The position numbers and the translations under genes are program-made. The notes under the pieces are model-generated. The model saw nothing but the letters and a program-made list of their open reading frames with translations. It had not been told where the DNA came from and made no database searches. Source: Streptomyces sp. NRRL S-244 (GTDB taxonomy: Bacteria > Actinomycetota > Actinomycetes > Streptomycetales > Streptomycetaceae). Taken from it: a stretch of DNA of 43,894 bases. Each line of letters starts with the position of its first letter. The first letter of the stretch is position 1. The DNA is taken from contig NZ_JOCX01000041.1 in assembly GCF_000717915.1 (NCBI RefSeq), positions 1 through 43,894 on the forward strand, read 5' to 3'. This document shows, piece after piece, positions 1 to 43,894 of the stretch.

Positions 1-100
1 GGGTTCTGTCACTCCCTGACAGTCCGGCACGTCTGGCCCCGCGCCCTGGAGCCCTTCCGCGTGGCCAGACGTGCCGGACTGTCAGGGAGTGACAGAACCC
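1..100. repeat. perfect 38-bp inverted repeat, 24-nt spacer
   Basis: Bases 1-38 and 63-100 are exact reverse complements, separated by 24 nt. Each arm holds a nested palindrome CTGTCA-5 nt-TGACAG (6-22 in the left arm). The left arm touches the window edge, so the repeat may be longer. It could be a strong bidirectional terminator for an unseen upstream gene, or the remnant of a small non-autonomous element. There is no T-tract, and no transposase is next to it. Confidence 0.9.
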
Positions 101-117
101 TGGCCCCCAACCCGATA

Positions 118-134
118 TCTGACGTACCGTCATA
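118..134. promoter_or_regulatory. TetR-type operator candidate
   Basis: TCTGACG-TAC-CGTCATA is centred at 126, with perfect TGACG/CGTCA half-sites spaced by 3 nt, and lies 33 nt upstream of the ATG at 168. The same TCTGACGnnnCGTCA core occurs at 33652-33668 upstream of the DUF35/thiolase genes. TGACG(n)CGTCA palindromes are typical of TetR-family repressors of lipid metabolism; the regulator itself is not in the window. Confidence 0.6.
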
Positions 135-167
135 TCCGCCCGAGCCCGCTGCCCCAGGAGGCTTGCC

Positions 168-1301
168 ATGCCCGCGGACCGACCCGTACCGCTCGACGAA
201 TACCCCGTCCACCAGGCCCCGTTGTCGATGAAGCACCTCGTCACCGGCGACCGCAACGCCTACGACCGCTGCATCTTCCACGTCTTCGACCACGCCGGCC
301 GCGCCGTCCTCATCCTCGGCCTCGGCGTCTACCCCAACGCCGGGGTCATCGACGCCTACGCCACCCTCCGCACCGGCGACGAACTCCTCGCCGTCCGCGC
401 CTCCGACGCCCTCACCGACGACCGCATGAACCTCTCCGTCGGCCCGCTGCGGATCACCGTCGACGAACCCCTGAAGCGGATCACCCTCCGGTGCGAGGCC
501 GACCCCGCCGACCCCGACGGGCTCTCGTACGACATCACCTGGACCGCCGAGTTCCCCGCCGTCTGGGAGCCCCACCACGTCCAGCGGCGCGGCGACCGCC
601 TCATGCTGGAAGGCCGCCGGTTCGTCCAGGCCGGCCACGTCACCGGTACCATCCGCGCCAAGGGCGAGGAGTACGCCCTCACCCCCGGCGAGTGGACCGG
701 CACCCGCGACCGCAGCTGGGGCGTGCGCCCCATCCCCGGCGAGGACGGCGGCCGCGCCGCCGAGGAGCACCGGCCCGAGGGCTTCCACTGGGTCTGGATC
801 CCCGTCCGCTTCGAGGACCGCTTCCTCATGGTCATCGCCCAGGAGGACGCCGACGGCCACCGCACCCTCAACGAGGCCGTCCAGGTCTTCCCCGAGGACA
901 GCGGCCGCCACGACGTACAACTCGGCTGGCCCCAGAGCGAGATCCGCTACCGCCCCGGCACCCGCCACCCCGAGAGCGCCGTCGTCCACCTCACCGACCC
1001 GGCCCGCAAACCCCTCGAACTCGGCGTCGAGATACTGAACTCCTCCCCGCTCGCCGTCGGCGCCGGCTACCCGCCCGCCGCCGACTGGCAGCACGGCACC
1101 TGGCAGGGCCGCGGCTGGACCGACCGCCGCGTCTACGACCTCTCCGACCCCGCCGCCCACCCCATGGCCGCCTTCGGCGTCACCGACCACTCCGCCCGCT
1201 TCACCCTCGACGGGCGGACCGGCTTCGGCATCTTCGAGCACGGCAGCTTCGGCCGTCACGACCCGAGCGGCTTCGCCGACTACTCCTCCGTCGCCCAGTA
1301 G
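168..1301 (+). CDS. CrtC/AttH-like conserved protein (DUF7064/DUF7065 type)
   Basis: The protein is 377 aa. AGGAGG lies 6 nt before the ATG and fixes the start. The sequence is rich in beta-strand-like Trp/Gly segments, for example HWVWIPVRFEDRFLMV and RDRSWGVRP, as in the lipocalin-like CrtC/AttH hydroxyneurosporene-synthase fold now split into DUF7064/DUF7065. No signal peptide or membrane segment is visible. The next gene, an APH-family kinase, starts 13 nt downstream, so the two are surely co-transcribed. This pair is common in actinobacteria beside acyl-CoA or steroid-type catabolic genes. The biochemical function is unknown; the family assignment is from memory of the pattern. Confidence 0.75.
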   Translation: MPADRPVPLDEYPVHQAPLSMKHLVTGDRNAYDRCIFHVFDHAGRAVLILGLGVYPNAGVIDAYATLRTGDELLAVRASDALTDDRMNLSVGPLRITVDEPLKRITLRCEADPADPDGLSYDITWTAEFPAVWEPHHVQRRGDRLMLEGRRFVQAGHVTGTIRAKGEEYALTPGEWTGTRDRSWGVRPIPGEDGGRAAEEHRPEGFHWVWIPVRFEDRFLMVIAQEDADGHRTLNEAVQVFPEDSGRHDVQLGWPQSEIRYRPGTRHPESAVVHLTDPARKPLELGVEILNSSPLAVGAGYPPAADWQHGTWQGRGWTDRRVYDLSDPAAHPMAAFGVTDHSARFTLDGRTGFGIFEHGSFGRHDPSGFADYSSVAQ

Positions 1302-1314
1302 GGAAGGGGCTCAC

Positions 1315-2412
1315 ATGGCCACCGCACCACGTCCGCGCACCTCCACCCGGGAGCCCGGGGAACTCGGCCGCCGCCTCGCAGCCTGGCTGGACGGCAGGCT
1401 ACCCGGCGCGAAGGTCGCCAACGTCGCGGTCCCCGCGTCCAACGGCATGTCCAGCGAGACCCTGCTCTTCGACATAGAGCACCCCGACACCCCGGTCCGC
1501 GCCTGCGCCCTGCGGCTCGCCGCCGACCCGGCCGCCTACACGGTGTTCCCCACGTACGACATGCCCCGCCAGCACCGCGTGATGAGCCTGGTCGCCGCCC
1601 ACACCGACCTGCCCGTCCCGCGCGTGCTGTGGCTGGAACAGGACCCCTCGCCCCTCGGCGCGCCCTTCTTCGTCATGGCCCGCGCCGAGGGCCGGGTCCC
1701 GCCCGACGTCATGCCCTACACGTACGAGGGAAACTGGCTGCACGCCGCCGACGACTCCGAACGCGCCGCACTCCAGGAGGCGAGCATCTCGCTGCTGGCC
1801 CGGCTGCACGACCAGTTCCCCGCCAAGGAGGCCGAGTTCCTCCTCCCCGAGGGCGCCGGCAGCCCGCTGCGCCGCCACGTCGACGCCCAACGCGCCTACT
1901 ACGCCTGGGTGGTAAAGGGACTCGCGCCGTCCCCGCTGCTGGAGCGGGCCTTCGAACGCCTGGAGGAGCTGTGGCCCGCGGACGAGGGACCCGCCGTCCT
2001 CAACTGGGGCGACGCCCGCATCGGAAACGTCGTCTACCGGGCCGACGGGTTCGAGCCCGTGGCCGTCCTGGACTGGGAGATGGCCGCGTACGCCCCGCGC
2101 GAGGTCGACCTCGGCTGGACCGTGTACCTCCACCGCTTCTTCCAGGACCTGACCGTCGGCTTCGGCCAGAGCGGCCTGCCGGACTTCCTGCGCCGCGACG
2201 ACATCGAGCGCCGGTACGCCGAACTCACCGGGCACACCCCGCGGGACATGGAGTTCCACACCCTGTACGCGGCCCTGCGGCACGGGATCGTGATGCTGCG
2301 CATCGCCTACCGGCAGGCGCACTTCGGGGAGGTCGAGATCCCCGAGGATCCGGACGGCCTGATCCTGCACCACGCCAGCCTCCGGGCCATGGTGCAGGGC
2401 ACGTACTGGTAG
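1315..2412 (+). CDS. APH-family phosphotransferase (ACAD10/11-like kinase)
   Basis: The protein is 365 aa. Its C-terminal half carries the aminoglycoside-phosphotransferase/choline-kinase motifs: LNWGDARIGNVVY (Brenner-type catalytic loop, here NWGD instead of HGD) and AVLDWEMA (metal-binding DFG equivalent). The N-terminus has the ATP-lobe pattern ALRLAADPAAY. GGAAGGGG precedes the ATG. Relatives fused to or neighbouring acyl-CoA dehydrogenases (ACAD10/11 type) phosphorylate 4-hydroxyacyl-CoA, so a small-molecule or acyl substrate is more likely than an antibiotic. Co-transcription with the preceding gene under the 118-134 operator supports a lipid-related role, which is an inference. Confidence 0.85.
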   Translation: MATAPRPRTSTREPGELGRRLAAWLDGRLPGAKVANVAVPASNGMSSETLLFDIEHPDTPVRACALRLAADPAAYTVFPTYDMPRQHRVMSLVAAHTDLPVPRVLWLEQDPSPLGAPFFVMARAEGRVPPDVMPYTYEGNWLHAADDSERAALQEASISLLARLHDQFPAKEAEFLLPEGAGSPLRRHVDAQRAYYAWVVKGLAPSPLLERAFERLEELWPADEGPAVLNWGDARIGNVVYRADGFEPVAVLDWEMAAYAPREVDLGWTVYLHRFFQDLTVGFGQSGLPDFLRRDDIERRYAELTGHTPRDMEFHTLYAALRHGIVMLRIAYRQAHFGEVEIPEDPDGLILHHASLRAMVQGTYW

Positions 2413-2541
2413 ATCCGGCTGGATCCGGCCAGGCCCGGCCAGATCCGGGCCAGGTCAGGTCGGGCAGTTCAGGTCAGGTCGGGGCGCGATCAGGGTCAGG
2501 GTGAAGGTCCGGCCAGGTCCGGCGCGCGGCCGGGAAGGCCG
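2413..2541. repeat. short direct repeats in convergent intergenic region
   Basis: AGGTCAGGTCGGG occurs at 2452-2464 and again at 2470-2482 (18-bp period), within a run of degenerate GATCCGG / GGCCAGG words. The stretch separates two convergent genes. I see no clear terminator hairpin. Confidence 0.6.
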
Positions 2542-2985
2542 TCAGGCAGCCTGCGCGTGCTGCCGCATCTGCGGCAGCAGCGCCGGCGCCGGCATCCGCA
2601 CGGGACGCGATCCGGGACCGCCGACGTGCGAGAACGGCTGCGTCCGCCAGTCCAGACCCTGCGGCAGGTCCAGCAGCACGACCTCGAGCTCCTGGGGCTC
2701 GCTCTGGCCCATGCCCACCGTCGGCAGCGCGTCGGAGGCCGGGCGGCCCGTGCCCGCGCACACCGTGAGCCCGAACGGGTTCCACGGGGTCAGGCAGAGC
2801 GCGTGCTCCGGCAGGTACTCCTCGTCCGCGACGAGGGCGATCGACTGGCCGCAGTCGGGGCAGATCGCGTGGTGGATCTCGAAGCCGTCGAACCCGTCGG
2901 CGTCTTCGAGGTACTCACCGTCCTCGGCGTCGACGAATTCCAGGGGCTCCGGTTCGGTGCGACCGGCGCGCTTGGTGTTCAGCAT
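2542..2985 (-). CDS. conserved hypothetical protein with CPDCG motif
   Basis: The protein is 147 aa, starting at the ATG at 2985 because AAGGGGGAG lies about 9 nt upstream; a longer in-frame extension lacks a ribosome site. The N-terminus is acidic (EPEPLEFVDAEDGEYLEDADG). Residues around 43-47 read CPDCG, followed by two more Cys (ALCLTPW, TVCAGTGR), so a small metal-binding or redox-sensitive fold is possible. No membrane segment is seen. It is divergent from the Lrp/AsnC gene across about 200 bp. I do not recognise a named family. Confidence 0.75.
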   Translation of the reverse strand: MLNTKRAGRTEPEPLEFVDAEDGEYLEDADGFDGFEIHHAICPDCGQSIALVADEEYLPEHALCLTPWNPFGLTVCAGTGRPASDALPTVGMGQSEPQELEVVLLDLPQGLDWRTQPFSHVGGPGSRPVRMPAPALLPQMRQHAQAA

Positions 2986-3193
2986 GGTTGTACTCCCCCT
3001 TGGGTGGGCCGGGCGGGCAGGATCTACGGCCTCGGCCACAGCAAGCACTTCCCGCCGCGCGGCACGAGTAACCACAACATCCCGGCGTACGCCTGCATAC
3101 CCTTGTGGCCTTGGTCACATGCCCGCCGCAGGTGCCACTTGTGGGCGGACAGCACTGTGCCTGGAGCGCCCTTGGGCCTTAGGTTGAGCGGCT

Positions 3194-3643
3194 ATGAGCG
3201 CAATGGAGGAGCTGGACCGCCAGATCGTTGATCTGCTCGTGCGGGACGGGCGGATGAGCTACACGGATCTGGGCAAGGCCACGGGACTGTCCACGTCGGC
3301 GGTCCACCAGCGAGTACGCCGTCTGGAACAGCGCGGAGTGATCCGCGGGTACGCGGCCGTCGTCGACCCCGAAGCCGTGGGCCTGCCCCTGACGGCCTTC
3401 ATCTCGGTGAAGCCCTTCGACCCGAGCGCGCCGGACGACATCGCCGACCGGCTGGCCGGAGTACCGGAGATCGAGGCCTGCCACAGCGTCGCGGGCGACG
3501 AGAACTACATCCTGAAGGTCCGCGTCGCGACCCCGCTGGAGCTGGAGGACCTCCTGAGCCGCCTGCGCGCCCTGGCCCACGTCTCGACCCGCACCACGGT
3601 GGTCCTCTCCACCCCGTACGAGGCGCGCCCGCCCCGGGTGTGA
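3194..3643 (+). CDS. Lrp/AsnC family transcriptional regulator
   Basis: The protein is 149 aa, the usual size for the family. Residues 1-60 form an AsnC winged helix (LDRQIVDLLVRDGRMSYTDL, then LSTSAVHQRVRRLEQRGVI). Residues 65-145 form the RAM ligand/oligomer domain (LTAFISVKP, ACHSVAGDENYILKV). Such proteins sense amino acids and bind as octamers or dimers at their own and neighbouring promoters. An alternative ATG lies three codons in. The adjacent amidohydrolase is the closest candidate target; that link is inferred from position only. Confidence 0.92.
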   Translation: MSAMEELDRQIVDLLVRDGRMSYTDLGKATGLSTSAVHQRVRRLEQRGVIRGYAAVVDPEAVGLPLTAFISVKPFDPSAPDDIADRLAGVPEIEACHSVAGDENYILKVRVATPLELEDLLSRLRALAHVSTRTTVVLSTPYEARPPRV

Positions 3644-3654
3644 CGCCTTTTGCG

Positions 3655-3674
3655 CCGCGCCCCCGGGGGCGCGG
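3655..3674. repeat. perfect 20-bp G/C palindrome
   Basis: CCGCGCCCCC/GGGGGCGCGG is self-complementary with no spacer. It lies between the stop of the Lrp/AsnC gene and the amidohydrolase ATG. As RNA it could act as a terminator or attenuator, but there is no U-tract. Confidence 0.6.
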
Positions 3675-3709
3675 TCGAGGCGGGGCCGCGGACCCGCGAA
3701 ACTAGGGCC

Positions 3710-5344
3710 ATGACCGACCGCACCGCCAGTTCCGCCGACGCCGCCGGAGCCCCCGCATCCGAACGGACCGTCCTCCTCCGCGGGGGCGAGGTACACAGCC
3801 CCGCCGACCCCTTCGCCACCGCGATGGTCGTCGAGCGGGGACACATCGCCTGGGTGGGCTCCGAAGGCGCCGCCGACGCCTTCGCACAAGGCGTCGACGA
3901 GGTCGTCGACCTCGGCGGGGCGCTCGTCACGCCCGCCTTCACCGACGCGCACGTCCACACCACCTCCGCCGGCCTCGCCCTCACCGGGCTCGACCTCACC
4001 GGCGCCGCCTCCCTCGCCGACGCCCTCGGCCTCGTCCGCGCGTACGCCGGGCGCCGCCCCGCCGACCGGGTGCTCCTCGGCCACGGCTGGGACGCCTCCC
4101 GCTGGCCCGAGCGCCGTGCGCCGCGCCGCGCGGAGCTCGACGAGGCCGCCGGCGGCCGCCCGCTCTACCTCAGCCGCATCGACGTGCACTCCGCCGTCGT
4201 CACCACCGCCCTGCTGGACCTCGTACCGGCCGTCTCCGTCCGCGGTGACGAGCCGCTGACCCGCGACGACCACCACGCCGTCCGCAGGGCCGCGCTCGCC
4301 GCCGTCACCCCCGCCCAGCGCGCCGAGGCCCAGCGGGCCGCCCTGGACCGGGCCGCCTCCCTCGGCATCGGCTCCGTCCACGAGTGCGGCGGCCCCGACA
4401 TCTCCTCCGCCGAGGACTTCGCGGACCTCCTCAACCTCGCCCGCGAGCGCCCCGGACCCCGCGTCTTCGGCTACTGGGCGGACCGGGACCTCGAACAGGC
4501 CAAGGCGCTCGGCGCCATCGGCGCCGCGGGCGACCTCTTCGTGGACGGCGCCCTCGGCTCCCACACCGCCTGCCTGCACGCCCCGTACGCCGACGCGGGC
4601 CACACCGGCACCGGCTACCTCGACGCCGGCGAAGTCGCCGAGCACGTCGCCGCGTGCACCGAGGCGGGCCTCCAGGCCGGCTTCCACGCCATCGGCGACG
4701 CCGCCCTCACCGCCGTGGTCGAGGGCATGCGCGCCGCCGCCGAGAGGGTCGGCCTCGCCCGCGTCCGCGCCGCGCGGCACCGCGTCGAGCACGCCGAGAT
4801 GATGACCCCCGAGACCATCGCCGCCTTCGCGGACCTCGGCCTCACCGCCTCCGTACAGCCCGCCTTCGACGCGGCCTGGGGCGGCGAGGACGGCATGTAC
4901 GCCGACCGGCTGGGCGCGGAGCGCGCCCGTACGCTCAACCCCTTCGCCGCCCTGCTCAAGGCCGGTGTGCCGCTCGCCTTCGGCTCCGACGCCCCCGTGA
5001 CCCCGTTCGACCCCTGGGGCACCGTCAGGGCGGCCGCCTTCCACCGCACCCCCGAGCACCGGATCTCCGTACGGGCCGCCTTCACCGCCCACACCCGGGG
5101 CGGCTGGCGGGCCCTCGGCCGTGACGGAGCCGGTGTGCTCGTGCCCGGCGCGCCCGCCGACTACGCACTGTGGGAGACCGCCGAACTGGTGGTCCAGGCC
5201 CCCGACGACCGGGTCGCCCGCTGGTCCACGGACCCCCGTTCGGGGACCCCCGGGCTGCCCGACCTCACCCCCGGCGGCGATCTGCCGGTGTGCCTCGCCA
5301 CGGTCGTCGGCGGGCGGGAGGTATTCGTACGGCCACAGGGGTGA
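3710..5344 (+). CDS. YtcJ-like amidohydrolase family protein
   Basis: The protein is 544 aa. It shows the metal-dependent amidohydrolase pattern of the YtcJ (amidohydrolase_3) group in order: TDAHVHTTSAGL (first metal His pair), GHGWDASRWPERRAP, DGALGSHTACLHAPYAD, GFHAIGDAAL, RHRVEHAEMM and FGSDAPVTPFDPW (late metal Asp). The C-terminus returns to the beta-sandwich that also includes the N-terminal 60 residues. The ATG at 3710 is chosen because conserved sequence begins soon after it, while the upstream extension is low in conserved features. The protein is cytosolic. The substrate cannot be read from sequence; family members hydrolyse cyclic amides and N-substituted compounds. Confidence 0.9.
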   Translation: MTDRTASSADAAGAPASERTVLLRGGEVHSPADPFATAMVVERGHIAWVGSEGAADAFAQGVDEVVDLGGALVTPAFTDAHVHTTSAGLALTGLDLTGAASLADALGLVRAYAGRRPADRVLLGHGWDASRWPERRAPRRAELDEAAGGRPLYLSRIDVHSAVVTTALLDLVPAVSVRGDEPLTRDDHHAVRRAALAAVTPAQRAEAQRAALDRAASLGIGSVHECGGPDISSAEDFADLLNLARERPGPRVFGYWADRDLEQAKALGAIGAAGDLFVDGALGSHTACLHAPYADAGHTGTGYLDAGEVAEHVAACTEAGLQAGFHAIGDAALTAVVEGMRAAAERVGLARVRAARHRVEHAEMMTPETIAAFADLGLTASVQPAFDAAWGGEDGMYADRLGAERARTLNPFAALLKAGVPLAFGSDAPVTPFDPWGTVRAAAFHRTPEHRISVRAAFTAHTRGGWRALGRDGAGVLVPGAPADYALWETAELVVQAPDDRVARWSTDPRSGTPGLPDLTPGGDLPVCLATVVGGREVFVRPQG

Positions 5345-5474
5345 TCCGGTCCGCCTCGGTTCGGTACGGGCGCTCGGACCCGGATAGGTTCGGCCGGGTC
5401 CACCACCGGACGTCCGTACCGGGCGGCTCCGTCTGCTCAGCGCGCCCGCGCCTCGGGGGCGAGGGAAGGTTTCG

Positions 5475-5520
5475 CCGGGATGGGGGTCCCCCCTGCTCCG
5501 CAGGAGCTCGGGGGAAAGGT
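5475..5520. repeat. GGGATGGGGGTCCCCCC-type dispersed hairpin element
   Basis: The block runs GGGATGGGGGTCCCCCCTGC, then CTCCGCAGGAG, then CTCGGGGGAAAGG. It has nested complementary segments (GGGGG/CCCCC, CTCC/GGAG). It resembles the G/C hairpin scattered through intergenic regions of many Streptomyces genomes; that resemblance is from memory. Confidence 0.6.
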
Positions 5521-5526
5521 GGCCCC

Positions 5527-5615
5527 GGCCGGGGCCCGCGGTCCAGTAGACAACGGTCACGGCGACCCGCAGCCAGCGGGAGCGGGACCGGCCCGAAGGA
5601 CCGCGGGCCCCGGCC
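5527..5615. repeat. 18-bp perfect inverted repeat, 53-nt spacer
   Basis: Bases 5527-5544 and 5598-5615 (core GGGCCCGCGGTCC / GGACCGCGGGCCC) are exact reverse complements. The right arm ends 8 nt before the possible ppm1 -10 element. It may terminate upstream transcription or position a regulator. Confidence 0.7.
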
Positions 5616-5671
5616 ACTGTTCTAAAGTCATCCTCTGTGACAGGACGGACAAGAACACGAAGGCGGACTCA

Positions 5672-6505
5672 GTGAGCGACGGCGGACAGCGAGGGTACGG
5701 ACCGCTCGGCACGGCCTTGGTGATCATTCCGACCTTCAACGAGGCGGAGAACATCGGGCCGATCGTCGGCCGCGTGCGCGCAGCGGTGCCCGAGGCGCAC
5801 ATCCTGGTCGCGGACGACAACAGCCCCGACGGCACCGGCAAGCTCGCCGACGAGCTGGCGGCCGCCGACGACCACGTGCACGTCCTGCACCGCAAGGGCA
5901 AGGAAGGGCTCGGCGCCGCCTACCTGGCGGGCTTCGCCTGGGGCCTGGAGCACGACTACGGCGTGCTCGTCGAGATGGACGCCGACGGCTCCCACCAGCC
6001 GGAGGAGCTGCCCCGCCTGCTGACCGCGCTGGCCGGGGCCGACCTGGTCCTGGGTTCGCGCTGGGTGCCGGGCGGCCGGGTGGTCAACTGGCCCAAGAGC
6101 CGAGAGTTCCTCTCGCGCGGCGGCTCGGTGTACTCGCGGCTGATGCTGGACGTCCCGATCCGCGACGTGACGGGCGGCTACCGCGCCTTCCGCCGCGAGA
6201 CCCTGGAAGGGCTGGGCCTGGACGAGGTGGCCTCCGCGGGCTACTGCTTCCAGGTCGACCTGGCCCGCCGGGCCGTCCACCAGGGCTTCCGCGTCGTCGA
6301 GGTGCCCATCACCTTCGTCGAGCGTGAGTTCGGCGACAGCAAGATGAGCAAGGACATCGTGGTGGAGGCCCTCTGGCGGGTCACCCAGTGGGGGCTCAAG
6401 GGCCACGCGGCGAAGCTGATCGGCCAGGACAAGCCCAAGGGCGGGGCCCCGGACGGGGCCAAGGGTCCGGCCAAGGGTCCGGCCAAGGGCCCGGACGCCC
6501 CTTAG
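5672..6505 (+). CDS. ppm1: polyprenol-phosphate mannosyltransferase (Ppm1/Dpm1)
   Basis: The protein is 277 aa from the GTG at 5672; the in-frame upstream extension lacks conserved sequence. It is a GT2 glycosyltransferase: [12 protein letters not shown] (start of the Rossmann fold), [24 protein letters not shown] (DAD metal/donor motif with the dolichol-phosphate-mannose synthase SHQP), [21 protein letters not shown] and [10 protein letters not shown]. It transfers mannose from GDP-mannose to polyprenyl phosphate at the inner membrane face, feeding protein O-mannosylation. In S. coelicolor this enzyme is needed for phiC31 phage infection and PstS glycosylation. There is no C-terminal membrane domain; the tail is a Lys/Gly/Pro repeat ([11 protein letters not shown]). 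fxsA follows 60 nt later. Confidence 0.93.
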
Positions 6506-6565
6506 GGGATGTCCGGTACCTCCGGCTGAGGTCGCTTTTACGCCGCCCCAGGCACACTGGGTGGT

Positions 6566-7150
6566 ATGACGACCGGCGTTCCCCTCTCGACGGCCCCCCG
6601 ACGGCGCTCGCGTGCCCGCACCTTCCTTCCGCTGGCGGTCGCCGCCTGGCTGATCCTGGAGATCTGGCTGCTGAGCCTGGTCGCCGGCGCGGCCGGCGGG
6701 CTGACCGTCGCGGCGCTGCTCGCGGGCGGGATCGTGCTCGGCGCCGTGGTCATCAAGCGGGCCGGGCGGCGGGCCTTCAAGAACCTGGCGAACACCTTCC
6801 AGCAGGCCCAGCAGGGGCAGCAGCCCGCCCCGCAGCAGCCGGGCGGCGGCAATGGCCTCACCATGCTGGCCGGCTTGCTCCTGATGCTGCCGGGCCTGCT
6901 CTCCGACGCGGTAGGCCTGCTCCTCCTGGTCCCGCCCGTCCGGGCATGGACCGGCCGCCGGCTGTCCGGCTCCCTGGAGCGCAAGATGGCCGCGGCCCCG
7001 GCGGGCAGCTTCGGTGACGCCTTCCAGCAGGCCCGCATCCACCACCCCGACGGCAAGGTCGTCCAGGGCGAGGTCATCCGCGAGGACGGGCAGCAGCCGC
7101 CGCAGCAGCCGGGGCCCGACGCCGGGTACCGGCCGCCGCTGGCTCCCTGA
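6566..7150 (+). CDS. fxsA: FxsA family membrane protein
   Basis: The protein is 194 aa. Two N-terminal membrane helices (about 19-40 and 43-62) are followed by a Gln-rich cytosolic linker and then the FxsA hallmark helix LLLMLPGLLSDAVGLLLLVPPVR (about 104-128). The C-terminus is hydrophilic and Pro/Gln-rich. E. coli FxsA reduces exclusion of phage T7 by F plasmid; the actinobacterial role is unknown. It lies downstream of ppm1 in the same orientation and ends at a strong shared terminator facing rbpA. Confidence 0.9.
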   Translation: MTTGVPLSTAPRRRSRARTFLPLAVAAWLILEIWLLSLVAGAAGGLTVAALLAGGIVLGAVVIKRAGRRAFKNLANTFQQAQQGQQPAPQQPGGGNGLTMLAGLLLMLPGLLSDAVGLLLLVPPVRAWTGRRLSGSLERKMAAAPAGSFGDAFQQARIHHPDGKVVQGEVIREDGQQPPQQPGPDAGYRPPLAP

Positions 7151-7188
7151 GCGAACAGCGTGCCGGAAGTCGGCAGCGAGCAGGAACG

Positions 7189-7243
7189 GAACGAAGCCGA
7201 GGGCCCCCGCCACAGTTCGTGGCGGGGGCCCTCGGCTTCGTTC
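7189..7243. terminator. bidirectional terminator, 25-bp perfect stem
   Basis: Bases 7189-7213 pair perfectly with 7219-7243 around a 5-nt AGTTC loop. The hairpin sits between the convergent fxsA and rbpA genes. Confidence 0.93.
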
Positions 7244-7260
7244 TGCTACAGGTCCGGCTG

Positions 7261-7635
7261 TCAGGCGGACTTGCGGCTGTCCCGCGGATGCACGGCAATG
7301 TTCATGGCGCCGGAACGCAGGACCGCCAGCCTCTCGGCCAGCACTTCCTCCAGTTCCTCGCGGGTGCGCCGCTCCATGAGCATGTCCCAGTGCGTTCGCG
7401 CAGGCTTGCCCTTCTTCTCTTCGGGCCCGTCCCCGTCAACCAGGAGTGCCATGGCGCCGCACGCCTTGCACTCCCACTCCGGCGGAATCTCTGCCTCAAC
7501 CGAGAACGGCATCTCAAATCGATGTCCGTTCTGGCATGCGTACTCCACCGCCTGGCGCGGGGCCAGATCGATGCCGCGGTCCGTCTCGTAGCTGGTAACC
7601 ACGAGCCGCGTACCGCGGAGAGCTCGCTCACTCAT
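7261..7635 (-). CDS. rbpA: RNA polymerase-binding protein RbpA
   Basis: The protein is 124 aa and near-identical in pattern to known RbpA: MSERALRGTRLVVTSYETD tail, core with a CQNGHRFEMPF ... WECKACG cysteine set, basic linker (KKGKPARTHWDMLMERRT) and C-terminal helix that contacts the principal sigma factor (EELEEVLAERLAVLRSG). RbpA binds RNA polymerase holoenzyme, stabilises open complexes of HrdB-type promoters and raises basal rifampicin tolerance. GGGAGG lies 9 nt before the ATG. A SigR promoter match lies at 7697-7722, in agreement with S. coelicolor, where rbpA belongs to the disulfide-stress regulon. Confidence 0.98.
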   Translation of the reverse strand: MSERALRGTRLVVTSYETDRGIDLAPRQAVEYACQNGHRFEMPFSVEAEIPPEWECKACGAMALLVDGDGPEEKKGKPARTHWDMLMERRTREELEEVLAERLAVLRSGAMNIAVHPRDSRKSA

Positions 7636-7695
7636 GAATCGTGCCTCCCGGGCTTGTCGCCCACAGGACAGGTGTCGCTGTCGTCGTCATCCGGT

Positions 7696-7723
7696 CAACG
7701 TCCGGTCGGCGGTATAGATTCCC
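7696..7723 (-). promoter_or_regulatory. SigR-type promoter of rbpA
   Basis: On the minus strand the sequence reads GGGAAT, 18 nt, GTTG. GGAAT at 7722-7718 and GTT at 7699-7697 fit the SigR consensus GGAAT-N18/19-GTT exactly. It is about 62 nt upstream of the rbpA ATG. Confidence 0.88.
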
Positions 7724-7786
7724 GCTCCGGGTGATGCGTCGCCCGTCGTGCCGCCCCTTGTTGTACCCACCAGTGCCCGTTTTGTC

Positions 7787-7804
7787 ACATCTGGCAGCAG
7801 ATGT
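7787..7804. promoter_or_regulatory. 7-bp inverted repeat ACATCTG-4-CAGATGT
   Basis: A perfect palindrome about 150 bp upstream of rbpA and 130 bp downstream of the MFS gene. It could be an operator or a weak hairpin. No family is assigned. Confidence 0.4.
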
Positions 7805-7934
7805 CACCCAACGTCTTCAGTTCTTTAGCGCGCAGTAACGGTCCGGCTGGCAGGCCAAAGGCGTACACTACCGGCCCTTCGCTTCAACGTCGAAATCCGT
7901 TCGGAATTCGTATGAAGATCCGGGTCGTGTCCAC

Positions 7935-9320
7935 TCAGATCCGCTCGGGAACAGGATTCCCCGCCGCCTCCACCGCGCGCCGCACCGGCACTCGCGCCAG
8001 CAGCACGAAACCCAGTGCGAAGAAGACCACCAACGAGATGATCGCGTCCCGGTAGCTGCCGGTGACCTGGTACGTCAGGCCGAACACCAGCGGCCCGACC
8101 CAGCTCACCCCGCGGTCGCTCATCTCGTACGCCGAGAAGTATTCGGCCTCCTTGCCCGCCGGCACCAGGTGCGAGAAGAGCGAGCGCGACAGCGCCTGGC
8201 TGCCGCCCAGCACCAGTCCGATCATCGACGCCAGTGCGAAGAACCACACCGGCGCCCCCGCCGGCAGGAAGAAACCGGCGGCCAGGGTCACGGTCCAGGC
8301 CACCAGTGACCCGAGGATGGTCCTCTTCGCGCCGTACGACACGGCCAGCCGGCCCATCCCCATCGCGCCCGCCACCGCGAGGATCTGCACCAGCAGCACC
8401 GCCGTGATCAGCGTCGAGTCCTCCAGCTTCAGCTCCTGCTTGCCGTAGACGGACGCCTGCGAGATCACGGTCTGGATCCCGTCGTTGTAGACCAGGTACG
8501 CCAGCAGGAACGACAGCGTCAGCGGATGCCGCCGCATGTCCTTCAGCGTGGCGACGAGCTGCTTCCACCCCGACCCGGCGGCCGCGTGGCCGGCATCCGG
8601 CCGGACCACCGCCCGGTCCCGCAGCCGGCGCAGCGGGATGATCGCGAACGCGCCCCACCACAGGCCCGCCGAGGCCAGGCAGATGCGTACCGCCGCGTCC
8701 TTGGAGATCCCGAAGGACTCGTGCGACTGGAACAGGACCAGGTTCAGGATCAGGACGAACGCACCCGCCGTGTAGCCGAACGCCCAGCCGCGCGAGGAGA
8801 CGGTGTCCCGCTCCGCCGGCTCCGCGATCTGCGGCAGGTAGGAGTTGTAGAGCACCATCGACACCGACATCGCGGCGTTCGCCACGATCAGCAGGACACC
8901 GCCCAGCAGGTAGCGGTCGCCGCCCAGCAGGAACATCGCGGTGGTCGCCGCCGCGCCGGTGTACGCCGCCGCCGCGAGCAGCGGCTTCTTGCGGCCCGTA
9001 CGGTCCGCGGCCGCGCCCACCAGCGGCATGGCCAGCACCGCGACGATCACCGACATCGAGACGGCGTACGCGAAGAACGAGCCCGACCGGACGGGTATCC
9101 CCAGCGGGTGGACGTACCCGTGCGCGTCCTGGGCGGCCTCGGCCATCGTCGTGAGGTACGGGCCGATGAACACCGTCAGCACGGTCGAGGAGTAGACCGA
9201 GCAGGCGAAGTCGTAGAAGTACCAGCCGTGCTGTTCGCGTTTGCGGGCCGCCGCAGCGGCAGCGGTGGCTCTGCCGTCCTCCGCGCCCGGTTCCGCTTCT
9301 TCTGTGGTCTGCGCACTCAT
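7935..9320 (-). CDS. MFS transporter, UMF1/Atg22-like
   Basis: The protein is 461 aa with about 12 membrane helices. After a hydrophilic 30-residue N-terminus it starts with WYFYDFACSVYSSTVLTVFIGPYL, the signature opening of the UMF1 (Atg22-like) branch of the major facilitator superfamily. The MFS loop 2-3 pattern is visible as LVGAAADRTGRKKP, and a central loop (RLRDRAVVRPDAGH) separates the two six-helix halves. The substrate is unknown; yeast Atg22 exports amino acids from the vacuole. The phosphodiesterase gene ends 67 nt upstream on the same strand, so co-transcription is plausible. Confidence 0.9.
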   Translation of the reverse strand: MSAQTTEEAEPGAEDGRATAAAAAARKREQHGWYFYDFACSVYSSTVLTVFIGPYLTTMAEAAQDAHGYVHPLGIPVRSGSFFAYAVSMSVIVAVLAMPLVGAAADRTGRKKPLLAAAAYTGAAATTAMFLLGGDRYLLGGVLLIVANAAMSVSMVLYNSYLPQIAEPAERDTVSSRGWAFGYTAGAFVLILNLVLFQSHESFGISKDAAVRICLASAGLWWGAFAIIPLRRLRDRAVVRPDAGHAAAGSGWKQLVATLKDMRRHPLTLSFLLAYLVYNDGIQTVISQASVYGKQELKLEDSTLITAVLLVQILAVAGAMGMGRLAVSYGAKRTILGSLVAWTVTLAAGFFLPAGAPVWFFALASMIGLVLGGSQALSRSLFSHLVPAGKEAEYFSAYEMSDRGVSWVGPLVFGLTYQVTGSYRDAIISLVVFFALGFVLLARVPVRRAVEAAGNPVPERI

Positions 9321-9387
9321 GAGTGCCCCCTCGCTGGTCCCCGTACCGCTGCGGCCGCCCCACCGGGCACGGCGGCCGTACGGGCGG

Positions 9388-10158
9388 TCAGGCCCAGGCC
9401 CCGCGCCGGTCCAGCACCGTGCGCAAGATGTCGATCTGGTCGGTCATGATGCCATCGACTCCCAGGTCGAGCAGCGCCTCCATGCGTTCCGGTTCGTTCA
9501 CGGTCCACACGTGCACCTGGAGTCCCCGCTCGTGCGCGGTGCGTACGAACCGGCGGTCGACCACGCGGATGCCCGCCTGCGTCTCCGGAACCTGCGCCGC
9601 CACCGCCCCGACCCGCAGTGCCGCCGGGATCGCGTACGAGCGCAGCCGCAGGCCGATCACCCCGCGCACCCCGTACGAGGTCGCCAGCCGGGGGCCGGCG
9701 ATCTTCTGGGCGCGGGCCACCCGGCTCTCCGAGAACGAGCCCACGCACACCCGGTCCCAGACGCCCGCCCGTGCGATCAGGTTGACCAGCGGGTGCAAGG
9801 CCGACTCGGACTTGATGTCGACGTTCCAGCGGGCCTCGGGGAACTCTTCGAGGAGCTCCTCGAAGAGCGGCAGCGGCTCGGTGCCCGCCACCCGCGCCCG
9901 GCGGACCTGGTTCCAGGTCAGCTCCGCGATCCGGCCCTGCCCGTCGGTGACCCGGTCGAGGGTGGAGTCGTGGAAGGCGACGAGCTTCCCGTCGGCGGTG
10001 GCGTGGACATCGGTCTCGAAGTACCGGTAGCCCGCGTCGGCGGCCCGCCGGAAGGCGGCGGCGGTGTTCTCCAGCCCGTCCGCGGCACCTCCCCGGTGCG
10101 CGAAGGGAATCGGAGCCGGGTGGTCCAGATACGGATGGCGAAGGCGTACGTGCGTCAC
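9388..10158 (-). CDS. glycerophosphodiester phosphodiesterase family protein
   Basis: The protein is 256 aa from the GTG at 10158. It has the GDPD TIM-barrel motifs FAHRGGAADGLENT (catalytic HRG; usual PENT here LENT), YFETDVHATADGKLVAFHD (metal-binding E and D, second His), WNVDIK and VHVWTVNEPERM. No signal peptide is seen, so it is cytosolic and probably cleaves glycerophosphodiesters from phospholipid turnover into sn-glycerol-3-phosphate and alcohol. The start is uncertain because no strong ribosome site precedes it. It probably precedes the MFS gene in one transcript. Confidence 0.88.
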   Translation of the reverse strand: MTHVRLRHPYLDHPAPIPFAHRGGAADGLENTAAAFRRAADAGYRYFETDVHATADGKLVAFHDSTLDRVTDGQGRIAELTWNQVRRARVAGTEPLPLFEELLEEFPEARWNVDIKSESALHPLVNLIARAGVWDRVCVGSFSESRVARAQKIAGPRLATSYGVRGVIGLRLRSYAIPAALRVGAVAAQVPETQAGIRVVDRRFVRTAHERGLQVHVWTVNEPERMEALLDLGVDGIMTDQIDILRTVLDRRGAWA

Positions 10159-10201
10159 CCGTCGCAGTATGCCCCGTGCGCCGCGTGGGGAGTGAGCGAC
10201 C

Positions 10202-10234
10202 CGGTGGCCGCACGGTGGCCACACGGTGAACGCC
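10202..10234. promoter_or_regulatory. three 11-bp tandem direct repeats (MocR operator candidate)
   Basis: CGGTGGCCGCA (10202), CGGTGGCCACA (10213) and CGGTGAACGCC (10224) are adjacent 11-bp units on one helical face. They lie between the divergent phosphodiesterase and MocR genes. MocR regulators are known to bind direct repeats. The third unit is degenerate. Confidence 0.5.
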
Positions 10235-10350
10235 GCAGCGCCCCTGGTCCGGTGGATCCCGGCATGACAGGCTGTGGGGGCGGAAGCAATCCAATACCGG
10301 CCGTACCCGCGGTCGGGCGGGGCCAATTCGACGAAGGTGGACCGGACAGC

Positions 10351-11853
10351 ATGGCAGAGTGGACTTCGGCGGTGGGTGCCGCACAGCTCGCCCGTCTCAT
10401 CACCTCGCAGCAGGAGCGCCCCAGCGTCCCCGGGGCGCGCAAGCTGCCCGCGTACCGGACCCTGGCCGACGGCATCCGGCTGCTCGTCCTCGAAGGCCGC
10501 GTCCCCGTTGCCGCCCGGCTGCCCGCCGAGCGCGAGCTGGCCGTCTCCCTCTCCCTCTCCCGCACCACCGTCGCCGCCGCGTACGAGGCCCTGCGCGGGG
10601 AGGGCTTCCTGGAGTCCCGCCGCGGCGCCGGCAGCTGGACCTCCGTACCGGCCGGGAACCCGCTGCCCGCCCGGGGCCTGGAGCCGCTGCCGCCCGAATC
10701 CCTCGGCTCGATGATCGACCTCGGCTGCGCCGCGCTCCCGGCCCCCGAGCCCTGGCTCACGAAGGCCGTACAGGGCGCGCTGGAGGAGCTCCCGCCGTAC
10801 GCGCACACCCACGGGGACTACCCCGCCGGGCTGCCCGCGCTGCGGCGGATGCTCGCCGACCGCTACACCGAGCGCGGCATCCCCACCATGCCCGAGCAGA
10901 TCATGGTCACCACGGGGGCGATGGGCGCCATCGACGCCATCTGCAGCCTCTTCGCCGGGCGCGGGGAGCGGATCGCCGTCGAATCCCCCTCCTACGCCAA
11001 CATCCTCCAGCTCATGCGCGCCGCCGGGGTGCGGCTCGTACCCGTCGCGATGGCCGACGGGCTGGCCGGCTGGGACATGACGGTGTGGCGGCAGGTGCTG
11101 CGCGACGCCGCGCCGCGCCTCGCGTACGTCGTCGCCGACTTCCACAATCCGACCGGGGCGCTGGCCTCGGACGAGCAGCGCCGCGCCATGGTGGAGGCGG
11201 CGCGCTCGGCCGGCACCGTACTCGTCGTCGACGAGACCATGGCCGAGCTCCGGCTCGACCCGGCGCTGGAGATGCCGCGTCCGGTCTGCTCCTTCGACCC
11301 GGCCGGCTCCTCCGTGATCACCGTCGGCTCGGCCAGCAAGGCCTTCTGGGCCGGCATGCGGATCGGCTGGGTCCGCGCGGCGCCCGACGTGATCCGCAGC
11401 CTCGTCGCGGCCCGCGCGTACGCCGACCTCGGCACGCCCGTGCTGGAGCAGCTCGCGGTGAACTGGCTGATGCGGACCGGCGGCTGGGCGGAGGCCGTGC
11501 AGATCCGCCGCGACCAGGCCCGGGAGAACCGGGACGCGCTGGTCGCCGCGGTGCGCCGGGAGCTGCCGGACTGGGAGTTCGAGGTGCCGCGGGGCGGGCT
11601 GACCCTGTGGGCCCGCGCGGGCGGGCTCTCCGGCTCCCGGCTGGCCGAGGTGGGGGAGCGGGTCGGCGTACGGGTCCCCTCGGGGCCGCGGTTCGGCGTC
11701 GACGGGGCTTTCGAGGGCTACGTCCGGCTGCCGTTCACCGTCGGCGGGCCGGTGGCCGAGGAGGCCGCGGTCCGCCTCGCGGCGGCCGCCCGCCTGGTCG
11801 GCACGGGCGCGGCGGGCAGCACCGCGGAGCCCCCGCGCACGTTCGTCGCGTAA
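10351..11853 (+). CDS. MocR/PdxR-type PLP-dependent GntR regulator
   Basis: The protein is 500 aa. The N-terminal GntR winged helix (about 30-105) contains RLPAERELAVSLSLSRTTV and GEGFLESRRGAGSW. The C-terminal fold-type I aminotransferase-like domain (about 125-480) contains VVADFHNPTGAL, VVDETMAEL and the PLP lysine in VGSASKAFWAGMRIGW (K330). Such proteins are not active transaminases but sense PLP or PLP-amino-acid adducts. GAAGGTGG lies 10 nt upstream of the ATG. It is divergent from the phosphodiesterase; the tandem repeats at 10202-10234 are the likely operator. In S. coelicolor the same gene sits beside sffA. Confidence 0.93.
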   Translation: MAEWTSAVGAAQLARLITSQQERPSVPGARKLPAYRTLADGIRLLVLEGRVPVAARLPAERELAVSLSLSRTTVAAAYEALRGEGFLESRRGAGSWTSVPAGNPLPARGLEPLPPESLGSMIDLGCAALPAPEPWLTKAVQGALEELPPYAHTHGDYPAGLPALRRMLADRYTERGIPTMPEQIMVTTGAMGAIDAICSLFAGRGERIAVESPSYANILQLMRAAGVRLVPVAMADGLAGWDMTVWRQVLRDAAPRLAYVVADFHNPTGALASDEQRRAMVEAARSAGTVLVVDETMAELRLDPALEMPRPVCSFDPAGSSVITVGSASKAFWAGMRIGWVRAAPDVIRSLVAARAYADLGTPVLEQLAVNWLMRTGGWAEAVQIRRDQARENRDALVAAVRRELPDWEFEVPRGGLTLWARAGGLSGSRLAEVGERVGVRVPSGPRFGVDGAFEGYVRLPFTVGGPVAEEAAVRLAAAARLVGTGAAGSTAEPPRTFVA

Positions 11854-11868
11854 GAGCGATCAGGGGGT

Positions 11869-11964
11869 CAGGAGCTCAGAGGTACAGGAGCCCAGGAGCG
11901 CAGGAGCTCAGAGGTACAGGAGCCCAGGAGCGCAGGAGCTCAGAGGTACAGGAGCCCAGGAGCT
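11869..11964. repeat. 32-bp tandem repeat, 3 copies
   Basis: Copies start at 11869, 11901 and 11933; the first two are identical and the third differs in its last base. Each carries AGGAGCTC and CAGGAGCCCAGGAG words. The array fills the gap between the MocR and sffA stops and ends on the sffA TGA. Confidence 0.92.
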
Positions 11965-13631
11965 CAGGGGCCCACCGGCCAGGGGCCGCGGGCCGGCGGG
12001 GCCTCCGCCGGGACCTCCCCGACCTCCTCGGAGTCGATCGACGGGCCCTGCGCCCGGGCCGGCGGCTGGACGATGTGCAGCGGCTTCCCCGACGTCACCC
12101 GCCCCGGCCCGCCCGGGCCCGGCAGCTGCCGCCCCGGCAGCAGCTCCAGCACCGCCTGGCGGTGTCCCGGGTGCGTGGCGTCGTCGTACGGGTCCGGCGT
12201 GGCGGGCACCTGCAACCGGTGCACGGGACCCGAGCCGAGCCGCGCGTACCCGCGCCCCGGCGGCACCTGCGCCGTCGGCGTGGTGTGCGGCGGCAGCCCC
12301 AGCACGTCGGCGATCTGCTGCGCCGGGGCCGGGCCGAGGACGATCCGGGCCCGGGTGTGCTGCCAGACGGCGTCGTTCAGCAGCTCCAGGTGGTCGAACT
12401 GCTCGGCCACCACGACCGTGACGTGCGCGGCGCGCCCGTGCCGCAGCGGTACCTGGAGCTGGGAGAGGGGGTCCGGGCTCCCCTCGGCGGTCGCGAGGTG
12501 CGCGAGCACGCTGGGCCGGTCCAGCAGGATCCACAGCGGCCGCCGGGTGTCCTCGGGCGCCGGCCGGCCGGCCTCGCGGGCCCGGTGCGTGGCGATCAGC
12601 CGCCGCTCGGTCTCGCGCGCGGCCCACTCCAGCGTGGCCAGCGCCCCGGCCGGACCGCACTCCACGGCCAGGACACCCGTGCGCCCGGACAGGCAGGAGA
12701 ACTCCCCGCTGCCGCCGCCCTCCACGATCAGCACCTCGCCCCCGTGGTGCAGGGCCTGGAGGGCGATCGAGCGCAGCAGGGAGGAGGTGCCGCTGCCGGG
12801 CCGGCCGACGGCCAGCAGGTGCGGCTCGGTGGAGCGGGGGCCGGTGCGCCAGATCACCGGCGGCACGTCGCGCGGCTCGTCGTCCTCCAGGACCGGCAGG
12901 GTGCGCTGCACGGCGGCGGCGTCGGTGAAGCCGAGCACGGTCTCGCCGGGCGAGGTGACGAACGGCTGCGCGGCGATGCCCGTCGGCAGCGGCGCGAGCA
13001 CGGTCAGGTCGAGCTGGTTGCCCTCCTCGTCCCAGTCGAAGAGGTACTCCCGGCCGCGCCCGGACTTGGCGTGCAGCAGGGTCTCGATCCGGGCCCGCGA
13101 GGCGGCCTCGCCGTCGGTGAAGTAGGCGGGGTAGCGGATCCGGAGCCGGGTGACGCGGCCCGCCTCGTCGAAGGCGTAGCCGCTGAAGGCCTTGTCCCAC
13201 TCCCCGCCGTGGGCGAAGAGCGGGTTCGGGTCCTCGGGGAGGGAGAAGTAGGGCACGAGCGCCTCGTAGAGGGAGCCGAGCCGTTCGGTCTCGGCCTCGC
13301 TGGGCCCGGTCTTCACCGGGGCCCGGTCGCGTCCCTGCCAGGCCGCGGCCGCCATCAGGGTGATCAGGGCGAGCAGCGGGCCGTACGGGACGAGCGCGAC
13401 CACGAGGACGCAGGCGGCGCCCAGGAACAGCGCGGGACCACGCTTGTCCTTGGGGGTCTGGGCCCACTTGCGCCGCCCGGCCGTGGCCAGGGCGCGCAGG
13501 CCGCGCCCGATGACGATGAGCGGATGGAGGACGTCCGTGGCGCTGTCGGCGGCCGTGCGAGCAAGGTCGCGGCCCCGTGCCAGCGGCGTGGTGCCGTTGC
13601 CGAGGATGCGGGGGAGTGGGCGCCGGGCCAC
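11964..13631 (-). CDS. sffA: SffA, sporulation-associated FtsK/SpoIIIE-like protein
   Basis: The protein is 555 aa. Two membrane segments (about 67-82 and 84-98) follow a basic N-terminus. The C-terminal half is a RecA-like FtsK/SpoIIIE domain, but the P-loop reads GRPGSGTS at 276-283 with Thr in place of the catalytic Lys, and the Walker B region reads WILLDRPS. It lacks the FtsK gamma DNA-reading domain. In S. coelicolor SffA is targeted to sporulation septa by SmeA and aids chromosome partition in spores; the identification rests on the adjacent 64-aa SmeA and the gene order. The loss of the Walker lysine suggests it does not pump DNA on its own. The C-terminus is Pro/Ala/Glu-rich. Confidence 0.88.
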   Translation of the reverse strand: MARRPLPRILGNGTTPLARGRDLARTAADSATDVLHPLIVIGRGLRALATAGRRKWAQTPKDKRGPALFLGAACVLVVALVPYGPLLALITLMAAAAWQGRDRAPVKTGPSEAETERLGSLYEALVPYFSLPEDPNPLFAHGGEWDKAFSGYAFDEAGRVTRLRIRYPAYFTDGEAASRARIETLLHAKSGRGREYLFDWDEEGNQLDLTVLAPLPTGIAAQPFVTSPGETVLGFTDAAAVQRTLPVLEDDEPRDVPPVIWRTGPRSTEPHLLAVGRPGSGTSSLLRSIALQALHHGGEVLIVEGGGSGEFSCLSGRTGVLAVECGPAGALATLEWAARETERRLIATHRAREAGRPAPEDTRRPLWILLDRPSVLAHLATAEGSPDPLSQLQVPLRHGRAAHVTVVVAEQFDHLELLNDAVWQHTRARIVLGPAPAQQIADVLGLPPHTTPTAQVPPGRGYARLGSGPVHRLQVPATPDPYDDATHPGHRQAVLELLPGRQLPGPGGPGRVTSGKPLHIVQPPARAQGPSIDSEEVGEVPAEAPPARGPWPVGP

Positions 13632-13685
13632 GGTCGTCTCCTGGAGTGGTGTGCGGTGCGGGACGGTGCGGTGGGGGACAGCCCC

Positions 13686-13880
13686 CTACAACTTGATCCC
13701 GCCGAGGAGGCTCGCGAGGCTCGCCGTGCTCGCCGTGATGCTCGGGGCGATGGCGGAGCCGGCGAGGAAGAAGCCGAACAGCGCGCAGACGAACGCGTGC
13801 GAGAGCTTCATCCCGTCCTTCTTGAAGAAGAGGAAGGCGATGATGCCGAGCAGGACGACGCCTGAGATGGACAGGATCAT
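13686..13880 (-). CDS. smeA: SmeA, small sporulation membrane protein
   Basis: The protein is 64 aa, exactly the length of known SmeA. The first helix is MILSISGVVLLGIIAFLFF, then a short cytosolic loop KKDGMKLSH, then a second helix AFVCALFGFFLAGSAIA, and a Ser/Ala-rich tail. GGAG lies about 10 nt upstream of the ATG. It precedes sffA by 54 nt in the same transcript. In S. coelicolor smeA-sffA is developmentally controlled; SmeA recruits SffA to the septa of sporulating hyphae, and its loss disturbs spore chromosome partition and septum placement. A repeated GATTCACCCGTA element lies 81 nt upstream. Confidence 0.93.
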   Translation of the reverse strand: MILSISGVVLLGIIAFLFFKKDGMKLSHAFVCALFGFFLAGSAIAPSITASTASLASLLGGIKL

Positions 13881-13961
13881 GAGAGGTTCTCCTGGTGGGA
13901 GGGGACGGTCACCATCAGTTGTTCCAGGCTCACAGGAAGTATCAATGCGATAAAAGGTGCA

Positions 13962-13973
13962 TACGGGTGAATC
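13962..13973 (-). promoter_or_regulatory. GATTCACCCGTA element, smeA-facing copy
   Basis: Read on the minus strand this 12-mer ends 81 nt before the smeA ATG. An identical copy at 14081-14092 faces the divergent ankyrin gene. Confidence 0.5.
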
Positions 13974-14080
13974 CCGGCTTTTTTCACTTGCCCGGCGCAG
14001 TCCGGCTGGCGCGTCCGCCGCGAAGGGGATCCTTGCCTCGGCCGGGGCCCCGTATGTGCAGGTCCGGGCGCTACTCTGGC

Positions 14081-14092
14081 GATTCACCCGTA
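14081..14092 (+). promoter_or_regulatory. GATTCACCCGTA element, ankyrin-facing copy
   Basis: Same 12-mer as at 13962-13973 in the opposite orientation; it ends 80 nt before the ankyrin-protein ATG. It is followed by CCGTACGG words. Confidence 0.5.
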
Positions 14093-14172
14093 CGGTCGCA
14101 GTGCCGTACGGCCCCCTGCCCGCCCGGCCCGGGGAATCTCACGTCAACAGCGAGTGGAAGGCGGTACGACAG

Positions 14173-14595
14173 ATGAGCGAGCACGAGCCCACCCAGGGCG
14201 GCTCCCAGGGCGCTCCCGACGAGGACGTCATCGAGCTGGCCACCAAGATCTTCGACCTCGCCCGGCAGGGCGAGACCGAGGCGCTCACCGCGTACCTGGA
14301 CGCCGGAGTCCCGGCCAACCTCACCAACGACCGCGGCGACACCCTCGTCATGCTGGCCGCCTACCACGGCCACGCCGCCACCGTCACGGCCCTGCTCGCC
14401 CGCGGCGCCGAGGCCGACCGCGCCAACGACCGCGGCCAGACCCCGCTCGCCGGCGCCGTCTTCAAGGGCGAGGAGACCGTCATCCGCGCGCTGCTCGACG
14501 GAGGCGCCGATCCGGCCGCCGGAACCCCCTCCGCCGTGGACACCGCCCGCATGTTCGCCAAGGCCGACCTGCTGGAACTGTTCGGAGCCGAGTAG
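14173..14595 (+). CDS. ankyrin repeat protein
   Basis: The protein is 140 aa. After an acidic N-terminus and a helix (VIELATKIFDLARQGETEALTAYLDAG) come ankyrin repeats: NLTNDRGDTLVMLAAYHGHA, DRANDRGQTPLAGAVFKGEE and a partial third one. GGAAGGCGG precedes the ATG. Ankyrin arrays mediate protein-protein contacts; no partner can be named. It is divergent from smeA and shares its regulatory interval, so it may be co-regulated in development. Confidence 0.9.
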   Translation: MSEHEPTQGGSQGAPDEDVIELATKIFDLARQGETEALTAYLDAGVPANLTNDRGDTLVMLAAYHGHAATVTALLARGAEADRANDRGQTPLAGAVFKGEETVIRALLDGGADPAAGTPSAVDTARMFAKADLLELFGAE

Positions 14596-14939
14596 TCCGT
14601 TTTTGGCCGTGACCTGGCAGGGTCCGACCGGTCCGCCACCTCACGGAATGGTCACGGCGGCCGTAAATGTGGTCGCGGCGCACAAACCGGCTGGGTCATC
14701 ATGGCGACGGATTCGATTCGCGAACGCGGCGGACGGGCAGGAGCGGGCAGGACACGAAGGGTGTCCGGGCCCATCCCCTGCGCAAACCCGGCCGACGTGG
14801 TCGCGGAGCACCGACGAGAGTGAGAAGGCAATGGTCTACATCGAGCGGAACATGACGGCGGACGTCCTCACATGCTGTTACGCGGCCCTGTGAATCCCGA
14901 TTCCCGGTTGCGTCCCCAGCTTGATTTGAGGCCATTCCC
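14596..14939 (+). other. 344-bp leader region of the HEAT-like gene
   Basis: Apart from the short ORF at 14831-14893 I see no gene and no strong terminator. The HEAT-like gene is preceded by TTTGAGG about 10 nt before its ATG. Confidence 0.5.
14831..14893 (+). CDS. possible 20-aa leader peptide
   Basis: An ATG preceded by GAGAAGG at good spacing opens a 20-codon frame, MVYIERNMTADVLTCCYAAL, ending 46 nt before the next ATG. Adjacent Cys codons followed by Tyr near its end recall amino-acid-responsive leader peptides, but no clear anti-terminator structure is visible. It may equally be a short upstream frame without function. Confidence 0.4.
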   Translation: MVYIERNMTADVLTCCYAAL

Positions 14940-16337
14940 ATGTTCGAACCAGTCATAGCGCCAAGCGGCACCCTGCTCGGGCTCCTCCAGCGGGGCCGAG
15001 GCGACGGCACGCTGCACGCCCTCGCGGCGCCCCGGGCGGAGGCCCTGGCGGCCCTCAACCAGTGCGTGGTCAGCGACCCGCGCCAGGACTGGCAGGTCGA
15101 GAACCGCTCGCTGTACTACGCACGGCTGTACTTGGATCTCGACGGCCCCCTCGGCGCGATCGAGAGCCACCTCTTCAGCGCCGACGACCTCGTCGACGAC
15201 ACGGACCACCGGACCGGCCTCGCCCTGTCCGTCCTGGGCCACCTGGCCTCGTACGGCCGCGACGACGCGCTCATGCTGCTGCGCCGCTACGCCGCCTCCG
15301 GCGCCAACTGGGCCTGGGCCCTCGACGAGCTCGCCCTGCGCGACGACGACGAGGGGCTGCGCGGCCTCGCCGCGCCCGTGCTCGCCGGATTCCCGGCCGA
15401 CGCCGAGGGCGAGGCGCGGCTGGCCGCCGCCGTCCGCGACGCCTACGAGCCCCGGCCCTGGTGTCTGTGGGAAGAGTCACCCGAGTACGGCGACCGCCTG
15501 CGCGCGGCCCGACAGCAGGGCTCCTTCGACCGCTGGCAGCGCCAGCTCACCCCGAACGGGCCCCGCCCCGGCTGGGGGGTCCAGGCCGTCTTCGACTGGG
15601 CCGCCGACGGCTTGCGCCGCGGCACCCCGCTGCACGTACCCGCCGCGCGCTGCCTCGCCGCCGTCGCGGCGCCCGAGGACCGCTCCGCGATCCTCGCGGC
15701 CGCCGCCGGAGCGGGCGGCGAGGCCGCCCGGGCCACCGCCCTGCACCACCTGGTCCTCGCCGAGCCGGAGAACCCGGCGGTACTGGACCTCATCGAAGCC
15801 GCCGGGGACGAGCCCGCCGTCGCCGCCTACGAGCGCATGTGCGGCCCCGCCGCCGTCGACCGGGCCCGGCAGTGGATCCACCGCCCCGACGCCCTGGGCG
15901 CGGCCGCCGCCGCGCTGCTGGCGGCCCGGGGCGGAGTGGAGGACACCGGACTCGTACTGGGCGCCCTGCGCTCGACGGTCCGCGGCTCCGGGCCCGACGC
16001 CCAGCGACTGTTCGCCCTGGTCGACGGGGCGGGCCGGCTGTCCATCGGCTGCGCGGCACCGGTGCTGCGCCACATCTACCGCGAGACGGCCTCCTCCCAC
16101 CTGCGCGGGCGCGCGGCGCGCGCCCTGGCGAGCACGGACCCCTCCTTCGCGGCCGGCTTCGCCGTCGAATGCCTCTGGGACTGCGAGGAGACCACCCGCG
16201 AGGTGGCGGCCCGCCACGCGGAGACGGCAGACGCCCGGGTCGCACCGCGCCTGCGCCGCCTGGCGGCCGACCCCGCCGAGGAAGAGGACGTCCAGTCGGC
16301 GGTCAGGAGCCGGATCACGCCGGAGTCGGCCGTGTAG
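14940..16337 (+). CDS. conserved HEAT-like repeat protein
   Basis: The protein is 465 aa and almost entirely alpha-helical, with repeating Ala/Leu/Arg helix pairs such as LALSVLGHLASYGRDDALMLL, ARATALHHLVLAEPENPAVL and LRGRAARALASTDPSFAAGF. This is the look of HEAT/armadillo-type solenoids. The N-terminal 60 residues (MFEPVIAPSGTLLGLLQRGRGDG) are more conserved in character, with a Trp-rich middle (WCLWEESPEYGDRL). No signal or membrane segment is seen. The function is unknown. It ends at a strong terminator facing the pxp operon. Confidence 0.8.
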   Translation: MFEPVIAPSGTLLGLLQRGRGDGTLHALAAPRAEALAALNQCVVSDPRQDWQVENRSLYYARLYLDLDGPLGAIESHLFSADDLVDDTDHRTGLALSVLGHLASYGRDDALMLLRRYAASGANWAWALDELALRDDDEGLRGLAAPVLAGFPADAEGEARLAAAVRDAYEPRPWCLWEESPEYGDRLRAARQQGSFDRWQRQLTPNGPRPGWGVQAVFDWAADGLRRGTPLHVPAARCLAAVAAPEDRSAILAAAAGAGGEAARATALHHLVLAEPENPAVLDLIEAAGDEPAVAAYERMCGPAAVDRARQWIHRPDALGAAAAALLAARGGVEDTGLVLGALRSTVRGSGPDAQRLFALVDGAGRLSIGCAAPVLRHIYRETASSHLRGRAARALASTDPSFAAGFAVECLWDCEETTREVAARHAETADARVAPRLRRLAADPAEEEDVQSAVRSRITPESAV

Positions 16338-16366
16338 CCCCGGCCCGCCCCCACCGGACAGACCCC

Positions 16367-16398
16367 CGGCCCGGCCCCCTGACGAGGGGGCCGGGCCG
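16367..16398. terminator. terminator hairpin, 14-bp stem
   Basis: Bases 16367-16380 pair perfectly with 16385-16398 around a GACG loop, between the convergent HEAT-like gene and pxpC. Confidence 0.9.
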
Positions 16399-16421
16399 TC
16401 GGCGTGTTCCTCGTGGACGTT

Positions 16422-17294
16422 TCAGCGGGCCCTCACGAACCTCACCGGCACCCCCGGCCGGGCCTGGGCCGCAGCGTCCAGGGCCGGGCCCGCGGGGACC
16501 ACGCCCACCACCGGGTAGCCGCCCGTCACCGGGTGGTCGGCCAGGAAGACCACCGGCAGGCCGTCCGGAGGGACCTGGACCGCGCCCAGGACCATGCCCT
16601 CGCTCGGGAGTTCGCCGCCGCGGCGGCGGATCAGCGGGGTCCCGCCCTCGGTGCGCAGGCCGATCCGGTTCGACGCCGGCGAGACCCGGAACCCGGTACG
16701 CCACAGGGCCGCGAGCGAAGCCGGCTCGAACCAGTCCGCCCGCGGCCCCGGCCGCAACGGCAGCACCAGTTCGGCCGGCATCCCGGGCGCCGCCGACGCA
16801 TCCGCCCCGCGGAGCGGATCCGGACCGGCCGGGCCCACCGGCAGCAGCGTCCCGGCCGACAGGACGGGCGGCCCCAGCCCCGACAGCAGGTCGGTCGAGC
16901 GACTGCCCAGGACCGGCGGTACGGCGAACCCTCCCCGCACCGCGACGTAGCTGCGCACCCCCGACTCCGCCCGGCCCACCTCCAGCTCCGCCCCGGCCCG
17001 GAGCCATACCGGCGCTCCCCAGGCCACCGCGCGGCCTGACACCCGTACCGCACACGGCGCGCCCGTGACCGCCACGGTCACGGGGGCCAGCGCCCGCAGG
17101 CCGACCCCGTCCAGGGTGGTCTCCAGGGCGGCCGCGTCCGGCGAGTTGCCCAGCAGCCGGTTGGCCAGCGCGTACGCCCCCGCGTCCAGCGCGCCCGACC
17201 TCGGCACCCCCAGGTGCGCGTGGCCGGGCCGCCCCAGGTCCTGGACCGTGGTCAGCGCCCCCGCCCGGAGCACCTCCAGCGCGGCCCCCCTCAC
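16422..17294 (-). CDS. pxpC: 5-oxoprolinase subunit PxpC (carboxyltransferase-like)
   Basis: The protein is 290 aa from a GTG that overlaps the pxpB stop (GTGA). It contains TTVQDLGRPGHAHLGVPRSGALD, ANRLLGN and YPVVGVVPAGPALDAAAQ, typical of the urea-amidolyase/allophanate hydrolase subunit 2 fold. With PxpA and PxpB it forms the ATP-dependent bacterial 5-oxoprolinase that opens pyroglutamate to glutamate. It is the last gene of a three-gene operon and is followed by a terminator. Confidence 0.92.
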   Translation of the reverse strand: MRGAALEVLRAGALTTVQDLGRPGHAHLGVPRSGALDAGAYALANRLLGNSPDAAALETTLDGVGLRALAPVTVAVTGAPCAVRVSGRAVAWGAPVWLRAGAELEVGRAESGVRSYVAVRGGFAVPPVLGSRSTDLLSGLGPPVLSAGTLLPVGPAGPDPLRGADASAAPGMPAELVLPLRPGPRADWFEPASLAALWRTGFRVSPASNRIGLRTEGGTPLIRRRGGELPSEGMVLGAVQVPPDGLPVVFLADHPVTGGYPVVGVVPAGPALDAAAQARPGVPVRFVRAR

Positions 17295-17908
17295 CCCGCC
17301 ACCTCCTCGAACCGCACCCGTACCCCCGGCGCGAACAGTGCCGCGGGCTCGCGCTGCGGATCCCACAGGACCGCGTCGGTCGTCCCGATCAGCTGCCAGC
17401 CGCCGGGGGAGGAGCGCGGGTACACCCCCGCGTACTCGCCGGCGAGGGCCAGCGAGCCCGCGGGGACGGCCGTACGGGGCGTGTCCCGCCGGGGCGGGTG
17501 GAGGCGCTCCGGCAGCCCGGTCAGGTAGCCGAAGCCGGGCGCGAAGCCGCAGAAGGCCACCCGGAAGACGGTTTCGCCGACGACCCGGGCCACCTCCCGC
17601 TCCGCGACCCCCCACAGCCGGGCCACCTCCGCCAGGTCCGGCCCGTCGTACCGCACCGGGACGGTGACCAGCGGCCCCTCGGTCTCCGTGAGCGGCGGCA
17701 CCTCCCAGCGCGCGATCCGCTCCGCCAGCGCGCCCGGCTCGCGGACACCGTCCAGCAGCACGGTCCGCGCGGCCGGTACGAGGTCCCGTACGCCGCCCAG
17801 CTCGCCCGCGTCCCGCCGCCGGAGCAGCTCCGCGTGGAGCGCCGCCACCTCCGCGGCCGAGTCCAGCTCGATCAGCAGCGCCTCGCCGCCCACCACCAGG
17901 GGCCTCAC
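17291..17908 (-). CDS. pxpB: 5-oxoprolinase subunit PxpB
   Basis: The protein is 205 aa. The GTG start at 17908 overlaps the pxpA TGA by 4 nt, and its own stop overlaps pxpC in the same way, so translation of all three is coupled. It carries the allophanate hydrolase subunit 1 / KipI signature VAFCGFAPGFGYLTGLP, RTAVPAGSLALAGEYAGVYP and GGWQLIGTTD. It binds PxpC to form the ATP-using part of 5-oxoprolinase. A KipI-like regulatory role is unlikely given the complete operon. Confidence 0.93.
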   Translation of the reverse strand: MRPLVVGGEALLIELDSAAEVAALHAELLRRRDAGELGGVRDLVPAARTVLLDGVREPGALAERIARWEVPPLTETEGPLVTVPVRYDGPDLAEVARLWGVAEREVARVVGETVFRVAFCGFAPGFGYLTGLPERLHPPRRDTPRTAVPAGSLALAGEYAGVYPRSSPGGWQLIGTTDAVLWDPQREPAALFAPGVRVRFEEVAG

Positions 17909-18684
17909 GCGAAGGCCTCGACCCGGACTCCCGCGGCGGCCAGCGCCTCGCGGACCCGCAGCGCGAGACCGGCCGCCCCCGGGGTGTCCCCGTGCAGGCA
18001 CAGCGAGCGCGCCTCCAGCGCCACCCGGGAGCCGTCGGCGGCCGTCACCGCTCCCTCGGTGGCCATCCCGACCGCCCGGGCGACCACGGCGTCCGGGTCG
18101 TGCAGCACCGCCCCCGGCTCCCCGCGCGGCACCAGCGTCCCGGCCGGCGTGTACGCCCGGTCGGCGAAGGCCTCCGGTACGGCCGTGAGCCCGGCCGCCT
18201 CGGCGGCGGCCAGCAGCAGCGAACCCGGCAGGCCCAGTACGGGCAGGTCACCGGCTCCGGCCGCGGTCAGGACCCCGGCGACGACCGCGCCCGCCTGGTC
18301 GGCGTCGTGGACCGTGCGGTTGTAGAGCGCACCGTGCGGTTTCACGTACGACACCTTGGAGCCGGCCGCCCGGGCGAAGACCTCCAGCGCCCCGATCTGG
18401 TACGCCACCTCGTCGGCCAGCTCACCCGCCGGCACGTCCATCGAGCGCCGCCCGAAGCCCGCCAGATCCCGGTACGAGACCTGCGCGCCGATCCGTACGC
18501 CCCGCTGCGCGGCCAGCTCGCAGACCCGGCGCATGATGGACGGGTCCCCGGCGTGGAAGCCGCACGCCACGTTGGCGCTCGTGACCACGGACAGCAGGGC
18601 CTCGTCGTCGGTCAGCGTCCAGCGCCCGAAGCCCTCGCCGAGATCGGCGTTGAGGTCGATCAGAGGTGTGATCATGGAAGCCAT
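17905..18684 (-). CDS. pxpA: 5-oxoprolinase subunit PxpA (LamB/YcsF family)
   Basis: The protein is 259 aa from the ATG at 18684 (256 aa from the ATG at 18675; an upstream frame to 18711 is unlikely). It has the YcsF motifs LIDLNADLGEGFGRW, NVACGFHAGDP, IGAQVSYRDLAGFGRRSM and SYVKPHGALYN. It is the lactam-hydrolysing subunit that converts 5-oxoproline to glutamate with PxpBC. No ribosome site is visible; TACGCT at 18691-18696 ends 6 nt before the ATG at 18684, which suggests a leaderless transcript. It is divergent from the SMC operon across 104 bp. Confidence 0.92.
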   Translation of the reverse strand: MASMITPLIDLNADLGEGFGRWTLTDDEALLSVVTSANVACGFHAGDPSIMRRVCELAAQRGVRIGAQVSYRDLAGFGRRSMDVPAGELADEVAYQIGALEVFARAAGSKVSYVKPHGALYNRTVHDADQAGAVVAGVLTAAGAGDLPVLGLPGSLLLAAAEAAGLTAVPEAFADRAYTPAGTLVPRGEPGAVLHDPDAVVARAVGMATEGAVTAADGSRVALEARSLCLHGDTPGAAGLALRVREALAAAGVRVEAFA

Positions 18685-18751
18685 GCGGTGAGCGTAGAAC
18701 AGCGCCCGCACGGCGGGGGCGCGTGGGACCGATCCGGCCGAACCATGCCGT

Positions 18752-18782
18752 TTGGGATGTTGTCGGTGTCAGCGCCTAGTCT
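18752..18782 (+). promoter_or_regulatory. promoter candidate of the SMC operon (leaderless)
   Basis: TTGGGA (18752-18757), 19 nt, TAGTCT (18777-18782). The -10 ends 6 nt before the GTG at 18789, and no Shine-Dalgarno sequence is present, so transcript start and GTG probably coincide. Confidence 0.5.
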
Positions 18783-18788
18783 TTGTCC

Positions 18789-20294
18789 GTGACTCTCCCT
18801 GCCCCGGCGAAGACCCTTCCGTCCCCGGCGCCGGGCCCGGCCGCCGACGAGGGCCTGGCCCGGCGGCTGCGCGCGCTCGCCTGCACCGCCCCGCTGCACG
18901 ACCTCGACGTACGCAAGGCCAATCTCGCCGGCGAGTACGGGATCTACGCGATGGCGGAGGTCGCGCTCTCCGCGATCGACCTGGTCACGCTCAACATGGA
19001 CTTCGACACCGGCGCGGACCACGAGCAGATAGTGGCCCGGCTGCTGCCGCGCGTCGCCGCGCAGGCACCGCACCGCCCCGCGGCCGAGCACGAGCGGGTG
19101 GCCCGCTGGGTCCTGGAGAACCTGATCAACGTCGGCAGCGTCGACCGGGGCTTCCGCGCGATCTACGGCACGTTCGGCCCGGACGGGGTGTACGTCCGCC
19201 GGGACTACGACTTCAAGCTGATCGAAGAGGTCCCCGGCTACGGCGGGGCGGTCTACCTCCGTACGACGGACGAGGCCGTCAACGTGCTGGTCGGCGCCCT
19301 CGACACGGACGTCACCAGCGCGCAGATCGCGGCCGAGGTGAAGCTGGAGGTCCTGATCAGCCGGGGCCGGCTGGCCGACGCCCAGCTCGCCGCCGAGCAG
19401 GCCCGGTACCGCACGGTGCAGTACGCGGAGACCCTGCGCCGCACGCTGGACGCGACCCGGCGCAACGTGCGGGCGGTGGACTGGCTCCAGTCGGTGCCGG
19501 ACATGATCGAGGAGGCCCTCGACCACGTGGCCGACCGCTACCGGCACGAGAACGCGATCCTGACGAACATCCGCCGGGCGCGCGACGAGGCCGAGGAGCC
19601 CGACAACAAGCGGCGCGCAGCCGAGCTCGTCGACATCGTCAAGGACTGCATCCGCCGCCACACCCAGCTCCAGTCGAGGCTGCTGGACGCGGGCCCGCTG
19701 TTCCGGGCCGAGCAGGACCGGCAGGCCTTCGCGGCCCCGGCGCCGCGCTCCGGGATCGACCTGTACGGGCAGCTCGTGGCGCCGGTGCTGCCGCTGCCGC
19801 TGGCGCAGGCCTCCCGGGTCACGGACGCCTTCTTCGCGTCGGCGGTCGGGCTGCGGACCCCGGTCTCGGTGCGCGTCGCCGACCTGGTCGAGATACTGCT
19901 GACGCCGCCGGTGGAGCGCGAGCACCTGGGCGTGGAGATGCCGGAGCCGGACCTCATCGCGACGCCGGACGACAGCCGGTTCAGCGAGGAGCAGCTCGCC
20001 GCCGCGATGGAGCTCCTGGACCTGCCGCACGACGCCCCGCGCCGGCTCTCGGGCCTGCTGGCGCAGGCCCGGCGCGCCGACCCGGACCTGCCGTACCTGG
20101 TGGCCCTGCTGGCCGTCCACGCGGCGAGCCCGGCCGTCGGCACGGCGTACCGCCAGGGCGAGGAGCGGCTGCTCTTCGCCGTGGACGACGGCACGCAGCT
20201 CGACGACCCCGAGTTCGGCGGCGCGGACCTGATCGTCGGCACGGCCCTCCTCGACGCGGCCGCGATGGCCGCGGACCGCACGGAGGCGGCATGA
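18789..20294 (+). CDS. kleisin-like (MukF/MksF/JetA-position) protein of SMC operon
   Basis: The protein is 501 aa from the GTG; a TTG two codons earlier is possible. The N-terminus (30-140) looks like a winged-helix unit (ANLAGEYGIYAMAEVALSAID). The middle (180-330) is long helices (ADAQLAAEQARYRTVQYAET, RRNVRAVDWLQSVPDMIEEA, NKRRAAELVDIVKDCI). The C-terminus ends in a second compact domain with DDGTQLDDPEFGGADLIVG. This is the plan of the kleisin subunits MukF/MksF/JetA, although I see no DUF3375 signature. It is the first gene of a four-gene coupled operon and overlaps the next by ATGA. The subunit role is inferred from architecture and gene order. Confidence 0.6.
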   Translation: MTLPAPAKTLPSPAPGPAADEGLARRLRALACTAPLHDLDVRKANLAGEYGIYAMAEVALSAIDLVTLNMDFDTGADHEQIVARLLPRVAAQAPHRPAAEHERVARWVLENLINVGSVDRGFRAIYGTFGPDGVYVRRDYDFKLIEEVPGYGGAVYLRTTDEAVNVLVGALDTDVTSAQIAAEVKLEVLISRGRLADAQLAAEQARYRTVQYAETLRRTLDATRRNVRAVDWLQSVPDMIEEALDHVADRYRHENAILTNIRRARDEAEEPDNKRRAAELVDIVKDCIRRHTQLQSRLLDAGPLFRAEQDRQAFAAPAPRSGIDLYGQLVAPVLPLPLAQASRVTDAFFASAVGLRTPVSVRVADLVEILLTPPVEREHLGVEMPEPDLIATPDDSRFSEEQLAAAMELLDLPHDAPRRLSGLLAQARRADPDLPYLVALLAVHAASPAVGTAYRQGEERLLFAVDDGTQLDDPEFGGADLIVGTALLDAAAMAADRTEAA

Positions 20295-20713
20295 CCACCC
20301 CGAGTCCGCCCGGCCCGCCCCCCGCGCGCACCACCGCCCGGACCGGGAGCCACCGCGCCGCCCGACCGCAAGGCGGTACGACCGCCCTGGCCGGGGGCCA
20401 CCGGGCCGCCTGGCCGCAAGTCGGTACCGCCGTCCTGGCCGCAGGCCACCGGGCCGCCTGGTCGGAAGGCCGTACCACCGCCCTGGCCGGGGGCCACCGG
20501 GCCGCCTGGCCGCAAGTCGGTACCGCCGTCCTGGCCGCAGGCCACCGGGCCGCCTGGCCGGAGGGCCGTACCGCCGTCCTGGGCGGTGGCCGCCGGGCCG
20601 ACGGGGCCGGGCACCCGGGGGCGGCCCCGCCCGTCGCCCGGGCGGCCGGGGCACAGAGCCCGCCCGCCATCGCACACCACGAACACCGCACCGCCGAGGA
20701 GACCCACCCGTGA
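20291..20713 (+). CDS. small repeat protein coupled within SMC operon
   Basis: The frame is 140 aa. Its ATG overlaps the upstream TGA (ATGA) and its TGA overlaps the next GTG (GTGA), which is good evidence that it is translated. Residues 12-107 are six 16-residue repeats of the type GTAVLAAGHRAAWPE, encoded by six 48-bp units (20324-20611). The rest is Pro/Ala-rich and probably disordered. It resembles no known condensin subunit. It may be a linker or spacer protein, or a low-complexity frame kept open only to maintain translational coupling between its neighbours. Confidence 0.6.
   Translation: MTTPSPPGPPPARTTARTGSHRAARPQGGTTALAGGHRAAWPQVGTAVLAAGHRAAWSEGRTTALAGGHRAAWPQVGTAVLAAGHRAAWPEGRTAVLGGGRRADGAGHPGAAPPVARAAGAQSPPAIAHHEHRTAEETHP
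20324..20611 (+). repeat. 48-bp tandem repeat, 6 units
   Basis: Six in-frame 48-bp units. Units 2+3 and 4+5 are nearly identical as 96-bp pairs (codons GRTTALAGGHRAAWPQ then VGTAVLAAGHRAAW), while the first and last units are degenerate. Confidence 0.9.
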
Positions 20714-21648
20714 GCGACCACCACGCCGAGCACCCCGCGTGGAGCGAGCGGCATCCCGCGTGGAGCGAGGCCGACGCGCCGTCGGCCCCCGTCGCGCCCG
20801 CCCCCGCGGGGCCCGCCGCGGCAGCCGCCGTCACCCCCGCCGACGCCGCGGACGCGGCCCGGCTCGTCGCCTTCGGGCTCCAGCCCAAGCTGCTCCCGGC
20901 CCGCGACGCCGAGTACGCCGAACTGCTGCGCCGCTACCGCGAGGACCCGGCCTTCGGCCGCCTCGCCGACGCCGTCGCCACCGGCCTCGGCCTCGTCGTC
21001 CTGGAGGTGTCCCCGCGCGCCGGCATGGCCGTCGCCGCCGGCGAGGACTCCGTCTTCGCCGTCCGGATGGGCGACTACGCCCGCCGTACCACCGCCGATT
21101 CCGCCGACCGGTTCCTGCACGGCCTCGCCCACCTCGCCGTCGCGGCCCTGGCCTTCCCCCGCCCCGAGGACCTCGCCGACGACGGCTACATCGGCCGCGT
21201 CACCGTCAACGGGGTCGACGCCTTCGTCCGCCAGACCTGCCGCCGCCTGGAGGAGCGCGCCGAGGAGCTCGGCGAGAACACCGACCCGGCCACCGACGCC
21301 CCCGGCCTCGAAGCCGCCTGGCGCGTCTACGCCCGCCGCAGTGCGACGGGCGCCACCAAGGACGCCCGCCGCCTGGCCGGCTCCACCACCGGCATCGTGG
21401 GCAAGGCCGCCGCCTTCCTCACCGACTCCGGGTTCCTGCAGCGCACCGGCGACGACGCCGGCGGTACGTACCGCACCACCCCCCGCTATCAGCTCCAGGT
21501 CCGCGACATGGCGGGCAGCGCGGCCATGGCCGAGCTCCTGGAACTCGGCGTGGTCCCCGTCAGCGACGGCTCCGCCAGCCTCCTGCCGCCGCCCGAGGGC
21601 GACGACCTGGAGCTCGCCGCCGACGCCGGCCTGCCCTTCCACGCCTAG
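20710..21648 (+). CDS. kite-like (MukE/MksE/JetB-position) protein of SMC operon
   Basis: The protein is 312 aa from the GTG inside the GTGA overlap. The first 45 residues are low-complexity (HPAWSERHPAWSEADAP, then Pro/Ala). The rest is mixed helix/strand with winged-helix-like pieces: LLPARDAEYAELLRRYREDP, GLGLVVLEVSPRAGMAVAAG, YARRTTADSADRFLHGLAHL, then KAAAFLTDSGFLQRTGDDAG and TYRTTPRYQLQVRDMAG, which reads as a wing followed by a strand. Size and position fit the MukE/MksE/JetB (kite) subunit. No DUF4194 signature is recognised. A hairpin separates it from the SMC gene. Confidence 0.6.
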   Translation: MSDHHAEHPAWSERHPAWSEADAPSAPVAPAPAGPAAAAAVTPADAADAARLVAFGLQPKLLPARDAEYAELLRRYREDPAFGRLADAVATGLGLVVLEVSPRAGMAVAAGEDSVFAVRMGDYARRTTADSADRFLHGLAHLAVAALAFPRPEDLADDGYIGRVTVNGVDAFVRQTCRRLEERAEELGENTDPATDAPGLEAAWRVYARRSATGATKDARRLAGSTTGIVGKAAAFLTDSGFLQRTGDDAGGTYRTTPRYQLQVRDMAGSAAMAELLELGVVPVSDGSASLLPPPEGDDLELAADAGLPFHA

Positions 21649-21649
21649 A

Positions 21650-21702
21650 GGGGGTCTTGTGGATCAGGCCGGGCTCGCGGCGGCCGGATCCACACGACCC
21701 CC
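21650..21702 (+). terminator. intra-operon hairpin (attenuator candidate)
   Basis: Bases 21650-21665 pair with 21687-21702 (16 bp, one mismatch) around a 21-nt G/C loop. The hairpin begins right after the stop of the kite-like gene and lies 52 nt before the SMC ATG. It could reduce read-through or stabilise the upstream mRNA. Confidence 0.75.
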
Positions 21703-21754
21703 CTAGCCACCTGCACCCGCCCTCCGTACCGAGAATTCACGAGAGTCCGCCGCC

Positions 21755-24700
21755 ATGTACGAGCTGTCCCGGATCCGCCTCTACTCCATCGGGCCCGCCG
21801 GTGCGCGCTACGCCGACACCGTGCTCGACCTGCGCGGAGTCGGTGAGCCGGTGCCCCACCCGGCGCCCGCCCAGGCGGAGTTCTTCGAGGACGAGCCCAC
21901 CGGCCCGCCGCGCCGCCCGGCGCCCGCCGGCGTGCTCTTCCTGGAGAACGGCGGCGGCAAGTCCGTCCTGCTCAAGCTGATCTTCTCGGTGATGCTCCCC
22001 GGCCACCGCAACACCCTCGGCGGCGCCAGCTCCGGTGTCCTGCGCAAGTTTCTGCTCGCCGACGACTGCGGCCACGTGGCCCTGGAGTGGCAGCACACCC
22101 AGACCGGCGAGTGCGTGGTCGTCGGCAAGGTCAGCGAATGGCGCGGCCGCCAGGTCTCCAACGACCCGCGCAAGTTCGCCGAGGCCTGGTACTCCTTCCG
22201 CCCCGGCCCGGGCCTGAGCCTGGACAACCTCCCCGTCGCCGAGGCCACCGCCGTCCGCCCGCCCGTCGAAGGCGCCTCCGGCGCCCGGGGCCGGCGCCGC
22301 ACGATGAAGGGCTTCCGCGACGCCCTCACCGAGGCCGGCAAGGCGTACCCGCACCTGGAGGTGTACTTCGAGGAGATCCACGACCGCTGGAACGAGCACC
22401 TCACCGAGCTCGGCCTCGACCCCGAACTCTTCCGCTACCAGCGCGAGATGAACGCCGACGAGGGCGAGGCCGCCGGCCTCTTCGCGGTCAAGAAGGACTC
22501 CGACTTCACGGACCTGCTGCTGCGCGCGGTCACCGACACCCGCGACACCGACGGCCTCGCCGACCTGGTCCACGGCTTCGGCAACAAGCTCGGCCGCCGC
22601 GCCGAGCTGATGGCCGAGCGGGACTTCACGGCCGGCTCGGTGGACCTCCTGACCAAGATCGTCGAGGCCGCCGAGACCCGCTCCCGGCTCCGCGACGTCC
22701 ACGCGGGCGCCGAGCGCCGTACGCGCACCCTCGCCCGGCGGCTGTCCGCCCGCGCCACCGAGGAGCGCGGCCGCGCCGCCGACCTCGCACAGCGGGTCAC
22801 CGGAGCCGCCCACGGGGTCACCTCCGCCGAGTCCGCGCGCTCCCGCAGCGCCGCCGTCTCCGCCGAACTCGCCTACCGGCACGCCTCGCTGGCCCTGACC
22901 GTCGCCGACAAGGCCGCCGCCGCCCAGCGCCGCGAGCTCCTCGAAGCCCGCACCCTGCACTCCGCGTGGCAGGCCGCCGAGATCGTGCTGCGCCACCGCG
23001 CCGCCGCCGACCGCTCCGCCCGGGTCGCCGCCGCGATCCTGGAGGCCGAGCGGGACGCCGCCCCGGCGCTCGCCGCCCGCGCCACGGCCGCCGCCGCGCT
23101 CGTACGGGCCCTGCACACGGCCGCCGAGGGCGGGGAGCGGGTCGCCAACGAGGAGGAGGAGCGGTCCGCCGCCCTCCAGGAGGCGGGCGAGGCGGCCCAC
23201 CGCGACGCCACCGCCGCCGCCACGGCGGCCCAGCGGGCCCGCAGCGAGGCCGAACACCTGCGGGCCCGGCTCGCCGAGGTCCAGCAGGAGACCGCCGAGG
23301 CCGTACGGGCCGGCTGGCTCGACGACTCGGCGCCCGACGCCGACCCGGCGCGGGCGGCCCTGGCCGCCTCCGACGCGGAGAAGACCGCCGTTGCCGCCTG
23401 GGACGAGTCCCGCGAGGCCGCCCGCACCACCGCCGACGCCGCCCGCGAGGCCGCCGCCGCGGAGTCCCGCGCCGAACTCACCGCCGCCCGTGCGGCGGAC
23501 GCCGCCGACGCGGCCGAGGCCGCGCACGACGCCGAGCACCGCGCGGCCGCCTCCCTGGCCGACTCCCCCCGCCTGGCGGAGCTCCTGGGCCTCCCGCCGG
23601 TCCCCGAAACCTTCCTCCCGCACCCGCGCACGGGCACCCCCGCCGAATCCGGCACGCCCACCGGCCCGAAGGGAGCCGCCGGCTCCGCCGCCCCGGCCGA
23701 ACCAGGCGGCGGGCTCACGGTCGCGGACCTCGACCGGAACGCCGACGAGCTGCGCGAGATGCTCACCCGCGGAGTCGGGGCGGCCGAGCGGCAGCTGTTC
23801 GAGCTGCGCACCGCCGCCGCCGACGACGCCCGCATCCTCGGCGCGCTCGGCGACGGCGGCCTGCTGCCGCCCGGCCCCGACGTCCTCGCCACCGTCGAGT
23901 ACCTCGGCGAACACGGCATCCCGGCCCTGCCCGGCTGGCGCTACCTCGCCCAGTCCGTGGACCCGGCCGACCACGCCGCCGTCCTCGCGGCCCGCCCCGA
24001 GCTCGTCGACGGCGTCGTCATCACCGACCCCGACACCCACGCCCGGGCCCGCGAGGTCCTCTCCGGCGCGGCCCTGCTGCCCCGCTCCACCGTCGCCGTC
24101 GGCACGGCCGCCGCCCTGCTGGCGCCGGTGCCGCCCGCCGACCATTCCGACGCCGGGGTGTTCCTCGTACCGCCGAACCCGGCCATGCACGACGAGCACG
24201 CCGCCGACGAGGAGCGCCAGGCGCTGCGCACCCGCGCCACCGCCCGCGACACCGAGATCCGGGAACTGGCCGCCCGCCTCGCCGGGGACCGCGAACTCGC
24301 CGCCCGCCTCGCCTCCTGGCGCACCGGCTGCCCGCCGGGCCGTCTCGCCGAGCTCGCGCAGCAGGCCGAGGCCGCCCGCGCGTTCGCGGAGGAGGCCGAC
24401 GCCGAGCTCGCGGAGGCCCGTACCGTACGGGCCGAGGCCGACGAGGCCGCCGCCGACGCCGCCCGCGTCCGCGACGAGCGCCAGGACGCCGCCCAGCGGG
24501 CCCGCCGCGCCGCCGACGCCCTGGCCGGGCTCGCCTTCCGGCTGCGCGAACGCGCCGGCTGGCAGGCCAAGGTCCGTGAACTCGCCGACGACGCCGCCGA
24601 ATCCGAGGCCCGCGCCGAGGTCTGCCTGGACCGGGCCCGCGCCGCGGACGAGGACCGCCGCGCCGCCCAGCGCGCCGCCGACGACGCCCGCCGCACCGCC

Positions 24701-26434
24701 CGCGCGCTGCGCGCCGAGCGTGCCGAGATCGCCGGCGCCCCCGAGGCCCTGCCCGAGGACGACGGGACCGCCAAGGCGCCGCTGCCCGACCTCCGCGAGG
24801 CCTACCGGGCCGCCAATCGGCTGTACGAGAAGGTCGGCGTCGGCGCCGACCTGCGCGCCGAACAGGCGCGCGCCGAGAGCGACGAGAGCGCCGCCCTCGC
24901 CGAACTCGACCGGCTCACCAACAAGGTCCGCACCCGCGCCGCCCAGCTCCTCGAAGGCACCGACGGCGCCGACGGGCCCTCCCGGCAGGCGGCCGCCGCC
25001 CGCGCCGAGTCCCTCGTGCAGATGCTGGAGACCCGCGCGCAGGTCGCCAGCGAGCAGCTCGGCCGGCTGCGCGGCGAGGCCGAACGGCACGCCCCCACCG
25101 AGGGCGAGGCCCACACCGACCTGCCCGAGGAGCTGATCCCCGGCGACGTCGAACAGGCCCAGGCCCTCCTGCGCACCGCCACCGCCCAGCTGGCCGCGCA
25201 CACCGCGGCCGTCGAGACCGCCCGGGCCGCCCACGCCGACCTGCTGCGCGCCCACCGCGCTGCCGAGGACGGCGCCGGGGGCTTCGACGAGACCGCCGCG
25301 ATGCTGCGGGACCTGCTGCGCGACCACACCCACCAGGACGACGAGCAGGAGCCGGCCGCCCACCCGGGCACGCTGGAGGAGGCCCGGCAGTCCGCCGCCG
25401 AAGCCCGCCGCTCCCTGCGCGGCTGCGCGGCCGACCTCTCGGCCGCCGAGTCGGCGGTGCGCGAGGCGAGCGACATCCTGGTCCGCCACGCCAACGCCAA
25501 CCGCTACGAGCAGGTACGCACCCCCGCGCGCCAGCAGATCCGCGAACTGCCCGCCTCCGCCCTGCCCGAGCACGCCGCGGCCTGGGCAGCGGCCTTCGCC
25601 CCCCGGCTGCGCGTCCTCACCGACGAACTGGCCCAGCTGGAGCGCAACCGCGACAGCATCGTCGACCGGCTGCGCGGACTGGTGGAGTCCGCCCTGGCCA
25701 CCCTGCGCTCCGCCCAGCGGCTCTCCCAGCTCCCCGAGGGCCTGGGGGAGTGGTCGGGCCAGGAGTTCCTGCGCATCCGCTTCGAGGAGCCGGACCAGGC
25801 CACCCTCACGGAGCGCCTCGGCGAGGTCATCGACGAGGCGACCCGCACGGCCGTGAAGAAGAACAGCAGCGCCTCGTTCGGCGAGGGCCGCCGCGACGGC
25901 ATGTCCCTGCTGCTCCGCGGAGTGCAGGCGGCCCTGGAGCCCAAGGGCATCTCGGTCGAGATCCTGAAGCCGGACGCGGTGCTGCGCGCCGAGCGCGTGC
26001 CGGTCGGCCAGATGGGCGACGTGTTCTCCGGAGGCCAGCTGCTGACCGCCGCGATCGCGCTGTACTGCACGATGGCGGCGCTGCGCAGCAACGACCGAGG
26101 CCGCGACAAGCACCGCCACGCGGGCACGCTGTTCCTCGACAACCCGATCGGGCGCGCGAACGCCACGTACCTGCTGGAACTCCAGCGGGCCGTCTCGGAC
26201 GCGCTCGGCGTCCAGCTGCTCTACACCACCGGCCTGTTCGACACCACGGCCCTCGCCGAGTTCCCGCTGGTCATCCGGCTGCGCAACGACGCGGACCTGC
26301 GGGCGGGCCTGAAGTACATCAGCGTCGAGGAGCACCTGCGTCCCGGCCTGCCCCAGCAGTCCCCGGAGGAGGAGACCATCCACGGAGAGATCACGGCGAC
26401 CCGCATGTTCCGCCGCTCCGCGACCGTCTCCTGA
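21755..26434 (+). CDS. SMC/MukB-like ATPase of unrecognised condensin-type system
   Basis: The protein is 1559 aa. Walker A lies at 63-70 (LENGGGKS, first Gly replaced by Leu), and a MukB-like stretch PGHRNTLGG follows at 82-90. Long Ala/Glu/Arg heptad coiled coils span about 320-620 and 815-1330, separated by a globular domain (about 640-815, with GIPALPGWRYLAQSV and ELVDGVVITDPDTHARA) in the place of a hinge. The ABC signature SGGQ lies at 1425-1428. Walker B reads TLFLDNPIGRANA (D1462, then Asn where SMC proteins have Glu), and the D-loop and switch follow (LLYTTGLFDTTAL). The head-coil-hinge-coil-head plan is certain; the family is not one I can name. It is the last gene of the operon. 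Confidence 0.82.
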   Translation: MYELSRIRLYSIGPAGARYADTVLDLRGVGEPVPHPAPAQAEFFEDEPTGPPRRPAPAGVLFLENGGGKSVLLKLIFSVMLPGHRNTLGGASSGVLRKFLLADDCGHVALEWQHTQTGECVVVGKVSEWRGRQVSNDPRKFAEAWYSFRPGPGLSLDNLPVAEATAVRPPVEGASGARGRRRTMKGFRDALTEAGKAYPHLEVYFEEIHDRWNEHLTELGLDPELFRYQREMNADEGEAAGLFAVKKDSDFTDLLLRAVTDTRDTDGLADLVHGFGNKLGRRAELMAERDFTAGSVDLLTKIVEAAETRSRLRDVHAGAERRTRTLARRLSARATEERGRAADLAQRVTGAAHGVTSAESARSRSAAVSAELAYRHASLALTVADKAAAAQRRELLEARTLHSAWQAAEIVLRHRAAADRSARVAAAILEAERDAAPALAARATAAAALVRALHTAAEGGERVANEEEERSAALQEAGEAAHRDATAAATAAQRARSEAEHLRARLAEVQQETAEAVRAGWLDDSAPDADPARAALAASDAEKTAVAAWDESREAARTTADAAREAAAAESRAELTAARAADAADAAEAAHDAEHRAAASLADSPRLAELLGLPPVPETFLPHPRTGTPAESGTPTGPKGAAGSAAPAEPGGGLTVADLDRNADELREMLTRGVGAAERQLFELRTAAADDARILGALGDGGLLPPGPDVLATVEYLGEHGIPALPGWRYLAQSVDPADHAAVLAARPELVDGVVITDPDTHARAREVLSGAALLPRSTVAVGTAAALLAPVPPADHSDAGVFLVPPNPAMHDEHAADEERQALRTRATARDTEIRELAARLAGDRELAARLASWRTGCPPGRLAELAQQAEAARAFAEEADAELAEARTVRAEADEAAADAARVRDERQDAAQRARRAADALAGLAFRLRERAGWQAKVRELADDAAESEARAEVCLDRARAADEDRRAAQRAADDARRTARALRAERAEIAGAPEALPEDDGTAKAPLPDLREAYRAANRLYEKVGVGADLRAEQARAESDESAALAELDRLTNKVRTRAAQLLEGTDGADGPSRQAAAARAESLVQMLETRAQVASEQLGRLRGEAERHAPTEGEAHTDLPEELIPGDVEQAQALLRTATAQLAAHTAAVETARAAHADLLRAHRAAEDGAGGFDETAAMLRDLLRDHTHQDDEQEPAAHPGTLEEARQSAAEARRSLRGCAADLSAAESAVREASDILVRHANANRYEQVRTPARQQIRELPASALPEHAAAWAAAFAPRLRVLTDELAQLERNRDSIVDRLRGLVESALATLRSAQRLSQLPEGLGEWSGQEFLRIRFEEPDQATLTERLGEVIDEATRTAVKKNSSASFGEGRRDGMSLLLRGVQAALEPKGISVEILKPDAVLRAERVPVGQMGDVFSGGQLLTAAIALYCTMAALRSNDRGRDKHRHAGTLFLDNPIGRANATYLLELQRAVSDALGVQLLYTTGLFDTTALAEFPLVIRLRNDADLRAGLKYISVEEHLRPGLPQQSPEEETIHGEITATRMFRRSATVS

Positions 26435-26537
26435 CCGCAGCCCCGGCGCTCCCGGAGGGCCCGGCGGCTCCGGACGGGCGTCAGCCCCGGCCCGAGGGGG
26501 TGCCGCAAAGTCCTGCGTGGCCGGCGGCGGACACCCC

Positions 26538-27032
26538 CTAGCCCGCCCGGTAGCGCCGGTCCGCACCCGGCGGCGGCCACGCCGCCGGCCGGGGGGCCGC
26601 GGTCTCGCCGCCGCCCCGCGGTATTCGGCCCGTCCCGCCGCCGCCCGGCTCCGGACGGGCTTCGCGCCGGGCCTCCCGGCGGGCCCGGCGCCGCTCGCGC
26701 CGGCGGTCCCGGGCCGTACTGCTCGGCTCGGACACCACTCCGTACCGCTGGTTCCACATCTGCCGGGTGATCAGCACGTCCAGTACGCCCCAGGTGGCCA
26801 CGACCGTCCCCGCTATCGCGCCGAGCGCCATCGGGAGGGCCAGCCAGGAGCCGGTCACCATCAGGAAGAAGGCGACCGTCGCGCCGGTCAGCGTGACGGC
26901 CACGATCAGCACCGCCCGCACCGCCGAATCCCGCACCGGATCCGGCATCCGGCGCCGCCGGGCCGGCTCCTCCTCCCACAGCGACCGCCCCCGCGCGCCC
27001 TCCATGGCTCCGTCGTCCTCGTACATCCCCAT
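26538..27032 (-). CDS. small membrane protein, function unknown
   Basis: The protein is 164 aa. An acidic then basic N-terminus (EEEPARRRRMPDPVRDSAVR) precedes two membrane helices (about 38-60, AVLIVAVTLTGATVAFFLMV, and 64-88, ALPMALGAIAGTVVATWGVL). The long C-terminal tail is first Arg-rich (RDRRRERRRARREARREAR) and then Pro/Gly-rich. GGGGGAG precedes the ATG at 27032; ATGs at 27026 and 27005 are alternatives. It is convergent with the SMC operon and divergent from the conservon. Confidence 0.8.
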   Translation of the reverse strand: MGMYEDDGAMEGARGRSLWEEEPARRRRMPDPVRDSAVRAVLIVAVTLTGATVAFFLMVTGSWLALPMALGAIAGTVVATWGVLDVLITRQMWNQRYGVVSEPSSTARDRRRERRRARREARREARPEPGGGGTGRIPRGGGETAAPRPAAWPPPGADRRYRAG

Positions 27033-27379
27033 CGCCCGCTCCCCCTGCCCCGTCCCCTCAACCAGCTAGACGTTCGACACCGCCGAGAGATTCCCGTATC
27101 CACCGGACTTCTCCCCAGCACCTGCCCATCCCGGAACGAAGAATTCCAGCCATCCATTCGGTTGCGGGAACTGACACCCCACCAAGTGTCATCTGCCACA
27201 TAACGGGCTGCTCTTGACCGGATGTGTCGGACAACTGGCGATCTACGCCATGACGCCCGGCCGAAAACGTCCGGACACGCCTTCGAAGCCGCTTCCCGGC
27301 AGTAGTAGGCTCACGCCGTTTAAATGACGGAACACCGACCCCCGACAACGGGGTTGAGCTGGGGGAGGCTGGGGAGGCC
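27033..27379. other. 347-bp divergent promoter region
   Basis: No gene is seen. It contains an inverted repeat TGACAC-8 nt-GTGTCA (27172-27191), whose left arm GACACC also fits the WhiA-type core, and a weak promoter TTCGAA-N18-TAGGCT (27282-27311) pointing at cvnA. Confidence 0.45.
27282..27311 (+). promoter_or_regulatory. cvnA promoter candidate
   Basis: TTCGAA (27282-27287), 18 nt, TAGGCT (27306-27311), about 68 nt before the cvnA ATG. The -10 is a common Streptomyces form; the -35 is poor. Confidence 0.35.
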
Positions 27380-30187
27380 ATGCGCTTTCGCGGGAAGTCC
27401 ATCCGCCGGAAGATCGTGGCGTTGCTCCTTGTGCCGCTCGTCTCCCTCACCGCCCTCTGGGGCTTCGCGACCGTGCTCACCGGCCGCCAGGCCCTCCAAC
27501 TCCTCGACGTGGCCTACGTCATCGACAAGGTCGGCTACCCCGTCGAGGACGTCGTCCGCGTCATCCAGAAGGAACGCCGCCAGACCCTCGTCGTCCTCGG
27601 CGACCCCCGCGCCTCCACCGCCACCGCCGAACTCATCAAGCGCCGCGCCGCCACCGACGAACTCGTCGACCGCATCAGCAAGAACGCCAAGGACCCCGAA
27701 GTCTCCGACGAGCTCGCCCCGGAGGCCGCCCGGCGCCTCGACTCCATCCTCGACGCCTTCCACGGCATCGGCGCGCTGCGCCGCTCCGTCGACCAGAACA
27801 CCCTCGACCCGAACCAGGCGCTGGAGCTCTACAGCCGGCTCGTCGACCCCTGCTACGACTTCCTCCTCAACCTCCACGCCCTCGAGAACGTGGAGATGGA
27901 CAAGCAGGGCCGCGCCCTCGTCGGCGTCACCCGCGCCCGCGAGACGCTCTCCCGCGAGGACGCCGTCATCGCGGCCGCCCTCGCCGCCCGCAACGTCACC
28001 CCCGCGGACGTCCGGCACGTCTCCGACTTCGCCGCCAACCGCTCCCTGCTCTACGAGTTCAACCTCGCGATCCTCCCGGCCGACGACCGCGAGCAGTTCG
28101 AGCAGTACTGGGGCGGCCCGGACACCAAACCGCTGCGCGACGCCGAGGAACGGTTCATCACCGGCGGCTCCGGCAAGAACCCGCGCATCACCGCCGCCCA
28201 GTGGGACGAGGCCGCGAACAAGGTCCTCGACGAACTCGCCGGCATGGGCACCGCCGCCGGCGACCGCTACCAGAAGCGCGTCGAACCCGTCGCCATGGAC
28301 GTCCTCGTCCAGGCGGCCATCGCCGGCGTCCTCGGCTTCATCGCCCTCGTCTTCTCCGTCGTCCTCTCCGTGCGCATCGGCCGCGACCTGGTCCGCGACC
28401 TGTCCCGGCTCCGCAAGGAGGCCCACGAGGTCTCCGGCGTCCGGCTGCCCGCCGTCATGCGCCGCCTCGCCGCCGGCGAACACGTGGACATCGAGACCGA
28501 GGCCCCGCGCCTGGAGTACGAGAAGGACGAGGTCGGCCAGGTCGGCCAAGCCCTCAACACCCTCCAGCGCGCCGCCGTCGAGGCCGCCGTCAAGCAGGCC
28601 GAGCTCCGCCGGGGCGTCTCCGAGGTGTTCGTCAACCTCGCCCGCCGCAACCAGGTCCTGCTGCACCGCCAGCTGACCCTGCTCGACACCATGGAGCGGC
28701 GCACCGAGGACGCCGAGGAGCTCGCCGACCTCTTCCGCCTCGACCACATGACCACCCGCATGCGCCGCCACGCCGAGGGCCTCGTGATCCTCTCCGGCGC
28801 GGCCCCCTCCCGCCAGTGGCGCAAGCCCGTCCAGCTCATGGACGTCGTACGGGCCGCCGTCGCCGAGGTCGAGGACTACGAGCGCATCGAGGTACGGAGG
28901 CTGCCGAGGCTCGGCATAGCCGGCCCCGCCGTCGCCGACGTCACCCACCTCGTCGCCGAACTCCTGGAGAACGCCACCGTGTTCTCCCCGCCGCACACCG
29001 CCGTCCAGGTGCACGGCGAACGCGTGGCCAACGGCTTCACCCTCGAAATCCACGACCGCGGCCTCGGCATGAACCCCGAGGCGCTGCTCGACGCGAACCT
29101 CCGGCTCGCCGAGACCCCCGAGTTCGAGCTCTCCGACACCGACCGCCTCGGCCTGTTCGTCGTCAGCCGCCTCGCCCAGCGCCACGACGTCAAGGTCGTC
29201 CTCCAGCCCAGTCCGTACGGCGGCACCACCGCCGTGGTGTTCCTCCCGGCGGCCCTGCTCACCGAAGCCCCCGAGACCAACGGCACCGGCCTGCGCCTCG
29301 GCGAGGGCAAGGGCGGCCGGGCCGGCCTCGGCGCCAAGAACGGCCAGGGCTCCGCCCGGCCCGCCCCGGCCGCCATGGAGCGCGCCCCGGCAGGCCGCTC
29401 GCTCGCCGCCCCCGAACTGCGCGGCCCGGTCGAACTGGAGGCCCCGCTCGGCGTGCTCGGGCTGGACGGCCTCGACGACCCGGCCGCCCTGGACGAGATC
29501 ACCACCGGGATCGCCGGACTCACCGGCATCGGCGGCCGCCCCGCCATGGCCACCCTCGACGACGAGACCCCGCCGAACGGCACCCCGCGCAGCGCCCTGC
29601 TGGGGCTCCGCCCGGCGGACCGGGCGCACACCGACCGCAAGGGCGGCCCGGAGCGCGAGCGCGAGCGGGAGCCGCTGGCCCCCACCGGCCCGGTCCGGCT
29701 GGAGAGCCACCGCGCCGACCCGGTCCGCGGCGCCCGCCCCGACGGGGCCCGGTCCGCCGGCTCCGTGCCGCTGCCGCGCCGCAGGCCCACCCCGACGCTG
29801 GTCGCCGAGCACGGCCGCCGCGTGGAGCCCCGACCGGTCACCGCGGTCCCGAAGCCCGCGGCGCAGCCGGAGCCGGCCGCCCCGGGCCCCGGCGGGCTGC
29901 CCAAGCGCGTCCGCCAGGCCAACCTGGCGCCCCAGCTGAAGAACGCCCAGACCCCCGCACCCGCCGAAGCCGCCGCAGACCAGGTGGCCGACCGCGACGC
30001 GGAAGAGGTACGTACGCGCATGTCCGCACTCCAGCGCGGCTGGACGGCGGGCCGCACCCAGCAGGCGCAGCAGCAGGCACAGCAGACGCAGCAGGCTCAG
30101 CAGCAGGCCCAGCAGCAGTCCGGAACCGGGGCCGGCACTTCCGCCGCCACAGGTCCCGGAAACGAGAACGAGGGGGACGGTCGATGA
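27380..30187 (+). CDS. cvnA: conservon sensor kinase-like protein CvnA
   Basis: The protein is 935 aa. The first membrane helix is at 12-34, followed by an extracytoplasmic nitrate/nitrite-sensing-type helical domain (about 40-300), a second helix (about 308-330), a HAMP-like linker and a helical dimer domain with RLDHMTTRMRRHAEGL. The HATPase domain has the N box LVAELLENATVFSPP (about 522-536), DRGLGM, the G2 box LGLFVV and PYGGTTAVVFLP. The remaining 300 residues are Pro/Ala/Gly/Arg-rich and end in a Gln/Ala run. CvnA proteins bind the CvnB-D partners at the membrane, a system likened to eukaryotic G-protein signalling. The ATGA overlap with cvnB couples translation. Autophosphorylation in this family is uncertain. 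Confidence 0.92.
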   Translation: MRFRGKSIRRKIVALLLVPLVSLTALWGFATVLTGRQALQLLDVAYVIDKVGYPVEDVVRVIQKERRQTLVVLGDPRASTATAELIKRRAATDELVDRISKNAKDPEVSDELAPEAARRLDSILDAFHGIGALRRSVDQNTLDPNQALELYSRLVDPCYDFLLNLHALENVEMDKQGRALVGVTRARETLSREDAVIAAALAARNVTPADVRHVSDFAANRSLLYEFNLAILPADDREQFEQYWGGPDTKPLRDAEERFITGGSGKNPRITAAQWDEAANKVLDELAGMGTAAGDRYQKRVEPVAMDVLVQAAIAGVLGFIALVFSVVLSVRIGRDLVRDLSRLRKEAHEVSGVRLPAVMRRLAAGEHVDIETEAPRLEYEKDEVGQVGQALNTLQRAAVEAAVKQAELRRGVSEVFVNLARRNQVLLHRQLTLLDTMERRTEDAEELADLFRLDHMTTRMRRHAEGLVILSGAAPSRQWRKPVQLMDVVRAAVAEVEDYERIEVRRLPRLGIAGPAVADVTHLVAELLENATVFSPPHTAVQVHGERVANGFTLEIHDRGLGMNPEALLDANLRLAETPEFELSDTDRLGLFVVSRLAQRHDVKVVLQPSPYGGTTAVVFLPAALLTEAPETNGTGLRLGEGKGGRAGLGAKNGQGSARPAPAAMERAPAGRSLAAPELRGPVELEAPLGVLGLDGLDDPAALDEITTGIAGLTGIGGRPAMATLDDETPPNGTPRSALLGLRPADRAHTDRKGGPEREREREPLAPTGPVRLESHRADPVRGARPDGARSAGSVPLPRRRPTPTLVAEHGRRVEPRPVTAVPKPAAQPEPAAPGPGGLPKRVRQANLAPQLKNAQTPAPAEAAADQVADRDAEEVRTRMSALQRGWTAGRTQQAQQQAQQTQQAQQQAQQQSGTGAGTSAATGPGNENEGDGR

Positions 30188-30621
30188 CCGCACCGCAGAC
30201 CGGCAACGACACCCGGGGCCGCGGCTCCGGTCCGCTCAACTGGCTCCTCGACGAGCTCGTCGACCGGGTCGGCAGCATCCGCAAGGCCGTGGTCCTCTCC
30301 GGCGACGGCCTGCCCACGGGCAGCTCGAAGGACCTGACCCGCGAGGACAGCGAGCACCTGGCCGCCGTGGCCTCCGGTTTCCACAGCCTGGCCAAGGGCG
30401 TCGGCCGCCACTTCGAGTCCGGCAGCGTCCGCCAGACCGTCGTCGAGCTGGACGAGGCCTTCCTCTTCGTCATGGCCGCCGGCGACGGCAGCTGCCTGGC
30501 CGTGCTCTCCGACGCCGACTCCGACGTCGGGCAGGTCGCGTACGAGATGACCCTCATGGTCAAGCGGGTAGGCGACCACCTGGCGACCGCTCCCCGCTCC
30601 GGGCTGCCAGCCGGAGGGTGA
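30184..30621 (+). CDS. cvnB: roadblock/LC7 domain protein CvnB
   Basis: The protein is 145 aa and nearly all roadblock/LC7 fold: LNWLLDELVDRVGSIRKAVVLSGDGLPTGSS, LAAVASGFHSLAKGV, VVELDEAFLFVMAAG and LAVLSDADSDVGQVAYEM. Such proteins dimerise and act on small GTPases, here CvnD, in the manner of MglB. Its ATG overlaps the cvnA stop, and cvnC begins 10 nt after it. Confidence 0.95.
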   Translation: MTAPQTGNDTRGRGSGPLNWLLDELVDRVGSIRKAVVLSGDGLPTGSSKDLTREDSEHLAAVASGFHSLAKGVGRHFESGSVRQTVVELDEAFLFVMAAGDGSCLAVLSDADSDVGQVAYEMTLMVKRVGDHLATAPRSGLPAGG

Positions 30622-30631
30622 GGCGGACGGC

Positions 30632-31069
30632 ATGAGCGATCCAGGCCAGAACGATCCGGCCGAGAACGATCCAGGCCGGCCGCACGACCCCGCCCACCCG
30701 CACTGGTTCGACGACGAGGCCGGCCCCGTCGTGCGCCCGTACGCGATGACCCGCGGCCGGACCAGCCACGCCGGCCAGCACCGGCTCGACCTGATCGCGC
30801 TCGTCGTCGCCGAACCAGCGGCCGACGATCCGGTCTGGGACCTGACCCTGCCCCCCGAGCACTCCCACATCCTCGGACTGTGCCGGGAGCGGCCGCAGTC
30901 GGTCGCCGAACTCGCGGCCGAACTCGACCTCGCGGTCGGGGTCGTACGCGTCCTGATCGGCGACCTGGCCGATGAGGAACTGGTCCACGTGAACCGGCCG
31001 GTACCCCCGGCCGAACTGCCCGATGAATCCATTCTGCGTGAGGTGATCGATGGCCTTCGGGCGCTCTAG
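30632..31069 (+). CDS. cvnC: DUF742 protein CvnC
   Basis: The protein is 145 aa. After an Asp/Pro-rich N-terminus (NDPAENDPGRPHDPAHPHW) comes the DUF742 core: VRPYAMTRGRT, then a winged-helix-like part ILGLCRERPQSVAELAAELDLAVGVVRVLIGDL. GAGGCGG precedes the ATG. It overlaps cvnD by 20 nt. Its role in the CvnA-D complex is structural or adaptor-like by family; direct DNA binding is unproven. Confidence 0.93.
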   Translation: MSDPGQNDPAENDPGRPHDPAHPHWFDDEAGPVVRPYAMTRGRTSHAGQHRLDLIALVVAEPAADDPVWDLTLPPEHSHILGLCRERPQSVAELAAELDLAVGVVRVLIGDLADEELVHVNRPVPPAELPDESILREVIDGLRAL

Positions 31070-31676
31070 CCGCACCGGTGCCATGCATGCCGTGTCACCG
31101 GTCGAGCCGCTGACCCTGAAGATCCTGGTCGCGGGCGGCTTCGGGGTGGGCAAGACCACCCTGGTCAGTGCGGTGAGCGAGATCAGACCGCTGCGGACCG
31201 AGGAACTGCTGTCCGAGCCGGGCGTCGGCATCGACGACACCGGAGGAGTGGAGGGCAAGAGCACCACCACCGTGGCGATGGACTTCGGTCGCATCACGCT
31301 GCGCGAGGACCTGGTGCTGTACCTGTTCGGCACGCCCGGACAGGACCGGTTCTGGTTCCTGTGGGACGAGCTGGCCCAGGGCGCGCTCGGCGCCGTGGTC
31401 CTCGCCGACACCCGCCGCCTCGCCGACTGCTTCGCCGCCGTCGACTACTTCGAGCGGCGGGGGATCCCGTTCACGGTCGCCGTCAACTGCTTCGACGGGG
31501 CCGAACGCCATCCGGTGGTGACCGTACGGGAGGCGCTCGACCTCGACCCCGGGGTGCCGGTGCTGCTGTGCGACGCGCGAGACCGGGAGTCCGTCAAGGA
31601 CGTGCTGGTGGGGGTCGTGGAACACGCGATGTCGCTGGCGCGGGCCCGCCGCCGGAGCCTGACCGCGGGGACCTGA
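31050..31676 (+). CDS. cvnD: conservon small GTPase CvnD
   Basis: The protein is 208 aa. It has the P-loop GGFGVGKTTLV, the switch/G3 region LFGTPGQDRFWF and the base-recognition segment VAVNCFDGAE (NCFD in place of NKxD, usual in this Ras-like CvnD/MglA group). GAGGTGATCG precedes the ATG at 31050, inside the end of cvnC. It is membrane-associated through its partners. No cvnE cytochrome P450 follows; a terminator lies 20 nt downstream, so this is a four-gene conservon. Confidence 0.95.
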   Translation: MAFGRSSRTGAMHAVSPVEPLTLKILVAGGFGVGKTTLVSAVSEIRPLRTEELLSEPGVGIDDTGGVEGKSTTTVAMDFGRITLREDLVLYLFGTPGQDRFWFLWDELAQGALGAVVLADTRRLADCFAAVDYFERRGIPFTVAVNCFDGAERHPVVTVREALDLDPGVPVLLCDARDRESVKDVLVGVVEHAMSLARARRRSLTAGT

Positions 31677-31696
31677 GGCCCCTGGACACACAGGAG

Positions 31697-31732
31697 GCGG
31701 CCCGTACCCCCGCCGACTGGGGTACGGGCCGC
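31697..31732 (+). terminator. terminator after cvnABCD, 14-bp stem
   Basis: Bases 31697-31710 pair perfectly with 31719-31732 around an 8-nt loop. It lies just after cvnD and before the convergent thiolase-like gene. Confidence 0.9.
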
Positions 31733-31946
31733 GGCTCTCATGGGGGACGGGGGCCCCGGCCGCGGCGTCGTACGCGGCGGGAGGCTGTGGAGCGAGTGTG
31801 AACCTGCCTCCCGGGGCCGTCAAGCCTTCGGACAACAGCCCCTGTTCAGGGTCCGCACCCGGTCGGCCGCCGTCACCCGGGCGTAGCCGCAGGCGTCACA
31901 GACCGGCCTCCCGCCCCGCAGCGGTCACCCCTGCGCGGCCGACCCG

Positions 31947-33137
31947 TCACCGCACCGCGACGACGGCCGATCCGTGCCCGAACAGCCCCTGGTTCGCGGT
32001 GATCCCCGCCCGCGCCCCCGGCACCTGCCGGTCCCCGGCCGTGCCGCGCAGCTGCCAGGTCAGCTCGCACACCTGGGCGATGGCCTGCGCCGGCACCGCC
32101 TCCCCGAAGGAGGCCAGTCCGCCGCTGGTGTTCACCGGCACCCGCCCGCCGAGCGCCGTCGCCCCCTCCCGTACGAGCTTGGCCCCCTCGCCCTCGGCGC
32201 ACAGGCCGATGTCCTCGTACCACTCCAGCTCCAGGGCGGTGGAGAGGTCGTACACCTCGGCGAGCGACAGGTCCCCGGGCCCGAGCCCGGCCTCCTCGTA
32301 CGCGGCCCGCGCGATCGAGGCCCGGAACGAGCCCGGCGCCGGCCGCACGGCGGTCACCGAGTCCGTGGCGATGTCCGGGAGGTCCAGGACCGTACGGGGA
32401 TACGTCGGCGTCACCGTCGACACCGCCCGGATCCGCACCGGATCGGCGACCCCGCGCGAGCGCGCGAAGTCCATGCTGCCGAGGACCAGCGCCGCGCCCC
32501 CGTCCGAGGTGGCGCAGATGTCGAGCAGCCGCAGCGGATCGGCGACGACCGCCGAGTCCGCGACCTCCTCGGCCGTGACGGGCTTGCGGTACCGGGCGAG
32601 CGGGTTCAGGGCGCCGGCCGCGGCGTTCTTCACCTTCACCTGCGCGAAATCCTCCAGCGTGTCCCCGTACACGGCCATCCGGCGGCGCGCGTAGAGGCCG
32701 AAGTACGCCGGGTTCGTGGCGCCCAGGACGCGGAACCGCAGCCAGTCCGGATCGTCCGGCCGGTCCCCGCCGGCCGGGGCGAAGAACCCCTTGGGCGCCG
32801 CGTCCGCGCCGACCACCAGGACGACGTCGGCCAGCCCGGCCAGGATCTGCGCCCGCGCCGCCCCGATGGCCTGGGCCCCGGAGGCGCAGGCCGCGTACAC
32901 GCTGGTCACCCGCGCGCCCTGCCAGCCGAGGGCCCGGGCGAAGGTCGCCCCGGCCACGTAGCCGGGATACCCGGAGCGCACGGTGTCGGCGCCGACGATC
33001 GACTGGACGTCGGCCCAGTCCAGCCCGGCGTCGGCGAGCGCGCTCCGGGCCGCGGCCCGTCCGTACTGGACGAAGCTGCGGCCCCACTTGCCCCAGGGGT
33101 GCATACCGGCCCCGAGGACGGCGATGTCGGCGCTCAT
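31947..33137 (-). CDS. thiolase-like lipid-transfer protein (Ltp type)
   Basis: The protein is 396 aa. It has a thiolase fold with the nucleophile Cys84 in YAACASGAQAIG. The later motifs are unusual: NTSGGLASFGEAVPA has Glu-Ala where thiolases have the catalytic His-Pro, and the C-terminal CxG motif reads GLFGHGSAVV without Cys. This matches the SCP2-thiolase-like Ltp group, whose members with a DUF35 partner act as retro-aldolases on acyl-CoA side chains. The ATG overlaps the TGA of the DUF35 gene, so a complex of the two is likely. Ordinary beta-ketothiolase activity is doubtful. Confidence 0.88.
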   Translation of the reverse strand: MSADIAVLGAGMHPWGKWGRSFVQYGRAAARSALADAGLDWADVQSIVGADTVRSGYPGYVAGATFARALGWQGARVTSVYAACASGAQAIGAARAQILAGLADVVLVVGADAAPKGFFAPAGGDRPDDPDWLRFRVLGATNPAYFGLYARRRMAVYGDTLEDFAQVKVKNAAAGALNPLARYRKPVTAEEVADSAVVADPLRLLDICATSDGGAALVLGSMDFARSRGVADPVRIRAVSTVTPTYPRTVLDLPDIATDSVTAVRPAPGSFRASIARAAYEEAGLGPGDLSLAEVYDLSTALELEWYEDIGLCAEGEGAKLVREGATALGGRVPVNTSGGLASFGEAVPAQAIAQVCELTWQLRGTAGDRQVPGARAGITANQGLFGHGSAVVAVR

Positions 33138-33622
33138 GCGGTGCCCCCCGTCGGCTTGAACCGCCAGGTGGTCCAGACGGTCCCGGTGTCCGCGTTCTCG
33201 TCCGCGTCCTCGTCCGCGTCCTCGTTCAGCACGCCGCCGACCACCTCGACCTCCATTCCGACCGCCAGATCGGCGACGGTGACCCCGGGGACCGTCTGCC
33301 CGAGCACGACCATCCCCTCGGCCTCCAGCTCCACCGCGACCAGGGTGTACGGCTCCCAGGGCGCGTCCGGGTCGGACACGTACGGCGCGGGCGGCCGGTA
33401 CCGCCCGTCGGTGTAGGACCACACCCGGCCCCGCGGGGACAGCGGAACCTCGGCGAGCAGGCCGTCGCCGGGGCAGTGCGGATTGCGGCAGTACGCGTCC
33501 TCGCGCGGGAAGAACACCGCCGCGCAGGCGGAACACCGGGTGCCGAGCAGCCGGAAGCCGCCGCCCTCCGGTCCGTCCTCGGTGAACCACCCGCTCACGA
33601 CGGGTGTACGTGTACGTCCCAA
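33134..33622 (-). CDS. DUF35 OB-fold / zinc-ribbon partner of thiolase
   Basis: The protein is 162 aa from a TTG at 33622, chosen because GGGGAGGGG lies just upstream; a GTG at 33598 is the alternative, and the in-frame extension to 33796 overlaps the operator and the DUF962 gene. A rubredoxin-like zinc ribbon (CSACAAVFFPREDAYCRNPHC, four Cys) is followed by an OB fold (GRVWSYTDGRY, YTLVAVELEAEGMVVLGQTV). Such proteins bind thiolase-like partners and acyl-CoA. It is the first gene of the two-gene operon and lies 29 nt downstream of the TetR-type operator. Confidence 0.88.
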   Translation of the reverse strand: MGRTRTPVVSGWFTEDGPEGGGFRLLGTRCSACAAVFFPREDAYCRNPHCPGDGLLAEVPLSPRGRVWSYTDGRYRPPAPYVSDPDAPWEPYTLVAVELEAEGMVVLGQTVPGVTVADLAVGMEVEVVGGVLNEDADEDADENADTGTVWTTWRFKPTGGTA

Positions 33623-33640
33623 GGGAACCCCTCCCCAGCC
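33620..33640 (-). promoter_or_regulatory. ribosome site deciding the TTG start of the DUF35 gene
   Basis: On the minus strand GGGGAGGGG lies about 5 nt before the TTG at 33622. No such sequence precedes the GTG at 33598. Confidence 0.55.
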
Positions 33641-33651
33641 GGTCACAGCGA

Positions 33652-33668
33652 TCTGACGGATCGTCAGA
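33652..33668. promoter_or_regulatory. TetR-type operator, perfect 17-bp palindrome
   Basis: TCTGACG-GAT-CGTCAGA has perfect 7-bp arms. It lies 29 nt upstream of the DUF35 TTG start and overlaps the TGA of the DUF962 gene (33664-33666). It shares the TCTGACGnnnCGTCA core with 118-134. Confidence 0.75.
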
Positions 33669-34032
33669 AGTCTGTCACGGGCAGGCAGTCCTGGCACGGG
33701 TTCTCGGCAAGCCACTTCTGCGCGATCGCTCCCAGCTCCGCGTCGCGCCCGGCCAGCATCATCCGGATCATCTGCGCGTCCCCGCGCAACGACCACGCCG
33801 GATGTCCGAAGGTGGCCGGGTTGTTCCCCTCGATCAGGAAATGGGCCGGCCAGGCCGTCCCGTACCCGATCAGGGGCAGCGCGGCGAGAAACCGCTTGCG
33901 GCCGCGCGCCAGGCCGTACGCGGTGAGGGCGAGCCCGGTCAGGGTGCCGGTGAGGTGGATCCAGCGGGTGGCGGCGCGGGAGTGCTGGGCGACGTAGTAG
34001 GGCCAGAACTCCTCGTACGAAGCGAAAGTCAT
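33664..34032 (-). CDS. DUF962 (Mpo1-like) protein
   Basis: The protein is 122 aa. It contains the DUF962 pattern FWPYYVAQHSRAATRWIHLTGT and YGTAWPAHFLIEGNNPATFGHPAWSLRGDAQM, with conserved His residues (HSRAATRWIH, H64 region, FGHP) that bind Fe in yeast Mpo1, a 2-hydroxy fatty acid alpha-dioxygenase. Two membrane helices flank the motif. A fatty-acid role would agree with the downstream acyl-CoA genes, but the operator between them suggests separate control. It is divergent from the NUDIX gene. Confidence 0.88.
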   Translation of the reverse strand: MTFASYEEFWPYYVAQHSRAATRWIHLTGTLTGLALTAYGLARGRKRFLAALPLIGYGTAWPAHFLIEGNNPATFGHPAWSLRGDAQMIRMMLAGRDAELGAIAQKWLAENPCQDCLPVTDF

Positions 34033-34150
34033 GCGGGCACGGTACTCACGGCCGGATCGGGGCGACAGGGACCGGGAAGCCGAAGCCGAATCCGAAGCCG
34101 TGACCGCACAACTGAGAGCACCCGCACACCCCTTGGCATACCATCGCCGC

Positions 34151-34663
34151 ATGCCGGCACAACAGAGGGACTCGCACTGCTCCACCTGCGGATCGCTGTT
34201 CGACACGACCGCCTGGCCCCGTACGTGCGCCTCGTGCGGGGCCGTCACGTACCGCAACCCGCTCCCGGTGGCCGTCACGCTGCTCCCGGTCGAGGACGAG
34301 GCGGGCACCGGGCTGGTCGTGATCACCCGCACCATCGAGCCGGCCCTCGGGGGCATCGCCCTGCCCGGCGGTTTCATGGACTTCGGCGAGGACTGGCGAG
34401 ACGCGGTCGTCCGCGAGCTGCGCGAGGAGACGGGCATCCACGCCCCGGCCTCGGAGGTCGCCCTGGCCGACGCCATGAGCTCCCCGGCGGGCCACCTGCT
34501 GCTCTTCGGGCTGCTGCCGCCGCGTCCGACGGCATCCCTCCCGCCGTCGGCCCCGACGGACGAGACCTCGGGCTGGCACGTCCTGCGCACCCCGACGGAG
34601 CTGGCCTTCCCCCTCCACACCCGCGCCACGGCAGCCTGGTTCGCGGGCCGCTACACCGGCTGA
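34151..34663 (+). CDS. NUDIX hydrolase with N-terminal zinc ribbon
   Basis: The protein is 170 aa. CSTCGSLF ... CASCGAVTY forms a zinc ribbon at the N-terminus, as in NADH pyrophosphatase. The Nudix box is complete: GGFMDFGEDWRDAVVRELREETGI (G-x5-E-x7-REL-x-EE). It probably hydrolyses a nucleoside-diphosphate-linked compound; the substrate is not decided by the sequence. It is divergent from DUF962 across about 118 bp. Confidence 0.92.
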   Translation: MPAQQRDSHCSTCGSLFDTTAWPRTCASCGAVTYRNPLPVAVTLLPVEDEAGTGLVVITRTIEPALGGIALPGGFMDFGEDWRDAVVRELREETGIHAPASEVALADAMSSPAGHLLLFGLLPPRPTASLPPSAPTDETSGWHVLRTPTELAFPLHTRATAAWFAGRYTG

Positions 34664-34738
34664 CGCCGGGCGGTCCGGCTCACTCCGGCTCGCGCCGGGG
34701 CGCGACGGCGCGGGGCCCCGCCGACCGGCGCCTGCGGC

Positions 34739-35275
34739 TCACGCCCCCGGTGTCAGGACGAAGTCCGCCATGGCCACCACCGCCACGGCCACCGCTGCCG
34801 TCACCGCCAGCCCGCGCGTCCACAGCGCGCGCAACGGCACCGGCCGGGCCCGCAGAAGCGCACCCGCGGCCATCGGGAGCACCGCGCTCGCCGCCGCGCC
34901 CGCCCAGACCACTTCGAAGCCGGGAGCCGACGCCAGGTGGCCGCTCAGCCACTCGTGGGCCAGCAGGGCCGGCGGCGCCGACACCGGCACCGTCAGGACC
35001 AGGACCGCGATCGGCTCCGGCCACGCCGTCAGACGGGCCGTCAGCCGCCCCAGTACCGCCACGGGCTTGACGAGCAGCAGCCCGTGCAGGAACCCCACCG
35101 CCACCGCGGCGACCGACCCGACCCCGAACACGACCAGGGACGCGACCGGCGGCGTCTGCCGCGCCGCGACGAGGAGCCCCCACGCCAGGAGCAGCTGGCA
35201 GGCGCCCACGACCTCGGACCCCGGCGCGATGTCCCAGCGGTGCGAACGGCTGCCGGCCGGATTCGCCATGACCAC
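34739..35275 (-). CDS. membrane protein, function unknown
   Basis: The protein is 178 aa from a GTG at 35275 preceded by AGGGGGA; the ATG at 35269 is an alternative. About five membrane helices are visible (VVGACQLLLAWGLLVAA, VASLVVFGVGSVAAVAVGFLHGLLL, PIAVLVLTVPVSAPPALLA, VVWAGAAASAVLPMAAGALL, GLAVTAAVAVAVVAMADFVL). The GH31 gene ends 84 nt upstream on the same strand, so they may be co-transcribed. I do not recognise a family. Confidence 0.78.
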   Translation of the reverse strand: MVMANPAGSRSHRWDIAPGSEVVGACQLLLAWGLLVAARQTPPVASLVVFGVGSVAAVAVGFLHGLLLVKPVAVLGRLTARLTAWPEPIAVLVLTVPVSAPPALLAHEWLSGHLASAPGFEVVWAGAAASAVLPMAAGALLRARPVPLRALWTRGLAVTAAVAVAVVAMADFVLTPGA

Positions 35276-35359
35276 GACTGTCCCCCTGAACGACGGTTCC
35301 GACGGCGGCGCGGCCGCTCCGCGCGCAGCGACAGGGTCCCGCGGCCGCCTGGAACCGCC

Positions 35360-37861
35360 CTAGAGCCGCCCCGGAACCCCTTGAGCGGATCCTCGCGCGG
35401 GCCCGGTCCCGTCCCCGGGCCCGGTCCCGTCCCCGGGCCCGGTCCCGTCCCCGGGCCCGGTCCCGTCCCCGGGCCCGGTCCCGTCCCCGGTCCCGGCCCC
35501 GAGACCGAGCCCCCGTACCTCCACCCCCTCCACCGGCTCGCCGGCCTCGTTCTCCACCACCACCGCGTCCTCCACCCACCGCACCGCGTACCGCTCGACC
35601 GCGCCCGCCTCGAACCCCGGCCCCGGGTCCCCGATCACCACCCCGCCGCCCGCGCGCCCCCGGGCCGGAGCCCACACCTCCAACCCCACCCCGCCGTCAC
35701 CGGCCCGCCGGACCGGCAGCACCGCGCCCGCCCGGGCCAGCACCGGGATCCGCCCCCGCGGGGCGTCCAGCAGGACCTGCCCGGGGCCCTCGTACGCCGT
35801 CCCCGTCGCGGTGTCGTACCAGCGCCCCCGCGGCAGCCGGACCGCCCGCCGGTCCGCCCCGCACTCCAGCACCGGCGCCACCAGCAGCGTGTCGCCGAGC
35901 AGGAACGCGTCCTCGCAGTCCCGCAGCGCCCGGTCCTCCGGCGCCCCCCACCACAGCGGCCGCACGTACGGGGCCCCCGTCCGCCGCGCCAGCTGGGCCA
36001 GCGTCAGGAAGTACGGCCGCAGCCGCTCCCGCTCCGCCAGCACGGCCCGCGCCGCCTCTTCCACCTCCGGCCCGAACTCCCACGGCTCCCGCCGCCCGGC
36101 CCAGATCGCCGAGTGGGTCCGGAACAGCGGCAGGTACGACCCCAGCTGCAGCCACCGCAGATAGAGCTCCGGCGAGGGCGAGCCCCCGAAACCGCCGACG
36201 TCCGGGCCCGAGTACGGCACCCCGCACAGACCGAGCCCCAGCACCAGCGCCAGCGAGGCCCGCAGTCCCTCCCAGCCCGTCTCCACGTCCCCGGACCAGG
36301 TGCCCCCGTACCTCTGCATCCCCGCCCACCCCGACCGGGAGAACAGGAACGGCCGCTCCGCGGGCCGCAGCCGGACCAGCCCCTCCCAGCCCGCCCGCGC
36401 CATCCCGAGCGCGTACACGTTGTGCGCGGACCGGTGGTCCCCGCCGGCCCCGTCCATCGCGTGGCGCGCCGAACGGGGCAGCGTCATGTCCCCGAACGGG
36501 GCGAAGGACACCGGCTCGTTCATGTCGTGCCACACCCCGGCGAAGCCCTGCTCCAGCCGCTCCGCGTACAGCCCGCCCCACCAGGCGCGCACCGCCGGAT
36601 CCGTGAAGTCCGGGTACGCGCACTCCCCGGGCCAGACCTCGCCCCGCACCTCCTGCCCCCGGGCGTCCCGTACGAAGGCCCCGCCCGCCCCCACCGCGCG
36701 GCCCGCCTCGTGCACGGCGTCGCCCGCCTTCACCGCCGGGTCGACGATCGACACGAGCCGTACGCCCTGCTGCGCCAGCTCCCGCGCCAGCCCCGGCAGA
36801 TCGGGGAACCGCTCCTTGTCCACCGTGAACACACGGTGCTCGTCGTAATGGTCGATGTCCAGGTGCACGGCCGACAGCGGGAGCCCGCGCGCGGTGTAGC
36901 CCGACACCACCCGCCGCACCTCCTGCGCGCTCCCGAACCCCCACCGGGCGTGCTGGTACCCGAGCGCCCACTCGGGCGGTACGGCGGCCCCGCCGGTCAG
37001 CCCCGACCAGCCCTGCAGCACCCGCGCCGGCGTCCCCACCAGCACCCAGCACCGCAGCGGCCCGCCCTCCATGCGCAGCTCGCTCGCCCCCGGCCGGTCC
37101 GCCCCCGACCCGGCGCCCTCCTCGCCCTCGCGCAGCGCCACCCGGCCGTCCCACGAGTTGTCGTGGAACACCAGGTGGGTACCGGCGTCCGCGACCACCA
37201 ACTGCACGGGCATCGTGATGTACAGCGGATCGTCACCCGGCCCGAAGCCGCCCTTGGGGTCCGTGTTCCACAGCCGGTACACCCCGTCGCGCAGCCGCGG
37301 ACCGCCGGCCCGCCCGCCCAGCCCGAAGAACCGCGCGTCCGCCGGCACCTCCGCCCGCTGGAGCCACCGTGCCTCGACCGGCTCCCCGGCGACCGGCTGC
37401 GCCGGCTCCCACCAGCGCGGCGGCAGCTCCCGGCGCAGCACCGTCCCGCCGGGCGTGCGGACCTCGATCGCCCCGTGCCGCGACACCGCCACCGTCACCC
37501 GCTCCGACACCACCCGCCAGCCGCCGCCGGTGTCCGGTTCCAGCACGGCCCGCGGATCGGGCTCCGGGCCGCTGCCGACCAGCGCGTACGAGGGCGTCGG
37601 CCCGGCCCCGTCCCAGCCCCAGAACACCGCACCGCCCGCCGTGACCCGTACCAGCAGCTCCGAGCGCGTGAACCGCAGGACCCCGCCGCCCGGCCGCGGT
37701 TCCGTACCGGTGAGCAGACCCGGCACGCGGGCCCGCTCCGCGCCCCGGCGCGGGAGCCCCACCGCGTCCGCGCGCCGGTTGCGCAAGGCCGAGCGCCACG
37801 CGCGCCGCCCGCGCTCCGTACCGATTTCCTTCACCGCACGCATCAGATCGCGACCGTTCAT
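35360..37861 (-). CDS. glycoside hydrolase family 31 alpha-glucosidase
   Basis: The protein is 833 aa from the ATG at 37861 (AGGGTGAG upstream). It has the GH31 order: N-terminal beta-sandwich with FFGLGGRAG and LWNTDPKG, then the (beta/alpha)8 domain with LPLSAVHLDIDHYD, the nucleophile Asp446 in GVWHDMNEPVSF, FSRSGWAGMQRYG, the acid/base Asp525 in TWSGDVETGWEGL, GVPYSGPDVGGF and FRTHSA. C-terminal beta domains follow (LLVAPVLECGADRRAVRLPRGRWYD). No signal peptide is seen, so it acts on intracellular alpha-glucosides. The tail is a GTGPGD hexapeptide repeat and may be disordered. Confidence 0.94.
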   Translation of the reverse strand: MNGRDLMRAVKEIGTERGRRAWRSALRNRRADAVGLPRRGAERARVPGLLTGTEPRPGGGVLRFTRSELLVRVTAGGAVFWGWDGAGPTPSYALVGSGPEPDPRAVLEPDTGGGWRVVSERVTVAVSRHGAIEVRTPGGTVLRRELPPRWWEPAQPVAGEPVEARWLQRAEVPADARFFGLGGRAGGPRLRDGVYRLWNTDPKGGFGPGDDPLYITMPVQLVVADAGTHLVFHDNSWDGRVALREGEEGAGSGADRPGASELRMEGGPLRCWVLVGTPARVLQGWSGLTGGAAVPPEWALGYQHARWGFGSAQEVRRVVSGYTARGLPLSAVHLDIDHYDEHRVFTVDKERFPDLPGLARELAQQGVRLVSIVDPAVKAGDAVHEAGRAVGAGGAFVRDARGQEVRGEVWPGECAYPDFTDPAVRAWWGGLYAERLEQGFAGVWHDMNEPVSFAPFGDMTLPRSARHAMDGAGGDHRSAHNVYALGMARAGWEGLVRLRPAERPFLFSRSGWAGMQRYGGTWSGDVETGWEGLRASLALVLGLGLCGVPYSGPDVGGFGGSPSPELYLRWLQLGSYLPLFRTHSAIWAGRREPWEFGPEVEEAARAVLAERERLRPYFLTLAQLARRTGAPYVRPLWWGAPEDRALRDCEDAFLLGDTLLVAPVLECGADRRAVRLPRGRWYDTATGTAYEGPGQVLLDAPRGRIPVLARAGAVLPVRRAGDGGVGLEVWAPARGRAGGGVVIGDPGPGFEAGAVERYAVRWVEDAVVVENEAGEPVEGVEVRGLGLGAGTGDGTGPGDGTGPGDGTGPGDGTGPGDGTGPARGSAQGVPGRL
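35401..35490 (-). repeat. 18-bp tandem repeat, 5 perfect copies
   Basis: The unit GCCCGGTCCCGTCCCCGG occurs five times without change; in the gene it encodes the GTGPGD hexapeptide at the GH31 C-terminus. It is in frame, so copy number can vary without frameshift. Confidence 0.95.
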
Positions 37862-37989
37862 GCTGCTCACCCTGCCACCGGCGGCGCGGCGAGCGGGGGG
37901 CGTTCAACTTCCGTTCACTCGTCCAAGAGGCCCCTGGTGCGGAGGTGGATCACGTGGCATGGTCCCTGTGGGCCGCCGCGCACACCCAT

Positions 37990-38055
37990 CGCGCGGGGGC
38001 GCCGTACGCACGCCACGCACACGCCACGCACACATCACGCACACGACGCGCGAGC
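37990..38055 (+). repeat. degenerate CACGCACACGC repeats upstream of acetoacetyl-CoA synthetase
   Basis: Words such as CACGCCACGCACA and CACGCACACGA recur three to four times in the 40-90 nt before the ATG at 38081. The role is unknown; it may be a protein-binding array in the promoter or leader. Confidence 0.55.
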
Positions 38056-38080
38056 CGCAGTCTTGACCGGGAGCCGACCC

Positions 38081-40063
38081 ATGACCTCAGCCACCCCGCC
38101 GGAACCCCTCTGGTCCCCGGGCCCCGACCGGATCGCCGCGGCCCGCATCACCGCCTTCCAGGCCTGGGCCGCGGAGCGGTTCGGAGCCCCCGCGGACGGC
38201 GGCTACCCCGCACTGCACAGCTGGTCCGTCGACGAGCTCGACACCTTCTGGCAGGCCGTCGCCGAGTGGTTCGACGTCCGCTTCACCACCCCATACGAGT
38301 CCGTCCTCGCGGACCGCTCCATGCCCGGCGCGCGCTGGTTCCCCGGCGCCACCCTCAACTACGCCGAGCACGCCCTGCGCGCCGCCGAGGACCCGGCGCG
38401 CGCGGACGAGGCCGCGCTGCTGTACGTGGACGAGACCCACGAGGCCACCCCCGTCACCTGGGCCGAGCTCCGCCGCCAGGTCGGCGCACTCGCCGCCGAG
38501 CTGCGCGCCCTAGGCGTACGCCCCGGCGACCGGGTGAGCGGCTACCTCCCCAACATCCCCGAGGCCGTCACCGCCCTCCTCGCCACGGCCGCCGTCGGCG
38601 CCGTGTGGACCTCCTGCGCCCCCGACTTCGGCGCCCGCAGCGTCCTCGACCGCTTCCAGCAGGTCGAGCCGGTGGTCCTGTTCACCGTCGACGGCTACCG
38701 CTACGGCGGCAAGGAGCACGACCGCCGCGACACCGTCGCCGAACTGCGCGCCGAGCTCCCCTCGCTGCGCGCCGTCGTCCACATCCCACTGCTCGGCACG
38801 CAGGCCCCCGAAGGCGCCGTCGCCTGGTCGGACCTGGTCTCCGGCGCCGCCGAGCCCGTCTTCGAGCCGGTCCCGTTCGACCACCCGCTCTGGGTGCTCT
38901 ACTCCTCCGGTACGACGGGCCTGCCGAAGGCGATCGTGCAGTCCCAGGGCGGCATCCTCCTGGAGCACCTGAAGCAGCTCGGGCTGCACTGCGACCTCGG
39001 CCCCGAGGACCGGTTCTTCTGGTACACCTCCACCGGCTGGATGATGTGGAACTTCCTCGTCTCCGGCCTGCTCACCGGGACGACGGTCGTCCTGTACGAC
39101 GGCAGCCCGGGCCATCCCGACACCGGGGCCCAGTGGCGGATCGCCGAGCGGACCAAGGCCACCCTGTACGGGACCTCCGCGGCGTACGTCATGGCCTGCC
39201 GCAAGGCGGAGGTCCACCCCGGCCGGGACTTCGACCTCTCCGCCGTGAAGTGCGTGGCGACCACGGGCTCCCCGCTGCCGCCCGACGGCTTCCGCTGGCT
39301 GCACGACGAGGTCGCGGAAGACCTCTGGATCGCCTCCGTCAGCGGCGGCACCGACGTCTGCAGCTGCTTCGCCGGCGCCGTCCCCACCCTCCCCGTCCAC
39401 ATCGGGGAGCTCCAGGCCGCCTGCCTCGGCACCGACCTCCAGTCCTGGGACCCGTCCGGCAAGCCGCTGATCGGGGAGGTCGGCGAGCTGGTCGTCACCA
39501 ACCCGATGCCCTCCATGCCGATCCGCTTCTGGAACGACCCGGACGGCAGCCGCTACCGCGACAGCTACTTCGAGATGTTCCCCGGCGTCTGGCGCCACGG
39601 GGACTGGATCACGATCACCGACCACGGCTCCGTCGTCATCCACGGCCGTTCCGACTCCACCCTCAACCGGCAGGGCGTCCGGATGGGCTCCGCCGACATC
39701 TACGAGGCCGTCGAACGCCTCCCCGAGATCAAGGAGTCCCTGGTCATCGGCCTGGAGGAGCCGAACGGGGGCTACTGGATGCCGCTGTTCGTCCACCTCG
39801 CGCCCGGGGCGACCCTCGACGACGACCTCCGCGGCCGGATCAAGGCGACGATCCGCGAGGAGCTCTCCCCGCGCCACGTCCCCGACGAGGTCATCGAGGT
39901 CCCCGCCATCCCGCACACCCTGACGGGCAAGCGCATCGAGGTCCCGGTCAAGCGCCTCCTCCAGGGCACGCCGATGGCGAAGGCGGTCAACCCGGGCTCA
40001 GTCGACAACATCGAACTCCTGCACTTCTACGAGGAGCTCGGCCGCACCCGCACGCGCGACTGA
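38081..40063 (+). CDS. acetoacetyl-CoA synthetase
   Basis: The protein is 660 aa, the usual length. GGGAG precedes the ATG. It has the AMP-forming acyl-CoA synthetase core YSSGTTGLPKAIVQSQGG, the family-typical ARWFPGATLNYAEH near the N-terminus, WYTSTGWMMWNFLVSGLL, SVSGGTDVCSCF, and the C-terminal hinge and lysine region HGRSDSTLNRQGVRMGSAD ... TLTGKRIEVPVKRL. These identify acetoacetate-CoA ligase rather than acetyl-CoA synthetase. It makes acetoacetyl-CoA from acetoacetate, ATP and CoA for use of ketone bodies or for building acyl precursors. It is divergent from GH31. Confidence 0.95.
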   Translation: MTSATPPEPLWSPGPDRIAAARITAFQAWAAERFGAPADGGYPALHSWSVDELDTFWQAVAEWFDVRFTTPYESVLADRSMPGARWFPGATLNYAEHALRAAEDPARADEAALLYVDETHEATPVTWAELRRQVGALAAELRALGVRPGDRVSGYLPNIPEAVTALLATAAVGAVWTSCAPDFGARSVLDRFQQVEPVVLFTVDGYRYGGKEHDRRDTVAELRAELPSLRAVVHIPLLGTQAPEGAVAWSDLVSGAAEPVFEPVPFDHPLWVLYSSGTTGLPKAIVQSQGGILLEHLKQLGLHCDLGPEDRFFWYTSTGWMMWNFLVSGLLTGTTVVLYDGSPGHPDTGAQWRIAERTKATLYGTSAAYVMACRKAEVHPGRDFDLSAVKCVATTGSPLPPDGFRWLHDEVAEDLWIASVSGGTDVCSCFAGAVPTLPVHIGELQAACLGTDLQSWDPSGKPLIGEVGELVVTNPMPSMPIRFWNDPDGSRYRDSYFEMFPGVWRHGDWITITDHGSVVIHGRSDSTLNRQGVRMGSADIYEAVERLPEIKESLVIGLEEPNGGYWMPLFVHLAPGATLDDDLRGRIKATIREELSPRHVPDEVIEVPAIPHTLTGKRIEVPVKRLLQGTPMAKAVNPGSVDNIELLHFYEELGRTRTRD

Positions 40064-40126
40064 GGTCACTGTCAGTGGCGACGGTTACCGTGAGTGAGCA
40101 ATCGAATGCGCCACTCAGGGGGAGCC

Positions 40127-41077
40127 ATGCCACGGACACGCCACGACACCGGTCAGACCGCCGGGAAGGCCGCAAAGGCCTCGCAGACCGGCCGCCGCAC
40201 CACCCGGCGCCGCATGCTGCGCCGCGAAGTCCCCAGCACCGTCGGCCTCCTGGCCGACGCCGGGGACTTCGCGGCCATGCGCGGCTACCGCAGCTTCACC
40301 TTCGACCACCACGACGACTACGGCGACTACCTCCGCCACGTCGACGGCCTGCTCCGGTCCCTCGCGGCCCAGGGCATCCACACCACCGTCGCCCTGTTCG
40401 ACCCCGACGAGTACACCGAGTTCTGCAGGGAACACGGCATCGACCCGGACACCGCCGAGGCCCGTACCCGCTTCACGGCCGAACTCGCCGGCGCCGGGGC
40501 CGTACTGCCCTACACCGGCCAGCCCATCGACGAGCTCGTCCCGCTCCTCGTCGACGAGGCCGTCCGCCAGGCCACCTGGGAGTACGCCACCACCCTGCTC
40601 GCCGGCGTCGGCAGCTGCGCCGACTGCGGCGAGGACATCGGCCACGCCTCCTTCACCCGGGCGAGCGGGGCGCTCACCCGACTCGTCGAAGGCGCCGGGC
40701 CGGGACACCACCACCTCGTCTGCAGCGTCCCGACCCGGGACGAACAGCTCGTCGCCGTCCTGCACGCCGAGGTCACCCCGGACCGGGACGGCCCGCCGCG
40801 CATCGAGGGCCGCGAAGGACTCGACTTCGTGACCGTCCTCGCCACCGGCCTCGCCCTCGGCGGCCCCGGGGGACTGGTGCTGCGCAGCACCACCGGGGGC
40901 ATCGGAGACCGGGTCCACGGCTGGCGCCTGGACCGCGGCCGCCTGGTCCCGCTCTCCGCGGCGGCCGTGTTCAACGCCTACTGCACGGACGCCGACACCG
41001 GGGACCCCGTGGCCCCCGAGCCCGGGGTCGAATACTGCCCCGGCTACGAGGTGGACGACCCCACGCCGAACCACTGA
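40127..41077 (+). CDS. conserved hypothetical protein
   Basis: The protein is 316 aa from the ATG at 40127 (GGGGGAG close before it; an upstream GTG at 40094 is possible). The N-terminus is basic (RHDTGQTAGKAAKASQTGRRTTRRRML). The body has alpha/beta character: FTFDHHDDYGDYLRHVDGLL, TTVALFDPDEYTEFCREHGI, a CADCGED motif in the middle and VLATGLALGGPGGLVLRS near the C-terminus. No membrane segment is seen and no family is recognised. It lies 63 nt after acetoacetyl-CoA synthetase on the same strand. Confidence 0.8.
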   Translation: MPRTRHDTGQTAGKAAKASQTGRRTTRRRMLRREVPSTVGLLADAGDFAAMRGYRSFTFDHHDDYGDYLRHVDGLLRSLAAQGIHTTVALFDPDEYTEFCREHGIDPDTAEARTRFTAELAGAGAVLPYTGQPIDELVPLLVDEAVRQATWEYATTLLAGVGSCADCGEDIGHASFTRASGALTRLVEGAGPGHHHLVCSVPTRDEQLVAVLHAEVTPDRDGPPRIEGREGLDFVTVLATGLALGGPGGLVLRSTTGGIGDRVHGWRLDRGRLVPLSAAAVFNAYCTDADTGDPVAPEPGVEYCPGYEVDDPTPNH

Positions 41078-41133
41078 CCCAAGGAGGACACGCCGGACGC
41101 GCCCGGACACGACCGGAGACGACCGGAGACGAC

Positions 41134-41166
41134 CGAGGGGCCCCCGCCACCGGCGAAGGCCCCTCG
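41134..41166. terminator. bidirectional terminator candidate
   Basis: Bases 41134-41142 pair with 41158-41166 (9 bp), with a nested CGCC-ACC-GGCG hairpin in the loop. It lies between convergent genes. GACGACCGGA repeats precede it. Confidence 0.75.
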
Positions 41167-41186
41167 ATCGACACCACCCTGCTCGG

Positions 41187-42857
41187 CTACTCGCCGGACA
41201 GCACCGCCTGGGCGGCCACGCGGGCCTCCTCGGCGCTGTCCGCCGCACGCGCCGCGGCCGCGGCACGCTCGCACTGGGCCAGCGTGTACTTGGCGAGCGT
41301 CGCCCGCACGTAGGGAATCGAAGCGGAACCCATCGAGAGAGAGGTGACACCCAGACCCGTCAGCACACACGCCAGCAGCGGGTCGGAAGCGGCCTCACCA
41401 CAGACGCCGCAGCTCTTGCCCTCCGCCCTGGCGGCCTCGGCCGACATGGCGATCAGGTCGAGCAGTGCCGGCTGCCACGGGTCCTGGAGCCGCGACACCG
41501 CACCGACCTGACGGTCCGCGGCGAACGCGTACTGCGCGAGGTCGTTGGTGCCCAGCGACAGGAACTCGACCTCCTGGAGGATCGAGCGCGCCCGGAGCGC
41601 GGCGGAGGGGATCTCCACCATCGCGCCGAACTTCGCCTGCAGCCCGGCCTCGCGGCACGCGTCCGCGAACGCCCTCGCGTCGATCCGGTCGGCCACCATC
41701 GGAGCCATGACCTCGAGGTAGACCGGCAGCCCCTCGGCCGCCTTCGCCAGCGCGGTCAACTGCGTGCGCAGCACGTCCGGGTGGTCCAGCAGCGACCGCA
41801 GACCGCGCACGCCCAGCGCCGGGTTCGGCTCGTCCGCCGGCGTCAGGAAGTCCAGCGGCTTGTCGGCGCCGGCGTCCAGGACACGTACGACGACGCGGCC
41901 CTCGGGGAAGGCCTCGAGCACCTTGCGGTACGACTCGATCTGCTTCTCCTCGGACGGCGCCTTCTTGCTGTCGTCCAGGAACAGGAACTCGGTGCGGAAC
42001 AGGCCCACACCCTCGGCCCCGGCCTCCACGGCCGCAGGAACGTCCGCCGGACCGCCGACGTTGGCCAGCAGCGGCACCTTGTGACCGTCGGACGTCGCAC
42101 CCGGACCCGACGAGGCCGCGAGAGCGGCCTTGCGCTCGGCGGCCGCAGCCTCCAGCTCGGCCCGCTTCTCGGCGGTGGGCTCGACGAACAGGTCACCGGT
42201 GCTGCCGTCGACGGCGATGACCGTACCCTCGGCGATCTCACCGGCACCCGGCAGCGCCACGATCGCCGGCACGCCCAGCGCCCGCGCGAGGATCGCGCTG
42301 TGGCTGGTCGGGCCGCCCTCCTCGGTGACGAAGCCGAGGACGAGCGCCGGGTCGAGCAGCGCGGTGTCGGCGGGGGCAAGGTCCCGCGCGATCAGCACGT
42401 ACGGCTCGTCGCTGTCCGGCACACCCGGCATCGGCACGCCCAGCAGCCGCGCCACGATGCGGTTCCGTACGTCGTCCAGGTCGGCCACCCGGCCGGCCAT
42501 GTACTCCCCGGCCCCCGCGAGCAGGTCGCGGTACGAGGCGAACGCGTCGTAGACGCCGCGCTCGGCCGTGCTGCCGACGGCGATGCGCCGGTCGACGTCC
42601 GCCATGAGCTCGGGGTCCGTGGCGATCATCGCCTGGGCCTCGAGCACGTGCTGGGCCTCGCCGCCGGCCAGCTGGCCGCGCGCGATCAGGTCGGCGGACA
42701 CAGCCTCCACGGCCTTGCGGGCGCGCCCCTGTTCGCGCTCCGCCTCGTCCGCGGTGATCTGCTTGGCCGGCGGTTCGAGAACCGCCGTGCCCATGTGCCG
42801 CACCTCGCCGATCGCCACACCGTGGCTCACGCCGACGCCTCGCAGCGTTGTCTCCAT
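41187..42857 (-). CDS. ptsI: PTS phosphoenolpyruvate-protein phosphotransferase (Enzyme I)
   Basis: The protein is 556 aa. The N-terminal HPr-binding domain carries the phosphorylated His186 in GGPTSHSAILARAL. The PEP-binding domain has VGLFRTEFLFLD, ALGVRGLRS, EIPSAAL and FLSLGTNDLAQYAFAADR, and the catalytic Cys is in KSCGVCGEAASDP. It takes phosphate from PEP and passes it to HPr, the first step of sugar uptake by the PTS in the cytosol. It lies downstream of crr, with 75 nt between them. Confidence 0.97.
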   Translation of the reverse strand: METTLRGVGVSHGVAIGEVRHMGTAVLEPPAKQITADEAEREQGRARKAVEAVSADLIARGQLAGGEAQHVLEAQAMIATDPELMADVDRRIAVGSTAERGVYDAFASYRDLLAGAGEYMAGRVADLDDVRNRIVARLLGVPMPGVPDSDEPYVLIARDLAPADTALLDPALVLGFVTEEGGPTSHSAILARALGVPAIVALPGAGEIAEGTVIAVDGSTGDLFVEPTAEKRAELEAAAAERKAALAASSGPGATSDGHKVPLLANVGGPADVPAAVEAGAEGVGLFRTEFLFLDDSKKAPSEEKQIESYRKVLEAFPEGRVVVRVLDAGADKPLDFLTPADEPNPALGVRGLRSLLDHPDVLRTQLTALAKAAEGLPVYLEVMAPMVADRIDARAFADACREAGLQAKFGAMVEIPSAALRARSILQEVEFLSLGTNDLAQYAFAADRQVGAVSRLQDPWQPALLDLIAMSAEAARAEGKSCGVCGEAASDPLLACVLTGLGVTSLSMGSASIPYVRATLAKYTLAQCERAAAAARAADSAEEARVAAQAVLSGE

Positions 42858-42932
42858 TTCACCCGTCTCCGATTGAGCGGCGGGCCCAGCCGCCGCGGTG
42901 GATGTCCGACTCGCCCGTGCAGGCGGACGAAG

Positions 42933-43382
42933 TCACTGCCAGCTGAACAGGGCGTCGTCGGCCTTCACGTCTCCGGACTCGACGACCGCGGACAGGGAGT
43001 CCGGGGTCGCCTCCAGGGCCACGACGGGGCAGATCGGCGACTTGCCGGCGTCCTCGACGGCCTGCGGGTTCCAACGGATGACGGCCTGGCCACGGGTCAC
43101 GGTGTCGCCCTTGTTGACGAGCAGCTCGAAGCCCTCGCCGTTGAGCTGAACGGTGTCGATCCCGAGGTGGGTGAGTACGCCGTGCCCTTCGCCGTCGACG
43201 ACGACGTACGCGTGCGGGTGCAGGGAGACGACCACACCGTCGACGGGGGCCACCGCCTCCGACGGCTCGCGCACGGGGTCAATAGCGGTGCCCGGACCCA
43301 CCATTGCGCCGGAGAACACCGGATCGGGCACTGCCGCGAGTCCGATGGCGCGCCCGGCAAGTGGGGACGTCACGCTGGTCAT
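42933..43382 (-). CDS. crr: PTS glucose-type IIA component (EIIA-Crr)
   Basis: The protein is 149 aa from the ATG at 43382 (GGGAGG 6 nt upstream; the in-frame extension to 43424 has no support). It has the EIIA-Glc beta-barrel with both catalytic-site histidines, His57 (SLHPHAYV) and the phosphorylated His72 (LTHLGIDTVQL). In Streptomyces Crr passes phosphate to the N-acetylglucosamine permease NagE2. It forms the crr-ptsI operon, controlled by the DasR regulator; a dre-like site lies about 150 bp upstream. Confidence 0.96.
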   Translation of the reverse strand: MTSVTSPLAGRAIGLAAVPDPVFSGAMVGPGTAIDPVREPSEAVAPVDGVVVSLHPHAYVVVDGEGHGVLTHLGIDTVQLNGEGFELLVNKGDTVTRGQAVIRWNPQAVEDAGKSPICPVVALEATPDSLSAVVESGDVKADDALFSWQ

Positions 43383-43459
43383 GGGGGGCCTCCCAGGGGT
43401 GGGGCTTCTACGTGTCGTCGTCACAACCTGTGCTGTGGCGACGTACTTTCAGAAGGGTA

Positions 43460-43469
43460 TGTCATGACA
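43460..43469. promoter_or_regulatory. 10-bp palindrome TGTCATGACA upstream of crr
   Basis: A perfect palindrome 77 bp before the crr ATG. It could be an operator; no family is assigned. Confidence 0.3.
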
Positions 43470-43531
43470 CGTCCCGGTTCGCTCGATGTGCACCCCCTCT
43501 CGGAGGGCACGACGCGCGACCGCGACGACGT

Positions 43532-43547
43532 AGTGGACTAGACCATA
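43532..43547. promoter_or_regulatory. DasR-responsive element (dre) candidate
   Basis: AGTGGACTAGACCATA matches 12 of 16 positions of the dre consensus ACTGGTCTAGACCACT, as I remember it, including the CTAGACCA core. DasR, the GlcNAc/GlcN-6-P-sensing GntR regulator, is known to control crr-ptsI in S. coelicolor. Confidence 0.75.
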
Positions 43548-43560
43548 CGCCTGAATCGAT

Positions 43561-43589
43561 TTGCTTGGGCACCACGGGCCCTGTACTGT
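43561..43589 (+). promoter_or_regulatory. HrdB-type promoter candidate of the rRNA operon
   Basis: TTGCTT (43561-43566), 17 nt, TACTGT (43584-43589), pointing into the rRNA leader. It begins 13 bp after the dre-like site. Confidence 0.5.
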
Positions 43590-43894
43590 CGTGACTCCCG
43601 CCAGGACGTGCCGCGTGAACTTCTCGCGAACAACGGATGGACGGGAATCCTCCTCTTCAGTGCCGATCTTGATCCGTGCTGCTCTTCTTTTTGCCTTCCC
43701 GGTGAATCGAGTGAGTGGTCAGGGAGCTGGAAAAGCCCTGATAGAGTCGGAATCGCCGGAAAGGGAAAACGCGAAAGCGAAGACCCCGGAAAGCGAGCGG
43801 AACTGACTCTGATAGAGTCGGAAACGCAAGAACGAAGAACGAAAGCCCGGAGGAAAGCCCGAGAGGGTGAGTACAAAGGAAGCGTCCGTTCCTT
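43590..43894 (+). promoter_or_regulatory. rRNA operon promoter/leader region (16S gene beyond window end)
   Basis: This stretch is AT-richer than everything else in the window and has no gene. CTGATAGAGTCGGA occurs twice (43738-43751 and 43809-43822), each with a TAGAGT -10 hexamer, as in the multiple promoters of Streptomyces rrn operons. The end, AAAGCCCGAGAGGGTGAGTA and AAGGAAGCGTCCGTTCCTT, matches the rrn leader that precedes 16S rRNA in Streptomyces (from memory). The 16S gene itself is not in the window. Confidence 0.85.

Follow-up and report, generated by a model that had tools for sequence, protein, structure and literature searches.

Organization of the locus and identity of its genes

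The window analyzed in this study, a stretch of 43,894 nucleotides from Streptomyces sp. NRRL S-244, contains four consecutive plus-strand frames (Table 1). Their coordinates confirm the two overlaps (ATGA, GTGA) and the subsequent hairpin gap of the original prediction; the gap is 106 nt long. Comparison of all four genes with Pfam and NCBIfam yielded nothing above the cut-off. The original prediction had recognised no Wadjet signatures in them; this claim fails, because the PADLOC type III model PDLC00567 (JetA3) matches gene 1 (E 1.1e-187) and PDLC00588 (JetC3) matches gene 4 at 1390 bits. The assignment of the 1559-aa protein as an SMC-type ATPase was confirmed by its motifs, namely Walker A (LENGGGKS), the signature (FSGGQ), and Walker B (LFLDNP).

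Table 1. Features of the jetABC locus in the window
Feature	Position	Strand	Basis
RecA-NDp (PafBC-type) promoter	18760..18782	+	TTGTCRGTG-N8-TAnnnT, exact match; predicted
jetA (gene 1), kleisin, Wadjet type III JetA3, 501 aa	18789..20294	+	PADLOC model, fold
140-aa ORF (gene 2) over strain-specific 48-bp repeat spacer	20291..20713	+	repeat array, no tblastn match at 30 loci
jetB (gene 3), predicted kite subunit, 312 aa	20710..21648	+	predicted fold, homologues
jetB-jetC gap, 106 nt, with strain-specific hairpin	21649..21754	+	folding calculation, locus comparison
jetC (gene 4), SMC ATPase, Wadjet type III JetC3, 1559 aa	21755..26434	+	PADLOC model, motifs

Predicted models of gene 1 and gene 3 were compared with known structures by using Foldseek. 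The nearest chains were those of the MukF kleisin for the 501-aa gene 1 model and those of the JetB/MukE kite for the 312-aa gene 3 model. In both lists the TM-scores were low and E was never as low as 0.001; in the VIA rows, LmrR, a wHTH regulator, nearly equalled JetB in score for the gene 3 model, and CorA scored nearly as high as MukF for the gene 1 model. On account of these near-equal scores, the fold evidence is taken as support and not as proof. The sequence search against solved chains gave no Muk or Jet chain for gene 1, gene 3, or JetC: the comparison with profiles yielded designed barrels and chance rows only, and there was otherwise one chance row for gene 3 and none for gene 1 or JetC. 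The JetA3 and JetC3 models and the kite and kleisin folds agree with the kleisin-kite-SMC condensin of the Muk/Jet plan that had been predicted.

An operon is indeed present; nevertheless, the 140-aa repeat ORF is not a conserved part of it. Gene 2 consists of 5.6 copies of a 48-bp repeat, a tblastn search of 30 loci found no homologue, and the jetA-jetB gap varies from -41 to 622 nt among 30 core loci (start codons chosen by script). These three observations rule out gene 2 as a fourth subunit, and it is probably no functional component. The real operon consists of three genes, jetA-jetB-jetC. The N-terminus encoded by jetB is of low complexity and variable. The predicted hairpin in the jetB-jetC gap is a strong fold (-45.6 kcal/mol, z -6.7), and the rest of the genome has one partial copy of it (80%). 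It is missing from L062, the nearest relative compared, which rules it out as a conserved regulator.

Walker A is kept in 27 of the 31 core JetC rows (the other four have no letters at that position) and Walker B in 30 of the 31. JetC frames are short at three of the 31 core loci (L076, L077, and L141), possibly through assembly error. SMC proteins usually carry a catalytic Glu in Walker B. In JetC this residue is Asn (LDNP), so ATP hydrolysis by JetC is not assured. The JetD-bearing type III relatives share LDNP, which rules out the loss of the Glu as the mark of a dead core ATPase. The dN/dS ratios of six core pairs (0.065-0.33) indicate purifying selection and are similar to those of two JetD-bearing pairs (0.13-0.30).

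A conservon-type set (NIT kinase, DUF742, and ATP_bind_1), a LamB/YcsF gene, and a gene for a PEP-utilising enzyme, presumably of the PTS enzyme I type, lie nearby. These genes agree with the conservon and PTS parts of the setting described originally, but neither rRNA nor tRNA was found in the window. A candidate for the housekeeping SMC, with both SMC_N halves in one 1297-aa frame, is located on contig C39.

Search for the JetD nuclease

The JetD TOPRIM nuclease was found neither in the window nor in the genome of the strain by using PF09983 and an alignment of nine type III JetD sequences, in keeping with the earlier statement that no nuclease gene accompanies the operon. Because PF09983 failed on the type III JetD of genome G007, the type III alignment was used as the detector. 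The JetD profile found no JetD at any of the 32 core loci, all of which extend at least 1.2 kb beyond jetC, nor at any of the 23 Frankia loci, 15 of which extend that far; some of the Frankia rows in this count and in those of promoter and spacing represent the same genome fetched twice. JetD was present at all 10 accessory loci that were chosen by JetA alone and extend past jetC, and a further five accessory loci, chosen by JetD, carry it as well. Of 150 genus genomes, 11 carry a strong type III JetD, each of them together with a second JetA, and 18 have any JetD_C (PF09983-type) match. The frames after jetC vary between loci; the JetD profile is the one nuclease-family profile with which they were compared.

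Measured from the jetA stop codon to one fixed residue of JetB, the spacing was 55-80 nt at all 12 JetD-bearing loci that were scored and 95-781 nt in 30 core rows (counts without L136 and the fragment L141). The wider spacing in the core rows would fit the release of a JetD-linked constraint.

Distribution and descent of the operon

In the genus, 147 of the 150 genomes sampled had a JetA match, and in the family the figure was 148 of 150; among the good genomes of the genus, 146 of 147 had a match, with that of G121 being weak. The presence of JetA is near-universal, and the core-chromosome setting originally proposed was right. More than one JetA match was found in 13 of the 150 genus genomes, and these extra copies are patchy. 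Among 296 genomes sampled across the class (E ≤ 1e-10), JetA was confined to Streptomycetaceae and Frankiaceae, in 5 of 114 genera.

The trees placed the JetD-less operons among JetD-bearing type III Wadjets; a loss of JetD, in one event or in two, is therefore probable. The JetD and JetA trees have their main groups in common, suggesting that JetD was inherited together with JetA and then lost. The first JetA tree gave a single loss common to both families (support 97/94). This single loss was left undecided when the JetD-bearing L162 was added (AU p 0.58; L135, L010, L089, and five Frankia near-copies left out), and the joined tree, built without eleven close core rows and without L135, L010, L089, and L136, favoured two losses, a single one having AU p 0.097. 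In both JetA trees, L136, whose sequence ends before any JetD, was counted among the JetD-bearing rows. Frankiaceae form the second JetD-less line, and the capture there may be a second event.

Predicted damage-type promoter upstream of jetA

The RecA-NDp consensus is printed as tTGTCRgtg-8 nt-TannnT in PMC5656591. The exact match in the window (chance expectation 0.03 at one mismatch or fewer) ends 6 nt upstream of the jetA start codon, a leaderless-type arrangement. The genome contains 20 RecA-NDp sites, compared with none in the reversed control, and the same motif precedes recA, uvrC, dnaX, a UDG-family gene, and a macro-domain gene.

At least 11 of the 12 positions were matched at 17 of 32 core loci (0.53% of random stretches) and at least 10 at 24 of 32 (0.73% of random stretches); the remaining eight loci fell below 10. 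In the 30 core rows scored, GTC was invariant and an ATG or GTG followed 5-8 nt 3' of the promoter in every case; a 31st row, L139, lay outside the scoring, TAnnnT being absent from the stretch taken. Conservation amounted to 1.26 bits at the nine motif positions, 0.99 at the free inner positions, and 0.58 in the 40-nt flank, and some bases directly upstream of the motif were likewise conserved.

None of the 20 Frankia upstream regions reached 10 of 12; the promoter is thus no marker of the JetD-less state. A promoter of this type also precedes seven of the 15 accessory operons (a count that takes in L136), which suggests that damage control may be an old trait of type III Wadjets and not a product of domestication. 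According to PMC9380542, Streptomyces encode PafBC homologues, and an initial motif search in S. venezuelae suggested that this species does not conserve the PafBC motif of M. smegmatis.

Comparison with known systems

The locus resembles Wadjet type III (JetABCD) in its strong matches to the JetA3 and JetC3 models, its A-B-C gene order, and the promoter type shared with seven of the 15 accessory type III loci. It differs from that system in that JetD was not found, in being core and not patchy, and in the long variable JetB N-terminus and spacer. As in nuclease-free Muk/Mks-type condensins, kleisin, kite, and SMC genes lie in one operon, with no nuclease gene found with them. MksBEF of Pseudomonas aeruginosa, likened here by description, is also a nuclease-free Muk/Jet-like condensin but belongs to a different group, whereas the present operon has type III sequences, an actinobacterial host, and a damage-type promoter. 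MukBEF has the same kleisin-kite-SMC order and its MukE and MukF entries top the Foldseek lists, but the solved-chain sequence search offered no such match. MksBEFG of Corynebacterium glutamicum is an actinobacterial Jet-type second condensin beside Smc, although of type I and not type III; it is described in PMC10123090 as having the nuclease MksG and plasmid control, with no effect on chromosome organisation. MukBEF and MksBEF may themselves stem from defence systems, an origin left unresolved in the review PMC10586767.

Proposed function and alternative explanations

We read the operon as a putative domesticated, damage-inducible, nuclease-free condensin, JetABC, that would act on the cell's own chromosome; a housekeeping role had been one of the options offered originally. 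We give an even chance to this explanation as a whole, in which JetABC arose from a type III Wadjet of actinobacteria through loss of JetD, became fixed in Streptomycetaceae, and has a damage-induced promoter and a chromosomal role. The identity of the parts, the failure to find JetD, the conservation, the descent, and the promoter match are computed results, from which we infer induction, loop extrusion, chromosome action, and benefit as follows. DNA damage would yield single-stranded DNA, and PafBC would turn on jetABC independently of RecA. JetC would hydrolyse ATP, and JetABC would load onto the cell's own DNA and extrude or clamp loops; without JetD, no DNA would be cut. In multigenomic hyphae, chromosomes that are damaged or under-replicated would then probably be compacted or tethered, with JetABC working alongside the housekeeping SMC.

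JetABC could instead still serve in defence without cutting, by recognising small circular or phage DNA, extruding it to completion, and silencing or sequestering it, as proposed for Smc5/6 and viral DNA. The clear Wadjet descent and the promoter type shared with accessory type III operons of the genus are compatible with this possibility, and the review PMC10586767 presents compaction without cutting as the Smc5/6 model. The same review states that suppression of plasmid transformation in B. subtilis needed all four Jet subunits, and the near-universal, high-identity presence of the operon differs from the patchiness of the extra copies. We regard non-cutting defence as unlikely, though less so than the other alternatives. 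A functionally complete Wadjet, with its nuclease supplied in trans by another gene, appears quite improbable: JetD does occur elsewhere in some genomes, as counted above, but neither search found it in the genome of this strain, most operon-bearing genomes likewise gave none, and the frames after jetC differ by locus.

A general or developmental mycelial condensin, aligning chromosome arms or packing spore DNA with damage control being incidental, is rather doubtful. Streptomycetaceae and Frankiaceae are both sporulating mycelial groups; the restriction of JetA to these families in the class sample and its retention in nearly all sampled family members would fit such a role. However, only 5 of the 114 genera have JetA, other mycelial sporulating groups seemingly lack it, and the promoter is a damage-type one. 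The least probable explanation is a decaying Wadjet remnant that has lost both nuclease and use. The loss of JetD, the free drift of the JetB N-terminus and spacer, and the few short JetC frames, perhaps due to assembly error, would be expected of a remnant, but the dN/dS values far below 1, the conserved ATPase motifs and promoter, and the retention of JetA in nearly every good genus genome argue against decay.

With respect to the domesticated condensin, we advance a more specific and more tentative proposal, to which we give somewhat less than an even chance: the second condensin of Streptomycetaceae would be a captured plasmid defence that belongs, like recA and uvrC, to the PafBC regulon and that tethers or folds broken copies of the linear chromosome as a functional counterpart of Smc5/6. 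The JetD-bearing and JetD-less forms occur side by side in 11 of 150 sampled genomes of one genus, and the effect of nuclease loss on an SMC complex is therefore directly testable. The word Wadjet does not appear in the texts of the Streptomyces chromosome studies PMC8410768 and PMC13121528; a conserved second condensin could thus change the reading of Hi-C maps and smc mutants. If the proposal is true, SMC complexes would be tied to a RecA-independent damage response, and a weapon of defence may have become a tool with which these bacteria care for their own damaged chromosome.

Organization of the operon

The four coding frames at 18789-26434, with the overlaps described in the original prediction, were present in an assembly of 7.1 Mb (73 contigs, 99.95% completeness) that also encodes a canonical SMC, a 1297-aa frame on contig C39 with both SMC_N halves. 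All JetA homologues with a named source among the best 120 of 1114, and all such JetB homologues among the best 120 of 1414, were from Streptomyces, on which basis the family is taken as Streptomycetaceae. Gene 2 had been counted as one of the four genes of the operon; it is a 48-bp repeat array and not a conserved component, and no tblastn match to it was obtained in the 30 loci searched. Across 30 fetched core loci (the JetD-less operons of Streptomycetaceae), the jetA-jetB gap ranged from an overlap up to 622 nt. The spacers of related strains carried other repeats in place of the 48-bp unit. The predicted jetB-jetC hairpin was strong in the window (z -6.7), yet it was missing from L062, a locus whose JetA is 98% identical to that of the window, and is thus not a conserved part of the operon; it may represent a dispersed palindromic element of small size. 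On the downstream side, 16 of the 30 fetched core operons had a NIT kinase gene of conservon type nearby, and LamB/YcsF lay upstream in five of the 30, inside the fetched stretch.

Features of the operon region and of the RecA-NDp sites in the window
Feature	Position	Strand	Remark
jetA	18789-20294	+	kleisin
gene 2	20291-20713	+	140-aa frame
jetB	20710-21648	+	kite
jetC	21755-26434	+	SMC ATPase
Repeat in jetA-jetB spacer	20330-20600		48 bp, 5.6 copies
jetB-jetC hairpin	21649-21706		one 80% partial copy at contig C3 of the same genome, 326777-326831
RecA-NDp promoter, exact	18760-18782	+	TTGTCGGTG-N8-TAGTCT, 6 nt 5' of jetA GTG start
Second RecA-NDp-like site, one mismatch	40069-40091	+	2 nt 5' of 327-aa frame at 40094

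Search for the JetD nuclease

The claim that no nuclease accompanies the operon was borne out for JetD. Neither JetD_C (PF09983) nor type III JetD, searched with an alignment of nine sequences, was found in the genome; PADLOC named all four of the alignment sequences tested JetD3. A clean JetD profile matched none of the 32 core loci, all of which extend at least 1.2 kb beyond jetC, and none of the 23 Frankia loci, 15 of which extend at least that far. Its 19 matches over 75 loci comprised 15 accessory loci, which are extra and patchy type III Wadjet operons, and four loci fetched for JetD (L165, L166, L167, and L169). Ten of the accessory JetD-positive loci had been chosen by JetA alone (L009, L010, L082-L085, L134, L135, L175, and L176), and the presence of JetD had guided the choice of the other five (L086-L089 and L162); L136, an accessory locus that is cut off before any JetD, gave no match. 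Because JetD, a defining Wadjet feature, was not found, the operon is not classed as Wadjet, although JetABC probably moves DNA in the Wadjet manner. The nearest precedent for this JetD-less operon is MksBEF of P. aeruginosa.

Distribution of JetA and JetD

A survey of operon conservation had been proposed, and the results revealed that JetA is near-universal in the genus and family of the window. Of 150 genomes sampled from the genus, 147 matched JetA. Among the 147 good-quality genomes the count was 146, including G121 with only a weaker match (E 8e-70). For the family, 148 of 150 genomes matched, covering 17 of 17 genera; the sole sampled genome of one genus, G158, matched weakly (E 4e-17). 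Of the 296 genomes in the class sample, 43 had a match at E<=1e-10; they represented 5 of 114 genera and were confined to this family and Frankiaceae. Among Frankiaceae, 19 of 35 genomes had JetA. Type III JetD was strong in 11 of the 150 genus genomes and weak in two others, and all 11 fell within the 13 genomes having more than one JetA match. These JetD counts and multiple-JetA genomes indicate that JetD accompanies the extra, patchy copies and not the core copy. Six of the 35 Frankiaceae genomes had JetD matches, four of them strong and full-length, including G432, which had no JetA match at 1e-10. According to PMC10482375, 42% of Actinobacteria have Wadjet, and more than 43% of Streptomyces Wadjet systems lie in the terminal 10% at one or the other end of the chromosome; the word JetD does not occur in that paper.

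Descent and conservation of JetABC

A 58-row JetA tree resolved the core copies as one clade (31 rows, 99/98) and the Frankia copies as another (14 rows, 100/99), and the two united at 97/94 amid JetD-bearing rows. Adding L162, a Frankiaceae locus with JetD and 62% identity to the window JetA, left this joint clade open. Constraining the JetD-less rows together was not rejected with JetA (AU p 0.58) or with JetA, JetB, and JetC heads joined (p 0.097), and the free tree of this joined set placed Frankia with a JetD-bearing group (SH-aLRT 97). A JetD tree of 17 rows and a JetA tree of 15 of those loci shared the groups L009+L175, L084+L085, L086-L088, and L082+L083+L134+L176, with small order differences inside the last. 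Loss of JetD, once or twice, best accounts for these patterns, with midpoint roots and long branches as a caveat.

The Walker A motif LENGGGKS was found in 27 of 31 core rows (the other four had no letters at that site), the JetC signature FSGG in nearly all rows, and the Walker B motif LFLDNP in 30 of 31 core rows. SMC ATPases usually carry a catalytic Glu where JetC of the window and of its type III relatives has a Walker B Asn. This Asn was also present in JetC of JetD-bearing systems; Walker B reads LDNP in the window JetC, L009, L082-L089, L134, and L135, and MDNP in L010. The JetC frame exceeded 1500 aa in 28 of 31 core loci, and dN/dS over six core pairs was 0.065-0.16 for jetA, 0.08-0.27 for jetB, and 0.12-0.33 for jetC. 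Three loci, L132 and the two from Frankia sp. QA3 (L130 and L154), had JetC frames of 1054-1179 aa, compared with approximately 1480-1690 aa in most others, which points to either a strongly shortened coiled coil or a disrupted frame.

Measured between the jetA stop and a fixed JetB residue, the spacing was 55-80 nt in all 12 of the JetD-bearing loci that were scored; the 16 Frankia rows spanned 59-341 nt and the 30 core rows 95-781 nt, L136 (65 nt) and the fragment L141 being left out of these counts. Since type I JetD touches the JetB N-terminus, according to PMC10586767, this relaxed spacing fits JetD loss, although it stems from one or two clades and provides few independent cases.

RecA-NDp promoter upstream of jetA

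An exact RecA-NDp promoter, a PafBC-type, RecA-independent DNA-damage promoter, precedes jetA, and the window contained two matches at no more than one mismatch versus 0.03 expected. The 327-aa frame after the second site had no Pfam match at E<=1e-5. PMC5656591 gives the consensus tTGTCRgtg-8 nt-TannnT for genes damage-induced without LexA/RecA, PMC8223512 describes this promoter as the route of PafBC action, reaching other Actinobacteria too, and PMC5087735 locates it 5' of S. coelicolor recA and of SCO6735, a UV-inducible macrodomain gene. The whole genome contained 20 exact matches versus none with the pattern reversed. The frames 3' of these sites were picked by script, and 16 were searched against Pfam, jetA and the loci L181, L182, and L183 lying outside this set. 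Fifteen had a Pfam family: eight were RecA, UvrC, a DnaX-type clamp loader, a uracil-DNA-glycosylase-family protein, and macro-domain, HD-domain, WGR-domain, and SNF2-type DUF3670 proteins, and the other seven had no clear repair tie. The 20 sites, among them those preceding recA, uvrC, a dnaX-type gene, and unknown-function genes, are at odds with a remark in PMC9380542 that S. venezuelae, judging from an initial search, seemed not to conserve the motif of M. smegmatis; that remark counts against the promoter reading.

Upstream of core jetA, the motif scored at least 11/12 in 17 of 32 loci versus 0.53% of 3000 random stretches, and at least 10/12 in 24 of 32 versus 0.73%. Of 31 core promoter rows, 30 could be scored; GTC was invariant in all 30, each with ATG/GTG 5-8 nt after TAnnnT, and mean information was 1.26 bits at the nine motif bases, 0.99 at the internal free positions, and 0.58 in the 40 nt upstream. 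None of 20 Frankia rows reached 10/12 upstream of jetA, and L162 was also below 10/12. Among the accessory loci, comprising L136 and 14 that carry JetD, seven of 15 scored at least 11/12, namely L009, L086-L089, L136, and L175, which suggests that the accessory type III Wadjets of Actinobacteria provide plasmid defence induced by damage.

Among the open-licence paper titles listed, none indicated a published account of such a JetD-less Streptomyces/Frankia operon. The new aspects are the subtype, its near-universal presence in the family, the damage promoter, and the occurrence of JetD-bearing copies alongside the JetD-less ones. The operon is best explained as the core of a type III Wadjet, which would have lost its JetD nuclease and then become fixed as a putative damage-inducible condensin.
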